Of a stretch of 64,000 nt of DNA, positions 1-64,000 are shown one piece after another. The notes beneath the pieces were generated by a model. The model did no database searches. It was not told the origin of the DNA and worked only from the letters and a program-made list of their open reading frames with translations. The number at the start of each line of letters is the position of its first letter. The first letter of the stretch is position 1. Source of the stretch: Acidobacteriota bacterium (lineage in GTDB: Bacteria > Acidobacteriota > Blastocatellia > Pyrinomonadales > Pyrinomonadaceae); NCBI GenBank assembly GCA_019239425.1, contig JAFAZX010000103.1:85127-149126 (forward strand), in the 5' to 3' direction. The translations under genes were made by a program, and so were the position numbers.

Positions 1-1221
1 GAAGAAGTTGAGCAGCGCCTTGCCGAACGGGTCGGCGCAGGGCCGGAGGTCGCCGTTCGGGGCGAGGTCGTCGTTGTTGTTGTTGTTGCCGGCGACCCCG
101 TTCGCGGTGCAGCCCGCCGGGACGGTCACCCGCTGGCCGGCGGCGACGGCCTCGCTGAAGTCGCCCTGCCGCTCCTTGAGCGTCGGCACGCGGAAGAGGC
201 CCGAGCCCTCGTCCACCTTCTGGTAGTAGCGCTCGTAGCCGACGAAGAAGAAGAGCTTGTCGCGGTTCCGGTTGAACTTCGTCCAGGGCAGGAGGAGCGG
301 GCCGCCGATGTTGCCGCCCGGGTAGTTGTACTTGCTCAGCGGGCGCGAGACGCGGTTGATGCTGTTCGAGCGGTCGTTGGCCTGGAACTTGTAGTGGCGG
401 ATGTAGTCATAGATCGAGCCGTGGAAGGCGCTGCTGCCGCCCTTGGTGGTGGCGCTGATCTGGACGGCGCTCGAACCGTGCTCGGCCGCGTAGTTGCTCG
501 TCTGAATCCTCACCTCCTGCACCATGTCGGGGTTGGCGGTGATGGTCGTGCCGTTGTTCGAGCCGATGTCGATCATGCGCGAGCCGTCGATGGAGACGTT
601 GTTCTGCTCGCCGCGCAGGCCGTTGACGTGGTAGGCGCTATTCTGGTTGGCGCCGCCGCCGAACGAGATGCTCTCCAGGTCGGTGTTGTCCGGGGCGACG
701 ACGCCCGGCAGGACGCGCAGCAGCTCCAGCGAGCTGCGGCTGATGATCGAGAGGTTCTCGATCTGGTTGGCCGTGATGGTGTTCTCGCGCGAGCCGGTCT
801 CGGTCTGGAGCTGGTTCTGCTCGGCGGTGACGGTGACCACCTCGTTCGCCTGCCCGACCTCCAGGCTGATGTCGAGGCCGCGGATGCTGCTGGTCTCGAT
901 GGCGAGGCCAGTCTGCGTGGTGGTCTTGAAGCCGCCGGCCTCGACCCTCACCGTGTAGGTGCCGGGCGTCACGGCCGAGAAGACGTAGCCGCCCTCGTCG
1001 TTGGTCGTGGCCTTGCGCTCCTCCTTGGTGCCCTCGTTGACGAGCGCCACGGAGGCGTTCGGCACCACGGCGCCCGCCGGGTCCTTGACCGTGCCGCGCA
1101 GCGTCGCGCTGCCCGTCGTCTGGCCGAGCGCGGCCTGCGCGCCCGCCAGGAGCGACGCGCAGAGCACGAGGCCCAAGAGGAGTGAGCTAGGACGAAGCCT
1201 GCGCCTTGGGTTGAGATTCAT
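1..1221 (-). CDS. TonB-dependent receptor, Oar-like, with N-terminal carboxypeptidase-regulatory-like domain (truncated by window edge)
   Basis: Absent from the ORF track because it runs off the left edge. Reverse complement from ATG at 1221 reads MNLNPRRRLRPSSLLLGLVLCASLLAGAQAALGQTTGSATLRGTVKDPAGAVVPNASVALVNEGTKEERKATTNDEGGYVFSAVTPGTYTVRVEAGGFKTTTQTG... then GLRGEQNNVSIDGSRMIDIGSNNGTT (plug-like), open through position 1. Confidence 0.9.
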   Translation of the reverse strand, partial: MNLNPRRRLRPSSLLLGLVLCASLLAGAQAALGQTTGSATLRGTVKDPAGAVVPNASVALVNEGTKEERKATTNDEGGYVFSAVTPGTYTVRVEAGGFKTTTQTGLAIETSSIRGLDISLEVGQANEVVTVTAEQNQLQTETGSRENTITANQIENLSIISRSSLELLRVLPGVVAPDNTDLESISFGGGANQNSAYHVNGLRGEQNNVSIDGSRMIDIGSNNGTTITANPDMVQEVRIQTSNYAAEHGSSAVQISATTKGGSSAFHGSIYDYIRHYKFQANDRSNSINRVSRPLSKYNYPGGNIGGPLLLPWTKFNRNRDKLFFFVGYERYYQKVDEGSGLFRVPTLKERQGDFSEAVAAGQRVTVPAGCTANGVAGNNNNNDDLAPNGDLRPCADPFGKALLNFF

Positions 1222-1474
1222 CTTCGAAGTCCCGCCTTCCTCTGGGGTGGAAAGAATGCTTGAAAGCATGTGTGTCCTCCGGATGGACCGAATCCGTCGT
1301 ATGCCGGCTGCCTCACGCGGGCGGCGCGTTGGCGACCCGAAGGCTAAGGCCCGCGGGCGCGCGACCTCGCTCGAAGTAACCACTGGCAGCTATCTGCTGG
1401 GGAGCCGGGTGTTGCTTAACCTGACCGAAGAGGCCCGAAGGGTGACCTGCCCCTCGAAGCCTTCAAACGCAACC

Positions 1475-1503
1475 AAGTTTTCTTTGTACGACCGGAAAAG
1501 ATG
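1475..1503. promoter_or_regulatory. Diverged second copy of the operator-like motif (AAGTTTTCTTTGTACGACCGGAAAAGATG)
   Basis: Shares the TTGTACGACCGG core with 18178-18204; lies just downstream of the 1509-1535 copy. Confidence 0.35.
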
Positions 1504-1508
1504 CTAAA

Positions 1509-1535
1509 GGGTTTGTTGCACGACCTAACAAAAGC
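1509..1535. promoter_or_regulatory. Operator-like motif GGGTTTGTTGCACGACCTAACAAAAGC
   Basis: Closely matches 18178-18204 and sits at the same position directly downstream of the -10 hexamer. Confidence 0.55.
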
Positions 1536-1536
1536 A

Positions 1537-1565
1537 TTAGTATTACAGCTCAGATTCTTTGTCAA
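1537..1565 (-). promoter_or_regulatory. Sigma70-type promoter for the TonB receptor (TTGACA-17-TACTAA)
   Basis: Minus strand TTGACA (1565-1560), 17-bp spacer, TACTAA (1542-1537), upstream of the receptor start. Confidence 0.6.
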
Positions 1566-1788
1566 GAACTTTCTTAAAAGCTGCAACTGACTTAAACCTT
1601 ATAGCCGACCGAACGTGTTTGGTGTTGCTGACACCAGAGAATGTCTTTTTTCGCTCGCAAGACTTATGCCCCTACGCGACGGGCCTCGCGTCCACACGAT
1701 TTTGTTGAGGAATGCCGTGAGCCGAAGTCGCGGACTACGAAATTATGAATCCAAAAATCAGAAGGCAATCCAAAAAGCTAGAGCCAAT

Positions 1789-1833
1789 GCGCGCGGGCCG
1801 GGCCGCTCTCTTAAAGCGGCCCGGCCCGCGCGC
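1789..1833. terminator. 19-bp perfect GC-rich hairpin downstream of xylF
   Basis: GCGCGCGGGCCGGGCCGCT (1789-1807) and AGCGGCCCGGCCCGCGCGC (1815-1833), 7-nt loop, 26 bp after the xylF stop; a short T-run follows on the minus strand. Confidence 0.5.
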
Positions 1834-1858
1834 AAAACTTAGCGGAGTGCGCGTGCGT

Positions 1859-2950
1859 CTACTTCGCGCCCTGCCCCGCGGCGGCGTTCTGATAGATGGC
1901 CTCACGCTTCTGGTAGCCGTCCTTGACGACCGTGTCGTCGATGTTCGCCTTGTCCACGACGAGCGGCTCCAGAAGGATCGAGGGCACGTCGACCTTGCCG
2001 TTGTTGATGCGGGCGGGCGCGTCGACCTGCTCGCCGCGCGCTAAGGCCACGGCCGCCTCGGCCGCCTTGCGCGCGAGCAGGTGGACGGGCTTGTAGACGG
2101 TCATCGACTGCGTGCCGGCGACGATGCGCTGCAGCCCCGCGAGGTCTGCGTCCTGCCCAGACACTAAAACCTTCCCCGCCACGCCCGCCGTTTCCAGAGC
2201 GGAGACCGCGCCGCCCGCGGTCGCGTCGTTCGAGGCGACGACGGCCTGCACGTCTCTGTTCGACTTCGTCAGGGCGTCCTCGCAGATGCGCAGCGCCTCG
2301 CTCGCCAGCCAGTCCTTCGCCCACTGGTCGGAGACGACCTTGATGTCGCCGCGGTCGATGGCGGGCTGGAGGACGTTCATCTGCCCCTTGCGGAAGAGGA
2401 GCGCGTTGTTGTCGGTGGGCGCGCCGCCGATGAGGACGTAGTTCCCTTTCGGCGCACGGTCTAAAAGGTACTTCGCCTGCAGCTCGCCGACCTTCTCGTT
2501 GTCGAAGGAGACGTAGAGCGCGGGTTCGCTGCTGCGTATGAGCCGGTCGTAGGAGAGGACTGGGACGCCCTTGGCCTTGGCCGAAGCGACGATGGTGGCG
2601 GCGACCTCGCCGTTGTGCGGAATGACGACGAGCACGTCCACGCCCTGCGTCAGGAGGTTCTCGGACTGCTGCACCTGCGCCTTGTCGTCGCCGTTAGCCG
2701 ACTGGACGAGCACCTCCGCGCCGAGTTCCTTGGCGCGGGCAACAAAAAGGTCTCGGTCGCGCTGCCAGCGCTCCTCCTTGAGCGTGTCCATCGAGAGGCC
2801 GATGCGAACCGGGCCGGTCTTCTTTCCGCCGCCGGGCGCGCCGCCGGCCTGCTGCGCCGGCTGGACGCAGGCGAGCTGCGCGGAGGAGAAGACGAGCGCG
2901 AAGAGCGCGACGGCCCCGAAGAGGCTGCGAGAAAGTTTGTGTGTGTTCAT
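1859..2950 (-). CDS. xylF: D-xylose ABC transporter substrate-binding protein
   Basis: MNTHKLSRSLFGAVALFALVFSSAQLACVQPAQ lipoprotein-like signal, then GPVRIGLSMDTLKEERWQRDRDLFVARAKELGAEVLVQSANGDD...QSENLLTQGVDVLVVIPHNG, typical of XylF. SD AAGGAAG precedes ATG at 2950. Confidence 0.88.
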   Translation of the reverse strand: MNTHKLSRSLFGAVALFALVFSSAQLACVQPAQQAGGAPGGGKKTGPVRIGLSMDTLKEERWQRDRDLFVARAKELGAEVLVQSANGDDKAQVQQSENLLTQGVDVLVVIPHNGEVAATIVASAKAKGVPVLSYDRLIRSSEPALYVSFDNEKVGELQAKYLLDRAPKGNYVLIGGAPTDNNALLFRKGQMNVLQPAIDRGDIKVVSDQWAKDWLASEALRICEDALTKSNRDVQAVVASNDATAGGAVSALETAGVAGKVLVSGQDADLAGLQRIVAGTQSMTVYKPVHLLARKAAEAAVALARGEQVDAPARINNGKVDVPSILLEPLVVDKANIDDTVVKDGYQKREAIYQNAAAGQGAK

Positions 2951-3054
2951 CTGCTTCCTTAAAGGTTGACAGGTCGGACGGAATTGGCTTATGCCTTCAC
3001 GAAAACCGGAGGCGGCGGTCGTCGACAACCATCTCACCTGCCCCGCCGCGCGCT

Positions 3055-3080
3055 GTTTGTTGCAGGAGTATACAAAAACT
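3055..3080. promoter_or_regulatory. Diverged operator-like motif GTTTGTTGCAGGAGTATACAAAAACT in the xylF/GH2 divergent intergenic region
   Basis: Keeps GTTTGTTGCA...ACAAAA of the 1509 and 18178 sites; contains TATACT (possible -10) on the minus strand. Confidence 0.4.
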
Positions 3081-3100
3081 TTCCCGTGCGAGGTACACCC

Positions 3101-5689
3101 TTGAAGACGAGAAGACTGACCCTTGCGGCCCTGCCCCTGCTCCTGGTGCTGTTGGCGCCTCCCGTTTGGGCACAGTTGCCGAAGACGAGCGTCACGCTCG
3201 ACTCCGGCTGGACGTTCCGGCAGGCCGGGAAGGACGACTGGCACAAGGCCAAAGTCCCCGGCTCCGTTCAGACGGACTTACTCGCCAACAAGCTCATCGA
3301 AGACCCCTTCTACCGCGACAACGAGCCGAAGCTGCAGTGGATCGGCAAGACCGACTGGGAGTACCGGACGACCTTCGACGTGCCGGCCGCAATGCTCGCG
3401 CGGCGCAACGTCGAGCTGGTCTTCGAGGGGCTGGACACGTACGCCACCGTCTACCTCAACGAACGGCAGGTGCTTGAAGCCGACAACATGTTCCGCACGT
3501 GGCGCGTGGACGCGAAGCTGAATCTGAAGGCCGGGGCCAACACGCTCCGCGTCGTCTTCCGCTCGCCGATTAACGAGGTGCTGCCGCGGATGAAGGCCCT
3601 CGGGTACGAACTCCCCGCGTCGAACGACCAGGGCGAGAAGACCTCGCCGCACACGCGCAAGGCACCTTATCAATACGGCTGGGACTGGGGGCCGCGCTTC
3701 GTCACCTGCGGCGTGTGGAAGCCCGTCCGGCTCGAAGCGTGGGACGACGCGCGCATCGACAGCCTGCGCGTTGTGCAGAATCAACTCGGCAGGGACAAGG
3801 CGCAGTTGACCGCCGAGGTTGAAATTATGTCGTCGGAGGCTTCGGCTGCTCGGCTCATCGTCACGGACACGGCTCGCACACTCAGCTTCTATGCGGAGGA
3901 GTTGGTCAAACTCAACCCGGGCATGAACAAGGTCTCCGTTGACTTCACCATCCGTCAACCTAAGCTCTGGTGGCCGAACGGGATGGGCGCGCAGCCGCTT
4001 TACGGCGTCGACGCAGACTTGCGAGTCTTCAAACGCGGACGAGGCATTAATACTTATGGCCTGACCGACCAGGCACAAACGCGCGTCGGACTGCGCACCG
4101 TGGAGTTACGACAGCAAAAGGATGCTGACGGCAAGAGTTTCACATTCGTCGTCAACGGCGTGCCCGTCTTCGCCAAAGGCGCGAACTGGATTCCGGCCGA
4201 CAGTTTTCCGGAGCGCGTGACGCGAGACAGGTACAGACATCTCTTAGAATCTGCGCGCGACGCGAACATGAACATGCTGCGCGTGTGGGGCGGCGGCTAC
4301 TACGAGTCGGACGAGTTCTACAATTTATGCGACGAGCTGGGGCTGATGGTCTGGCAGGACTTCATGTTCGCGTGCAGCATGTACCCGGGCGACGAGAAGT
4401 TTCTTGAGAGCGTGCGGGCCGAGGCGACCGACAACGTCCGGCGGCTCCGCAACCACCCGTCCGTCGTCATCTGGGTCGGCAACAACGAGGTCGAGACCGC
4501 GTGGCAGCACTGGGGCTGGAAGCAGAACCTCCCGGCGAAGCTCTGGGACGACTACAAGAAAATCTTCCACGGCGTCCTGCCCGAAGTCATCGCCGCCGAA
4601 GACCCTTCGCGCCCCTACTGGCCCAGCTCGCCGAGTTCCAACTTAGAGGAGGACTCCGACTCGCAAAGGATGGGCGACGTGCACTACTGGGAGGTCTGGC
4701 ACGCCTCGAAGCCGTTCGACTATTACGAGCGGCAGCACCCGCGCTTCATGAGCGAGTACGGCTTCCAGTCCTTCCCCGCAATCGAGACGGTCAACGCCTA
4801 CACCTTGCCTTCGGATCACAACATACAGTCGCCCGTCATGCTCGCGCACCAGAAGCACCCGCGCGGCAACCAGCTCATACGCGAGTACATGCTGCGCGAC
4901 TTCCCCGAGCCGAAGGACTTCGAGTCGTTCCTCTACGCGAGCCAGGTCTTGCAAGCCGAGGGCATCAAGGTCGGGGCGGAGCACCTGCGCCGCATCATGC
5001 CGCACAACATGGGTTCGCTCTTCTGGCAGTTGGACGACTGCTGGCCGGTCGCTTCGTGGTCGAGCGTGGACTACTTCGGCCGCTGGAAGGCGCTGCAATA
5101 CTACGCGCGCCGCTTCTACAACCCCGTGCTGTTAAGCCCGCACGTCGAGGGCGACCGGGTCAGGCTCTACGTCGTCTCCGACCGCACGGAGCCGCTCCGC
5201 GCGCAACTGCACGTCCGCCTGCAAGACTTCGACGGCCGCGTCGTCTCCGACATCACCAACCCCGTCGAGGTCTCGCCGCTGACGAGCAAGGCGTATCAGG
5301 CCCTGCCACTCTCGGCGATGCTCGAAGGCCAAGACCCGACACGCCTCTTCCTGTACTGCGAGCTGCTCGCGGGCGGAAAGGTGGTTTCGTCAAACACGCT
5401 CTTCTTCCGCCCCTTCAAAGACCTCACGCTCGCCGCGCCGAACGTCACCACGCAGGTCACGCGCGCGCGCGCCGAGACCTTCGTCACGCTCTCGACCGAC
5501 CGCCTCGCGCGCGCCGTCTACCTCTCCGCGCCCGGCCTCGAAGGCTCCTTCGCAGACAACTTCTTCGACCTCCTCCCCGGCCAGAAGGTCACCGTCGCCT
5601 TCCGAGGCAAAGGCACCGTCACCCCCGTCGAGCTGCGCCGACGCCTCCGCGTCCGCACCCTCTCCGACGCCTTCGATTGGAAGAAATGA
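3101..5689 (+). CDS. Glycoside hydrolase family 2, beta-mannosidase-like
   Basis: Signal peptide LKTRRLTLAALPLLLVLLAPPVWAQ from TTG at 3101 (alternative GTG at 3086). GH2 motifs: TDWEYRTTFDVPAAML, YQYGWDWGPRFVTCGVWKPVRLE, LRVWGGGYYESDEFYNLCDELGLMVWQDFMFACSMYP, FMSEYGFQSFP. Confidence 0.9.
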   Translation: MKTRRLTLAALPLLLVLLAPPVWAQLPKTSVTLDSGWTFRQAGKDDWHKAKVPGSVQTDLLANKLIEDPFYRDNEPKLQWIGKTDWEYRTTFDVPAAMLARRNVELVFEGLDTYATVYLNERQVLEADNMFRTWRVDAKLNLKAGANTLRVVFRSPINEVLPRMKALGYELPASNDQGEKTSPHTRKAPYQYGWDWGPRFVTCGVWKPVRLEAWDDARIDSLRVVQNQLGRDKAQLTAEVEIMSSEASAARLIVTDTARTLSFYAEELVKLNPGMNKVSVDFTIRQPKLWWPNGMGAQPLYGVDADLRVFKRGRGINTYGLTDQAQTRVGLRTVELRQQKDADGKSFTFVVNGVPVFAKGANWIPADSFPERVTRDRYRHLLESARDANMNMLRVWGGGYYESDEFYNLCDELGLMVWQDFMFACSMYPGDEKFLESVRAEATDNVRRLRNHPSVVIWVGNNEVETAWQHWGWKQNLPAKLWDDYKKIFHGVLPEVIAAEDPSRPYWPSSPSSNLEEDSDSQRMGDVHYWEVWHASKPFDYYERQHPRFMSEYGFQSFPAIETVNAYTLPSDHNIQSPVMLAHQKHPRGNQLIREYMLRDFPEPKDFESFLYASQVLQAEGIKVGAEHLRRIMPHNMGSLFWQLDDCWPVASWSSVDYFGRWKALQYYARRFYNPVLLSPHVEGDRVRLYVVSDRTEPLRAQLHVRLQDFDGRVVSDITNPVEVSPLTSKAYQALPLSAMLEGQDPTRLFLYCELLAGGKVVSSNTLFFRPFKDLTLAAPNVTTQVTRARAETFVTLSTDRLARAVYLSAPGLEGSFADNFFDLLPGQKVTVAFRGKGTVTPVELRRRLRVRTLSDAFDWKK

Positions 5690-5742
5690 TGAGTGATGAG
5701 TGATGAATATAGCTACGGGGTCTTATTCATCATTCATCATCC

Positions 5743-6750
5743 CTAATTCATCATTTCCCAACGCCCCGACTCGGCGGAGCGGAAGACGGCGTCGATGACG
5801 GCCATGTTGCTGACGGCGTCTTCGAGCGGGGCGGCCTGCCCGGTGCCTTCGCGGACGGCGCGGGAGAAGAGGTCGCCCTGAATCGTGTACTGGTCGCAAG
5901 GCGGGAACTCTATCGTCTCGGCGTTGGCTCCGCCGAGCGCGGAGCCGTCGTCGACGAGTATCCGTGTGGGGCGGTCGGGCGGCGCGTTGAAGGGGATTTC
6001 GATCTCTATGCGCCCCTGCGTCCCTACCAACTCGACGCGCTGGTGCGGGGCGAGCTGCGTCGAGCAGGTGAAGGCCGCGCGGCCCGTCTCGAACTCGAGA
6101 ATGGCGGAGGTGAGGCGGTCGGTCTTCATCTCCGGGTCGCGCTCGACGAAGCCGAGGACGCGCCGCGGCTCCGCGCCGTAGACGAAGCGCGAGATTTGAA
6201 TCGGGTAGCAGCCGATGTCCATCAGCGCGCCGCCCCCCGCCTCCGGGATGTTGCGTATGTTTGCGGGGTCGCGGTTGAAGTAGCTGAAGAAGGCTTCAAT
6301 CGCGCGCAGCTCGCCGACGCGCCCCGAGCGCACGAGCCCGCGCGCCGCCAGCCACTGCGGGTGCGTGCGCACCATGAACGCCTCCTGAATCTTCACGCCC
6401 CAGCGGTCGCGCGCGTCGAGCAGGAGCCGCGCCTCCTCCGCGTTCAAAGCAATCGGCTTCTCGCAGAGGACGTGCTTGCCCGCCGCGGCCGCCTTCAAAG
6501 TCCACGGCACGTGCAGGTGGTTCGGCAGGGGGTTGTAGACGGCCTCGATTTCGGGGTCGGCCAAAAGCTCTTCATAACTGCCGTACGACTTCGCAATCCC
6601 CAGCTCGCGCGCGGCCCGCGCCGCCGCGCCCGCGTCGCGCGAAGCCAGCCCCCTGACCTCCGACCACGCGCCCTTCTGCATCGCCGGGATGACCTTCTCG
6701 ACGGCGATCTTCGCCGCGCCCAGCACGCCCCAACGCACTTTCTCGTTCAA
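5743..6750 (-). CDS. Gfo/Idh/MocA family oxidoreductase
   Basis: KVRWGVLGAAKIAVEKVIPAMQKG (nucleotide-binding), YNPLPNHLHVPWTLKAAAAGKHVLCEKPIALN motif. TTG at 6750 the likely start. Confidence 0.87.
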   Translation of the reverse strand: MNEKVRWGVLGAAKIAVEKVIPAMQKGAWSEVRGLASRDAGAAARAARELGIAKSYGSYEELLADPEIEAVYNPLPNHLHVPWTLKAAAAGKHVLCEKPIALNAEEARLLLDARDRWGVKIQEAFMVRTHPQWLAARGLVRSGRVGELRAIEAFFSYFNRDPANIRNIPEAGGGALMDIGCYPIQISRFVYGAEPRRVLGFVERDPEMKTDRLTSAILEFETGRAAFTCSTQLAPHQRVELVGTQGRIEIEIPFNAPPDRPTRILVDDGSALGGANAETIEFPPCDQYTIQGDLFSRAVREGTGQAAPLEDAVSNMAVIDAVFRSAESGRWEMMN

Positions 6751-6776
6751 GACTCGTCCCCTTTCGAACAAGGCTG

Positions 6777-7475
6777 TTGTCAAACTCGACGCGAGTCAGC
6801 ATACTCAGGACTCTTCTCAAAGTGAAGAACCGTCATCCCAAACAACTCTTTCGGAGACGTGCGCCCGTCGTGCTCGTCCTACTCGCGGCCTGCGCGCTCG
6901 CGGCCTACGATGCACGCGGCGCGGAGGGTGCGTCTGTCCGCCTCAACACGGTCGGCTACCTGCCGCGACACGAGAAGCGCGCGACGCTCCCCGCGCCCTG
7001 CGTCGGGTTCAAGGTCGTGCGCGTCCCGGACGGCGCGGCCGTGCTGCAAGGGATATCCGCCGGCCCACGTCACGAGGACGACACGGACGAAGACCTCTGC
7101 GTCGCGGACTTCTCGGCGCTGCGCGGGCCGGGCCTCTACCGACTCGAAGCGGGCGCGGCACGCTCCGCGCCGTTCCGCGTCAGTGCCGACGTGTACGAGT
7201 CTGCCTTCAAGACGGCCGTGCGCGCGATGCACCTCTGGCGCTGCGGCTCGGCCGTGCGCCTTGAGCAAGGGGGCGTGACGTACGAGCACGCCGCCTGTCA
7301 CCTGGAAGACGCGCGGCTCGACTTCGTCGGCTCGCCCGGCGCGCGCCTCGACACCGCGGGCGGCTGGCCGCGCGCGACCGACTGGGTCGACGACTCGGAG
7401 AACTACCGCGTCAACGAGATCGCCATCAACTGGAACGCCCCGCTCGTCTACGCCCTCGCCGCCGCGCTGCCATGA
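6777..7475 (+). pseudogene. GH9 endoglucanase remnant: N-terminal Ig-like (CelD_N) domain joined to extreme GH9 C-terminus, catalytic core missing
   Basis: SVRLNTVGYLPRHEKRAT... and CHLEDARLDFVGSPGARLDTAGGW are GH9 N-terminal; PRATDWVDDSENYRVNEIAINWNAPLVYALAAALP is the GH9 C-terminus. The HDAGDYG motif and the barrel between them are absent. Confidence 0.78.
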
Positions 7476-7481
7476 AAACTT

Positions 7482-7558
7482 TTAACCACAGAGACACAGA
7501 GACACAGCTAAAACAATTTCAAATTCCTAAAGCTGTGTCTCCGTGTCTCTGTGGTTAA
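7482..7558. repeat. Palindromic repeat, ACCACAGAGACACAGA family, copy 1
   Basis: ttaaccacagagacacagagacacagct ... agctgtgtctccgtgtctctgtggttaa. Confidence 0.9.
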
Positions 7559-7587
7559 ATCCTTTTCACATAGGAAGTCGAGAGAAG

Positions 7588-9762
7588 ATGAAAAGACTCA
7601 GTCTCGTCATGAACGTCGTAGTGCTCGTCCTCGCGCTGCTCGCATTCAACGTGCCCGCGCGCAGGACGAAAGCCGCCGGGTCTGACTTCCCTTTCCAGAA
7701 CCCGGAACTGCCGGCCGAGCAGAGGATCGACAACCTCGTCTCGCTCATGACGCTCGAAGAGAAGGTCGCGTGCCTCGGCACGAACCCTTCCGTGCCGCGC
7801 CTCGGCGTCAAAGGCTCCCCACACTCGGAAGGCTTACACGGGCTCGCGCAGGGCGGCCCCTCCGACTGGGGCCGCCGCAACCCCACGACGACCACCATCT
7901 TCCCGCAGGCCATCGGCCTCGCGGAGACGTGGGACGCGGACGTCGTCCGCCGCGTCGCCGCGGTCGAGGGCTTCGAGGCGCGCTACATCTTTCAACGTTA
8001 CGGCCGCGCCGGCCTCGTCGTCCGCGCGCCCAACGCAGACCTCGGCCGCGACCCGCGCTGGGGCCGCACCGAAGAGTGCTACGGCGAAGACCCTTTCTTC
8101 AACGGCACGCTCGCCTCCGCCTTCGTCAAAGGCTTGCAGGGCGACGACCCCGTCTACTGGCAGACGGCCGCGCTCCTCAAACACTTCCTCGCCAACAGCA
8201 ACGAGAACGGCCGCGGCCACACCTCTTCGGATTTTGACGAAAGACTCTTCCGCGAATACTACTCGGTGCCGTTCCGCATGGGCGTCGAGGAGGGCGGCGC
8301 GCGCGCCTTCATGGCCTCCTACAACAAGGTCAACGGCGTCCCGATGCACGTCAACAAGGAGGTCTTGGACATCACGCGCGAAGAGTGGGGGCAGGACGGC
8401 ATCATCTGCACAGACGGCGGCGCCATGCGCCAGCTCGTCACAGACCACAAGCGCTTCCGGACGTTCGAAGAGGCCGCGGCCGCCGTTATTAAGACCGGCA
8501 TCGGCCAGTTCCTCGACGACTACCGCGAGCCCACGGCGTCAGCGCTCGCCAAAGGTCTCCTGACCGAGTCGGACGTGGACAGAGTCCTACGCCGAACCTT
8601 CCGCGTCATGCTCCGCCTCGGCCTGCTCGACCCGCCCGAGCGCGTGCCGTATTCGAAGATAGGTCAAGGCCCGGAGCCATGGACGCTTGAAGAGCACAAG
8701 TCACTCGCGCGCCTCGCCACGCAGAAGTCGGTCGTGCTTTTGAAGAACGCGAAGGGACTTCTCCCGCTCGACCGCGCGAAGCTCAAGTCCGTCGCCGTCG
8801 TCGGCCCGCACGCCGACGAAGTCCTGCTCGACTGGTACAGCGGCACGCCGCCCTACACCGTCACGCCGCTCGCGGGCATCCGCGAGAAGGCCGGGCCGCA
8901 GGTTCGTGTGGTATATGCGAAGGACGATGAGAACGGCGCGGCGTCCAAAGCGGCGCGGGCGGCGGACGTGGCCGTCGTCATCGTCGGCAACCACCCGACC
9001 TGCGACGCGGGCTGGGAGCAGTGCCCCGTCGCCAGCGACGGCAAGGAGGCCGTCGACCGCCGCTCCATCACGCTCGAACAGGAGGAGCTGGTGAAGCGCG
9101 TCTACGCCGCGAACCCGAACACCGTCGTCGTGCTCATGTCGAGCTTCCCCTACGCCGTCAACTGGACGCAAGCGAACGTCCCCGCCGTCCTGCACCTCAC
9201 GCACAACAGTCAGGAGGAGGGGCACGCGCTCGCGGACGTGCTCTTCGGCGACTACAACCCCGCCGGCCGCCTCGTACAGACCTGGCCGGCCTCGATAGAG
9301 CAACTGCCGCCGATGATGGACTACGACATCCGCCACGGCCGGACGTACATGTACTTCAAGGGCGCGCCGCTCTACCCCTTCGGCTACGGCTTGAGCTACA
9401 CGACCTTCGCCTACTCGAACCTGCGGGCGAGTTCCCCCGCGCTCCGTTCAGACGGCTCCGTCAACGTCACCTTCGACCTCAAGAACACGGGCCGCCGCGC
9501 CGGAGAGGAGGTCGCACAGCTCTACGTCACGCACCTCGACTCGAAGGTGGACAGGCCCTTCAAAGAGCTGAAAGCCTTCGCCCGCGTCGCCCTCCAGCCC
9601 GGCGAGACGAAGCGCGTCACGCTCCCGCTCCCGGCCGCACGTCTCGCCTACTGGGACGTGAAGTCCAAGCGCTTCGTCGTTGAGCCAGACCGTGTTCGTC
9701 TAATGGTCGGCGGCTCTTCCGCGGACGTGAGGCTCAGCCGTGAGTTGAGTGTTGGACGCTGA
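7588..9762 (+). CDS. Glycoside hydrolase family 3 (beta-glucosidase/beta-xylosidase-like)
   Basis: MKRLSLVMNVVVLVLALLAFNVPARRTKA signal; RAPNADLGRDPRWGRTEECYGEDPFFNGTLASAFVKGLQG; GIICTDGGAM; LYPFGYGLSYTTFAYSNL with fibronectin-III-like C-terminus. Confidence 0.92.
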   Translation: MKRLSLVMNVVVLVLALLAFNVPARRTKAAGSDFPFQNPELPAEQRIDNLVSLMTLEEKVACLGTNPSVPRLGVKGSPHSEGLHGLAQGGPSDWGRRNPTTTTIFPQAIGLAETWDADVVRRVAAVEGFEARYIFQRYGRAGLVVRAPNADLGRDPRWGRTEECYGEDPFFNGTLASAFVKGLQGDDPVYWQTAALLKHFLANSNENGRGHTSSDFDERLFREYYSVPFRMGVEEGGARAFMASYNKVNGVPMHVNKEVLDITREEWGQDGIICTDGGAMRQLVTDHKRFRTFEEAAAAVIKTGIGQFLDDYREPTASALAKGLLTESDVDRVLRRTFRVMLRLGLLDPPERVPYSKIGQGPEPWTLEEHKSLARLATQKSVVLLKNAKGLLPLDRAKLKSVAVVGPHADEVLLDWYSGTPPYTVTPLAGIREKAGPQVRVVYAKDDENGAASKAARAADVAVVIVGNHPTCDAGWEQCPVASDGKEAVDRRSITLEQEELVKRVYAANPNTVVVLMSSFPYAVNWTQANVPAVLHLTHNSQEEGHALADVLFGDYNPAGRLVQTWPASIEQLPPMMDYDIRHGRTYMYFKGAPLYPFGYGLSYTTFAYSNLRASSPALRSDGSVNVTFDLKNTGRRAGEEVAQLYVTHLDSKVDRPFKELKAFARVALQPGETKRVTLPLPAARLAYWDVKSKRFVVEPDRVRLMVGGSSADVRLSRELSVGR

Positions 9763-9764
9763 AT

Positions 9765-9830
9765 TTCACCACAGAGACACAGAGGCACGGCTTGGGGCCT
9801 AATTGCTCCAAGCCGTGCCTCTGTGGTTAA
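9765..9830. repeat. ACCACAGAGACACAGA family, copy 2, between convergent GH3 genes
   Basis: ttcaccacagagacacagaggcacggctt ... aagccgtgcctctgtggttaa. Confidence 0.88.
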
Positions 9831-9837
9831 TTCCTGC

Positions 9838-11760
9838 CTAGAACGTCAGCCCGAACCCGTACGGGAAGAGCGGGTCGTAGTCGCGGTCGCCGACGTTGAT
9901 GGGAAGCTGCGCCGTCGAGCGCGGCCAGGTGAAGGAGAGTTTCCCGGTCGGCCGGTAGTCGCCGAAGAGCACGTCCGCGACGCCCTGCCCCTCCGTCCCC
10001 GGCAGCCACGCCGCGACGAACGCGTCGGCCTTCGCCAGGGCGTCATTGATAATCAGAGGCCGCCCCGAGAACAGAACCACGACGACGGGGATGCCCGCCT
10101 CCTTCATCCTCTCAATCGCCGCCGAGTCCTCCGCGCCGAGCGCGAGGTCTTCGCGGTCGCCCACGCCCTCCGCGTAAGGCGTCTCGCCGACCACGACCAC
10201 GCCGACGTCCGCGCCCCCCGCGCCCGAGCCGTCCTTCGAGAACGTCACCTTCGTCCGGCGCGAGACGGTGTTCCGCACGGCCTGCAGGATGGTCGTCCCG
10301 CCGGTCGTCACGTCGCCGCTCTTGCCCTGCCAGTCAATCGTCCACCCGCCGCACTGGTTCCCGATGTCGTCGGCCGACCTGCCCGCGACGTGTATGCGCG
10401 CCGCCGTCTTGCGCAGAGGCAAAGTCCGCCGCTCGTTCTTCAGAAGCACCAACGACTGTCGCACGCACTCGCGCGCGACCGCCCGGTGCTCTGCCGAGCC
10501 GAAGGTGCGGTGCAGGCGGCGGTCGGCGAGGACGTTGCGGCCGCGCTCGGTCAAACCCATCGCCACCTTGACGCGCAGGATGCGCATCACGGCGTCGTCG
10601 ACGCGCGACTGCGGGACGCGCCCCTCGCGGACGAGCTGGACGAGGAGGCTGTGGAACTCGCGGTACTTCGTCGGCACCATCACCATGTCCATGCCGGCGT
10701 TGATGGAAATCTCAATCGCCTGCTTGTAGTCCTTCGTGATCTGGTCGATGGCGTTGTAGTCGGAGATGAGGAAGCCTTCGAACTTGAGTTCCCCCTTGAG
10801 CACGTCGGTCAGAAGGTACTTCTGCGCCGACATCTTCGTCCCGTTCCAACTGCTGTACGAGGGCATGATCGTGCCGACGCCCGCGCGCACCGTCGAGACG
10901 TAGCCCTGCATGTGTATGCGGCGCAGCTCGGCCTCGCTCAGGCGCGTGTCGCCCTGGTCGAGCAGGCGCTTCCCTCCCCCGTTGTTCTGGTCGATCCCGC
11001 CCGTACCCATCGACGTCCCTCCGTCGCCGACGTAGTGCTTGGCGCAGGCGAGGATGCTCAGGGGGTCGCCCAGGTCGTCCCCCTGAAAGCCGCGCACGGC
11101 CGCCTCACCCAAGTCGCGCGCGAGGTCGGGCGACTCGCCGAAGCCCTCGTAGGTGCGCCCCCAGCGCTCGTCGCGTGGAACTGTGACGCAGGGCGCGAAC
11201 GTCCACTGGATGCCGGTGGCGCGCACCTCCTCGGCCGTGACGCGCGCCGCCTGTTCGATCAGCCTCGCGTTGCGCGTGCACCCCAGCCCGACGTTGTGCG
11301 GGAAGACGGTCGCGCCGAGGACGTTGCTGTGGCCGTGCACGGCGTCGATGCCGTAGAGGATCGGAATGGCGAGGCGCGACTTGAGCGCCTCCGTCTGCAC
11401 GCGGTCGTAGAGGTCTGTCCAAGCCTGCAGGCTGTTGCCGGCCTTCGGGTCGGAGCTGCCGCCCGAGAGCAGAGAGCCGAGGGCAAGAGTCCGTATGTCC
11501 GCCGGCTCTTTCATGGCGGCGTCCTGCTCGGCCTGCGTCATCTGCCCGACCTTCTCTTCGAGCGTCATCTGATTCAGCAGCTCGCGCGCTCGCGCGTCGT
11601 AGGAGGTGAGCGGGCGCGGCCCCGCCCCGCGCCGCGCGCCGCCGCCCCTACGCTGCCCGCGCCGCTGCGCGGCCTCGACCCACTCGGGCACGACCAGCGC
11701 CGCCGCCCCGGCGACCGTTGCCGACTTGATGAAGTCGCGGCGGTCGAACTTTTTAGACAT
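9838..11760 (-). CDS. Glycoside hydrolase family 3 beta-glucosidase with Tat-type signal
   Basis: [30 protein letters not shown] (RRDFIK); [55 protein letters not shown]-terminus. Confidence 0.92.
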
Positions 11761-11799
11761 GTTGAGTGCTCCTTCTTTAAAGGATTGTGGATGAAGCTA

Positions 11800-13413
11800 T
11801 CAGACCTCGAACTGCAAGCGCGTGACCGACGCCGCGGGGAAGCGGAAGACGACCGTGGCGCCGCGCGGGGCGGCGATGGTCTCGTCCCTCGGCTCGACGC
11901 CGCGCGGGTTCTCGAAGGTGTTCTGCGCGTGGATGTCTGTGGCCGTCAGCACGCGCGCGCGGGCCGAGCGAATCGAAGACGCGCCGCGCACAGTGACCTC
12001 CGTCTCGCGCGCCTCCGACGCGTGCGGGTTGACGACCGTCAGCGTCACGGTTCGGCCTTCGAGCGAGGCCGAGCCGTTCAAAGCCCAGAAGCTCGCCGTC
12101 TGCCCCGCGCGCGGGTGCGTGAACTGCGGCGCGACGAAGACCGTGCGCAACCCTTGTGCGCCCTGGTGCGGCGCGTACATCTCGAAGACGTGGAAGTTGG
12201 GCGTGGCGACGAACTTCTCTTCCGTCGCGAGGAAGAGCGAGTGTAGACAGTTGACGAGCTGCGCGACGTTCGCCATCGCGACCTTGTCGGGGTGGCGGTT
12301 GAAGGTGTCGAGCGTTATCCCTGCGACGAGCGCGTCGCGCAAGGTCTGCGCCTGGCTGAGAATGTAGCGCTTGCCCAACTCCGTGCCGGGCCTGTACCAA
12401 GCGCCCCACTCGTCCACGACGAGCTTGACGCGGTGCTCGCGGTCGTACTCGCCCATCACGGCCCAGTTCGACTTAATCAAGCCTTCCATCTTGTCGGCCT
12501 CGCGAAACATCTCGTACCACTCTTCGAGGTCGAAGCGGAGCGCGTCGCCCTTGCCCTTGTCCCAGTCGGTGGTCGCGCCGCGGCTCACGTTCCAGGAATA
12601 GTGATGCAGGCCCCAGCCGTAGAAGTCGAAGTGGCGCCGCTCGGCCATCTTCGAGAAGAAGCCGCGCGTCCACGCGAGGTCGTCGCTGCCGGGGCCGGCG
12701 GCGATGAAGAGCGGTTGCAGACCCCAGCCCGGCACCGACGCCGTGAAGCGCCGGAACTCCATCGCGTACTCGTCGGGCGTGAAGTTGCCGCCGCAGCCCC
12801 ACGACTCGTTGCCGACGCCCCAGAAGCGCACGCCGAAGGGGTCGCGGCTCGCGGCCTCGCCCGTCGCGCGCAGGTCGGCCAGCGTCGTCGCCCCCGCGGG
12901 CGCGTTGCAGTAATCGACCCACTCGTAGAAGGTCTGCGCCGGCAGGCCGCGCAGGTTCGCGGCCATGTAAGGCTTCGCGCCCGTCGCCCGGCAGAAGCTC
13001 ATGAACTCGTTCGTGCCGAAGCTGTTCGGCTCCGCGCCGCCCCAGAAGTTCGGCCGCCGCGGGCGGCGCGCGCGCGGCCCGACTCCGTCGCGCCAGTCGT
13101 AGCTGTCGGCGAAGCAGCCGCCGGGGTAGCGTATGACGGAAGGCTTGACGCGCTTCAGATACTCGATCATCGCGCGGCGGACGCCGCCGACGTTCGGCAC
13201 CTTCGAATCCTCGCCGACCCAGATGCCGTCGTAGACGACGCCGCCCAGGTGCTCGACGAAGTGCCCGTAGATGTCGGGCGAGATGGTGCCGAGCTTCTCG
13301 TCCAGAAGAATCTCGACCTTCGCGCCCGGCCCCTGCCCACCGCGCGCCGCGAGCAGCGCGAGACTCCCCGCCAAAGCGCCGCCGACGAACTCTCTCCGAC
13401 CGACCTTAGACAT
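11800..13413 (-). CDS. Alpha-L-arabinofuranosidase (GH51)
   Basis: GTISPDIYGHFVEHLGGVVYDGIWVGEDSKVPNVGGVRRAMIEYLKRVKPSVIRYPGGCFADSYDWRDGVGP; WGVGNESWGCGG; DEWGAWYRPGTELG. ATG at 13413 overlaps the upstream GH42 TAA (TAATG). Confidence 0.92.
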   Translation of the reverse strand: MSKVGRREFVGGALAGSLALLAARGGQGPGAKVEILLDEKLGTISPDIYGHFVEHLGGVVYDGIWVGEDSKVPNVGGVRRAMIEYLKRVKPSVIRYPGGCFADSYDWRDGVGPRARRPRRPNFWGGAEPNSFGTNEFMSFCRATGAKPYMAANLRGLPAQTFYEWVDYCNAPAGATTLADLRATGEAASRDPFGVRFWGVGNESWGCGGNFTPDEYAMEFRRFTASVPGWGLQPLFIAAGPGSDDLAWTRGFFSKMAERRHFDFYGWGLHHYSWNVSRGATTDWDKGKGDALRFDLEEWYEMFREADKMEGLIKSNWAVMGEYDREHRVKLVVDEWGAWYRPGTELGKRYILSQAQTLRDALVAGITLDTFNRHPDKVAMANVAQLVNCLHSLFLATEEKFVATPNFHVFEMYAPHQGAQGLRTVFVAPQFTHPRAGQTASFWALNGSASLEGRTVTLTVVNPHASEARETEVTVRGASSIRSARARVLTATDIHAQNTFENPRGVEPRDETIAAPRGATVVFRFPAASVTRLQFEV

Positions 13414-15506
13414 TAACGCTGCCTCCACACGAGCACGTCGGCCGGCTTGAGCTGCCGCGCGCCGTAAAGAATCTCCGCGCCCGGCGGCACCGCGATCTCC
13501 ACCGGCTTCGAGTTGTAGTTGACCGCGACCCAGAAGCCGTCGCGCCAGTCAACGTAGACGCCCGCGGGGTAGTCTGCGACGGCCAGCCCCGCGCGCCTGT
13601 AGACTTCGCGCATCAGTTCCTTCTCAAGCCGCCCGTCCTTCGTGTGGACGCCGATGTACGTGACGCTCCCCTTGCCCAGGCGTCTGTATGTCGCCGCCGC
13701 CGCGCCCGCGTAGAACTGGTTCGCGTACGTCGCCAAAGTCTCCGTCCCCTCGTAAGGCTTGAGCACGTCGCCCCACGCGTTCCAGCCGTAGGTCGCGCCC
13801 TTCGAAGAGACCTCGCCGTTGCCGTTCTCCAACAGGAGGTCGAAGAAGGAGACCTCCGCGCCGATGAGCGGGCGGATGGGCGCGGCCCAAGGGCCTTCCC
13901 AGAGCCAGCCGTTGCGGCGCTTCTGCCCCGTGCGCGCGGTCAGGACGAGGTGGCCGCCCGCTTCGACGTAGCGCGTCCACTTGCGCACGAGTTCCTCGTC
14001 AAGAAGTTGATAGGCCGGCGCGACGAGGACTTTGTACTGATTGAAGTCCGCGGCCTCGTCGATCACTTCGAGCGGCGCGCCGGCCGACTTGATCGCTTCG
14101 AGATAGCGGAACGCGTGCCCCCACGTGTCCCAAAGGGCCGTCTGCCTCTGGTAGTCGATGTTCCAGAGGTTCTCGTGGTTCCAGAGTATCGCCGTCCGCC
14201 GCGCGAGGTAGTCGGCCGGGGGCTTCGCTGCGGGGTCGAACTTCGCGCGCAGCTCCCTCATCTCGCGCGCGACCTGCGAATACTGTAGGCCGCCGGGCGA
14301 AGGCGTAACGCCGTCCGTGTTGACGATGCCGTAGTGGTACAGCTCGCTCCCGTAGAGCGGCTGCCGGTAGCGGTAGTTGCACGCGAACGACAGCCCGCCC
14401 GCGAAGGCGTGCCAGAGCCACATCCGTATCACGCCCGGAGCGGGCTGCGGGTTGATGCGCGCCCAGTTGACCTGACCCGGCTGCAACTCCATCACGCCGG
14501 TCACGCCCTTGATCGGTTTATAAAAAGCGTTCGCCCAGGCGATGCCGTGCTGCCATCCCAGGCGGAAGCCGTCTTCGCCCACGCCACCGCCGCCGCCGAC
14601 CGGGTACATCGTGTAAGAGATGAAGTCCAGCTCGTTCGAGCGGCGCGGGTCTGAGCTGCCGATGGTCGAGATGTAGTTGGTCGTGATGAACTGCGCGGGC
14701 GAGGTGTTGCGCCGAAGTATTGACGCCTGCCAGTTGAGGAACTTCGCCGTCTGGTCGGCGGTGAAGCGCCGGAAGTCGAGCAGCGCGTGCGGGCTGACGC
14801 CGTAGAGGAACGATGGGTTCGGCGGCCTGACCTGTCCGAAGTCGTTGTACTTCAGACTCCAGAAGGCCGTGCCCCACTCCTGGTTGAGCGCCTCGACGGT
14901 CTTGTACTTCGCGAGCAGCCACTCGCGGAAGGCCACTTGCGCCGAGGGGCCGTAGTCGGGCGGCGAGTTCGGCTCGTTGTCGAGCTGCCAGCCCCAGACC
15001 GCGGGGTTCTTGCCGTAACGCCTGCCGAGTTCGTTAACCACGCGCTCGGTCAGGCGAAGGTAGTCCGCGTCCGCGAGCGCGTTGTTGCCGCGCGAGCCGT
15101 GCTCTCTACGTCTTCCGTCCTCGCCGACGAGAAAGCTGTTCGGGTACTTCTCGGCGAGCCAGGCGGGCGGCGTCGGCGTCGGCGTGCAGAGGATGACTTT
15201 GAGGTTGTGCTTCGCGGCGAGCGCGACCGCGCGGTCGAGCCAGGCGAAGTCGAACTTCCCCTCCTCCGGCTCCATGAAGGCCCACGCGAACTCGCCCATG
15301 TGGACGAACTCGAACCCGAGCTTCTCCATGTTGCCGAAGTCCCTGTCCCACTGCGACTCCGGCCAGTGCTCGGGGTAGTAGTAGACGCCGATCCTCATCA
15401 AGTCCTTCGTCGGAAAGAAGCGCGCCGCGGGCGACTGCGGCCGCACGGGGACGTACGAAGAGAGGATGATGAGAAGGACGCAGGACGGGCGTAGGAGCTT
15501 TTTCAT
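13413..15506 (-). CDS. Beta-galactosidase, GH42
   Basis: MKKLLRPSCVLLIILSSYVPVRPQ signal; RIGVYYYPEHWPESQWDRDFGNMEKLGFEFVHMGEFAWAFMEPEEGKFDFAWLDRAVALAAKHNLKVILCTPTPTPPAWL; VWGWQLDNEPN. Confidence 0.92.
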   Translation of the reverse strand: MKKLLRPSCVLLIILSSYVPVRPQSPAARFFPTKDLMRIGVYYYPEHWPESQWDRDFGNMEKLGFEFVHMGEFAWAFMEPEEGKFDFAWLDRAVALAAKHNLKVILCTPTPTPPAWLAEKYPNSFLVGEDGRRREHGSRGNNALADADYLRLTERVVNELGRRYGKNPAVWGWQLDNEPNSPPDYGPSAQVAFREWLLAKYKTVEALNQEWGTAFWSLKYNDFGQVRPPNPSFLYGVSPHALLDFRRFTADQTAKFLNWQASILRRNTSPAQFITTNYISTIGSSDPRRSNELDFISYTMYPVGGGGGVGEDGFRLGWQHGIAWANAFYKPIKGVTGVMELQPGQVNWARINPQPAPGVIRMWLWHAFAGGLSFACNYRYRQPLYGSELYHYGIVNTDGVTPSPGGLQYSQVAREMRELRAKFDPAAKPPADYLARRTAILWNHENLWNIDYQRQTALWDTWGHAFRYLEAIKSAGAPLEVIDEAADFNQYKVLVAPAYQLLDEELVRKWTRYVEAGGHLVLTARTGQKRRNGWLWEGPWAAPIRPLIGAEVSFFDLLLENGNGEVSSKGATYGWNAWGDVLKPYEGTETLATYANQFYAGAAAATYRRLGKGSVTYIGVHTKDGRLEKELMREVYRRAGLAVADYPAGVYVDWRDGFWVAVNYNSKPVEIAVPPGAEILYGARQLKPADVLVWRQR

Positions 15507-15538
15507 AAGAGGTACATGCGCGCGGAGAGAAAGAGTTT

Positions 15539-15623
15539 TCACCACAGAGACACAGAGGCACAGCTTGAAGAGGACTAAAGATGATGCTGTGTCTTAGCTG
15601 TGTCTCTGTGTCTCTGTGGTTCA
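15539..15623. repeat. ACCACAGAGACACAGA family, copy 3 (GH31/GH42 boundary)
   Basis: tcaccacagagacacagaggcacagctt ... agctgtgtctctgtgtctctgtggtt. Confidence 0.9.
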
Positions 15624-15639
15624 ATCCATTCTCCGCCAT

Positions 15640-18030
15640 CTATCTCGACGGGAAGCGCGTCACCTGCCACCTGACCTGGCCGCGCAGAGGGTCGGTTTGC
15701 AGCGTGTAGCCCGAGGCCGCGCCCGTCAGGTTGAGCGTCTGGACGTTGCCCGCGGGGAGCGCGAAGCGGCCGGCGGCCGGGGCGTTGTCGGTGCTGAAGA
15801 CGCGCAGCTCGACGTTCTTCCAGTCGATGTCGTCCGTGCTCTGCGCGACCTTCACGTGCGGGATGACGGCGTTGTTCCTCACGAGCAGCACGACCGGAAT
15901 CTGCCCCGCCTCGATCCGGTGCCAGCGCTCGCCCGCGTACGGCTTGCCCGTCTGGTAGTCGATCCATGTGCCCGGCGGCAGGTAGACACGCCTCGCGTCG
16001 GCGCTCTCCATCAAGGGCGCGACCAGGAGGTCTGAGCCGAACATGTACTCGTCGTCGACCGTCCAGGAGGTCGGGTCGCCCGGGTACTCGAAGAAGAGCG
16101 CGCGCAGCATCGGCCAGCCCTTCGCCGAAGAGTCCTTCGCCTGCGCCAGGATGTACGGCATCAGCGAATACTTCAGCCCGAGCGCGCGGCGGAAGTCTTC
16201 CGTCAAAGCCTCGTCGTACTCCCACGGCTCGCGCGGCGGCGCGCCGTGCGCGCGCGTGTGCGAGGTCAGCACGCCCCACGCCAGCCAGCGGCGGTAGAGG
16301 TCGCGCGGCGCCTTGTTGACGAAGCCGCCCACGTCGTGGCTCCAGTAGGTGAAGCCCGACAGCCCGAACGAGAGTCCGCCGCGCAGCTCGGCCGCCATCG
16401 CCGAGTCCGTGTTCTCGGCGTCGCCGCCCCAGTGCAAAGGATAACGTTGACTCCCCGCCCACGCGCTCCGCGCCCAGATGATGTTCTCGCCCGTCGTCTC
16501 GCGCGTGATGTCCGCGACGGCCTTGTTGTAGCGCAGGGGATAGAGGTTGTGCTCGTACCAGCCCGAGCGGCCCGAGGCGTAGAGGCCGCTGACGGGCGCG
16601 CCCTCGCCGAAGTCGACCTTGATGGCGCCGACGCCGAGTTTTAAGAGCGCCGCGATCTTCGACTGATACCACTTGACGGCCGCCGGGTTCGACATGTCGA
16701 GCACCGCGTCCTCGAAGGGCAGGTTGCCCGCGAGGTCTTTCACCTCGTAGCCGTGCTCGACGATTTCGGGGTAAAGCTCGTTCTTCGGCGTGAAGTAGGT
16801 GTACTGCCAGAGGCTCACGCGGAAGCCCTGCTTCTTCAAGTCCGCGATCATCTTCGCCGGGTCTCTGAAACGTGACTTCGAGAACTGGTAGTTGCTGCGC
16901 CAGTCGGTCTCGAACCAGCCGGTGTCGAGGTGGATGACGTCCGCGGGCACCTTGTACTGCCGGAGCTTCGCCGCCACGTCGCGCACCTCGTCCTCGCTCT
17001 TGTAGGTGATGCGGCTCATCCAGAAGCCGAACGACCAGAGCGGCGGGACGGGGCTGCGGCCCGTCAGGGCCGTGTACTCCGAAAGGACGTCCTTCGGCTC
17101 GCCGAGGAAGACGAAGATGTCGATATTCTCGTCGCCGGTGTAGATGGCGTTGTGGCTGTCGTAGGTCTTGCCGAAGTCGAAGGTGACGGGCGCGGAGGTG
17201 TGGACGAACATGCCGTAGCCGTTGCTGGAGAGGAAGAACGGGATCGGCTTGTACATGAACTCGTTCTGCACGCCCATGCCGTCGCGCGTCCAGGCGTTGA
17301 CCTTCTGCCCGCGCTTGTCGAAGCGCGTGAACGACTCGCCGCAGCCGAAGATTTTTTCGTCGTGCTGGAGTTCGAAGGTCGCGGCCGTCAGGCGCGAGAG
17401 GTCGGAGGCGCGGCGCACGAACGAGAAGGGTATCGGCGTGAAGTAGGTCGCGGGGTCGCCCGCGTTCTGCGTGCGCGTGAGCAGGCGGCCCGCCGCGTCG
17501 TAGAACTCGACGTGCCACGGGTTCTTAATCAACTTCACGCGCCCGTAGGCGCTCGTCCAGGTCACGGCGTCCGCCGTCTGTTCGACGCGCCAGGACTTAT
17601 CCGTCGGCACCGGGCCGGCGAGCATGACGGAGTCCGCGTCGCGCGGCATCTCCCCGCGGGTCGAGAAGCGGAGGCGGACGGTGCGCGGGCTGACGAAGGT
17701 GATCGAGAAGGGCAGGACGGGGTCCTGGTCGTACTCGGTGCCGGGGAACTCGGTGCCGCGCCCCTTGCCCAGGGTCACGTCGACCTTGTTGAAGGAGAGC
17801 GTGGTCGCGCGCAGATACCTGTCCCACTGGAGCGTGCCGCGCCCGCTGCCCGCGTCGAAGCTCGCGACCTTGGAGCCGACGAAGTAGACCTGCTCCATCC
17901 TCTGGAACTCCTGCGACACGTCCACGGGGTCGTTGAGCACCTGCGCCGCCGCCGGGCCGCACGCCAGCAGGACGAGCAGGGCCGCCTTCAGGATGTGCGC
18001 GCCGCGGCGCGCGCGTTCGGGTGTGAGCAA
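15640..18030 (-). CDS. Alpha-xylosidase, GH31 (YicI-like)
   Basis: IFGCGESFTRFDKRGQKVNAWTRDGMGVQNEFMYKPIPFFLSSNGYG; VPADVIHLDTGWF; GVGAIKVDFGEGAPVSG; WARSAWAGSQRYPLHWGGDAENT. TTG at 18030 has SD GGAGG upstream; the longer track ORF (to 18153) is a GC-rich extension. Confidence 0.9.
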   Translation of the reverse strand: MLTPERARRGAHILKAALLVLLACGPAAAQVLNDPVDVSQEFQRMEQVYFVGSKVASFDAGSGRGTLQWDRYLRATTLSFNKVDVTLGKGRGTEFPGTEYDQDPVLPFSITFVSPRTVRLRFSTRGEMPRDADSVMLAGPVPTDKSWRVEQTADAVTWTSAYGRVKLIKNPWHVEFYDAAGRLLTRTQNAGDPATYFTPIPFSFVRRASDLSRLTAATFELQHDEKIFGCGESFTRFDKRGQKVNAWTRDGMGVQNEFMYKPIPFFLSSNGYGMFVHTSAPVTFDFGKTYDSHNAIYTGDENIDIFVFLGEPKDVLSEYTALTGRSPVPPLWSFGFWMSRITYKSEDEVRDVAAKLRQYKVPADVIHLDTGWFETDWRSNYQFSKSRFRDPAKMIADLKKQGFRVSLWQYTYFTPKNELYPEIVEHGYEVKDLAGNLPFEDAVLDMSNPAAVKWYQSKIAALLKLGVGAIKVDFGEGAPVSGLYASGRSGWYEHNLYPLRYNKAVADITRETTGENIIWARSAWAGSQRYPLHWGGDAENTDSAMAAELRGGLSFGLSGFTYWSHDVGGFVNKAPRDLYRRWLAWGVLTSHTRAHGAPPREPWEYDEALTEDFRRALGLKYSLMPYILAQAKDSSAKGWPMLRALFFEYPGDPTSWTVDDEYMFGSDLLVAPLMESADARRVYLPPGTWIDYQTGKPYAGERWHRIEAGQIPVVLLVRNNAVIPHVKVAQSTDDIDWKNVELRVFSTDNAPAAGRFALPAGNVQTLNLTGAASGYTLQTDPLRGQVRWQVTRFPSR

Positions 18031-18177
18031 GTTGAGTCTCCCTCCTCGCCTCTTCGCCAGAGTTTTCGATGGCGGTCGCCGGGCCGGAACGTCGCGCGCG
18101 GCCGCGCCGATGGACGGACGCGCGGCCGCGCCGTCTTGCGCGGCGCTCGACAACCCGACCTCCGTGTTGATAATTTC

Positions 18178-18204
18178 GGTTTTGTTGTAAGACCGGACAA
18201 AAGG
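18178..18204. promoter_or_regulatory. Operator-like motif GGTTTTGTTGTAAGACCGGACAAAAGG
   Basis: Abuts the -10 hexamer; near match to 1509-1535 in the same promoter geometry. Confidence 0.55.
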
Positions 18205-18233
18205 TTTCTATTACTCGGCCCGCCCCTTGTCAA
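18205..18233 (-). promoter_or_regulatory. Sigma70-type promoter for the GH31 operon (TTGACA-17-TAGAAA)
   Basis: Minus strand TTGACA (18233-18228), 17-bp spacer, TAGAAA (18210-18205). Confidence 0.6.
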
Positions 18234-18243
18234 GATAATTTTC

Positions 18244-18335
18244 GGCAGAAGCCCGACCGTCAGGGAGGGCGTCTCGACTCTCGCGTTGCGCTACGACGGA
18301 GGACGTACGCCCTCCCTTACGGTCGGGCTTCCGCC
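18244..18335. repeat. Palindromic repeat, GAAGCCCGACCGTnAGGGAGG family, copy 1
   Basis: ggcagaagcccgaccgtcagggagggcgt ... acgccctcccttacggtcgggcttccgcc. Confidence 0.9.
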
Positions 18336-18346
18336 TAAAGCACATT

Positions 18347-19183
18347 ATGAACCGACGCCACTTCAGCAAACGCCTGACGCTCGCCGCCACGGGCGCACTC
18401 GCTCTTTCCAAAACGTCCGCACAGGCCGCAAGGCTCTCGCGCGTCGGCGCGCAGCTCTACACCGTGCGGAAGGAGTTGGAGAAGGATTTCGAAGGGACTC
18501 TACAGAAGGTCGCCGCGCTCGGCTACAGGGAGGTCGAATTCGCGGGCTACTTCGGTCACAAGCCCGACGAGGTGAGGTCAATACTCAAGCGTCTCGGGCT
18601 CGACTCGCCGGCCGCGCACGTGCAGCTCTCGGAGCTGCGCGGCGACCTGACGCCGTTGATTAAGGCGGCGCAGACAATCGGCCACAGGTACCTGCTCCTC
18701 GCCTGGACGCCGCCCGAGGAGCGCAAGTCCCTCGAACAGTACCGGCGGCTCGCGGAACTCTGCAACGAGGCGGGCCGGGCGCTGAGGCGTGAGGGGCTAC
18801 AGTTCGCCTATCACAACCACGACTTCGAGTTCGCGCCGCTGGAAGGCCGAGTCCCTTACGACCTCCTGCTCGAACGCACAGACCCGAACCTCGTCAAGCT
18901 CGAGATGGACTTGTACTGGACGGTGAAGGGCGGCGCGAACCCGGTCGAGTATTTCGGACGCCACCCCGGCCGCTTCCATCTCCTGCACGTCAAGGACATG
19001 GACGCGACGCCGCGCCGCTTCTTCGCCGACGTCGGCAAGGGCACCATCGACTTCAAGTCCATCTTCGCCCGAGCGCGCGAGGCCGGCGTCCGGCACTACT
19101 TCGTCGAGAACGACCAGCCCGCGGGCTCGCCCTTCGAAAGCCTGCGCACGAGTATCGAATACCTCAAGCGCCTCGAATTTTGA
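18347..19183 (+). CDS. Sugar phosphate isomerase/epimerase-like TIM-barrel protein with Tat-like signal
   Basis: MNRRHFSKRLTLAATGALALSKTSAQA; RVGAQLYTVRKELEKDFEGTLQKVAALGYREVEFAGYFG; QFAYHNHDFEF; HLLHVKDMD; FVENDQ. Confidence 0.85.
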   Translation: MNRRHFSKRLTLAATGALALSKTSAQAARLSRVGAQLYTVRKELEKDFEGTLQKVAALGYREVEFAGYFGHKPDEVRSILKRLGLDSPAAHVQLSELRGDLTPLIKAAQTIGHRYLLLAWTPPEERKSLEQYRRLAELCNEAGRALRREGLQFAYHNHDFEFAPLEGRVPYDLLLERTDPNLVKLEMDLYWTVKGGANPVEYFGRHPGRFHLLHVKDMDATPRRFFADVGKGTIDFKSIFARAREAGVRHYFVENDQPAGSPFESLRTSIEYLKRLEF

Positions 19184-19186
19184 ACC

Positions 19187-19281
19187 GGCGGAAGCCCGAC
19201 CGTAAGGGAGGACGTACGTCTTACTCTACTTGAGCTTTGACGAGGGACGTACGCCCTCCCTTACGGTCGGGCTTCAGCCTA
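19187..19281. repeat. GAAGCCCGACCGTnAGGGAGG family, copy 2
   Basis: ggcggaagcccgaccgtaagggaggacgtacg ... cgtacgccctcccttacggtcgggcttcagcc. Confidence 0.9.
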
Positions 19282-19288
19282 AAAGCAC

Positions 19289-20797
19289 ATGACGAACAGT
19301 CTCCCCTTACGCGCCGCGTTCTTTCTGCTGACCCTGTGCGCCGCCGCGACCGCCGCGGCACAGACTCCTGTCGGAGAGTTCGAAGGCCAGACGGACGTGG
19401 GCGGCGCGCGCAAGGTCGCGCCCGCGGGCTTCGACGCGCAAAACGAGTCGTACAGGATCGAAGGCTCCGGCGCGAACATGTGGGGCACGCGCGACGAGTT
19501 CCACTTCGTCTGGCGGCGGATGCGCGGCGACTTCATCCTGACGGCCCGCGCACTTTTCGCCGGCCGCGGCAGGGAGGCGCACCGCAAGCTCGGCTGGCAG
19601 GTGCGCTCCACGCTCGACGCCGACTCGCCACACGCGAGCGCGGTCGTCCACGGCGACGGCCTGACTTCACTCCAATTCCGCCGGACGCAGGGCGCGGAGA
19701 CCGAGGAGGTCAAGTTCGAGCGCGGCGGCGCCGACGTTATTCAACTGGAGAGGCGCGGCGACGCCTTCATCATGTCGGCCGCGCGCTTCGGCGAGCCGTT
19801 CGTCACGCGCAGCGTCGAAAGCCTCCCACTCGGCGAAGAGGTCTACGTCGGCCTCTTCGTCTGCTCGCACAACAAGGACGTGACCGAGCACGCCCTCTTC
19901 GACAGCGTGCGCGTCACCATCCCTGCGCCCGCGAACCTCGTCCCATACCGCGACTACATCGGGAGCCGCTTGGAAATCCTCGACGTGGCGACAGGACGCC
20001 GCCGCGTCGTCCACACGGTCGAGGACTCTTTGCAGGCGCCGAACTGGACGCGCGACGGGCGCGCGCTCGTCTACAACCGCAACGGCCGCCTCTACCGCTT
20101 CGACCTGGCGCGGAAGGCCGCGGCGGAAATCAACACTGGCTCCGCCACCTCGAACAACAACGACCACGTCCTCTCCTTCGACGGGAGGATGCTCGGCATC
20201 AGCCACCACCCGAAGGAGGAGGGCGGGCGCTCGGTCGTCTACGTCCTGCCTTCGACGGGCGGCACGCCGCGGCGCGTCACCCGGCGCTCGCCCTCTTACC
20301 TTCACGGCTGGTCGCCGGACGGGAAGTCCCTCGTCTACACGGGCGAGCGCGATGGTGAGTTCGACATCTATAAGATTGCGGTCGAAGGCGGCGAGGAGGT
20401 GCGTCTGACCGACGCCGCAGGGTTGGACGACGGGCCGGAGTATTCGCCCGACGGCAGGTACGTCTACTTCAACTCGGCGCGGACGGGGCGGATGCAGCTC
20501 TGGCGCATGAAGGCGGACGGGACGGGGCAGGAGCAGTTGACCTCCGACGAGTTCAACAACTGGTTCCCGCACCTCTCGCCGGACGGCAAGTGGGTCGTCT
20601 TCCTCTCCTTCGGCCGGGACGTGCGCGCGGACGAGCACCCTTTCTACAAACACGTCTACCTCCGCCTGATGCCCGCGGGCGGCGGCCCCGCGCGCGTCCT
20701 CGCCTACGTCTACGGCGGGCAGGGCACCCTCAACGTCCCCTCCTGGTCGCCCGACGGCAAGCGCTTCGCGTTCGTCAGCAACACGAAGCTCGACTGA
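19289..20797 (+). CDS. TolB/PD40-type beta-propeller protein with N-terminal concanavalin-like domain
   Basis: Signal peptide; SWSPDGK, YSPDGRYVYFNS, LSPDGKWVVFLS, WSPDGKRFAFVSN repeats. N-terminus (GDFILTARALFAGRG...LGWQVRSTLD) resembles DUF1349-like modules. Confidence 0.8.
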   Translation: MTNSLPLRAAFFLLTLCAAATAAAQTPVGEFEGQTDVGGARKVAPAGFDAQNESYRIEGSGANMWGTRDEFHFVWRRMRGDFILTARALFAGRGREAHRKLGWQVRSTLDADSPHASAVVHGDGLTSLQFRRTQGAETEEVKFERGGADVIQLERRGDAFIMSAARFGEPFVTRSVESLPLGEEVYVGLFVCSHNKDVTEHALFDSVRVTIPAPANLVPYRDYIGSRLEILDVATGRRRVVHTVEDSLQAPNWTRDGRALVYNRNGRLYRFDLARKAAAEINTGSATSNNNDHVLSFDGRMLGISHHPKEEGGRSVVYVLPSTGGTPRRVTRRSPSYLHGWSPDGKSLVYTGERDGEFDIYKIAVEGGEEVRLTDAAGLDDGPEYSPDGRYVYFNSARTGRMQLWRMKADGTGQEQLTSDEFNNWFPHLSPDGKWVVFLSFGRDVRADEHPFYKHVYLRLMPAGGGPARVLAYVYGGQGTLNVPSWSPDGKRFAFVSNTKLD

Positions 20798-20838
20798 CCC
20801 TTTCCGCTTGAGAAAGGTCTCAAAAACTTTGCCCGCCT

Positions 20839-22329
20839 TTAACCCTCCGGGATAACCTGGCCGATTTTGGTGACGACCTGCTGGGCGATGGGCGGGTCGT
20901 AGTTTGACATGACGATGACCGTGTAGCCGGTGTCGAGATGAATGTCCAACTGGCTGTTGATGCCGGAGAAGCCGCCCGAGTGCCCGACGGTTCTCCTGCC
21001 GTCCACTTCGGCGCAGAAGAAACCGTAGCCGTATTTCACCCCCTGACCCGCGACCACTTTTCCGGTAGTCAGGACGTCCGTGTAGCGCTGACTGAGGAGT
21101 TTATGCCCGACGAGCGCGTTGGCGAATTTGAGCAGGTCGGGGGCGGTCGAAAAGCCACCGCCCGCCGGGCCGCCCTTGACCACGTGCCGAAAAAGGTTGT
21201 TCGCCCGCGGGCCGGGGATGAAACGCCCTTCCTCATTTTCGTTGGTGTAACCGACGGCGAGGTTCGGCGTGTCGTGCTCCAGGTCATACGCGTCGGTGTC
21301 GTTCATCCCCGCCGGTCTATAAATGTGTTCGCGGACGTAGCTGAAGTAGTCCTGACCGCTCACCTTTTCGATGATCGCGCCCAGCAGCATGAACCCTGCG
21401 TTGCTGTAGCTCATGCGCTCGCCGGGCTGAAACAGGAGCGGCTGGTCTACGAACAGCGGCAGGTAATCCTTGACGGCTTTAAAGCGCTCCTTCGACGTTT
21501 CAAAAAACTTTGGGGTGAAATAATCACCGATGCCGGAGGTGTGTGTCAGCAGGTGGTGAATCTTCACCTTCTCCGCGACTTCCCTGTTCGGGTAATCGGG
21601 CAGAACCTTGCCGACCGTGTCGTCGAAAGAGAGCCTCCCCTGCTCGACGAGCTGGGCGACCGCCACCGCGGTGAACATCTTGTTCATCGAGCCGAGGTTG
21701 AACTTGGTGTCTACTCGGTTGGGGACGTTGTAAGCCTTGCTGGCGAGACCGTAGGCGTTCTGGAAGACGGGCTTGCCATCCTTGGCGATCAGGACGCTGC
21801 CCGAAAACACGTCGGCGGTCGCCAGGCGCTTCAGGTAGCCGTCGAGCCAGCGTGCGAACTCCGCCTGACTCAGCTTGCGCGCGTTCGCCGGCCGGATGGG
21901 CTCGTTGTTAATGAACGTAATGATGTGCGGCTCTTCCGGGGCCACTTTAACCGTGAGCCTCGACTGCAACTCGGTCAGAGCGGTCTCCCCGACGGCGACG
22001 ATCTCCAGGTCGGAGGATTTTTCGACGGCGACGAGTTTCACCTCGCCGTTCGTGTGGCGCGCGCCGACCAGGTAGGCCGCACGAAGCTCCGCCGACGCCC
22101 GTTCGAGGATAGGCTTGTCGTAGCTCGCCGCCATGAAATTGCGGATGGCGTCGAAATCACCGCCCTTGTTCAAGCGCAGCCATTCCGAGAGGCGTCGTCC
22201 CGCCGGCGTGTCGGGGACGGAAGGGGCTTTACTCTGCGCGGACGTCTGCGCCCGAACCGGCGCGCCTGCAACCAACAGCAGAAGGCTTAATGCTGCGGAA
22301 GAGATAAAATTCAGTCGTGTTCGTTTCAT
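20839..22329 (-). CDS. Serine hydrolase, beta-lactamase (class C)/transpeptidase-like
   Basis: KFNLGSMNKMFTAVAVAQLVEQGRLSFDDTVGKVLPDYPNREVAEKVKIHHLLTHTSGIGDYF; PGERMSYSNAGFMLLG; VGHSGGFSGINSQLDIHLDTGYTVIVMSN. Confidence 0.88.
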   Translation of the reverse strand: MKRTRLNFISSAALSLLLLVAGAPVRAQTSAQSKAPSVPDTPAGRRLSEWLRLNKGGDFDAIRNFMAASYDKPILERASAELRAAYLVGARHTNGEVKLVAVEKSSDLEIVAVGETALTELQSRLTVKVAPEEPHIITFINNEPIRPANARKLSQAEFARWLDGYLKRLATADVFSGSVLIAKDGKPVFQNAYGLASKAYNVPNRVDTKFNLGSMNKMFTAVAVAQLVEQGRLSFDDTVGKVLPDYPNREVAEKVKIHHLLTHTSGIGDYFTPKFFETSKERFKAVKDYLPLFVDQPLLFQPGERMSYSNAGFMLLGAIIEKVSGQDYFSYVREHIYRPAGMNDTDAYDLEHDTPNLAVGYTNENEEGRFIPGPRANNLFRHVVKGGPAGGGFSTAPDLLKFANALVGHKLLSQRYTDVLTTGKVVAGQGVKYGYGFFCAEVDGRRTVGHSGGFSGINSQLDIHLDTGYTVIVMSNYDPPIAQQVVTKIGQVIPEG

Positions 22330-22385
22330 ACCATCATCCACCTCACTGTGTAATTGCCGGATATCGCGGCTAAAGTTCCGCGGGT

Positions 22386-24938
22386 TCATTTGGCTGTCAG
22401 GCGTTCGGCCGCGACGACGAGCATGAGGTAGTCGGTCGTGCCGCCGCCGAGGACGTACTCGGTCTGCTGCCAGAGGAAGGGCCAGGTCAGAAGCTCCGGG
22501 TAGTCGGGGCGGATGAGCGCCGTCCCCGACCCTACGCCGCCGGGGATGTAAGACCAGTCGGCGCGGTTGAAGCCGTAGGCGGTGGTGAGCGAACGCGCGC
22601 CCACGCCCGAGGCGAAGGAGGCCGTGTTCGGGCCGGGGTGACAGCCCAGTATGAAGTTGAGCGCGCGGAGCATGTACTCGTCGCCGAAGAGTTCGGGGAA
22701 CGCCGTGTGCAGAAAATACTGCTCGACGCCGAAGCGCTGTATGCCCCAGCCCGCGCCCCAGATGTCCGGCTCGTAGGGCACGCCGTACGGCGTCCGCTTC
22801 CCGCGCTCGTCCACCTGCGCCTTGTAAGCGCGCGCCGCTTCGGTCAGGGCGTCGGTGAACTGCCGGTCGTTCAACTTACGTATCGCGCGGCCCGCGACCC
22901 AGCCGACGCGCGGGAAGTTCCTGACGATGTCGGCGGTCGAGTTCTTGAGAAAGTCCGCATACCTCTTCCCGCCGGTCGCCAAAAGCAGCTCGACCGCCGG
23001 CTCGACTCTTTGCAGCGCGTCCCTCTCCTTCGTCCTCTCCCAAAGCTCCGTCGCGATGCGCAGGCAGTCGGCCGCGAGCTGCGGGTTGAAATTCTGCAAA
23101 ACCCTCGCGGCCGCGGCCAGGCCCGCCGCCGCCTGTAGCTCGCGCCCCGGGTTCTCCTCCGTGAAGACCCAGCGGTCGTCCGGCTCGCCCCCGCGCCCGA
23201 ACGGCGCGCCCCAGGGGTCGTGCGGCCGCGTGTCCGTCACGGCCACGCCGTCGCCGCGGCGGGGCGCGCCCGCCTCCTCCTTTTCACTTGAGCGCTTCGG
23301 GTCGAAGCGCACGTTGTCGGTCACGTTCGCGGTGTCGCCGAGCTGCGTATACTGCCGGAGCGTCGGCGTGATGATGCCGCGGTAGAGACGCCCCAGAGAC
23401 TTGTAGCCGCCGACGACCGAGAGCGCGCCGTGCTCGATCTGTTGAAGAACGTCGGGCCTCCCGTCCGGCCTTCCGATCTCGACGACGCGGCTCTGCTGGT
23501 CGATGGTCGTGTCGTCGTAATCGACCTTGAACGCCTCGTAGAGCAGCGCGAGCCCCTGCATCGTCTCGGTCTGCGACTCGACGCGGATGTCGTCGTCGCC
23601 CGCGTCGTGCCACGCGCCGCGGTCTAAGCCCGGGACTGATTCGCCGCCCGCGTACTTCGTCAGGGTCGAAGGCCCCTGCACGTAGCCGTCGATGTGGTTT
23701 TGGTTGGCGGGCGCCATCCGCGCGTCGTCCAGGTGACAGGCGCCGTGCCAGACGCGGTAGCGGTCGTTGACGCGCATGTGGCACATCTGCGCGGGCAGGA
23801 AGTATTCGAGCGTCGGCTGCCAGACGTGCCGCCTGTAGACGTCCGCGCTGATTTGGAAGGGCTCGGTCTGGTATTCGCCGTAACGGATGAAGTAGACGCC
23901 CGGCCGCTTCGCCTTCGTGAAGTCGAAGCGGAAGTAGCGGTAGCGCAGGAAGCGGCCCCACTCGGCGGGCGACTCTTCCAACACCGTCTCGAATCCGCCG
24001 CCCTCCTGCGCGCGGACGAGGACGGCCTTCGGGCGTCGCTCGTCGGATGGGTCTGTCTCGATGACGGCGACCTTCTCCTGCGCGGGGTGGTAGCCGACCT
24101 GCGAGACCTGCACGACCGGCTGGTACTTCCAGCCCGGAAGGGCGCGCGGCGTGACGAGCCACTCGACGGCGTTCGCGGTCGCGCCCTTCTCGACGAGCGC
24201 GCGGACGACGAACCAGCCGTTCGTGTGCTCGGCGCGACCGTCGAGCAGTTGCAGGTCGCCGCCGCGCACGCGCTCGACCACCATCGTCTGCCGTTCGTCC
24301 TCGGGCGCGACCGTCAGGCGTCGCCCCTCGGCCAGTTGCGCGCCCGGCCCGTTCGCCTGCCGCGGGAAGAGGCCGGGGCGCTCGTCCATGTAGAAGGTCT
24401 TGCCGAAGAGGAGGCCGGGGAAGAGTTCGAGGTTGAAGCCGACGCGCCCGGCCCACTCGTCGGGCACGGGGCGGTCGAGGTCGACGACGATGCGGAACGC
24501 ACGCCCGTCGGGTTTGATCTTGAGCGTGTAGCCGAGGTTCAGTTCGGGGTAGAAGACGGGGTTGAAGCCGCGGCGGTCTTTCTCGGGGTCGGGGTACTGC
24601 ATCCGCACGCTGATGGTCTGCGCGGCGCGGTCGACCAGGCGCTTGCCGACCTTCGGGACGGGCTGCCACTGCCCCGGCGTCGGCTCCAGGCGCAGGTCGC
24701 CGTTCGTCGCCACGCGCAGCCCGTTCTGGATGATGCCGACCCCGCCCTGATGGCTCTCCGGGTAGTAGTCGTGCGCGAGCATCACGTTCAGGCCCGGCAT
24801 CTCCAGGTACTCGAGCTCGTTGATGCGCAACACAGCCCCTTCGTCTTTAACCTGCGCGCGCAACGGCAGGACGAGCTGAGACAGCGCGAGACAGGCGGCG
24901 ACGGCGAGCGAGGCTGTGCGAGAGGTTTGCTTCGGCAT
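22386..24938 (-). CDS. Glycoside hydrolase family 9 (full length, CelD_N-like N-terminus)
   Basis: VVQVSQVGYHPAQEKVAVIETD; ACHLDDARM; GAWHDAGDDDIRVESQTETMQGLALLYEAF; YEPDIWGAGWGIQRFGVEQYFLHTAFPELFGDEYMLRALNFILGCHPGPNT. Confidence 0.85.
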   Translation of the reverse strand: MPKQTSRTASLAVAACLALSQLVLPLRAQVKDEGAVLRINELEYLEMPGLNVMLAHDYYPESHQGGVGIIQNGLRVATNGDLRLEPTPGQWQPVPKVGKRLVDRAAQTISVRMQYPDPEKDRRGFNPVFYPELNLGYTLKIKPDGRAFRIVVDLDRPVPDEWAGRVGFNLELFPGLLFGKTFYMDERPGLFPRQANGPGAQLAEGRRLTVAPEDERQTMVVERVRGGDLQLLDGRAEHTNGWFVVRALVEKGATANAVEWLVTPRALPGWKYQPVVQVSQVGYHPAQEKVAVIETDPSDERRPKAVLVRAQEGGGFETVLEESPAEWGRFLRYRYFRFDFTKAKRPGVYFIRYGEYQTEPFQISADVYRRHVWQPTLEYFLPAQMCHMRVNDRYRVWHGACHLDDARMAPANQNHIDGYVQGPSTLTKYAGGESVPGLDRGAWHDAGDDDIRVESQTETMQGLALLYEAFKVDYDDTTIDQQSRVVEIGRPDGRPDVLQQIEHGALSVVGGYKSLGRLYRGIITPTLRQYTQLGDTANVTDNVRFDPKRSSEKEEAGAPRRGDGVAVTDTRPHDPWGAPFGRGGEPDDRWVFTEENPGRELQAAAGLAAAARVLQNFNPQLAADCLRIATELWERTKERDALQRVEPAVELLLATGGKRYADFLKNSTADIVRNFPRVGWVAGRAIRKLNDRQFTDALTEAARAYKAQVDERGKRTPYGVPYEPDIWGAGWGIQRFGVEQYFLHTAFPELFGDEYMLRALNFILGCHPGPNTASFASGVGARSLTTAYGFNRADWSYIPGGVGSGTALIRPDYPELLTWPFLWQQTEYVLGGGTTDYLMLVVAAERLTAK

Positions 24939-25021
24939 CTTGGTTCGGTTCGTTATTAACTCGGGCACGGGTCTTTGCATGTATAATGCCCGCGCTCTTC
25001 GTCCGACTCAAAACAGGATTC

Positions 25022-26107
25022 ATGCGCGCGATGAAACTTCAAAGATTCTCGTCTCTCTCCCTGCTCGTGCTCTTCCTCTGTGTGCCCGCGTCGGCGCAGA
25101 CCGCCGACATCTACTCGAAGAAGTCCGTCCGCGCCGTCATGCAGAAGGTCTTCGAGTGGCAGGTGGCGCACCCGGTCGAGATCGACGCGCTCAACAACAA
25201 CCTCTGGGCGCGCGCCGCCTTCTACGCCGGGATAATGTCCGCGGGGAAGGCCACGGGCGACAAGCGCTACTTCGAGCAGGCGACGCGCTGGGCCGAGGGG
25301 CGCGGCTGGAAACTCGGCGACCGCCCGCGCCACGCCGACGACCACGCGCCGGGCCAGACCTTCCTCGAACTCTACATGCTCAAGAGAGACCCCGCGCGCA
25401 TCGAGCAGACGAAGTCCGTCATCGACGCGATGGTCGCCGCCCCGAAGCCCGGCCGCGAGGACTGGTGGTGGTGCGACGCGCTCTTCATGGCGCCGCCGGT
25501 GCTGGCGCGCCTCTACGCCGTCACGGGCGACAAGAAGTACCTCGACTTCCTCGACGCGATGTGGTGGGACACGACCGACTTCCTCTACGACCCGTCGGAA
25601 GGTCTCTACTACCGCGACAAGAATTTTCTGAACAAGCTGAACGCGAACGGCAAGAAGGTCTTCTGGGCGCGCGGCAACGGCTGGGTGATGGGCGGCGCGG
25701 TGCGCGTGCTCCAACACCTGCCGAAGAACCACCCGACGCGCGCGCGCTACGTCAAGCTCCTGCAAACGATGGCGGCCTCCGTCGCGCGCGTGCAGGGCGC
25801 GGACGGCCGCTGGCACCCCTCCCTGCTCGACCCGGCGGAGGCGCCCGTGCCCGAGACTTCCAGCACGGGCTTCTTCACCTACGCGCTCGCGTGGGGCGTC
25901 AACAACGGCGTCCTCGAACGCAAGACCTACCTGCCCGTCATCCGCCGGGCTTGGGCCGGCCTCGTCGCCTCCGTCGACGAGGAGGGCAAGCTCGGCTGGG
26001 TGCAGCGCATCGGCCTCGCCCCAGACAAGGTCACCGCCGACGACAACCAGGAGTACGGCTCCGGCGCGCTGCTGCTGGCCGGCAGCGAGATGTTGAAGCT
26101 GAAGTAG
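25022..26107 (+). CDS. Unsaturated rhamnogalacturonyl hydrolase-like, GH105 (YteR-like)
   Basis: GDKRYFEQATRWAEGRGWKLGDRPRHADDHAPGQTFLELYMLKRD; WWWCDALFMAPPVLARLYAVTGDKKYLDFLDAMWWDTTDFLYDPSEGLYYRDKNF; WARGNGWVMGG; DNQEYGSGALLLAGSEM. Confidence 0.9.
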   Translation: MRAMKLQRFSSLSLLVLFLCVPASAQTADIYSKKSVRAVMQKVFEWQVAHPVEIDALNNNLWARAAFYAGIMSAGKATGDKRYFEQATRWAEGRGWKLGDRPRHADDHAPGQTFLELYMLKRDPARIEQTKSVIDAMVAAPKPGREDWWWCDALFMAPPVLARLYAVTGDKKYLDFLDAMWWDTTDFLYDPSEGLYYRDKNFLNKLNANGKKVFWARGNGWVMGGAVRVLQHLPKNHPTRARYVKLLQTMAASVARVQGADGRWHPSLLDPAEAPVPETSSTGFFTYALAWGVNNGVLERKTYLPVIRRAWAGLVASVDEEGKLGWVQRIGLAPDKVTADDNQEYGSGALLLAGSEMLKLK

Positions 26108-26213
26108 ACAGTAGCCAGCGGTCAGTAGTCAGTAGAAAAGCTCGGCGGCGTGTTTCAACCTTCGGGTCGGGCGCGCCGCTTTGTCTTCCTACTGTCTACT
26201 GGCTACTGTCTAC
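26105..26213. repeat. Palindrome built from CAGTAG/CTACTG words between convergent GH105 and GH10 genes
   Basis: tagacagtagccag...cagtagtcagtag / ctactgtctactggctactgtctac; stop codons of both genes lie in the arms. Confidence 0.75.
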
Positions 26214-27265
26214 CGCCTGCGGCGGAAGGCTTCGAGCAGGGCGTCGTACGCGGGCTTCTTTTTATAAGCCGCGTCGAACGGGAGCGGCGCGCCCTTCGCG
26301 CCCTTCGTGTAGCCCGGAATCCAGGTGTACTTGTCCGTGAAGCCCCACGTCTGGAAGGCCGTGCACTTCGGCTGGCGCAGGCAGGCGTCGGCGATGCGCC
26401 GGTAGATTTCGGCCTGACGTTTTAACGCCGCCGCGTCGGGCTGGCCCGCGCCCGAGGGGAGGCCCACGTCCAGCTCCGTGATGTGAATCTGCACCCCGAG
26501 CGCGGCGAGGCGCGCGAGGTTCTGCTCGATGGTGGCGAGGTCTTTCGCTTCGAGGTCGACGATGTGCGCCTGTATGCCGACGCCGTCGATGGGCACGCCG
26601 CGGCTACGGAAGTCTTTGACCATCGCGTAGACGGCGTCGGACTTCGGGTTGATTCCCTCCGTGTCGTAATCGTTGTAGAAGAGTTGCGCGTCGGGGTCTG
26701 CCGCACGCGCCCAGCGCAGGGCCTGCTCGACGTAGGCCGTCCCCTTCCCCTTCAGGCCGATGCCCGGCTGGTCGTACCAGACGGAGGACTCGACGCTCCC
26801 GTCGGCGAGGAAGATTTCGTTGACCACGTCCCAGGCGAAGACCTTGCCGCGGTAGTGCCGCATGACCTTCGTGATGTGCTCGCGCAGGAGTTCCGACATC
26901 TGCTCGGGGGTGAAGCTCCCCTTCTCCAGCCAGCGCGGGTTGTACTCGCTCCACGCGAGGCAGTGGCCGCGCACCTTCATCTTGTGCGCGCGGGCAAAGG
27001 CGACGAGGCGGTCGCCCGGCTCGAAGTTGAAACGCTCGCGCGTCGGCCGGATGGCACCCCACTTCAAAGCGTTCTCCGCCGTCAGCATGTTGAACTCGCG
27101 CGCCAGCGTCGAAGCGTACTCCGGCTCTTCCAGCAGGCGCGGCTCGGCGGCCGCGCCGACCAGCACGCCCGCGCGGTCTGCGTACTCGCGCAGAGTCTGC
27201 CCAAAGCACGCCCCACTCAGAATCAATAACAGCGCGGCGGCCCACAGAGTTTGTTTGAAGGTCAT
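26210..27265 (-). CDS. Endo-1,4-beta-xylanase, GH10
   Basis: FNMLTAENALKWGAIRPTRERFNFEPGDRLVAFARAHKMKVRGHCLAWSEYNPRWL; GKVFAWDVVNEIFLADGSVESSVW; IHITELDVGLP; TAFQTWGFTDKYTWIPGY. Confidence 0.95.
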   Translation of the reverse strand: MTFKQTLWAAALLLILSGACFGQTLREYADRAGVLVGAAAEPRLLEEPEYASTLAREFNMLTAENALKWGAIRPTRERFNFEPGDRLVAFARAHKMKVRGHCLAWSEYNPRWLEKGSFTPEQMSELLREHITKVMRHYRGKVFAWDVVNEIFLADGSVESSVWYDQPGIGLKGKGTAYVEQALRWARAADPDAQLFYNDYDTEGINPKSDAVYAMVKDFRSRGVPIDGVGIQAHIVDLEAKDLATIEQNLARLAALGVQIHITELDVGLPSGAGQPDAAALKRQAEIYRRIADACLRQPKCTAFQTWGFTDKYTWIPGYTKGAKGAPLPFDAAYKKKPAYDALLEAFRRRR

Positions 27266-29949
27266 CTTTCAGGCACCTCCGTCACGTTGCCCGTCACCTT
27301 GAAGCGGCCGCTGACGACGCCGGTCGTGCGCGCGTCGGCGTGGCCCTTGAAGCCGGGCTGCTTGCCGCCGACGCTCAGTGTGAACTCGCCCGGCTCGACG
27401 ACGCGTCGGCCGCGTTCGTCGATGACGGAGAGCTGGCGCGGGTCGAGGTTGAATGAGACCCGCCGGGTCTCGCCGGGGTTCAGCCTGACGCGCGTGAGAC
27501 CGGCGAGTGAGCGGACGGGGACGGGGTAGGCGGAGGCCACGTCGGTCACGTAGAGCTGCACGACCTCTTCGCCCGCGCGCGCGCCCGTGTTCTTCACGTC
27601 GGCCGTCACGGTCAGCCCGCGCCCCGCGCGCACGCTCTTCGCGCTCAACTTGAGATTGTCGTAACTGAAGGTCGTGTAGGAGAGTCCGTGGCCGAACGGG
27701 TAGAGCGGCTCGCCCTTGAAGAAGCGGTAGGTGCGCCCCTGCATCCTGTAGTCTTCGAACGGCGGGAGCTGTTCGACCGACCTGTAGAAGGTGACGGGCA
27801 GGCGGCCCGCGGGGTTGTAGTCGCCGAAGAGCACGTCGGCCACCGCCGCCCCGCCCTCCTCGCCCGGATACCAAGCCTCGACTATCGCCCCGACGTTCTC
27901 GTCCGCCCAGTTCACCGCCAGCGCGCTCCCGCCAAGCAGCACGAGGACGACGGGCTTGCCTAAGGCCTGAACCTGCTTAATCAACTCCTCCTGCGTACGG
28001 GGCAGTGAAATGTCCGTGCGGTCGCCGCCCTTGAAACCTTCGAGCTTCACGTCCATCTCTTCGCCCTCGACCGAGGGGTTGATGCCCATGACCATGACGA
28101 CCGCGTCCGCCCCGCGCGCCTTCGCCAGCGCGTCCTCGCGGAGCGCCTTCTCGCCGTTCGGCGGCGCCCAGACGAGCCGCGCCGAGGCGAACTGGTTCGC
28201 GTTCTCCTTGTAGTCGACCTCGACCATGTGGAGGCCGCGCTCCAACTCCACCTCCTTCGTGACAGTCCGCGTCCGCGTGTTGGAGAAATCTTCGACGACA
28301 ACTTTCCGGTCGAGCTTCAGGCGTACGCCGCCGTTGCCGTTGAAGCCGACGGTGTACCTGCCCGACTCCGGCGCCTTAAGATACCCGTACCAGCGCACCG
28401 AGAAGTTGTCAGCCGGCACGCCCGGCCCCGGTGACGCCGGCCCCCAGTTAAAGTTCAGCTCCGGCTCCCCGCGGACTAGCACCGGCTCCCCCTTCCACTC
28501 GCCGTTAGCGTAGTAACGGCCCACCACGCCTCCATACCAACCCGTGTCCACGATGTTCGGGAGGGAGGCGGCCGGCACCGGGACGACGACCGTGCCCGTC
28601 GGGTACATGCCCTGCGAGTAGAGGATTCTGGTTGAGGCAGAGACTTTGTCCCGGATGCCTTGCAGCGGCGTGACGGATTTTGAAGGCGTCCCGTTGTAGT
28701 TCCCCAACAGCACGTCGGGCGCGTCGGCGTTCGGGCCGATGACGGCGATGGTTTTTAAATCCTTCCTGAGCGGCAGCGTGTCGTTGTCATTCTTAAGTAA
28801 GACGATTGCTTCGCGCGCCGCGCGCAGGGAGAGGGCGCGGTGTGCGGGCGTGTCGTTCTCGGAGATGGGTATCTGCGCGTACTTCACCAACTCGGGCGGG
28901 TCGAACAGCCCCAAGCGGAAGCGCGTGCGCATGAGGCGTTTGACCGCCACGTCGATTTCGGCCTCCGTGATGAATCCGTCCTTCACGGCCTGCACGAGCG
29001 AGCGGTACTCGCGCCCGCAGGTCAAATCCGTGCCGGTCTTGACGGCGACGGCCGAAGCCTCGCCCTCGGTCGGCTTGAACTTGTGCCCCTTCCAGATGTC
29101 TTCGACGGCCGCGCAGTCCGAGACGACGTGGCCGCCGAAGGCCCACTCGCGCCGCAGGATGTCGAACAGTTTCTTGTTCGCGCAGGCCGGCTCGCCGTTG
29201 AGGCTGTTGTAGGCGCACATCAAGCCCTCGGCCTTCCCCTCCAGGATGGTCGCGCGGAAGGCGGGCAGGTAGGTCTCGCGCATGTCGCGCTCGTCGATCT
29301 TCGCGTCGAAGGTGTGGCGCTCAGGCTCGGGGCCGGAGTGGACGGCGTAGTGCTTGACGCTCGAGACGACCTTCAGGTACTTCGGGTCGTCGCCCTGCAA
29401 ACCCTTCACGTAGGCGACGCCGATGCGCGAGGTGAGGTAAGGGTCTTCGCCGAACGTCTCCTGCCCGCGGCCCCAGCGCGGGTCGCGGAAGATGTTGATG
29501 TTCGGCGACCAGAAGGTCAGCCCTTTGTAGCGGCCCCGGTCGCCGAGGCGCGCGGCCTCGTGGTGCTTGGCGCGCGCCTCGGTCGAGACCACGTCGCCGA
29601 TCTCCCGGATGAGTTCCGGGTTCCAGGTCGCGGCCATCCCGATGGCCTGCGGGAAGACGGTGGCTATCCCTGCGCGCGCGACGCCGTGCAAAGCCTCGTT
29701 CCACCACTCGTACTCGGGGACGCCGAGCCGCTCGATGGCGGCGGCGCGGTTCATCATCTGCGAGACCTTCTCTTCGAGCGTCATCCGCGAGACGAGGTCG
29801 TCCACCCGCCGTTCGACGGGCAGACTCGGGTCGAGGTACGGCGGCTTCGCCTGCGCCTGCGCTTTAGCTGCCGGCGCGACTAATAGAGGATAGAGATTTA
29901 AAACCAGCGCGCAGGAGAGCGCCGGGCGAAGGCGTTTCAGGTTTTTCAT
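27262..29949 (-). CDS. Glycoside hydrolase family 3 with PA14-like insert (beta-xylosidase/beta-glucosidase)
   Basis: FWSPNINIFRDPRWGRGQETFGEDPYLTSRIGVAYVKGLQG; FGGHVVSDCAAVEDI; PA14-like NFSVRWYGYLKAPESGRYTVGFNGNGGVRLKLDRKVVVEDF; overlaps GH10 start as ATGA. Confidence 0.93.
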   Translation of the reverse strand: MKNLKRLRPALSCALVLNLYPLLVAPAAKAQAQAKPPYLDPSLPVERRVDDLVSRMTLEEKVSQMMNRAAAIERLGVPEYEWWNEALHGVARAGIATVFPQAIGMAATWNPELIREIGDVVSTEARAKHHEAARLGDRGRYKGLTFWSPNINIFRDPRWGRGQETFGEDPYLTSRIGVAYVKGLQGDDPKYLKVVSSVKHYAVHSGPEPERHTFDAKIDERDMRETYLPAFRATILEGKAEGLMCAYNSLNGEPACANKKLFDILRREWAFGGHVVSDCAAVEDIWKGHKFKPTEGEASAVAVKTGTDLTCGREYRSLVQAVKDGFITEAEIDVAVKRLMRTRFRLGLFDPPELVKYAQIPISENDTPAHRALSLRAAREAIVLLKNDNDTLPLRKDLKTIAVIGPNADAPDVLLGNYNGTPSKSVTPLQGIRDKVSASTRILYSQGMYPTGTVVVPVPAASLPNIVDTGWYGGVVGRYYANGEWKGEPVLVRGEPELNFNWGPASPGPGVPADNFSVRWYGYLKAPESGRYTVGFNGNGGVRLKLDRKVVVEDFSNTRTRTVTKEVELERGLHMVEVDYKENANQFASARLVWAPPNGEKALREDALAKARGADAVVMVMGINPSVEGEEMDVKLEGFKGGDRTDISLPRTQEELIKQVQALGKPVVLVLLGGSALAVNWADENVGAIVEAWYPGEEGGAAVADVLFGDYNPAGRLPVTFYRSVEQLPPFEDYRMQGRTYRFFKGEPLYPFGHGLSYTTFSYDNLKLSAKSVRAGRGLTVTADVKNTGARAGEEVVQLYVTDVASAYPVPVRSLAGLTRVRLNPGETRRVSFNLDPRQLSVIDERGRRVVEPGEFTLSVGGKQPGFKGHADARTTGVVSGRFKVTGNVTEVPER

Positions 29950-29978
29950 CTCAATCTTGAAAGTTGAGCAAGGGGCAG

Positions 29979-30040
29979 TTCACCACAGAGACACAGCTTC
30001 AGGTCTTTAGCCCTCGACAAGCTGTGTCTCTGTGGTGAAA
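29979..30040. repeat. ACCACAGAGACACAGA family, copy 4
   Basis: ttcaccacagagacacagctt ... aagctgtgtctctgtggtgaa. Confidence 0.9.
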
Positions 30041-30075
30041 TTCAACGAACATCACATTCAAGACGCGCTGACGAT

Positions 30076-32472
30076 TCACTTCGCGACGACTTCGAGCTTG
30101 ACCTTGCGCGTGTTGACGGAGCTGGTGCCGACGAAGATGTCGAACCAGCCGGGCTCGACCGTGCGCCGCATGTCGAGGTCGATGAACGAGAGCTTGTCGG
30201 GCGTTAAGGTGAACGTCACGGTCTTGCTCTCGCCCGGCGCGAGCGAGACGCGCTTGAAGTCCTTCAACTCCATGACGGGGCGCGTGACGGAGCTGACGAG
30301 GTCGTTGATGTAGAGCTGCGCCACCTCCTCGCCCGCGCGCCGGCCCGTGTTCGTGACCACGACGCTGACAGTCGCGGTGCCGGCCGGCCCGATCTGCTGC
30401 GGCGAGACCTTCAGGTCGGAGTAGGCGAAGGTCGTGTAGGAAAGCCCGTGGCCGAAGGGGAAGAGCGGCTCCTTGCTCGTGTAGAGGTAGCCGCGCTTCG
30501 CCGTCGGCTTGTGGTTGTAGTAGATGGGCAACTGCCCGACCGTGCGCGGGAAGCTGACGGGAAGCCGTCCCGAAGGGTTGTAGTCGCCGAAGAGCACGTC
30601 GGCCACGCCCGTCCCCGTCTCCTCGCCGAGGTAGAAGCCTTCGAGGATGGCGGGCACGTTCTCGGCCACGTAGTTGACGGAGAGCGGGCCGCTGTTGATG
30701 AGCACCGCGACCACCGGCTTCTTCGTCGCGAGCACCGCGCGGACGAGGTCGTTCTGGCGGCCGGGCAGGTCGAGCGTGTCGCGGTCGCCGAGGTGGTTGT
30801 CGGCCCAGGCCTCCTTGTTCGTGTCCTCGTTCCCGCCGATGACGAGGACGACCGCGTCCGCCGCCTTCGCGACGTTCACAGCCTCTGCGATCAGGCGCTC
30901 GTCCTCGGCCGGGTCGGAAGGCGTCGAGGTGTCGGCCCACCAGTCGCCGCCCTCCTTCGTGATGTTCACGCCGCGCGCGCGCGTGACCTTGACGGCGCCG
31001 CCGAGCTTCTTCGTCAAACCTTCGACCACGCTCACGCCCGGCGCGGGGTTCGGGTCGCTGTAGCCGCCGAGGTGTGCGCGATCCGCGTTCGGGCCGATGA
31101 CGGCCAGCGTCTTGAGCTTCGTTCTATCGAGCGGGAGTAGGTTCCCTTCGTTCTTCAAGAGCGTGATCGAACGGCGCGCGGCCTCGGCCGCAAGTTGACG
31201 GTGCTCGGGCGAGTCGGTCACGCGCGCGGCGCGCTCCGGGTCGACGTAAGGGTTCTCGAAGAGGCCGAGCAGGAACTTGGCCTTGAGGTTGCGCGCGACC
31301 GCGCGGTCAACGGCCGCCTCCGAGACCTTGCCCTCGCGGACGAGTTGGACGAGCAGCTTGTAGCAGTCCGGGTCGGGCACCTCGGCATCCACGCCCGCGG
31401 CCATCGCGAGCCGCGCGGCCTCCTCCTTGCTGCCCGCGACGTGGTGCAGGCTCTCAAGCTGCGGGATGCCGTAGTAGTCCGAGACGACGAGGCCGTCGAA
31501 GCCCCACTCCTGCCTCAGCACCTTGTCGAGCAGCCAGCGGTTCGCGTGCGAGGGCACGCCGTCGATCTCGTTGTAAGAGGCCATCACGCTCATCACGCCG
31601 GCCTCCTTCACCGCCGCCTCAAAGCTCGGCAGGAAGTACTCCCTTAAAACTCTTTCGGAGACGTTGACGGGCGCGATGTTCGTCCCGCCCTCGGGCTGGC
31701 CGTGCGCGGCGAAGTGCTTGGCGGTGGCGATGACGTGCGCGTCGTCCACGCCCGGCCCAGGCCCCTGTATCGCCTTGATGACGGCGACGCCCATGCGCGA
31801 GACGAGGTAAGGGTCTTCGCCGTAGGTCTCTTCGGTGCGGCCCCAGCGCGGCTCGCGCGCGAGGTCGAGGTTCGGGCCGAGCACGAAGTGGCTCCCGCGC
31901 GCGCGCGTCTCGAGCGCCGCGGCGGTGAAGACCTTTGTCACCAACTCCGTGTCCCAGCTCGAAGCGAGCGCGATGGGCGTGGGGAAGTGCGAAGCCTTCT
32001 GCGCCATCAGGCCGTGGAGGATTTCGTCGTGGAAGATGGCGGGGATGCCGAGCCTCGTGTTCTCGACGAGCCACTTCTGCAAGGCGTTGGCGAAGAGCGC
32101 CGCCTCGCGCGGGTCTTTGCGCTCGCGCTGGCGCGCGATCTGGCCGATGCCGTTCTTCAACGTCTGGGCCGCGGCCGCGGGCGAGAACTCACCGCGGTTG
32201 GTCGAGAAGCCCTGGTTCGGCCCCGCCTCGGGCCGCTCGGCCCAGAGGCAGACGAGCTGCGCCACCTTCTCTTCGAGCGTCATGCGCGCGAGGAGGTCTG
32301 CGACGCGCCGCTCGACGGGCAGGCGCGGGTTCTTGTAGTCGGGCGGCGCCGTCTGCGTGCGCGCGGCGGGGGCGAACAGGCCGGACGTGACGAAGAGCGC
32401 CGCGCAGAGCAACACGGCGGCGCGGCGGGCCTTGCGCGAGACGAAAGAAGCCGGGCTTCTCATCAGAAACAT
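30076..32472 (-). CDS. Glycoside hydrolase family 3 beta-glucosidase
   Basis: GPNLDLAREPRWGRTEETYGEDPYLVSRMGVAVIKAIQG; GFDGLVVSDYYGIPQLESLHHVA; LFPFGHGLSYTTFAYSDL. Confidence 0.93.
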   Translation of the reverse strand: MFLMRSPASFVSRKARRAAVLLCAALFVTSGLFAPAARTQTAPPDYKNPRLPVERRVADLLARMTLEEKVAQLVCLWAERPEAGPNQGFSTNRGEFSPAAAAQTLKNGIGQIARQRERKDPREAALFANALQKWLVENTRLGIPAIFHDEILHGLMAQKASHFPTPIALASSWDTELVTKVFTAAALETRARGSHFVLGPNLDLAREPRWGRTEETYGEDPYLVSRMGVAVIKAIQGPGPGVDDAHVIATAKHFAAHGQPEGGTNIAPVNVSERVLREYFLPSFEAAVKEAGVMSVMASYNEIDGVPSHANRWLLDKVLRQEWGFDGLVVSDYYGIPQLESLHHVAGSKEEAARLAMAAGVDAEVPDPDCYKLLVQLVREGKVSEAAVDRAVARNLKAKFLLGLFENPYVDPERAARVTDSPEHRQLAAEAARRSITLLKNEGNLLPLDRTKLKTLAVIGPNADRAHLGGYSDPNPAPGVSVVEGLTKKLGGAVKVTRARGVNITKEGGDWWADTSTPSDPAEDERLIAEAVNVAKAADAVVLVIGGNEDTNKEAWADNHLGDRDTLDLPGRQNDLVRAVLATKKPVVAVLINSGPLSVNYVAENVPAILEGFYLGEETGTGVADVLFGDYNPSGRLPVSFPRTVGQLPIYYNHKPTAKRGYLYTSKEPLFPFGHGLSYTTFAYSDLKVSPQQIGPAGTATVSVVVTNTGRRAGEEVAQLYINDLVSSVTRPVMELKDFKRVSLAPGESKTVTFTLTPDKLSFIDLDMRRTVEPGWFDIFVGTSSVNTRKVKLEVVAK

Positions 32473-32662
32473 TCTCCCTCCGAACAGTTTGATAAGAGCG
32501 CGGGTTTAAGCCACAGGGAAAGTTTGAGGAGGCAACAATATGCCCTGTAAAAAGCGCACCTCCGCCCCTCTGCTTTTCATTTAAAACTGTAGGGAGGCGA
32601 ATATACCACTACTTTCGCCCGGGCATAGGCAAAAGTTAAGCGCCCGCGTTTTATGGCCGGGG

Positions 32663-32852
32663 AAAGCCCCGAAAGGGCGGCATATGAAAGCCAGGGGCAA
32701 CGCCCCTGGTCAACAGTCGGAAAATAATAATGAGCCCTGAAAGGGCGGAATAACCTCCTTCATTATTCCGCCCTTTCAGGGCTCTTGGTCTTTATGCGGT
32801 TCGTACCAGGGGCGTTGCCCCTGGCTATCTCATTGCGCCCCTTCGGGGCTTT
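32663..32852. repeat. Nested composite palindrome A-B-C-C'-B'-A'
   Basis: A aaagccccgaaagggcg; B agccaggggcaacgcccctggt; C gagccctgaaagggcggaataa, each reappearing inverted in reverse order; each module also folds on itself. Confidence 0.85.
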
Positions 32853-32865
32853 CTCAACTAACCTT

Positions 32866-33819
32866 CTAAACGGTGCTCCACGCCGGCTGCGCGGCGACGT
32901 GGCGGAGCCAGTGTGTGTAACGCGGGTCACGTCCCGAGGTCGCTTCGAAGAAGGCCCGCTGAATCCTCTCCGTGACCGGCCCGCGCGCGCCCTCACCTAT
33001 CAAAGCACCGTCCACCTCGACGACGGGCGTGACCTCGACGGCCGTCCCCGTGAAGAAGACCTCTTCGGCCGCGCGCAGGTCTTCGAGGTCGAGCGCGCGC
33101 GTCTCGACCTCGAACCCGAGGCCCCGCGCGAGCTGGATGACGGCGTCGCGCGTGATGCCGAGCAGGATGGGGTGGCGCTCGTCGTTCGTGACGACGCGAC
33201 CGTCCTTCACGACGAAGAGGTTCTCGCCCGACCCTTCGGCGATGCGCCCTTCCGCATCGAGCAGCAGCGCCTCTGCGAAGCCGCGGCTCGCCGCGTCGCG
33301 CGCCGCGAGCATCGAGTTCAGGTACTGCCCGCAAGCCTTCGCCGTCGTCGGCATCATGCGCGAGTCGAACTTGAGCCACGGCGAGACCGTCACGCGCACG
33401 CCCGCGTCCTGCCCGCCCGCGCCGAGGTACGCGCCCCACGGCCAGGCCATGACCGCGACCTCGACGGGGCAGCCGCGCGGGTTCACGCCGAGGCTGCGGC
33501 TCCCGTAGAAGCAGATGGGCCGCACGTAGCAACTGCGGAACTCGTTGCGCGCGACCACCTCGCAGACTGCCTCGGACAGCTCCTCGCGCGTGTAGGGAAT
33601 CTCAAGCCCATAGACCTCGGCCGAGTAGTAAAGCCGTTCGAGGTGCGCGTCCAGGCGGAAGAGCGCCGGCCCCTCTTCGGTCTCGTAGCAGCGCACGCCC
33701 TCGAAGACGCCGCTCCCGTAGTGCAGGCCGTGCGCCGAGACGTGCACCGTCGCCTCGTCCCAGCGCACGCACGCGCCGTTCATCCAGACCCACTTCGCCG
33801 ATTCGAAACTCATCTTCAC
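32866..33819 (-). CDS. ilvE: Branched-chain amino acid aminotransferase
   Basis: [95 protein letters not shown] at 33819 overlaps the upstream cimA TGA; ATG at 33813 is an alternative. Confidence 0.93.
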
Positions 33820-35447
33820 ACCACCTCCTCAATTTGAAATTTCAAATTTGAAATCTCAAATTCCCTGGTCTCAGTCGGAGGCGGCGCGGCGCCGTCCTTC
33901 ATCAGCTTGTACTCGACCGCGTCCACGAGCGCGCGCCAGCTCGCCTCGACGATGTTCGAAGAGACGCCGACGGTGCCCCACTGCGCTCTACGGTCGCCCG
34001 AGGTGACGAGCACGCGCACGAGGCTCGCCGTGCCCGAGAGACTCCCCGGCCGGACGCGCACCTTGTAATCGACCAGGCGCACCTCCGCGAGCGACGGGTA
34101 GAACTTCTCCAGCGCGCGCCGGAGCGCCTGGTCGAGCGCGTTGACCGGCCCCGTCCCGCTCGCCGCCGTGTGCTCGACGTGCCCGCCCACGCGCACGCGC
34201 ACGGTCGCCTCGCTCAGGGGCATCTCGTCGCCGCGGTGCTCGTCTATGACGCGGAAGCCCAACAGCTCGAAGAAGGCTTTGTGCGTGCCGTCGAGCCGGC
34301 GCACCAACAGCTCGAAGCTCGCCTCGGCCGCCTCGAACTCGTAGCCGTTGTGTTCGAGCCGCTTCAGCTCTTCCAGCACGCGCCCCTCCTCAGGTAGTTC
34401 GAGTCCAAGCTCGCGCGCCTTCGCGTGCAGGTTCGCGCGCCCGGCGAGGTCTGAGACGAGGACGCGCCGGCGGTTCCCGACCGACTCCGGCGGGACGTGC
34501 TCGTACGTGCGCGGCTCGCGCTCGACGGCCGAGACGTGCACGCCGCCCTTGTGCGCGAAGGCCGAGTCGCCGACGAAAGCCGCCGACGGCGCGAGCGCGA
34601 GGTTCGCGATCTCGGAGACGAAGTGCGCCGTCTCGCGCAGGCACGGCAGGCGCGCGCGCCCGACGCTCGTCTGTCGTCCGAGCTTCAGCTCGAGGTTCGG
34701 TATCAGAGAGCAGAGGTTCGCGTTGCCGCACCGCTCGCCGTAGCCGTTGACCGTGCCCTGCACGTGCGACGCGCCGGCCGCGACCGCCGCCAGGGTGTTC
34801 GCCACCGCCAGCTCGCCGTCGTTGTGGCAGTGGACGCCGAGCGGCACCCCTATGTTCTTCGAGACCTCCCACGCCGCGAGCCCGACCGCGCCCGGCAGAC
34901 TCCCGCCGTTCGTGTCGCAGAGCACGACGCGCGCCGGCCCGCCCGACGCCGCCGCACGCAGAGTCGCCAGGGCGTACTCCGGGTCGTCCGCGAACCCGTC
35001 GAAGAAGTGCTCGGCGTCGTAGATGACGAACGGCACACGCGCCGCGAGATACCCGACCGTGTCCGCGATGATTTCAAGGTTCTCTTCCCTGCTAAGCCGC
35101 AGAGCCTCCGAGACGTGCAGGCCCCACGACTTGCCGAAGACCGTGACGACCGAAGTCTCTGCGCGCAGCAGGGCCTGTATGCTCGGGTCGGTCTCGCACG
35201 CCGTCCCGCGCCGCCGCGTCGCGCCGAAGGCCGCGAGCCGCGCGTGCGACAGACGCAAAGTCCGCGCCCGCTCGAAGAACTCCACGTCCCTCGGGTTCGA
35301 GCCCGGCCACCCGCCCTCCACAAAATCGACCCCGAGCGCGTCCAGGTGCTCCGCGATCCGGCACTTGTCCCCGACCGAGAAGTTCACCCCCTCGCCCTGC
35401 GCCCCGTCCCGCAAAGTCGTGTCGTAGATTTCGATAGCGTTACTCAT
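33816..35447 (-). CDS. cimA: (R)-citramalate synthase
   Basis: [116 protein letters not shown]. Full-length CimA with C-terminal regulatory domain. Confidence 0.92.
33830..33864. repeat. A/T palindromic repeat AATTTGAAATTTCAAATTTGAAAT, copy 1, inside the cimA 3' end
   Basis: Encodes [10 protein letters not shown] at the CimA C-terminus; related copies at 43568, 60630, 63818. Confidence 0.75.
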
Positions 35448-35463
35448 AGGTGATGAGCGGTGC

Positions 35464-35546
35464 GTGATAAGTGATGAGTGATAAGTGATAAGAAAAGGCA
35501 CGCGGGCTTTGTTCTTTCTTATCACTTATCACTCATCACTTATCAC
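35464..35546. repeat. 32-bp perfect inverted repeat of GTGATAA/GTGATGA words (proA/cimA boundary)
   Basis: gtgataagtgatgagtgataagtgataagaaa (35464-35495) and its exact reverse complement (35515-35546); proA stop lies in the right arm. Confidence 0.92.
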
Positions 35547-36886
35547 TTCAACCTCCTGTGTCTGAACGTGCGCTCGCCGCTGCTGTAGGAGGCGACGGTG
35601 TGGCCGTCGCCGTCGAGGAGGTATTTGTAGGTCGTTAGCCCTTCGAGGCCGACGGGGCCGCGGGCGTGGAGCTTGGCGGTGCTGATGCCGAGTTCCGCGC
35701 CGAGGCCGTAGCGGAAGCCGTCGGCGAAGCGCGTCGAGGCGTTGTGGTAGACGCCCGCCGCGTCCACCTCCGCGAAAAAGCGCGCCGCCGTGCCGCCGTC
35801 TTCGGTCACGATTGACTCCGTGTGGCGCGAGCCGTAGCGCGCGATGTGCCCGAGCGCCTCTTCGAAGTCCCTGAGGGTCTTGAGTGAGACGACCATGTCG
35901 GAATACTCGGTCGCCCAGTCGTCTTCGGCCGCGGGAACGAGCCCGCGTGAGGCGGCCGCGAGTTCCAAAGTGCGCGGGCAGGCGCGCACCTCGACGCCGG
36001 CCGAGACGAGCGCGGCGACGAGGCTCGGCAGGAACTTCGGCGCGACCGCTTCGTGCACGAGCACCGTCTCGGCGGCGTTGCAGGCGGCAGGGTACTGCGT
36101 CTTCGAGTCGATGACGACGGCGAGCGCCTTCCGCAAATCCGCCGCCGCGTCCACGTAGACGTGGCACACGCCCTCGCCGTGGCCGAGCACGGGCACGCGG
36201 CTGTGGGCGGCGACGTAGGCGACGAACTCCTTCGACCCGCGCGGGATGATGAGGTCTATCTCTTCGTCGAGCGCGAGCATCTGCGAGACCTCCTCGCGCG
36301 TGCGCAGCAGCAGCGCCGCGTCCGCCGGCACGTCCTCGAACTCGGCGAGCGCCCCGCGCCAGATGTCATATAAAGTCTCGTTCGTCCGCGCGGCCTCGGC
36401 CCCGCCTTTGAGCAGACACGCGTTGCCCGACTTGAGCGCGAGCGAGGCGACCTGCGGCACGACGTCCGGCCGCGCTTCGAAGACGACGCCGACGACGCCG
36501 AGCGGGCAGGAGACTTTCGAGAGCGTCAGCCCTTCGTCCAACTCCGTGACGGCGAGCGTGCGCCCCAGAGGGTCTTCGAGCGCCGCCACGTCGCGCACGC
36601 GCCCGGCCATCTCGGCCACGCCCTTCTCGCTCGTCTGAAGCCGCTTGAAGGTCGAGGCCGTCATCCTCCCTTCGGCGACCGAGCGCGCGGCCTCCAGACA
36701 GTCGCGCTCGTTGGCGGCGACGATCTCCGCCGCCCTCGACTCGATGGCATCGGCCGCCGCGCGCAGCGCCGCGTCCCGACGCCCGCGCGGCAGAGTCGCC
36801 AGACGCCTCGACGCAGACTTCGCCCGCCGCGCGAGTTCCGCGACGCCCGCCTGCTGTAACTCCTCCTCCGAAGCCGTAACGCTCAT
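35543..36886 (-). CDS. proA: Gamma-glutamyl phosphate reductase
   Basis: ASRRLATLPRGRRDAALRAAADAIESRAAEIVAANERDCLEA; PLGVVGVVFEARPDVVPQVASLALKSGNACLLKGGAEA; DLIIPRGSKEFVAYV; HTESIVTED. Confidence 0.96.
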   Translation of the reverse strand: MSVTASEEELQQAGVAELARRAKSASRRLATLPRGRRDAALRAAADAIESRAAEIVAANERDCLEAARSVAEGRMTASTFKRLQTSEKGVAEMAGRVRDVAALEDPLGRTLAVTELDEGLTLSKVSCPLGVVGVVFEARPDVVPQVASLALKSGNACLLKGGAEAARTNETLYDIWRGALAEFEDVPADAALLLRTREEVSQMLALDEEIDLIIPRGSKEFVAYVAAHSRVPVLGHGEGVCHVYVDAAADLRKALAVVIDSKTQYPAACNAAETVLVHEAVAPKFLPSLVAALVSAGVEVRACPRTLELAAASRGLVPAAEDDWATEYSDMVVSLKTLRDFEEALGHIARYGSRHTESIVTEDGGTAARFFAEVDAAGVYHNASTRFADGFRYGLGAELGISTAKLHARGPVGLEGLTTYKYLLDGDGHTVASYSSGERTFRHRRLK

Positions 36887-36910
36887 AACTACCTCGCGCC
36901 CGTCGCCGCG

Positions 36911-38092
36911 TCACCCCTGGGCGGCGCGCTCCGTGATGACGATGTTGTCGCGCGTGACCAGGACCTTCGCGCGGCGCCCGCGCTGATGCCCTTCCCGCAT
37001 GCTCTCGTCGCTGCTCGCGCAGTTGGCGATGCCGCGCGCGAACTCGCAGCCCGAAGGGTCTGCGATGCTCAGAACGTCCCGCGGCCCGAACTCGCGCTCG
37101 ACGCGCACGACGCCGGAGACCAACAGCGATGCCTTGCCGCGCAGGATGGCCTCGCGCGCCCCCTCGTTGACGACGACGCGCCCGCGCAGCACGGCCGCGT
37201 ATGCGATCCACCGCCGCTTGCCCGCCATGCGAGACGTAGGCACGAAAGCAGTCCCGACCTCTTCGCCCGCGAAGACGCGCGCCAGGGTGTCGGGCCGCCG
37301 GCCGTTGGCGATGACGGCGACGCAGCCCGCGCGCATCGCGATCTCGGCCGCTTCCAACTTCGTCAACATCCCGCCGCGCCCCGTCGCCGAAGGCCCCGAG
37401 GCCAGTGCGCGCAGCTCCGGCGTCACCTCCGCCACGTAAGGCAGAACCATCGACTCCTCGTCGCGCTCGAACGCGCAAGGCTCCCTGGGCGGGCTTGGCA
37501 CTAGCAGCCCGTCCACGTCAGAGAGCAGCACGAGCGCGTCCGAAGCCAGCTCGCTCGCGACGAGCGCCGCCAACCGGTCGTTGTCGCTGAAGACGCGCGC
37601 GCCGCCGCGCACGCACTCGAGCTCGGCGGTCGAGACCGTGTCGTTCTCGTTGACTACGGGGACGACGCCCAGCTTCAAGAGGCGCTCCATCGTCCTCTGC
37701 AGATTCGAATAACGGCGACGGTCTTTGAAGTCGTCCTCGGTCAGAAGCACCTGCGCGATCTTCACACCGTGCGCGCCGAACCGCACCTCGTACGCGTGCA
37801 TCAGAAGGCTCTGCCCGACGGCCGCGCAGGCCTGCCGCACGACCACGTCGCCGAGCCGCGCGCGCGCGAGTCCGAGTCGGCCCGCGCCCAAACCGACCGC
37901 GCCCGAAGAGACGAGCACGACGCCGCGCCCTTCGGCGCGCAGCCCCGCGAGATGGCGCACGAGCGGCGCGACGCGCTCGGAAGCGACTTCGCCGCCCAGG
38001 CCCGAGACGACGCTCGTCCCGAGCTTGACGACCGCGCGCCGCGCGTCGCGGAAGCGGCGAAGCCTCTCGGCCCGTAAGTCTTCGGCGTGCAT
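36911..38092 (-). CDS. proB: Glutamate 5-kinase with PUA domain
   Basis: RRAVVKLGTSVVSG; VLVSSGAVGLGAGRLGL; RQACAAVGQSLLMHAYE; VPVVNENDTVST; FSDNDRLAALVASELASDALVLLSDVDGLL; GRGGMLTKLEAAEIAMRAGCVAVIANG. Confidence 0.95.
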   Translation of the reverse strand: MHAEDLRAERLRRFRDARRAVVKLGTSVVSGLGGEVASERVAPLVRHLAGLRAEGRGVVLVSSGAVGLGAGRLGLARARLGDVVVRQACAAVGQSLLMHAYEVRFGAHGVKIAQVLLTEDDFKDRRRYSNLQRTMERLLKLGVVPVVNENDTVSTAELECVRGGARVFSDNDRLAALVASELASDALVLLSDVDGLLVPSPPREPCAFERDEESMVLPYVAEVTPELRALASGPSATGRGGMLTKLEAAEIAMRAGCVAVIANGRRPDTLARVFAGEEVGTAFVPTSRMAGKRRWIAYAAVLRGRVVVNEGAREAILRGKASLLVSGVVRVEREFGPRDVLSIADPSGCEFARGIANCASSDESMREGHQRGRRAKVLVTRDNIVITERAAQG

Positions 38093-38407
38093 GAAAAGTT
38101 CTCGGGGCGCCCTAACGCGAAAGGCCATCAAGCTGTCCGCTTTGATGGCCCGCCGGGTGAATCCTTTGTGCTCTGACAGGCCATCAAGTCTGAAGCCGGG
38201 ACGTAATAATGCTCGGCGGCACCGGCACGTTGACGGCGGCCTGAAGCGCGGGCACGGACTTGACGTCGGCGAATCTCATCAGTTTTCGAGGAGTTTGACT
38301 TGGCGCGTTGGCGACGCGCCGGGAGACGACCCGTTCACTCTACAACCAACGCCGCGCGCCGCATAATTTAAATTTTTTCTAGGCTTATAAAAATGATTGA
38401 GAGAGCC

Positions 38408-38502
38408 GGGTCAGTAACCCCCCCGCGGTAGCGGGGGGTGCTGTGTGATACGGCGCGCCCGTCTTGCACAATATCACCCGCTACCGCGGGGGGTACTGCC
38501 CG
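38408..38502. repeat. REPIN-like element, core CCCGCGGTAGCGGG, copy 1
   Basis: gtcagtaacccccccgcggtagcggggggtgc ... tatcacccgctaccgcggggggtactgcc; each arm is itself a hairpin. Confidence 0.8.
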
Positions 38503-38581
38503 CTATGGCGTCGGTCGCGCGGTCGCCTCGTGTTGTGTTATCAATGACGGAGAGATTTCCAGGACATGCAAGGGGTGCAGG

Positions 38582-39814
38582 ATGATTCGGCCGTCGAGTA
38601 GAACCGCGCAGTTCAGTTACGCCATCCGCAACATCGTCGGGGCCGCGGAGGAGCGCGAGCGCTCGGGCCGCTCCGTCATCTACCTCAACATCGGCGACCC
38701 GCAGGCTTACGGCTTCCGCCCGCCCGCGCACGTCGTCGAGGCCGCCGCCCGCGCCGTCAGCGAGCGCTTCACCGGCTACGAGCATTCGTCGGGCCTGAAG
38801 GAGGCGCGCGAGGCGGTCGCGCGCTACGCCACGGCGCTCGGCGCCGAGACCGCGCCCGCGGAGGTCTTGATGACGGCCGGCGCGTCCGAGGCCGCAGACC
38901 TCCTGCTGACGGCCCTGGTCGAAGAGGGCGAAGAGGTGCTCGTCCCCGCGCCCGGCTACCCGCTCTACCCGGCCATCCTCAAGCGGCTCGGCGCGCGACC
39001 GCGCTACTACACGCTCGACCCGCGCGCGGGCTGGCTGCCCTCGCCCGAAGAGGTCGAGTCTCTAATTGGCGAGCGCACGCGCGCCATCGTCCTCATCAAC
39101 CCGAACAACCCGACCGGCTCGATCACCGACGACGAGACGACCCGCAGACTTTTAAGGATCGCGGAGCGGCGCGGGCTGCTCGTCATCGCCGACGAGGTCT
39201 ACCGCGAACTCTGCTTCGGGGACGCGCCCGCGCCGGCCTCGGCGCTCGCGGCCGGTTCGGACGCGGCGGTCGTCACGCTGGAGAGCCTCTCGAAGACGCA
39301 TATGGTGCCGGGCTGGCGCGTGGGCTGGATGCGCTTCACGAACGCGGGCCGGATGCCTGAACTCGCGCGCGCCGTCCACCGCCTCGCGAGCGGGCGGCTC
39401 TGCTCGCCCACGCCCGCGCAGTACGCCGTGCGCCCCGCGCTCGAAGGCGACCGCGCGTTCCTCGACGACTTCATGCGCGAGATCAGAAGGCGGCGCGACT
39501 TCGTCCTGACTTCCGTCGCCAACGTCGAAGGCCTCTCGTGCGTCGAGCCGGCGGCGGCCTTCTACGCGATGATCCGCGCGGACGACCCCGAGCACCGCCC
39601 GGACGAGCGCTTCGTGCTCGACCTGCTCAAAGAGACGGGCGTGCTCGTCGTCCACGGCTCGGGCTTCGGCGCAGACCCCGCGTCGTGCCACTTCCGCCTC
39701 GTCTACCTCCCCGACGTGGACGTACTGGCCGATGTCTTCCGACGCGTCGCCTCCTTCATGCACGCAAAGACGATTAACCACAGAGACACAGAGGCACAGC
39801 TTGTTGAAGGCTAA
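38582..39814 (+). CDS. Pyridoxal-phosphate aminotransferase class I/II (alanine aminotransferase AlaA-like)
   Basis: MIRPSSRTAQFSYAIRNIVGAAEERERSGRSVIYLNIGDPQAYGFRPPAHVVEA; LINPNNPTGSITDDE; LVIADEVYRELCFGD; TLESLSKTHMVPGWRVGWM. ATG at 38582 rather than 38438. Confidence 0.9.
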   Translation: MIRPSSRTAQFSYAIRNIVGAAEERERSGRSVIYLNIGDPQAYGFRPPAHVVEAAARAVSERFTGYEHSSGLKEAREAVARYATALGAETAPAEVLMTAGASEAADLLLTALVEEGEEVLVPAPGYPLYPAILKRLGARPRYYTLDPRAGWLPSPEEVESLIGERTRAIVLINPNNPTGSITDDETTRRLLRIAERRGLLVIADEVYRELCFGDAPAPASALAAGSDAAVVTLESLSKTHMVPGWRVGWMRFTNAGRMPELARAVHRLASGRLCSPTPAQYAVRPALEGDRAFLDDFMREIRRRRDFVLTSVANVEGLSCVEPAAAFYAMIRADDPEHRPDERFVLDLLKETGVLVVHGSGFGADPASCHFRLVYLPDVDVLADVFRRVASFMHAKTINHRDTEAQLVEG

Positions 39815-39860
39815 AGATTAGGCTGTATCTTAGCTGTGTCTCTGTGCCTCTGTGGTGAAG
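39774..39860. repeat. ACCACAGAGACACAGA family, copy 5, overlapping the aminotransferase 3' end
   Basis: ttaaccacagagacacagaggcacagctt ... agctgtgtctctgtgcctctgtggtgaa. Confidence 0.9.
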
Positions 39861-39879
39861 TCCTTCTGAAGTACACTCA

Positions 39880-40599
39880 ATGCATCGCGAATATCAACGC
39901 TGGCACAGCCCCAGCCTCGACCGTGACATGGAGCTGCTCGTCGTCGGCCACGCGGGCGCGCCCGTGCTCGTCTTCCCGACCTCGAAGGGGAAGTTCTACG
40001 AGTGGGAAGACCGAGGGATGCTGGGGCTTCTGCGCCGGCAGGTCGAAGAGGGGTGGCTCCAGTTCTACTGCGTGGACAGCGTGGACGCCGAGAGCTGGTA
40101 CTGCCGCCGGGCGCACCCGGGCGCGCGCGCGTACCGGCAGACGCAGTACGACCGTTATCTCTCCCAGGAAGTCCTGCCGCTCGTCCGGCACCGGAATTCG
40201 AATCGTTTCCTCATGACCGTCGGCGCGAGCTTCGGCGCGTACCACGCGATGAGCTTCGGGCTCAAGCACCCGGAGGCCGTCCGCCGCGTCATCGGCCTGA
40301 GCGGCGTCTACGACATACGCCGCTGGGCCGGCGGCTTCGAGGGCGAGCACGTCTACCTCAACAACCCCGTCCAGTTCGTCGAAGGCGAGCACGACCCGAA
40401 CCGCCTCTCGCTCCTTCACAGCATGGACATCATCATGGCCTCGGGGCGCGAAGACCCTCTCATCGGCAGCGCCCGCGAGATGTCCCGCGTCCTCTGGTCG
40501 AAAGGCATTGGCAACGCCCTGCGCGAATGGGACGGCTGGGCGCACGACTGGGACTACTGGCGCCGCATGCTGACGCTCTACATCGACGGGCACGATTGA
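39880..40599 (+). CDS. Alpha/beta-hydrolase, putative esterase
   Basis: MHREYQRWHSPSLDRDMELLVVGHAGAPVLVFPTSKGKFYEWEDRGM; nucleophile elbow GASFG; DGWAHDWDYW with probable catalytic His. Confidence 0.85.
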   Translation: MHREYQRWHSPSLDRDMELLVVGHAGAPVLVFPTSKGKFYEWEDRGMLGLLRRQVEEGWLQFYCVDSVDAESWYCRRAHPGARAYRQTQYDRYLSQEVLPLVRHRNSNRFLMTVGASFGAYHAMSFGLKHPEAVRRVIGLSGVYDIRRWAGGFEGEHVYLNNPVQFVEGEHDPNRLSLLHSMDIIMASGREDPLIGSAREMSRVLWSKGIGNALREWDGWAHDWDYWRRMLTLYIDGHD

Positions 40600-40601
40600 A
40601 A

Positions 40602-40682
40602 GAAAGGATGAAGGCGGAAGGATGAAGGATGAAGGTCAGGCCCTCTTCCCTTCATCCTTCATCCTTCCGCCTTCATCCTTTC
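40602..40682. repeat. 34-bp perfect inverted repeat of GGATGAA words between convergent genes
   Basis: gaaaggatgaaggcggaaggatgaaggatgaagg (40602-40635) and exact reverse complement (40649-40682); GH5 stop lies in the right arm. Confidence 0.93.
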
Positions 40683-42598
40683 CTCTTCCGGCTCTTCTCT
40701 AAATCCTTACCTGTAGATTTGATTATCTTCCACGTGCTCAGGTCGGAGTCGAAGACGCTGTTGAGGCCCTGCTCTTCCATGGGCGGGTCGCCGGTGTAGT
40801 CGTCGCCTTCCTTCCAGAAGGTCTGCCCTTTGACGGGGCGCGCGCCGCCGCCGAAGGCCCAGAAGTTCGCGCCGGCGACGTGGCCGCCCGCGGCGGCCTG
40901 GCGCGTGAGCACGTCGAAGACTTTGGCGTAGAGGCCGTCGCGCAGGGTGGTCGGGGCCGCGGGGTCGAAGGAGTGCCCGTCGCGCGGGAGTCCGAACTCT
41001 TCGAGGACGAGCGGCTTGCCCAGCTTCTCGGCGACGCGCAGGTGCTCTTCGACGTAGGCGAGCGTCTTCTCGACGACGCCCGCGTAGTCGGCCGCGACCT
41101 CCTCGCCCTTGAACCAGCCCCAGTTCTTCGGCCAGATGTGGATGGTCAGGTAGTCGATGTTCGGGTCGTCGTGTATCTCTTCGAAGAGCTTGAGGTCGTC
41201 GGTGCCCATGCGCCCCTCGTGGCCGACGACGACGAGGTGGTTCCTGTCCTTCGACTTAATCATCGCCGCCGCGTCGGCGACCCAGCGCCTGTATGCCTCG
41301 GCCGCCGCGGGCCGCATCGGGCGCGGCTCGTTCGCCAGTTCCCAGGCCATGATGGCGGGGTCTTCGGCGTACTTACGTTTGCTGTACCTGTTGACTCTGT
41401 CCAGCAGAAAGTTGACCTGCTTGGCGTACGCGGCGGTGCAGGGCGCGCAGCCGTAGAACTGCGAGACCACGTCGCGCTGCTCGTCCCAGTTGAGCTTGCG
41501 CGTCCACATCTCCTCGGGCACCTTGCCGTTCCAGATGAGGTACTGCTGGAAGCCGCCGCTCCACTCCCAGTTGTTGCTGAGGAAGACGACGGCCTTGAGT
41601 CCGCGCTTGCCCATCTCGTAGAGGACGAGGTCGAGGCCGTCGAGCACCGACTCGTCGAACTCGCCCTGTGCGGGCTGGAGCGGCGGCCCGACGCGCCGGA
41701 CGCCGTTAATCAGCCCCGCGCCCTCCGCCCCTGCGAGCAGACGCAGGTTCGTCACGCCGTTCGCCTTCAGGAAGTCCAGCTCCCTGCGCAGACGTTCGGC
41801 CCCGCGCCTCTCGTCCTTCATTAAACCGAGCAGGCTCCCGTACCAGTAGTTCGCGCCGACGTAGTAGTAGGGTTTGTCTTTCAGATAAAGCTGGTGCCCC
41901 TTGACCGTCACGAACGAGGGCCTGGCCGACGCGCGCGCCGGGGACGTCAACGACGAGGCGCCCGCCAACGCCAACAGCAGAGCCGCCCTCACGCCGTCGC
42001 GCCCGCGCCCCGTGAAGAAGTCGCGCGCCGCCGCGAGCATCTTGCGGATGCGCCCGAAGACCTTCGGCATCAGCCAGAAGAAGAGGACGAGGAACGCGGC
42101 CACAAAGAAGAGCGCGACCAGGGGCGCGACGACCGACAGCACCGCGCCGCCTATCGCGACGACGTCCTCGACGACCGAGAGAACCCAGTTCGACACGGGC
42201 TCCGGGCTCAGGTTGGCCGCCGCGCGCACCGTCGCCTTCGTCCCGTGCGAAGAGAGCGCGACGCCCCCGCCCAAAAGGAACGCCAGCACCTGCACGGTCG
42301 GGTCGAGCTCGTTCGTCGCGGCGTACGCCAGCACCGCGCCCGCCGGCACGCGGATGAACGTGTGCACCGCGTCCCAGACGGTGTCGACGTACGGCACCTT
42401 GTCGGCGAAGAACTCGACGCAGTAGAGGCCGACGGCGACGCCGATGATCCACCAGTTGTCGAGCGCGTGCAGCCCGCCCGGCAGGCGCACCAGCTTGAAG
42501 TGCTCCAACAGCCCGAGCACCGCCACGGTCGCGTACAGGTTGATGCCCGAAGTCCAAGCCGCGCCGGCCGCGAGGCCGAGGATTTGAATCAGGTTCAT
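40673..42598 (-). CDS. In-frame fusion: N-terminal DUF4126 membrane domain plus C-terminal GH5 endo-beta-mannanase-like domain
   Basis: MNLIQILGLAAGAAWTSGINLYATVAVLGLLEHFKLVRLPGG...WIIGVAVGLYCVEFFADKVPYVDTVWD (DUF4126); after about 200 aa VRAALLLALAGASSLTSPARASARPSFVTVKGHQLYLKDKPYYYVGANYWYGSLLG...IMAWELANEPRP...LVLEEFGLP (GH5). Confidence 0.82.
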   Translation of the reverse strand: MNLIQILGLAAGAAWTSGINLYATVAVLGLLEHFKLVRLPGGLHALDNWWIIGVAVGLYCVEFFADKVPYVDTVWDAVHTFIRVPAGAVLAYAATNELDPTVQVLAFLLGGGVALSSHGTKATVRAAANLSPEPVSNWVLSVVEDVVAIGGAVLSVVAPLVALFFVAAFLVLFFWLMPKVFGRIRKMLAAARDFFTGRGRDGVRAALLLALAGASSLTSPARASARPSFVTVKGHQLYLKDKPYYYVGANYWYGSLLGLMKDERRGAERLRRELDFLKANGVTNLRLLAGAEGAGLINGVRRVGPPLQPAQGEFDESVLDGLDLVLYEMGKRGLKAVVFLSNNWEWSGGFQQYLIWNGKVPEEMWTRKLNWDEQRDVVSQFYGCAPCTAAYAKQVNFLLDRVNRYSKRKYAEDPAIMAWELANEPRPMRPAAAEAYRRWVADAAAMIKSKDRNHLVVVGHEGRMGTDDLKLFEEIHDDPNIDYLTIHIWPKNWGWFKGEEVAADYAGVVEKTLAYVEEHLRVAEKLGKPLVLEEFGLPRDGHSFDPAAPTTLRDGLYAKVFDVLTRQAAAGGHVAGANFWAFGGGARPVKGQTFWKEGDDYTGDPPMEEQGLNSVFDSDLSTWKIIKSTGKDLEKSRKRKG

Positions 42599-42693
42599 GG
42601 GTGTTGGGTGCTGGGTGCTGGGTGTTAGGTGTTGGGTGTTAGGTGCTGGGTTCTGAGTTTTGGTTTTAACCAGCACCCAGCACCCAGCACCCC
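42599..42693. repeat. Palindrome of GGGTGCT/GGGTGTT words
   Basis: gtgttgggtgctgggtgctgggtgtt...tggttttaaccagcacccagcacccagcacccc. Confidence 0.85.
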
Positions 42694-43572
42694 TCAGTGG
42701 CTCATCGCGTAGACGACGACGTTGATGCCGACCTTGTAGGCGGCGAGGCCGTACTTGACTGGGTAGCGCGGGTCGTTGATCCACTCCCAGGCGTCGCCGA
42801 GGTCGGAGTTGCGCGAGAAGAAGGCGACGAGGCGCCCGCGCTTGTCCTCGATGCCCATGTAGTAGGGCGTGACGCCGCCCTTCTCCGACGTGACGCCGCG
42901 CATCGCGTTGTAGATGTTCGGCACCTGCACGGCCTCCGTGATGTCGAGGTAGGAGTGGAAGATGGGGTGCGTGAGCGGCAGCTCCTTCGGCTCCAAATCG
43001 GGGAAGACCTTCTTCATCTGCTCGACGACGTTGTCCCACTCGGCCGTGCCCCAGAAGTCGTCGAAGAACATGAAGCCGCCGCGCGCGACGTACTCGCGCA
43101 GCCGCGCCGCCTCCTCCTCGTTCAGCTCAAGGTAGCCGGGCTCGACGAAGTAGATGAGCGGGTAGTCGAACAGCTTCTCGTCCATGATCTCGACCTGCAC
43201 GGGGCGCTGGGAGACGTTGAGGTTCGTGCCCGCCCACTCGCGCAACCCGACGCTGAAGTGGTCGTCGGCCTCGGGGAAGTCGGTCGCCCAAGACCCGCCC
43301 CAACGTCTGCCGTACCCCGAGGGCGAGCGGTAGATGGTGCGAGTGAAGATGAACTCGCCCGTCGGCTCCGAAGCGCCCGCGCGCCCCATCTGCGTCGGCT
43401 CCTGCGCGCGCGGCGCGCGGCGGCGCGGGCTCACCGTGCCGAAGGGGGGCAGGCCGCCGAAGGGCGAGCCGGACTGGACTTGCGGCCCCGTTTCGGGAGG
43501 CATCTGCGCCCTCACGGGGAAGAGCGCCAGCGCGACGAGCAGCAGAGGGAGCCCCGCGCGCAGCCGTCTCAA
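42694..43572 (-). CDS. DUF4159 domain-containing secreted protein
   Basis: FTRTIYRSPSGYGRRWGGSWATDFPEADDHFSVGLREWAGTNLN; YPLIYFVEPGYLELNEEEAARLREYVARGGFMFFDDFWG. Track ORF starts at TTG 43593 within an A/T repeat; TTG 43572 gives a clean signal peptide. Confidence 0.85.
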   Translation of the reverse strand: MRRLRAGLPLLLVALALFPVRAQMPPETGPQVQSGSPFGGLPPFGTVSPRRRAPRAQEPTQMGRAGASEPTGEFIFTRTIYRSPSGYGRRWGGSWATDFPEADDHFSVGLREWAGTNLNVSQRPVQVEIMDEKLFDYPLIYFVEPGYLELNEEEAARLREYVARGGFMFFDDFWGTAEWDNVVEQMKKVFPDLEPKELPLTHPIFHSYLDITEAVQVPNIYNAMRGVTSEKGGVTPYYMGIEDKRGRLVAFFSRNSDLGDAWEWINDPRYPVKYGLAAYKVGINVVVYAMSH

Positions 43573-43603
43573 ATTTGAAATTTCAAATCTCAAATTTCAA
43601 ATC
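43568..43603. repeat. AAATTTGAAATTT palindromic repeat, copy 2
   Basis: tctcaaatttgaaatttcaaatctcaaatttcaaat. Confidence 0.75.
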
Positions 43604-43608
43604 CCCCT

Positions 43609-46600
43609 TCACCTCCGGCCGCCCTGCGAGAGACGGCGGTAGTACTCTTCGACCGACTTGCGGTAGCGGCCGGGCGCGGCGCCCTCGTCGCCGAGCCGCA
43701 GGTTCGTGCGGCCGAGCTGCTCGCGCAGCCGCTTGCTCAGCTCAAGCTCAAGCTGCCGCAGAGGGTCTATGACCGCGGCCTTGAGCGACGCGGCGGTCTG
43801 CGCCTCGCCCTCCATGCTTCCGTCGGCGATGCCGCGCAACCGTTCGATGACCCCGCCGAGTTCCCTGCCCCCCGAACTGCCGCCCCACTCGCGGCGCAGG
43901 CCCTCGGCGTCGCGCAGGCGCTCGCGCAGTTCCGAGGCGAGCTGGCGCGCGTCGTCCGTGCCCGTGCCGGAGATGACGTCGCCGCCGCGTCCGCCGCCGC
44001 CACCACCGCCGCCGGACTGTTGCGCAGACTGCTGCGAGCGCGAGCCCTTCTGCCCGCCCTGCCCCTGCTGCCCGAGCTGCGACTGTTGAGAAGACTGCTC
44101 ACTTCCTTGCTGCCCCTGACGGCCTCCCGCCTGCCGTCCTCCCTGCGACTGTTGCTGCCCGCCCTGCGACTGCTGCCGCTGACCGCGGCCCTCGCGGCGC
44201 GAGCGTTCTTCGAGCTTGCGGCGCAGAGAGTCGAGGTCGTCCGCGAGCTGGCGCGTGCGGTCGAGCGCCTCTTCGGCCCCGTTGCCGGATGACTGACGCC
44301 CGGCCGCGGCCTCCGCCTCCTGCAGGCGCTCGGACATCTCGCCCAGGCCCTGCTGCGCCGCGCGCCCCGCTTCGCGCGCGGACTCGGGCCTCCCCTGTTC
44401 GGCGCCGCGCGAGCCCTCGCGTACGCGCTCGGCCACGCGGTTACGCCGGAGCGCGTCGGCCGCCTCGCTCAGACGGCGGGCCGCCGCCTGCTGCTTGCCC
44501 TCGCCGAGCGAGCGCGCCGTCTGGCGCACGTCCTCTTCGAGGTTGTTGACCGAGTCGGCCAGGGCCTGCTCGCGCTCGGCCAGGCGCTCGCGCGCCCCGC
44601 GCGAAGACTCCTCCCCCTGCTGCCCCTGTTGAGAACCTTGAGGGCCGCGGCGCGCGAGCTGTTCCGCCTCGCGCGAGAGTTCGCGCTGTCGCGCCGCCGC
44701 CTCGGCCGCGCGCTGACGCAGGTTGCCAATCTCCTGCTGCTGCCCCTGCTGCCCCGCAGACCCGCCGCCTCTCATCTGTTGCAGACGGCGTTGCGCCTGC
44801 CGCATCCGTTCGAGCGCGCGCTCGCCCTGCGCGATTGAGTCCTGCTGGCCGCCCTTCGAAGAGGACTGCGCGCGTTGCAGGTCGTCGGCCGCCTGATCCA
44901 TCTGACGGCTCAGCTCCTGCATCCTCGCGTCGCGCCGCTCGCGCGAGAGTCTTTCGAGTTCGCGCGCGGCCCTGCGCGCCTCCTCGACCATGTCCTGCTG
45001 CTGCCGCTCGCTGCCACCGCCGCTGCTGTTGCGCGGCTGCCCCTGTTGGGCCTGCTGCCGCCTGCGCTGCTCTTCGAGCGCGCGCTCCTGCCTGCGCGCG
45101 AGTTCTTCCAGACGCCGCTCGGCCTCGGACTTCGCCTGCTCCTGCCGCTGCCTCTGCTCCCGGTTGAGCGTCTCGTACTGGTTCTTCATCTTGTCGAGTT
45201 CGAGCTCCATCAGGTCGGAAAGCTCCCTCGACTCGCGCCCGCCGCCCCCGCCGCCGCTCTGGTTGCCGAAGGCGACCTGCATCTCCCGGACGATGGCGTC
45301 GGCCGAGAGCAGGCGCTGCAGCGCGCGCTGCTCGGGCGGCAGGGCGTCGCGGCCCGCCTGCTTACGCAGAGGGGGCGGCGCGCCCTCCATCTCGCGCGCG
45401 GCCGCGCGCAGGTCTTCGGCCATGCGCGAAAGCTCCTCGCGCCCCTCCAACTGCTCGCCCATGCGCCGCCGCACGCGCTCGAGGAATTCGAGCGTGTCGG
45501 CCTTCAACTTCTCCTGTCCCCCTGCGACGGCCTCGTAGCCGTCCGCGCGCTCCTGCGGCGTGTAGCGCTGCCCCTCGCGCATCAAGCGGTGCGTCGCGGC
45601 GATCAGCTCCTTCTGCCGGCGCGTCAAGGCGTTCTGATCCTGGTCGGCGCCCTCGCCCTGCCCGCCGCCGCCCTGCTGCTGCTGCGACTGCGACTGCTTG
45701 TACTGCATCTCGAACGGTTTGACTTCGATGAAGTAGATGTCGCTCGTCGTCTCGTTCGAGGCGTCGCGCGCCTTCGCGTAGTAGGAGATGAAGTCGCCGG
45801 GCTTGAGCTTGAACTCTTCGATGAAGAAGGTGTGCGTGCCCGTCAAGCTCCGCGCCGCGTCGCGGCTGAGGTCTTGCAGGTTGACCTTCTGCTCCTCGCC
45901 CCCGTTGACCGAGAAGAAGAGCTCGATGCTCGCGACGCCGAAGTCGTCCTCGGCGCGCGCCTGCGTGAAGACCTCTTCGAGGTTCGTCGCCTTCGTGTCT
46001 CTGCCGGGGCGTTCGAACGAGACGGTCGGCGGCGTGTCTTCGAGCGCCGTCACGTCGAACTCGTTCGAGCCGCGGTAAGTCTCGCCGTCGAGGCTCGTCA
46101 GCTCGACGAAGTAGCTCGTGTCGCCCGTCACCGTCAGCGCGCCGACGAAGTCCGACCCGGCGGCCTTCATCTCAGCCTTGCGCCCGTCCGCGAAGACGAT
46201 GCGCGCCGCGCGCGCCCTGCCCGAGAGGCGCGCCGTCACGGTCACGACCGTCCCCTTCAAAGCCGCCACGTCGCCGCCGTCTTCGACCGCCTTCGCGGGC
46301 AGGCGCGAGAAGGCCGGGAAGTTGAGGACGAGGTCGAGCTGTTTGACGAACGGCAGGTCTACGACTTCGAGCTTGAAGACCTCGGAACGGACGCCCTCGG
46401 ACTCGACGAAGTACTCGGCCGACTCCTGCACGTTGGGCAGGGAGAGCTGGAACTCGCCGCGCGCCTTCGCCTGCTCCATCGCCTGCCCCTGCCAGGCGTC
46501 CTCGCCCGCGCCGGCCGCGCGCGTAAACAGCGAAGCCATCTCCGCGTCGAAGCCCGCGAGCGCCGCCTTGATCTCCTGGTCAGAACCCTTCGGCACGCGC

Positions 46601-47205
46601 GTCGTGCCCGGCTTGACCTTGATGGCGCGCGCGTCGGCCTCGGCCGCCAGGCCCGTCGGCGCGACCAACTGCGCCAGCCCCGCGGAGACGCCGCGCGGCC
46701 CCCACTTCAAGACGCCCGCGAAGAACAGGAGGCTCATGAGTGCCGCCGCGCCGTACGCCGCCAGCGCGCGACGGCTGAACACGCGGTCTAAATCCACGCC
46801 CGCGGCCGCGCCGTCCGCGTCCGACCTCAACCTTTCGAGCAGCGCGCGCGAGACGCGACGCGACTCTTCACCCTCCGCGAACTCGACGGCCGTGACGAGC
46901 CTGTCCTCCGTCCCGCGCGCGCGCTCCTCTATGAAGCGCGCCAGCCGCGCGTCCGCAACGCGACGCGCCAGCGGCCGCACCAGCGAGAAGTACGCGGCCG
47001 AGACGAACGCGACCAAGGCCCCCGCGCGCAGCGCCAGCAGAGCGCCCTCACTCCCCCTGTAGCGGTACGCCGCCCACCCCAACAAAAGCAGCACGCACGC
47101 GCCCAACCCCACACAGACCGCCGCCCCGCGCAGCGCAATCAACAGACGCCGCCGCCGCCGCGCCCTCGCGAGGAGTTTCTGAAGTTGTCCGACTTCGTAA
47201 GTCAT
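43609..47205 (-). CDS. DUF4175-like large membrane protein with long coiled-coil and Q/G-rich C-terminal half
   Basis: N-terminal TM segments (LLIALRGAAVCVGLGACVLLLLGWAAYRY), Ig-like middle, then Q/R/E-rich coiled coil and QQSQGGQQQSQGGRQAGGRQGQQGSEQSSQQSQ. Confidence 0.75.
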   Translation of the reverse strand: MTYEVGQLQKLLARARRRRRLLIALRGAAVCVGLGACVLLLLGWAAYRYRGSEGALLALRAGALVAFVSAAYFSLVRPLARRVADARLARFIEERARGTEDRLVTAVEFAEGEESRRVSRALLERLRSDADGAAAGVDLDRVFSRRALAAYGAAALMSLLFFAGVLKWGPRGVSAGLAQLVAPTGLAAEADARAIKVKPGTTRVPKGSDQEIKAALAGFDAEMASLFTRAAGAGEDAWQGQAMEQAKARGEFQLSLPNVQESAEYFVESEGVRSEVFKLEVVDLPFVKQLDLVLNFPAFSRLPAKAVEDGGDVAALKGTVVTVTARLSGRARAARIVFADGRKAEMKAAGSDFVGALTVTGDTSYFVELTSLDGETYRGSNEFDVTALEDTPPTVSFERPGRDTKATNLEEVFTQARAEDDFGVASIELFFSVNGGEEQKVNLQDLSRDAARSLTGTHTFFIEEFKLKPGDFISYYAKARDASNETTSDIYFIEVKPFEMQYKQSQSQQQQGGGGQGEGADQDQNALTRRQKELIAATHRLMREGQRYTPQERADGYEAVAGGQEKLKADTLEFLERVRRRMGEQLEGREELSRMAEDLRAAAREMEGAPPPLRKQAGRDALPPEQRALQRLLSADAIVREMQVAFGNQSGGGGGGRESRELSDLMELELDKMKNQYETLNREQRQRQEQAKSEAERRLEELARRQERALEEQRRRQQAQQGQPRNSSGGGSERQQQDMVEEARRAARELERLSRERRDARMQELSRQMDQAADDLQRAQSSSKGGQQDSIAQGERALERMRQAQRRLQQMRGGGSAGQQGQQQEIGNLRQRAAEAAARQRELSREAEQLARRGPQGSQQGQQGEESSRGARERLAEREQALADSVNNLEEDVRQTARSLGEGKQQAAARRLSEAADALRRNRVAERVREGSRGAEQGRPESAREAGRAAQQGLGEMSERLQEAEAAAGRQSSGNGAEEALDRTRQLADDLDSLRRKLEERSRREGRGQRQQSQGGQQQSQGGRQAGGRQGQQGSEQSSQQSQLGQQGQGGQKGSRSQQSAQQSGGGGGGGGRGGDVISGTGTDDARQLASELRERLRDAEGLRREWGGSSGGRELGGVIERLRGIADGSMEGEAQTAASLKAAVIDPLRQLELELSKRLREQLGRTNLRLGDEGAAPGRYRKSVEEYYRRLSQGGRR

Positions 47206-49259
47206 ATCTTCATTCCGACAGTCTTCACAACTTTAGTCCGGCGCGCGAGAACGGACTCGGCGGCGAGGAGGAGCAGCGCGGCGAGGAGGAGCGGCCACCA
47301 CGCGCGCTGCCGCGCCTCTATCTCTTCGCCGCTCTCGCGCCCACGTGCGTCGGCGGCGGGCGAGGCCGAAGGGTCGCCGCCGGTGAAGGCCGCGAGGAAC
47401 TCCTCCTCGTTCAGCTTCGCGAAGTCGCCCTCGCGCCCTTCGACGTTGACGGCCGCGAAGTCGTACCCCGCGGCGTAGCGCAGGCGGTAGAAGCCCGGCT
47501 CGCGCCCCGTCAAAAGCAGCTCGCCGCCCTTCGCCTCGTTCACGTTCTTCAGCCTCGCGCCCGAAGGCGTGTCCACCGCGGGCGGCTGTCCTTCAGTCCC
47601 CTTCTCCACGACGAACGCCTGACCCAGGCGGTGCCACGCGCTCACCTCGCGCTCGCCGAGGTAGCGAACCATCTGCTGCACGAGCGGAAGGTAGACGGGC
47701 GAGAGCGGCAGGTCGCTCCACGCCATCCCGAGCGTCGAGTTATACATCAACACGCGCCCGGCGCCCGCGCCCGCTTCGACGAGGGCCGGACTCCCGTCCT
47801 CGAAACTAGCGAGCACCGACGCGCCCTCGCGCGCCTCGCCGCGCTGGTAGCCGTAGACGCGCGCCGCGGGCATCCGCCCGCCCTCGTTGAAGACCTCGAA
47901 GACCGGGTGCGAACTCTTCAACGCCGTCATCGCGACCGTTTCGCCGCGCTGAAGCTGCACGGCTTCGACCAGATTCGCAGGGGCGACACGGCCGAGGGCG
48001 CGATTAAAACTCTCGGATCTGGTGTGCGGCCCCGCGGCGATGATGAGGCGGCCGCCCGCTTCGACGAAGCGTTCGACGCCCTCCGAGAGCGGGCCGGGCG
48101 CGAGGCCCGCGTCGTTGAGGATGACGAGCGTGTGCGCGGCCAAAGCGTTCGGGTCGACGGCGCCCGCGCCGCGCACCTCGAACGTGAACGGCAGGTCGCC
48201 GCCCGCGGCGAGCGCGCTCTGCAAGTAGAAGCTGTCGCCGCCGCGCGCCGAGCCGTCGATGATGAGCGCCTTCGCGGGCGACTCGCGCCGCAGCGTGAAG
48301 TAGAAGTCGTTGTCGGGCGCGAAGTCGTCCGCGCGCAGGCGCAGGGCGCAGCGGTTGGTGCCTTCGCCGAGGTTGAAGTCTGTGAACTCGACGACCTTCT
48401 CCTCGCGCGGCGCGAGCCTGACCTCGCGCTTCTCGACCGTCTGCTCGTTAATCTGGAAGTCGAGCGTGAAGGGGCCGCGCTCTTCGTCTGCGAAGTTGGC
48501 GACGTGGACGGCGACCTTGTCCGTGTACTTCTGCCCGTAGACCGCGCCGCGGGCCTCGACGTTCGTGACGGCGGCGTTCGACTCGGGCCGGCCCGCGGCC
48601 ACGTCGATGAGCGCGAGGCGCACGTCCGAAGGGAGCCGGAAGGTCGCGCGCCCCGCGTCCCACCCCGTCGCCTGAAAGTCGGAGACGACCAGCACGCGCT
48701 TCGCGCCCGACGCCTTCGACTCGCGGAAGAGAGCCTCGGCGCCGCGCAGGGCCTGCTCGTAATCGGTCGCCTCGAACCCGACCTTCACGCCGGCGAGCGC
48801 CGCGCGCAGGGCGTTCCTGTCCGTCGTGAACTGACTGACGACCTCGTACCCTTCCCCGAAACTCAAGAGCGCCACGCGCTCGTCCGGCGCGGTCTCGCCG
48901 ACGAGAGCATCGACACGCCGCTTCGCCTCCTCGAACAGCCCCGCGCGTCTCATGCTCAGAGAAGCGTCGAGCACGATGACGGTCGAACGCACGCCCTCCC
49001 TCTCCGCGGCCCTGCCCGCGCTCGTGAAGTACGGCCGCGTGAACGCGAAGACGACGAGCAGCAGCGCCAGGCACCTCAGCGCCAGCAGCAGAAGGTCTCG
49101 CAGAGTCCGACGCCTGATGGTTCGCTGCGGCACCTGCCGCACGAAGTAGAGCGCCGGGAACTCCACCTGCCGCGCCCGCGTCCGCCGCACCAGATGCACC
49201 AGCACCGGCGCCGCCAGCGCCGCCAGCCCGAGCAGGAAGAATGGATTTAGAAATGACAT
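47202..49259 (-). CDS. BatA domain plus von Willebrand factor A domain membrane protein
   Basis: MSFLNPFFLLGLAALAAPVLVHLVRRTRARQVEFPALYFVRQVPQRTIRRRTLRDLLLLALRCLALLLVVFAFTRPYF (BatA); STVIVLDASLSMRRAG MIDAS DxSxS. Stop overlaps DUF4175 ATG. Confidence 0.9.
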   Translation of the reverse strand: MSFLNPFFLLGLAALAAPVLVHLVRRTRARQVEFPALYFVRQVPQRTIRRRTLRDLLLLALRCLALLLVVFAFTRPYFTSAGRAAEREGVRSTVIVLDASLSMRRAGLFEEAKRRVDALVGETAPDERVALLSFGEGYEVVSQFTTDRNALRAALAGVKVGFEATDYEQALRGAEALFRESKASGAKRVLVVSDFQATGWDAGRATFRLPSDVRLALIDVAAGRPESNAAVTNVEARGAVYGQKYTDKVAVHVANFADEERGPFTLDFQINEQTVEKREVRLAPREEKVVEFTDFNLGEGTNRCALRLRADDFAPDNDFYFTLRRESPAKALIIDGSARGGDSFYLQSALAAGGDLPFTFEVRGAGAVDPNALAAHTLVILNDAGLAPGPLSEGVERFVEAGGRLIIAAGPHTRSESFNRALGRVAPANLVEAVQLQRGETVAMTALKSSHPVFEVFNEGGRMPAARVYGYQRGEAREGASVLASFEDGSPALVEAGAGAGRVLMYNSTLGMAWSDLPLSPVYLPLVQQMVRYLGEREVSAWHRLGQAFVVEKGTEGQPPAVDTPSGARLKNVNEAKGGELLLTGREPGFYRLRYAAGYDFAAVNVEGREGDFAKLNEEEFLAAFTGGDPSASPAADARGRESGEEIEARQRAWWPLLLAALLLLAAESVLARRTKVVKTVGMKI

Positions 49260-49262
49260 AAA

Positions 49263-49330
49263 GGGTGTTGGGTGCTGGGTGCTGGGTGCTGGTTAAAACC
49301 AGAACCTAGAACCCAGCACCCAGCACCCTC
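49263..49330. repeat. Palindrome of GGGTGCT words
   Basis: gggtgttgggtgctgggtgctgggtgctggtt ... aaccagaacctagaacccagcacccagcaccc. Confidence 0.85.
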
Positions 49331-49331
49331 C

Positions 49332-50282
49332 TCACCTCCCCGCGCGGCGCGAGAGGAAGGAGAAGAGGGCGAAGTCGAGCGGCCGGTCGGTCGTGACCAG
49401 CTCGTAGTCGACGTGGTTGGCCGAGCACGTCCGGCGCAGCGCCTCGACGTGCGCGTTGACGCGCTGGCGGTAGCCGCCCGCGACCACCGCGGGGAGCACG
49501 GGCAGTTGCTCGGCCGTCTCCGAGTCTTCGAGCAGGAGCAGAGAGTCTTCGAAGTCGAACTCGACCTCGCGCGGGTCGAGCACGTGGAACGCGATCACGT
49601 CGTGGCCGCGGAAGCGCAGGTGCTGGAAGGCGCCCGCCAGACGTTCCGGACTCTCGTAGAAGTCCGAGATGAGGACGACCACGCCGCGGCGCGTCAGGCG
49701 GTCGGCCGTCAGGTGGAGCGCCTCGGCCAGGCGCGTCTCGCCGCCCGCTTCGAGCGTCGAGAGCCGGCCGTAGATGGTCCGCATGTGCCCCGTCCGGTTG
49801 AGCGCGGGGACGTGCGTGTGCACTTCGCGGCCGAAGGCCGTCAGGCCCACCGCGTCCTGCTGTCTGGCCGCGAGGTGCGCGAGCGCGGCGGCGAGGAACT
49901 GCGCGTACTGCAACTTGGTGACGCCGCCCTCGGCACCCGCGTAGCGCATCGAGCCGCTCGTGTCCACGAGCAGCGTGACCTGCGCGTTCGTGTCGGCCCG
50001 GTACTTCTTGATGAAGAAGCGGTCGGTGCGCCCGAGCAGACGCCAGTCGAGGTAGCGCAGGTCGTCGCCCGGGTGGTACTGCCTGTACTCCGTGAACTCG
50101 GTCGAGAAACCCGTGAACGGCGAGCGGTGCAGCCCCGCGATAAAGCCCTCGACGACCGCGCGCGCCAAAAGCTCCAGAGACCCGATGCGCGCCAGAACCT
50201 CCGGGTCTAAGAAGCGCGGCACGCCCCGCGCAGACGACTCCGCCTCCGCCGCCTTGGCCTTCTTGTCCCGCCGCCACCACAT
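49332..50282 (-). CDS. DUF58 domain-containing protein (vWA-like)
   Basis: FSTEFTEYRQYHPGDDLRYLDWRLLGRTDRFFIKKYRADTNAQVTLLVDTSGSMRYAG; VVVLISDFYESPERLAGAFQHLRFRGHDVIAFHVLDPREVEFDF. Likely ATG 50282. Confidence 0.92.
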   Translation of the reverse strand: MWWRRDKKAKAAEAESSARGVPRFLDPEVLARIGSLELLARAVVEGFIAGLHRSPFTGFSTEFTEYRQYHPGDDLRYLDWRLLGRTDRFFIKKYRADTNAQVTLLVDTSGSMRYAGAEGGVTKLQYAQFLAAALAHLAARQQDAVGLTAFGREVHTHVPALNRTGHMRTIYGRLSTLEAGGETRLAEALHLTADRLTRRGVVVLISDFYESPERLAGAFQHLRFRGHDVIAFHVLDPREVEFDFEDSLLLLEDSETAEQLPVLPAVVAGGYRQRVNAHVEALRRTCSANHVDYELVTTDRPLDFALFSFLSRRAGR

Positions 50283-50304
50283 AAAGAGGAGCCTCGTTGC
50301 CACC

Positions 50305-50399
50305 GGGTCAGAACCACCCGCGGTAGCGGGTGGCCCTCTGTTATTCGCACGTGCCATGTCGCCACGCGCCACCCGCTACCGCGGGTGGTTCTGACCGCT
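50305..50399. repeat. REPIN-like element, core CCACCCGCGGTAGCGGGTGG, copy 2
   Basis: gggtcagaaccacccgcggtagcgggtgg ... ccacccgctaccgcgggtggttctgaccgc. Confidence 0.88.
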
Positions 50400-50954
50400 A
50401 TCGCCAGCGCGCTGAATGCCACCCACCTCTTTCCTCATCGGCACGAACTCAATCGTGACGCCGTCGGATATTTCATAAGAGACGCGTCCGATTCCCTCGT
50501 AGCCGCGGGCGGCGTAGAAGGGGACGCCGGGGAGCGTCGCCATCAGCTCGAGCGAGCGGAAGCCTTCGGCCCGTGCCTCGCGCTCGCAGGTCTCAAGGAT
50601 CGCGGCGGCGACGCCGCGCCGCGCCCAGTCGGGGCGGACGAAGAAGGCTCGTATCTTCGCCGCGTCCGTCCGCGAATCCAGATAGCCCGAGTCGCGCGCG
50701 CCGTAGCGGTCGCCGCCGAAGAGCGTCCGGCGCTTGCTCCAGCCGCCGCAGCCGACGGGCTCGCCCCCGGCCTCGGCGACGAAGTACGTCCCGTCGTGAA
50801 TCAAGTCCGTGTCCACGCCGAAGACCGAACGAAGCGCGGCCTCGACCTGCTCGCCCGTGTAGTCGCCGAGGCTCAGGCCGCGCGCCGACTCGCCGATGAG
50901 ACGTTCGAGCGCCGGCCGGTCTTCGAGCCCCGCGCGCCTGACAGAGAAGTCCAT
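50376..50954 (-). CDS. GNAT family N-acetyltransferase
   Basis: FSVRRAGLEDRPALERLIGESARG; YFVAEAGGEPVGCGGW; IRAFFVRPDWARRGVAAAILETCEREARAEGFRSLELMATLPGVPFYAARGYEG. Confidence 0.9.
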   Translation of the reverse strand: MDFSVRRAGLEDRPALERLIGESARGLSLGDYTGEQVEAALRSVFGVDTDLIHDGTYFVAEAGGEPVGCGGWSKRRTLFGGDRYGARDSGYLDSRTDAAKIRAFFVRPDWARRGVAAAILETCEREARAEGFRSLELMATLPGVPFYAARGYEGIGRVSYEISDGVTIEFVPMRKEVGGIQRAGDSGQNHPR

Positions 50955-50955
50955 C

Positions 50956-51975
<1,020 letters not shown>

Positions 51976-51987
51976 GTACTCTCCTGG

Positions 51988-52127
51988 AATGATGAATGAT
52001 GAGTGATGGATGATGAACTGAAGACGGGTTCTGGGTTTTGGGTGCTGGGTGCTGGGAAGACAAAACCAGAACCCAGCACCCAGCACCCACTCCCCATTCA
52101 TCACTCAGCATTCATCATTCATCATTT
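51988..52127. repeat. Nested palindrome: outer GATGAAT/GATGAGT words, inner GGGTGCT words
   Basis: aatgatgaatgatgagtgatgg...[ggttctgggttttgggtgctgggtgctggg...accagaacccagcacccagcaccc]...attcatcactcagcattcatcattcatcatt. Confidence 0.85.
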
Positions 52128-52131
52128 CTTC

Positions 52132-54744
52132 TCACTGTCCCGTGATGGTCAACAAAAGCTCCTGCGCCTTCTCGTAACTGGGCGCGGCTTCGAGCGCACG
52201 TAAGACTGAACGCTTGGCGTCGGCCGTCTTGCCCAGGGCGTGGAAGGCGCGGGCGACGTTGTAGTGCGCCTCGGCCTCGTTGGGCGGGCGGAGCGCGAGC
52301 GCCGACTGAAACTCCGTGAGCGCGGCGGCCGCGTCCTTCGCACCCATGTAGAGTTCGCCCGCGCGCGCGTGCGTCGTCGGCTCGAAGGGCGCGACGTAGA
52401 AGCCGAGGCGCAGAGCCCCGACGGCGCGCGCCGCGTCGCCCTGCTTGAACCGCAGGTCTGCGAGGCGTACGGTCGCCTTCAGGTTCGTCTCGTCGTACTT
52501 CAAGAGCGTTTCGAGCGCCTCGGCCGCCGCCGCCGTGTCGCCGCGCTTCTCGTAGATGTCGGCGAGCGCCTCGTAGGCGTTCCCCTCGCCCGCGTAGAAA
52601 GGGTAGAGCTCGGCCGCGCGCCGGAAGTGCCCGGCGGCGCCTTCGAGGTCACCCTCTTCGCGCAGCAGCTGGCCCGCGCGCAGGCGCAGCGCGTACGTGT
52701 CGCGCGCCGAGAGCATGCTCAGCACGTCGTTCTTCGAAAGCTGTGAGACGCCGCCCAGCGGCTCGCCGAGTCCCGCCAGCAGGGGCCGCGCCTTCGTCCC
52801 GACGTACTCAAGAAAAGCGCGGTCGAACTCGTCTTCACTCAGCTTCAAAGCCTGCCGCAAGACCTCGGGCGTGCGCGCCTTGTCGCGGTAGAGCGCGAGC
52901 ATCCTGAGCACCGCGTCGAAGCCGTAGCGGTCGTTGACGAACTCGACGACCTGCGACGCCTGGAAGTAGGCGAGCTGCAAGTCGTCGGGCTGCCGCGGCC
53001 GCACGAAGCCCGCGTCGAGGTTCGCGATCTTGAACCAGCGCCCGGCGGCGTAGGCGCGCAGCACGGGCGGGTTCCAGCCGCCGCCCCAGCCGGGCCGCGC
53101 GCGCCGCTCCTCGTAGACCGAAAGCCCTTCGGAGAACCAGCGCGGGATGCGGTAGTCGGTCATCTGGAGCGTGATGACGTGCGTGTACTCGTGCCACAGC
53201 GTGCCGCCCCAGTTGAACTCGCCGGCCGCGCGCGCCGAGGGCGAGTCCTGCGCGACGACCTGCCCGAAGCAGACGCCCAGAGCGCCCAAGCCCGGCAGGC
53301 CCAGGGCGCGCACGGCGAAGTCTTCGTGGTTGGGGAAGAGCTCGACGTAGACCGGCCCCTTCGGCGTGAACTTATATTTCGCGGTCAGCTTCGCGGCCGC
53401 CTCTTCGAGCAAATCGGCGGCGAGCGGCGCGAGCACCTCCGTCTCGTTCGCCGCCGCCTTGATGACGAACGGGCCGCGCCGCGTCTCGCGGAAGTCCCGC
53501 ATCGTGTCGAGCAGGTCGAGCGTGTTCTTGGCCCACGCGTTGAACGGGTCGCCCTCGAAAGACTTCTCGACCTCGGCCCGCCCCTCCTCCATCCGGCCCA
53601 GGCGCAGCAAGGCCATCCCCAGACTCAGGTGCGCGCTCCAGAGCCGCGGCGACAGCTCGACGGCGCGGCGCGAGAAGTCCGCCGCCTGCTCGACGCGGCG
53701 CGTGATGGTCGCGTAGTGCGCGAGCGTCTCGTAGAGCCGTCCGTAACGCGGGTTCGACTGAAGCGCCTGCGCGGCCGCGGCCGAGTAGTCCCTGTCCTGC
53801 AAGTAGAGCATCGACGCGCGCAGCGCGTGCAGCTCGGCCGAGTTCGGGTTGACCTTCAGCCCTTTCTCTATCTCCACGTTGGCGTCTTCGAACTCGCCGG
53901 ATTCGAGTTCGAGCGCGGCGGCGAGCGCGCGCGCCTCGACCATGTTCGGGTTGACGGCGAGCGCGCGTGCAAGCGCTGAGAGAACCTGTTCGTCGCCTTC
54001 GATCCGCTTGTTGAGGGCGACGCCGAGGTGCGCGCGCGCGCTGTTCGGGTTGACCTTCAAAGCGTCTTCGAAGAAGACGGCCGCCTCGGCGTAGTTGTAC
54101 TTCTCCGTGAAGAGGTCGCCGCCGCCGAGCTGAGCCTCGACGCATTCGGGGTCGGACTCGACGGCGTCGGCGTAGAGGTTGCGCGCGTCCTGAAACCTTT
54201 CGAGCCGGACGAGCGCGCGCGCGACCGCGGCCAGCGTCGGCGCGTCGGTCGGCCCGCTCTCCTGATAGAACCTGACGAGCGAGCTGTAGATTTCGCGCGC
54301 GCGCGACTCCTGCCCCGTCGCTTCCAACAACTCCGCGCGGCGCACGTCGCTCGCGGGCCCCGTCGCGGCGCGCTCGAACTCGCCAATCGCCTCCCTGTAA
54401 CGCCCCGTCGCAGCCAGCGCCTCGGCCAACTCGTGACGCACGCCGCCGGCCTCCGGGTGCGCGCCGAGGAAGGCGCGCGCCGAAGTCTCGGCCTCGGCGT
54501 AGCGGCCCGTCTCCAGCTGCGCGCGCAGCAGAAGTCTCTGCGCCGTCGCGTCCGAAGGGCTCGTCTTCAGGCGCGCGCCCAGCAGCTCTATCGCGCGCGC
54601 GTACTCGCCGCGCTTCAGCTCGGCCTCGCCCGGCAGCGCGTCGCCGTTCGACTGTGCACGGCCTGCGTGTGCGAAGGCGCAGGCGAGCGCCGCGGCGAAG
54701 GCCAGCGCGAGAAACGTCGGGTTGGACTTCAAAGCCGCCCTCAC
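52132..54744 (-). CDS. TPR-repeat protein with peptidase MA-like (gluzincin) domain
   Basis: Repeated TPR-like segments (YNYAEAAVFFEDALKVNPNSARAHLGVALNKRI); HExxH motif LWHEYTHVITLQMTDYRIPRWFSEGLSVYEERR. Confidence 0.88.
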   Translation of the reverse strand: MRAALKSNPTFLALAFAAALACAFAHAGRAQSNGDALPGEAELKRGEYARAIELLGARLKTSPSDATAQRLLLRAQLETGRYAEAETSARAFLGAHPEAGGVRHELAEALAATGRYREAIGEFERAATGPASDVRRAELLEATGQESRAREIYSSLVRFYQESGPTDAPTLAAVARALVRLERFQDARNLYADAVESDPECVEAQLGGGDLFTEKYNYAEAAVFFEDALKVNPNSARAHLGVALNKRIEGDEQVLSALARALAVNPNMVEARALAAALELESGEFEDANVEIEKGLKVNPNSAELHALRASMLYLQDRDYSAAAAQALQSNPRYGRLYETLAHYATITRRVEQAADFSRRAVELSPRLWSAHLSLGMALLRLGRMEEGRAEVEKSFEGDPFNAWAKNTLDLLDTMRDFRETRRGPFVIKAAANETEVLAPLAADLLEEAAAKLTAKYKFTPKGPVYVELFPNHEDFAVRALGLPGLGALGVCFGQVVAQDSPSARAAGEFNWGGTLWHEYTHVITLQMTDYRIPRWFSEGLSVYEERRARPGWGGGWNPPVLRAYAAGRWFKIANLDAGFVRPRQPDDLQLAYFQASQVVEFVNDRYGFDAVLRMLALYRDKARTPEVLRQALKLSEDEFDRAFLEYVGTKARPLLAGLGEPLGGVSQLSKNDVLSMLSARDTYALRLRAGQLLREEGDLEGAAGHFRRAAELYPFYAGEGNAYEALADIYEKRGDTAAAAEALETLLKYDETNLKATVRLADLRFKQGDAARAVGALRLGFYVAPFEPTTHARAGELYMGAKDAAAALTEFQSALALRPPNEAEAHYNVARAFHALGKTADAKRSVLRALEAAPSYEKAQELLLTITGQ

Positions 54745-55739
54745 TGCGCGCCCCTCTTGATGCTGCGGTTCACCTTCGCGAGACTGACGAAGATGCGTTC
54801 GAGCTCGGCCTCGTACTCCGACTCCGGCAGAGAGGTCTTTCGCGCCTTGAGCTGCTCGACCTCGACTTCGAGCCGCTCGCGCTCGCGCAGCAGGCGCGCC
54901 GCCTCGGCCGTGGCCGCCGCCTGCTCCGCCGTGAGCGAGTCGAGGTAGGTCGTGCGCGCGAGCACGCCGTCGCCGCCCTCGGCGGTCGCGTGGCCGACGC
55001 CGTCGCCGCTGTCGTCAAACATCGCGTGCTCGGTCGCCAAGCGACCGTCGCGCTTGTACCGCTCGGCCGTCATCCGCGCGGCGTAGTCGAAGGCTTCGAA
55101 GATGGAGACGCGGCCGTTCTGGTCGGCGTCCGATTCGCGGCTCGTGAGGGCTTCGATGAAGAACTCGGGGAAGCGCGTCGCGTTCTGCTCCTGCCCGCTG
55201 CGCGTCGCGGCGACGACGACCCGGTTGCGACCAGAGAGCGGCTTGATGAACTCGCCGCTCGCGCTCGCCATGTTTAAGACGACGACGCGCTTCACCGTCA
55301 GGCCGTCCAGCAGCTCCGCGTACTCGTTCGCCGTCAGGTCAGGGCCGACGAGGCCGAACTTCGCCTGTCGCCCGTCGTAAGTGCCGTGTCCGATGAGGAA
55401 GACGAAGACAGTGCTCTCCGGCCCGGCGGACGAGCGCAGGGTCTGGAACGTGCGCCGCACCTCCTCGGCCGTGGCCTTCAAAGCGCGCCCGCCCTCGGGC
55501 GATTCCGACAGAACCGTCACGCGCGCCTCGTCGAACCCGAACCTTTCGACGAGCGCGCGCCGCAGCGCCGCCGTCCACTGCGCGAAGCGCTTCGCGTACT
55601 CCTCCTCGCCGCTCGCCCCGCTCAGGATGACGGCGTACTTGTTCGGGTCGGCCGCCGGCCGCGCCGCCGCGCCTTGCGCACACGCCACGCCCGCCGCGAA
55701 GCAGCAACACGCGAGCACACCGGTTAGACGACGCCACAT
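54741..55739 (-). CDS. Caspase/C13-like secreted protein with EF-hand-like loop
   Basis: MWRRLTGVLACCCFAAGVACAQ signal; NKYAVILSGASGEEEYAKRFAQWTAALRRALVERFGF; FVFLIGHGTYDGRQAKFGLVGPDLTANEYAELLDGL; VVVLNMASASGEFI; DADQNGRVSIFEAFDYA. Confidence 0.72.
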   Translation of the reverse strand: MWRRLTGVLACCCFAAGVACAQGAAARPAADPNKYAVILSGASGEEEYAKRFAQWTAALRRALVERFGFDEARVTVLSESPEGGRALKATAEEVRRTFQTLRSSAGPESTVFVFLIGHGTYDGRQAKFGLVGPDLTANEYAELLDGLTVKRVVVLNMASASGEFIKPLSGRNRVVVAATRSGQEQNATRFPEFFIEALTSRESDADQNGRVSIFEAFDYAARMTAERYKRDGRLATEHAMFDDSGDGVGHATAEGGDGVLARTTYLDSLTAEQAAATAEAARLLRERERLEVEVEQLKARKTSLPESEYEAELERIFVSLAKVNRSIKRGAQ

Positions 55740-55753
55740 TGCAGTCAGTTAAA

Positions 55754-55829
55754 ATTAACCACAGAGACACAGAGACACAGCCCAAGACAAGAAGCTGTGT
55801 CCAAGCTGTGTCTCTGTGTCTCTGTGGTT
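55754..55829. repeat. ACCACAGAGACACAGA family, copy 6
   Basis: ttaaccacagagacacagagacacag ... agctgtgtctctgtgtctctgtggtt. Confidence 0.9.
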
Positions 55830-55843
55830 CATATCTTTTACCG

Positions 55844-58159
55844 TCACGCCAGCCCGTGCCGCTTGCGCAGGAACCACTCGCCGCTCAAGAGGCCGACGAG
55901 CAGGAGGAAGTTGACGGGCATGTCCCAGAGGTCTTTCGTCACGGGGCGCGAGTTGTCGGTCTGACGGTAGGTCAGATCGGCGACGAGCGCGCCGGCCTCT
56001 TCGAGCGTGTAGTACCTGCCGCCCGTCTCGGCGGCGACGCGCTTGAGCAGCTCCTCGTTGAGCGAGGCGTCGTAGAACTCGCGGTTCAGCTCCGCGACCA
56101 GGAACTCCGACTGCGCCGCGGCCTCGCCGATGGAGACGCCGCTTGCCGTCAGCTCGATCCGATGACGACCCAACTCGTCGGCCTTGAACTCGCCGACGTA
56201 GACCGCCCGCTCGTCGCGCGCGGTGAAGCGGAGCGGCACCTCGACGGTCGCGCCCGAGGGCTTCGTGACGTGCGCGACGGCGCGCGCGTCCGCCGCCGGG
56301 TCGAACTTCTTATCCCTCAGGTCGGCGACGATGCGCACCGTGTCGCCGTCGGCGTATACGTCCTGCTCGGCCGCGACCTCGAACTGGCGCGGGGTTGTTT
56401 GCACAAGGTAACGTAACATCTGACGCCAGAAGTTCTCGTGCGCGTTGCTCTTCGAGTCCATGCGCATCCGCCAGCGCCAGGTGTCCGACGCCGCGAACGC
56501 GAGCGCCTGCCCGCGCCCGTAGCGCTGCTGCGCGAGCAGCGTCACGGCCCCACCCGCGCGCCCCGCGCCCTCCGCGCGCCGCGCTTCGAGCAGGACGGTC
56601 GCGCCCGGCTTCACGCCCGCGGGCGCTTCGGGGACGGAGACGGGCGGCAGTTCGCTCCAGGTCTTCTGACTCTGCTGCCGGTCTTCGCTCAGGCGCGTGA
56701 CCGGGTGCGAGGCGCCGCGCGCGGTGAGCTGCGCCTTGTAGACGGCCGCGTACGCATCCGGGTTCGGCGCCTGCGGCACGCCCGAAGGCCGCGCGTTGAT
56801 GACGAAGGGGAGCGCGTCGGCCACGGGCGTGCCCGCGTAGCCCCCCGCGCCGAAGGCGAAGCGTCCCCCTAAAGCGAGCAGCCCGCCGCCCCGGCGCGCG
56901 ACGAAAGCCTCAATCGCACGCAACTGCTCGGCCGTGAAGAAGCTCGCCTCGACGCTTCCCAACATCAGGCCGTCGTATGCGAACAGCTCCCCCTCGGTTT
57001 TAGGGAAACCTTCCGACAGCTCCGCCTCGCCCGAGACGCCCTGCCGGTAGAGTTTGTTCTCGCCCGTGCGCAGGAGGGAGATGAGCTGGACGTTCTTCTC
57101 GTCGCGCGCGAGCGAGTCGCGCAGCTTGCCCAGTTCCCAGCGCGGCTCGCCCTCGACGTAGAGCACGCGCATCGGCCCCTCGACGACTTCGACCAGGGCC
57201 TCGCGCCGGTTGTTCTCGACCGTCAGCTCGCCTTCGAGCGGCTGTACGTCGAACGTGTAGCGGTGCGTGCCCGGCGTCTCCGGCACAAGCTCCATCCGCA
57301 CGACCTCGGTCTCGCCGCCGCGCAGGGGGAACTCGTCCGTCCTGACCGCGCGGCCGTCCTCGCTCGCCGCGATGCGCACCTTCGTCGCGCCGTAGCCGCT
57401 CGCGCGCACGAACGCCTCGACCTCGACGCTCGAACCGACGAGCACGCGGCGCGGGAGGTTGACGCGCACCAGTTCCGCGTCGGCCGGGCGGCGCGCGCTC
57501 CCGACGCCGACCGTGTAGACGGGCAGGCCGCGCGCGCGCAGGTTGCGCAGCTCCGCGCCCAGGTCTGCGCCCGCGTTCGCCGCGCCGTCCGAGACGAGCA
57601 CGACGGCCGACAGGGGCGCCCCCGTCGAACGCCTCGCCGCCTCCGCAAGCGCGCCCGAGAGGTCGCTCGCGCCGCCTTCGCCCGTCAGTTCTGCGACGTC
57701 GCCGACGTTGTCGAGTTGGCTTGAGAAGCCGTACTCCTGCGTCCTGAACTTCTCGCGCAGGCGCTTCTGGAAGTCGCCCTCCGGGTCGAAGAGCGCGGCC
57801 TTCATCGCTTCGAGGCGCGTGAGGCCGCCGCCCGCGTCGGCCATCTGCATGCTGCGCGAGTCGTCCCCGACGAGCGCCACGGTGCTGCTGCGCGGGACGA
57901 CCGAGGGCACCACGACCACGGGCTTTAAGAGCAGGAAGAGGATGAGGAGGAAGAGCGCCGAGCGCAGGGCGATGAGGCCGGCGCGCGTCGTGCCGCCGAG
58001 GCGCGTGCGCGGGCGCACGTACGCGAAGTAGACGAAGGCGACGAGCGCCAGCGCGCAGGCGACGATGACGAGCGTGTGCGGGCGCACGTCGAAGCCGAAA
58101 CGCCCGTTCGCGAAGACGGCGCGCTCCTGACCCGAGAGAAACTGCAGGAGCCTTTCCAT
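55844..58159 (-). CDS. von Willebrand factor A / glutamine amidotransferase-like membrane protein
   Basis: N-terminal TMs; VPRSSTVALVGDDSRSMQMADAGGG MIDAS-like DxSxS; SAVVLVSDGAANAG; vWA followed by GAT-like LFAYDGLMLGSVEASFFTAEQLRAIEAFVARRGGGLLALGG. Confidence 0.85.
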   Translation of the reverse strand: MERLLQFLSGQERAVFANGRFGFDVRPHTLVIVACALALVAFVYFAYVRPRTRLGGTTRAGLIALRSALFLLILFLLLKPVVVVPSVVPRSSTVALVGDDSRSMQMADAGGGLTRLEAMKAALFDPEGDFQKRLREKFRTQEYGFSSQLDNVGDVAELTGEGGASDLSGALAEAARRSTGAPLSAVVLVSDGAANAGADLGAELRNLRARGLPVYTVGVGSARRPADAELVRVNLPRRVLVGSSVEVEAFVRASGYGATKVRIAASEDGRAVRTDEFPLRGGETEVVRMELVPETPGTHRYTFDVQPLEGELTVENNRREALVEVVEGPMRVLYVEGEPRWELGKLRDSLARDEKNVQLISLLRTGENKLYRQGVSGEAELSEGFPKTEGELFAYDGLMLGSVEASFFTAEQLRAIEAFVARRGGGLLALGGRFAFGAGGYAGTPVADALPFVINARPSGVPQAPNPDAYAAVYKAQLTARGASHPVTRLSEDRQQSQKTWSELPPVSVPEAPAGVKPGATVLLEARRAEGAGRAGGAVTLLAQQRYGRGQALAFAASDTWRWRMRMDSKSNAHENFWRQMLRYLVQTTPRQFEVAAEQDVYADGDTVRIVADLRDKKFDPAADARAVAHVTKPSGATVEVPLRFTARDERAVYVGEFKADELGRHRIELTASGVSIGEAAAQSEFLVAELNREFYDASLNEELLKRVAAETGGRYYTLEEAGALVADLTYRQTDNSRPVTKDLWDMPVNFLLLVGLLSGEWFLRKRHGLA

Positions 58160-58212
58160 GCAGCGGAAATCAGATTTGTCCCAACTCCGACCTGAGGGTT
58201 ACGCCCGGAGGA

Positions 58213-58287
58213 TTTCACCACAGAGACACAGAGGCACAGCTTTGAAGACAATAGTCAACAAGCTGTGCCTCTGTGTCTCTGTGGTGA
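58213..58287. repeat. ACCACAGAGACACAGA family, copy 7
   Basis: ttcaccacagagacacagaggcacagctt ... aagctgtgcctctgtgtctctgtggtgaa. Confidence 0.92.
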
Positions 58288-58497
58288 ACTGCCCCTTACT
58301 CATCACGCACGCGTCAACGGAGGCAGGCCGGTCACCGTCGCAGGCGCCGACCGGTTGAAAAATTCAAACGCCCCGGCGGCGACGCGCCGAAGCGTTGGCT
58401 GTATGGCGACAATATCCAATCTGGCAAACCGAAAGTCAACACCCTCTCGGACGCTTCTCCAAACCTTCCGAGATTCCGTCCAAACGAACCCAACTTC

Positions 58498-60615
58498 CTA
58501 CCGTTTCTTGAACCCCGAGCCGAGCGCCACGCCCGAGCGCCGCTCTTCGAACGCGCGCGAGACGCAAGCCCTTATCTCCTCGACGGCCGCGTCCGCGCGC
58601 TTCCCCTTCGCGTTGATGCCGCAGACGGCGGTCGTGCACGCGTGGTCGAGCGAAGGACTCCAACGCGACTTCCCCGCCGCGTCGCGCCCGTAGGTGACGT
58701 AGGCCGAGAGCGTGTTCAGGCCCGTCCCCGGCCGCTCGCCGATGAGATGAACGATCAAGTCAACGCCCAGCAGCTCGCCCGCGTGATAGCCCGCGCGCAC
58801 GCGCCCGTTCGTCAAGACCAGGTTGACCTCGCCGACGTGCAGACCCGACTCCGTCAACTCCCTGCGCAGGCGCGGCAGGACGGCCCGCAAATTCTCGTTG
58901 AGCGCGTCGGCGTTGAGTCCGTCCGAGAGGACGAGCTGCACTTGCGGAAGCCGGGCGCCATAGAGCGTCGAGACGCGCGCCGCGTCCTCCGGCCGCAGCA
59001 GCTCGCCCGCCGCAGGCTCCGAAAGGTAATGCTCGCGGTCGCGCGCCGGCGTCAGCACGCGCAGGTGCTTCGGACTGACTTCCCGCAAGACCCCTTCGTC
59101 AATCGTCGAGTAGAGAGCGCGCCGCGCGTGCTTGTAAATCATCTCAAGCCGCGCCCCGACCGCGGGCGGCGCCTCGAACCCTTCCGCGCGGCCGAGGCCG
59201 AGGTCGAAGCCGCGCCCCTTCAACGTCTCGACCTTCTTCAAAGCTTCGGCGCGCAGAGCCTCGTCGGTGCGCGTGTCGCCGCCGGCCCTCGAATACGCGG
59301 CGTAGAGCGCCGCCACACTCTCCGCGCCCGCGCGCGGCCGTCCGCTTGAGTCCAATACCCCGAGTTCGTTCAGACGCCTCCGCATCGGCGTCGAGATGCT
59401 TTTCCGCGTGCGCGCGCGCAACTGCGGGTGCTCGCGGAAGGAGGTCGTCAGGTAGCCGAGCATCGGGTCGGCGTTGCCCGCGACGGCCATCAGGTACGCG
59501 GGCGCCGCGCGCTCGACGACCTCGGCCGTGACCCGCTTCAGCTCGGACGGCTCGACGCCCATGTGGAAGGTCGAGCACACGTCCAGGCCCATCGTCAGCC
59601 CGTGCAGCTTCGCCATCACGGTGTCTTCCAGGCACGCGCGCAGAAGCTGTTCGCCCGTCCTGAAGACCTCCGGCCCGATGAACCCGGCCACGTCGTTGAC
59701 GATCATCCACGCGCCCGTCCGCTTCCCCACGTGGCGCGCGACGCCGTACGTCCGCGCTTCGAGCGTGACCATGTCTAACCCTTCGGCCGCGCCGTTCGTC
59801 ACCTCCGCGCCCTGCCCTGTCTCGAAGTAGAGGCCCTCGAAGCCGCGCGCGAGTTCCATCACGCCCTCCACGTCTAACCCGACCATCCCGCCGAGCGCCT
59901 TCGAAGTGCCGGCCAGGCTCTGAAAGCCCACGTCAACCTTCACGCGCTGGCGCGCGCTCGACTGCTTCACGATGTCGGAGAGGACGCAGTAGCGCGTGGG
60001 GAGTTGGAGACGCTCGACGACGGAGCGGAGCAGCTCTTCGAGGCGGACGATTGTCTCCAGGTCGTCGCCCGCGGGGTTGAGGCCGAGGATGACGTCGCCG
60101 CAGCCGTAGGTGAGACCTTCGAGGACGGAGAAGAGTATCTCCTCCTCGTCGTCGCCCGGACTGTTCGGCTGCAGGCGCGAGCCGAAGTGTCCCGGCGAGC
60201 CGACGGCCACGCCCTCGCCCGGCAGGGGGTTGAAGAGCTTGCGCGCGACCGCCGAGAGCTCGTCGTTCGTCATGAGCTTGACGACCGCGGCGATTGACTC
60301 GCTGCCCAACCCGTCCCGGTAACGCCGAACCCACCCCGCGCCGCCCTCGCCCAGAAGAAGACGCTTCAACCCCGCGACCGTCAGGTTTGAGATTTCCGCC
60401 GCGAGCCTTCGGTCGAGCGCCGCGTCCAAAGCCTCGCTCACGCCGTCCTCGACGAACGCCGCGGCCCGCAACTCACCCAACGTCAACGCGCCGAGCGCCG
60501 AGCGCGCCGACGCGCGCAACCGTTCGTCCCGCGTCCCGCCTAACGTCGCGTCACCCTCCTTGAACTCGTTGGCGAGGGCGAACGTGCGCAGCAGCTCCTC
60601 TCGGTCGAAAGCCAT
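58498..60615 (-). CDS. eutB: Ethanolamine ammonia-lyase, large (EutB) and small (EutC) subunits fused in one polypeptide
   Basis: EutB: FKEGDATLGGTRDERLRASARSALGALTLGEL; KLMTNDELSAVARKLFNPLPGEGVAVGSPGHFGSRLQPNSPGDDEEEILFSVLEGLTYGCGDVILGLNPAGDD; GADPMLGYLTTSFREH-like region. EutC: QLVLSDGLNADALNENLRAVLPRL; GELLGVDLIVHLIGERPGTGLNTLSAYVTYGRD; HACTTAVCGINAKG. Confidence 0.9.
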   Translation of the reverse strand: MAFDREELLRTFALANEFKEGDATLGGTRDERLRASARSALGALTLGELRAAAFVEDGVSEALDAALDRRLAAEISNLTVAGLKRLLLGEGGAGWVRRYRDGLGSESIAAVVKLMTNDELSAVARKLFNPLPGEGVAVGSPGHFGSRLQPNSPGDDEEEILFSVLEGLTYGCGDVILGLNPAGDDLETIVRLEELLRSVVERLQLPTRYCVLSDIVKQSSARQRVKVDVGFQSLAGTSKALGGMVGLDVEGVMELARGFEGLYFETGQGAEVTNGAAEGLDMVTLEARTYGVARHVGKRTGAWMIVNDVAGFIGPEVFRTGEQLLRACLEDTVMAKLHGLTMGLDVCSTFHMGVEPSELKRVTAEVVERAAPAYLMAVAGNADPMLGYLTTSFREHPQLRARTRKSISTPMRRRLNELGVLDSSGRPRAGAESVAALYAAYSRAGGDTRTDEALRAEALKKVETLKGRGFDLGLGRAEGFEAPPAVGARLEMIYKHARRALYSTIDEGVLREVSPKHLRVLTPARDREHYLSEPAAGELLRPEDAARVSTLYGARLPQVQLVLSDGLNADALNENLRAVLPRLRRELTESGLHVGEVNLVLTNGRVRAGYHAGELLGVDLIVHLIGERPGTGLNTLSAYVTYGRDAAGKSRWSPSLDHACTTAVCGINAKGKRADAAVEEIRACVSRAFEERRSGVALGSGFKKR

Positions 60616-60629
60616 AACGATTAAATTTC

Positions 60630-64000
<3,371 letters not shown>

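What the first reader, a model, noticed from the sequence alone, without database searches (positions are those of the whole stretch)
18178..18233. Operator-like motif abutting a TTGACA-17-TAGAAA promoter of the GH31-GH42-GH51-GH3 operon
Seen in sequence: minus-strand TTGACA-17-TAGAAA, followed directly over the expected transcription start by GGTTTTGTTGTAAGACCGGACAAAAGG (plus orientation). The element has TTTTGT/ACAAAA half-sites around a GACC-containing core, and almost the same element sits in the same geometry at the TonB receptor promoter 17 kb away (1509-1535). Inference: a local repressor (GntR- or LacI-type) controls receptor and enzymes as one regulon, although no regulator gene lies in this window.
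Basis: partly seen in the sequence, partly recalled or inferred. Interest (0 to 1): 0.75.

Follow-up and report, generated by a model that had tools for sequence, protein, structure and literature searches.

The report
ROK-family operator of polysaccharide-degradation genes
The short DNA motif is a real, conserved docking site for what is most likely a sugar-sensing repressor of the ROK family, which in this uncultivated acidobacterium probably switches a receptor gene and several plant-polysaccharide-digesting genes on and off together; it is a new example of a known type of control.

Summary
The 24-bp element at 18180-18203 directly follows a TTGACA-17-TAGAAA promoter, and a near copy sits in the same geometry at 1511-1534. 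At 3 mismatches or fewer these are the only two matches in the 7.45-Mb genome. The genome is an Acidobacteriota (nearest named relative: a group 4 MAG).

The motif is conserved across the family: ACTTTGTTGYANGACCKRACAAAAGT, often just downstream of TTGACA, mostly before TonB-type receptor genes. It co-localises with one clade of ROK-family regulator genes: 16 of 99 hits lie within 2.5 kb of a ROK HTH gene, 0.13 expected. So the regulator is most likely ROK, not GntR or LacI.

The cognate gene lies outside the window, on the same contig, 20 kb and 36 kb from the two sites. Its own promoter carries a weaker copy. A matrix trained only on other genomes also finds weaker sites at GH2/xylF (window 3054) and at an esterase gene.

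Best reading: a local, autoregulated ROK repressor occludes transcription starts until a plant-glycan sugar releases it. Binding, effector and repression are inferred. The GH31 site is not conserved at the GH31 orthologue itself; the TonB, GH2 and esterase sites are.

The parts
18179..18204 (-). Operator A (TTTTGTTGTAAGACCGGACAAAAG core) over the start of the GH31-GH42-GH51-GH3 operon
   Evidence: 36.2 bits with a matrix from other genomes
18228..18233 (-). -35 element TTGACA of the GH31 operon promoter
   Evidence: exact TTGACA lies 19-26 bp before the operator at 22 of 49 sites against 0.12% expected
18205..18210 (-). -10 element TAGAAA, 17-bp spacer
   Evidence: the SASA promoter of the same genome has the same TTGACA-17-TAGAAA
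1510..1535 (-). Operator B (GTTTGTTGCACGACCTAACAAAAG) at the TonB-type receptor promoter
   Evidence: 40.7 bits; present at receptor orthologues in L137, L122, L126, L121
1560..1565 (-). -35 element TTGACA of the receptor promoter
1537..1542 (-). -10 element TACTAA of the receptor promoter
1478..1503 (-). Possible weak second site 32 bp from B (TTTTCTTTGTACGACCGGAAAAGATG); tentative
   Evidence: only -0.2 bits
3054..3079 (+). Weaker operator in the divergent xylF/GH2 intergenic region, 22 bp before GH2
   Evidence: 20.3 bits; the GH2 orthologue in G001 has a 32.3-bit site 23 bp before its start
1..1221 (-). TonB-type outer-membrane receptor gene (runs off the window to about -2492); an orthologue carries CarboxypepD_reg, Plug and OMP beta-barrel domains
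   Evidence: Pfam of the L122 orthologue
1859..2950 (-). xylF, D-xylose-binding protein
3101..5689 (+). GH2 beta-mannosidase-like enzyme
15640..18030 (-). GH31 enzyme (start codon uncertain, 18030 or near 18151), first gene of the operon
13413..15545 (-). GH42 beta-galactosidase
11800..13428 (-). GH51 alpha-L-arabinofuranosidase
9838..11760 (-). GH3 enzyme, last gene of the operon

Best explanation
The element is the operator of a ROK-family transcriptional repressor. Its gene lies on the same contig outside the window (C47:65932-67113, window coordinates -19194 to -18013, minus strand). The protein is expected to bind the 26-bp imperfect inverted repeat ACTTTGTT-N9-AACAAAAGT through its N-terminal winged helix-turn-helix. 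Because the site starts 1-2 bp after the -10 box and covers the transcription start, bound repressor should block RNA polymerase. A sugar from plant polysaccharide would bind the ROK sensor domain and release it, turning on the receptor, GH31-GH42-GH51-GH3, GH2/xylF, an SASA esterase and the repressor gene together. Shown: the sequences, their conservation, the promoter geometry and the linkage to ROK genes. Inferred: binding, repression, the effector.
For: Whole-genome rarity. Conservation of 28 sites without gaps, consensus ACTTTGTTGCAnGACCTnACAAAAG. 16 of 99 pattern hits in the family lie within 2.5 kb of a ROK HTH gene, expected 0.13, P about 5e-29. ROK genes of the GGRPP-wing group: 12 of 22 have a site of 20 bits or more within 2.5 kb, against 1 of 43 other ROK genes, leave-one-genome-out; several of the remainder have sites 9-40 kb away on the same contig. 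22 of the 23 GGRPP-wing proteins form one supported clade containing the window genome's C47 ROK, next to G053 and G001 regulators whose ROK-receptor intergenic regions hold strong sites. A degenerate site sits 50 bp before the C47 ROK gene. Exact TTGACA 19-26 bp before the operator at 22 of 49 sites against 0.12% expected. The protein matches PF00480 at 1e-55, and solved ROK repressors Lmo0178 and Mlc over the DNA-binding part as well. The measured binding site of the Streptomyces ROK regulator RokB, AGTTTGTTCAACACACGTGCGAACAAAG, has the same half-sites (PMC4856308).
Against: The core GYANGACCKR is conserved but not palindromic, which a simple symmetric dimer does not explain. In the own genome the ROK gene is 20-36 kb from the two strong sites, and its own promoter site is weak (16.9-20.2 bits). 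Ten of 22 clade members have no strong site within 2.5 kb; for some of these only a few kb of sequence were held. Two related loci (L134, L138) have a variant motif with a LysR gene near the receptor. No binding or expression data exist. The GH31 site is not conserved at the GH31 orthologue in G001. The sites were collected with the window's own pattern, so invariance of the pattern columns is partly by selection.
Confidence: 0.82

Rival explanations
1. The site is bound by another ROK paralogue of the same genome (C10, C88, C1 or C5), not by the C47 protein.
For: The genome has at least five ROK proteins with related DNA-binding domains; the C10 domain is 75-76% identical to that of C47.
Against: C10 and C88 belong to other wing groups (GGRRP, GGRCP) that, with one exception (G037:C476), lack a strong site within 2.5 kb in the genomes examined. 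All five sites of the own genome lie on contig C47 with the C47 ROK gene.
Confidence: 0.1
2. A GntR- or LacI-type repressor binds it.
For: The core TTGYAMGACC looks a little like a FadR-type GntR site (TNGTNNNACNA, from memory), and such regulators often control sugar genes.
Against: No GntR or LacI gene was recognised next to the motif in the related loci inspected, while ROK genes recur. The site lacks the central CG palindrome of LacI operators.
Confidence: 0.04
3. A ROK or other protein binds but acts as an activator, or as a dual regulator, rather than a repressor.
For: Some ROK proteins activate some targets (general knowledge). At GH2 the site has the opposite orientation to the gene and lies 22 bp before the start codon.
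Against: At the strong sites the operator begins directly after the -10 box and covers the start, a place where bound protein blocks polymerase.
Confidence: 0.08
4. The element is a conserved RNA feature of the 5' leader, not a DNA operator.
For: It lies at or just after the expected start, so it would be transcribed; receptor leaders are long, often 200-370 nt.
Against: The site occurs in reverse orientation upstream of GH2 and, in variants, at ROK promoters. The match is to DNA sites of ROK regulators.
Confidence: 0.03

Closest known systems
RokB operator, Streptomyces coelicolor (PMC4856308)
   Same: ROK-family regulator; measured 28-bp site AGTTTGTTCAACACACGTGCGAACAAAG with TTTGTT and AACAAAG half-sites; overlaps the start codon of the target gene.
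   Different: Different phylum; targets linked to amino-acid metabolism and a heterologous antibiotic cluster; longer spacer with no GACC core; no TonB receptor.
XylR (ROK) of Firmicutes, e.g. Clostridium acetobutylicum consensus ACTTattAAAnnnnnTTTaaAAAgt (PMC2873477)
   Same: ROK repressor of pentose and plant-fibre genes; 25-bp inverted repeat with the same ACTT...AAGT ends; binding shown by gel shift.
   Different: Inner sequence differs; regulates xylose catabolism genes and transporters rather than outer-membrane receptors; effector here unknown.
Thermotoga ROK regulons XylR, BglR, ManR (PMC3750489)
   Same: Local ROK regulators that co-regulate glycan transporters and glycoside hydrolases.
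   Different: ABC transporters instead of TonB-type receptors; very distant organisms.
Lmo0178 of Listeria monocytogenes (PDB 5f7p, 5f7q, 5f7r)
   Same: Closest solved relative of the C47 ROK protein, matched from the DNA-binding domain to the C-terminus.
   Different: Sequence distant; the Listeria locus is for alpha-glucans (from memory); operator not compared.

Membership tests
ROK-family transcriptional regulator (C47 protein) | C-terminal ROK domain (PF00480) | tested here: met
   E 1e-55, residues 90-384
ROK-family transcriptional regulator (C47 protein) | N-terminal DNA-binding helix-turn-helix, absent from ROK kinases | tested here: met
   Residues from 12-14 onward align with the DNA-binding parts of Lmo0178 and Mlc; no separate Pfam HTH hit
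ROK-family transcriptional regulator (C47 protein) | Zinc-binding motif CxCGxxGCxE of ROK proteins | tested here: inconclusive
   The sequence reads TCAAGNRECWE: two of the three cysteines kept
ROK-type operator | Inverted repeat of about 22-28 bp, T-rich left half, A-rich right half | tested here: met
   ACTTTGTT...AACAAAAGT in 28 aligned sites; compared with published sites
ROK-type operator | Binding by the ROK protein | not testable with these tools
   Needs gel shift or footprint
ROK-type operator | Genomic linkage with the regulator gene, and autoregulation | tested here: met
   weak site before the own ROK gene
XylR (xylose-responsive ROK) regulon | Control of xylose isomerase and xylulokinase genes; response to xylose | not tested
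   xylF has a weak site, but xylA/xylB promoters were not searched and the effector is unknown
GntR (FadR type) regulon | GntR gene linked to the motif | tested here: inconclusive
   None recognised next to sites in the related loci inspected, but neighbouring genes were read by sequence start and not all Pfam-scanned
LacI regulon | Short palindrome with a central CG pair and a linked LacI gene | tested here: not met
   Core is YANGACC, not a central CG palindrome; no LacI gene recognised adjacent to the sites inspected

The most novel reading that the evidence does not exclude
One ROK clade directly controls TonB-type receptors and glycoside hydrolases across this acidobacterial family. In eight related genomes the same operator is embedded in protein-coding DNA: 46 nt after the ATG of a GH3 gene, inside the signal-peptide codons (typically FC(L/T)PLQQS). 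DNA agreement exceeds what synonymous codons would give. The signal-peptide sequence would then serve two purposes, and the repressor would act there as a roadblock inside the gene.
Probability: 0.55. Interest if true: 0.6.

Novelty: new member of a known kind. Interest (0 to 1): 0.47.

Why it matters
Acidobacteriota are abundant soil bacteria, mostly uncultivated, with many polysaccharide genes and little known regulation. This gives a concrete operator, regulator and target set that can be tested in a heterologous host. It would let the motif predict which receptor goes with which enzymes in metagenome-assembled genomes of this family. The embedded copies in GH3 signal peptides would be an unusual case of a regulatory site constraining a secretion signal.

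Tried and rejected
The gene at 1859-2950 first looked like a possible regulator (periplasmic-binding-protein fold); it is XylF, a transport protein. A GntR reading of the TTGYAMGACC core was dropped once ROK linkage appeared. A xyloglucan assignment from the GH31-GH42-GH51-GH3 set is plausible but unproven: the GH31 active-site stretch reads HLDTGWF as in 5f7c (annotated alpha-glucosidase), not HFDCFWM as in the YicI structure. Searches of the literature library for ROK regulation in Acidobacteria found nothing direct. A paper on NagC and Mlc operator recognition was not held. One Pfam batch failed on a wrong reference and was not repeated.

Full report
Observation. The described elements are present as stated. 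On the minus strand TTGACA (18233-18228) and TAGAAA (18210-18205) are 17 bp apart, and the 24-bp element starts one base after the -10 box. At 1510-1535 nearly the same element follows TTGACA-17-TACTAA. The pattern common to both, with up to three mismatches, occurs only twice in 7.45 Mb. A matrix trained only on other genomes ranks both far above everything else in 84 kb of this contig (40.7 and 36.2 bits; simulated maximum 12.2). It also reveals two weaker sites at 20.3 and 20.2 bits: one in the xylF/GH2 intergenic region, the other directly before a ROK-family regulator gene. A fifth site (17.4 bits, with a matrix using a different base background) precedes an SASA-type esterase gene at C47:63546, with the same TTGACA-17-TAGAAA promoter.

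Organism. Contig G001:C40 of the same genus is the record QHXN01000042.1, an Acidobacteria group 4 MAG. Its GH42 is 80% and its GH31 86% identical to the window's.

Conservation. Scanning 100 relatives with the pattern gave zero- to one-mismatch hits in several genera of the same family, and clusters of hits on single contigs. Fetched regions show the sites mostly between genes, before TonB-type receptor genes and beside ROK genes. The gapless alignment of 28 sites gives ACTTTGTTGCAnGACCTnACAAAAG, with bases outside the search pattern (C2, A24, G25) also conserved; part of the set was filtered with a longer pattern that includes these columns, so this is only partly independent. The receptor orthologues at 75%, 68%, 50% and 47% identity all carry the site; so do the GH2 (73%) and SASA (76%) orthologues in G001. 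Other GH2 homologues in this set (L124, L117, L144, L230, L147) lack it, and the G001 GH31 orthologue has no site directly before it.

Promoter geometry. An exact TTGACA lies 19-26 bp before the operator at 22 of 49 sites (0.12% expected), including most receptor promoters. The element therefore sits over the -10 box or the start of transcription, where a bound protein would block polymerase.

The regulator. Sixteen of 99 pattern hits in the family fall within 2.5 kb of one of 74 ROK-type HTH genes, where 0.13 would be expected, and 29 fall within 40 kb where 2.0 would be expected (hits, ROK genes). Dividing ROK genes by the wing sequence, 12 of 22 with the GES(T/S)GGRPP-type wing have a strong site within 2.5 kb against 1 of 43 others, using matrices that leave out the tested genome. 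Because the first loci were chosen for holding the motif, the exact size of this contrast is biased upward for the first group, which uses whole-genome searches on both sides, is not affected in that way. Twenty-two of the 23 GGRP proteins form one clade (support 99/92), in which the own C47 protein groups with G053:C431 and G001:C111, both having strong sites in the adjacent ROK-receptor intergenic region. The C47 protein (394 aa) has a ROK domain and aligns with solved ROK repressors. Other ROK groups of the family carry more symmetric relatives of the site at their own promoters, for example GCTTTGTTTTTAGTTCAAACAAAGCT and AGTTTGTTGTAAATACAAACAAACTT, which supports TTTGTT/AACAAA as ROK half-sites.

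Comparison with the known. The measured RokB site AGTTTGTTCAACACACGTGCGAACAAAG (PMC4856308) and the C. acetobutylicum XylR consensus ACTTattAAAnnnnnTTTaaAAAgt (PMC2873477) share half-sites or ends with the motif. ROK regulators of plant-glycan genes are well known (PMC3750489). What appears new is the phylum, the TonB-receptor targets and the conserved asymmetric GACC core. It works like a ROK regulon; family membership of the protein is well supported, and that of the operator rests on linkage and resemblance, not binding.

Open points. The effector is unknown. XylF, GH10, GH51, GH31 and GH9 point to plant cell-wall glycans, but the GH31 specificity is uncertain. Why the core is asymmetric is unexplained. 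The possible second site at 1478-1503 is weak, although tandem sites occur at receptor promoters in L126, L134 and L137.

Embedded sites. In eight genomes the operator lies inside a GH3 gene 46 nt after the ATG (counting L147 from its ATG rather than the earlier GTG), in signal-peptide codons. Observed scores exceed those of most synonymous recodings, with P from 0.04 to below 5e-5 per gene. The genes are related, so these tests are not independent.

Noticed in passing
L117:5623, L129:9643, L147:9056, L227:14568, L228:17426, L229:15949, L279:2595, L130:7927: Operator copies inside GH3 signal-peptide coding sequence, 46 nt after the ATG, peptide typically FC(L/T)PLQQS; DNA match stronger than synonymous expectation.
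   Followed up: partly
window 18249-18330: 82-bp palindromic REP/MITE-like element directly upstream of the GH31 promoter; its arm AAGCCCGACCGTNAGGGAGGGC (up to 1 mismatch) occurs 84 times on each strand in the genome, typically in inverted pairs, and fewer times in relatives.
   Followed up: partly
L134, L138: Receptor genes with a variant site GTTGTTATACCAGACAAAAG and a LysR-type gene near by; possibly a different regulator uses a similar site.
   Followed up: no
window 1859-2950: xylF-like binding protein gene near a TonB-type receptor gene; no ABC permease or ATPase gene was seen beside it.
   Followed up: no
L232:10746 and the same spot before ROK genes in G031, G046, G049: A second conserved site like ACTTAATAGCAGGCCCCGACAAAAGT about 80 bp before these ROK genes, probably an autoregulatory variant.
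   Followed up: no
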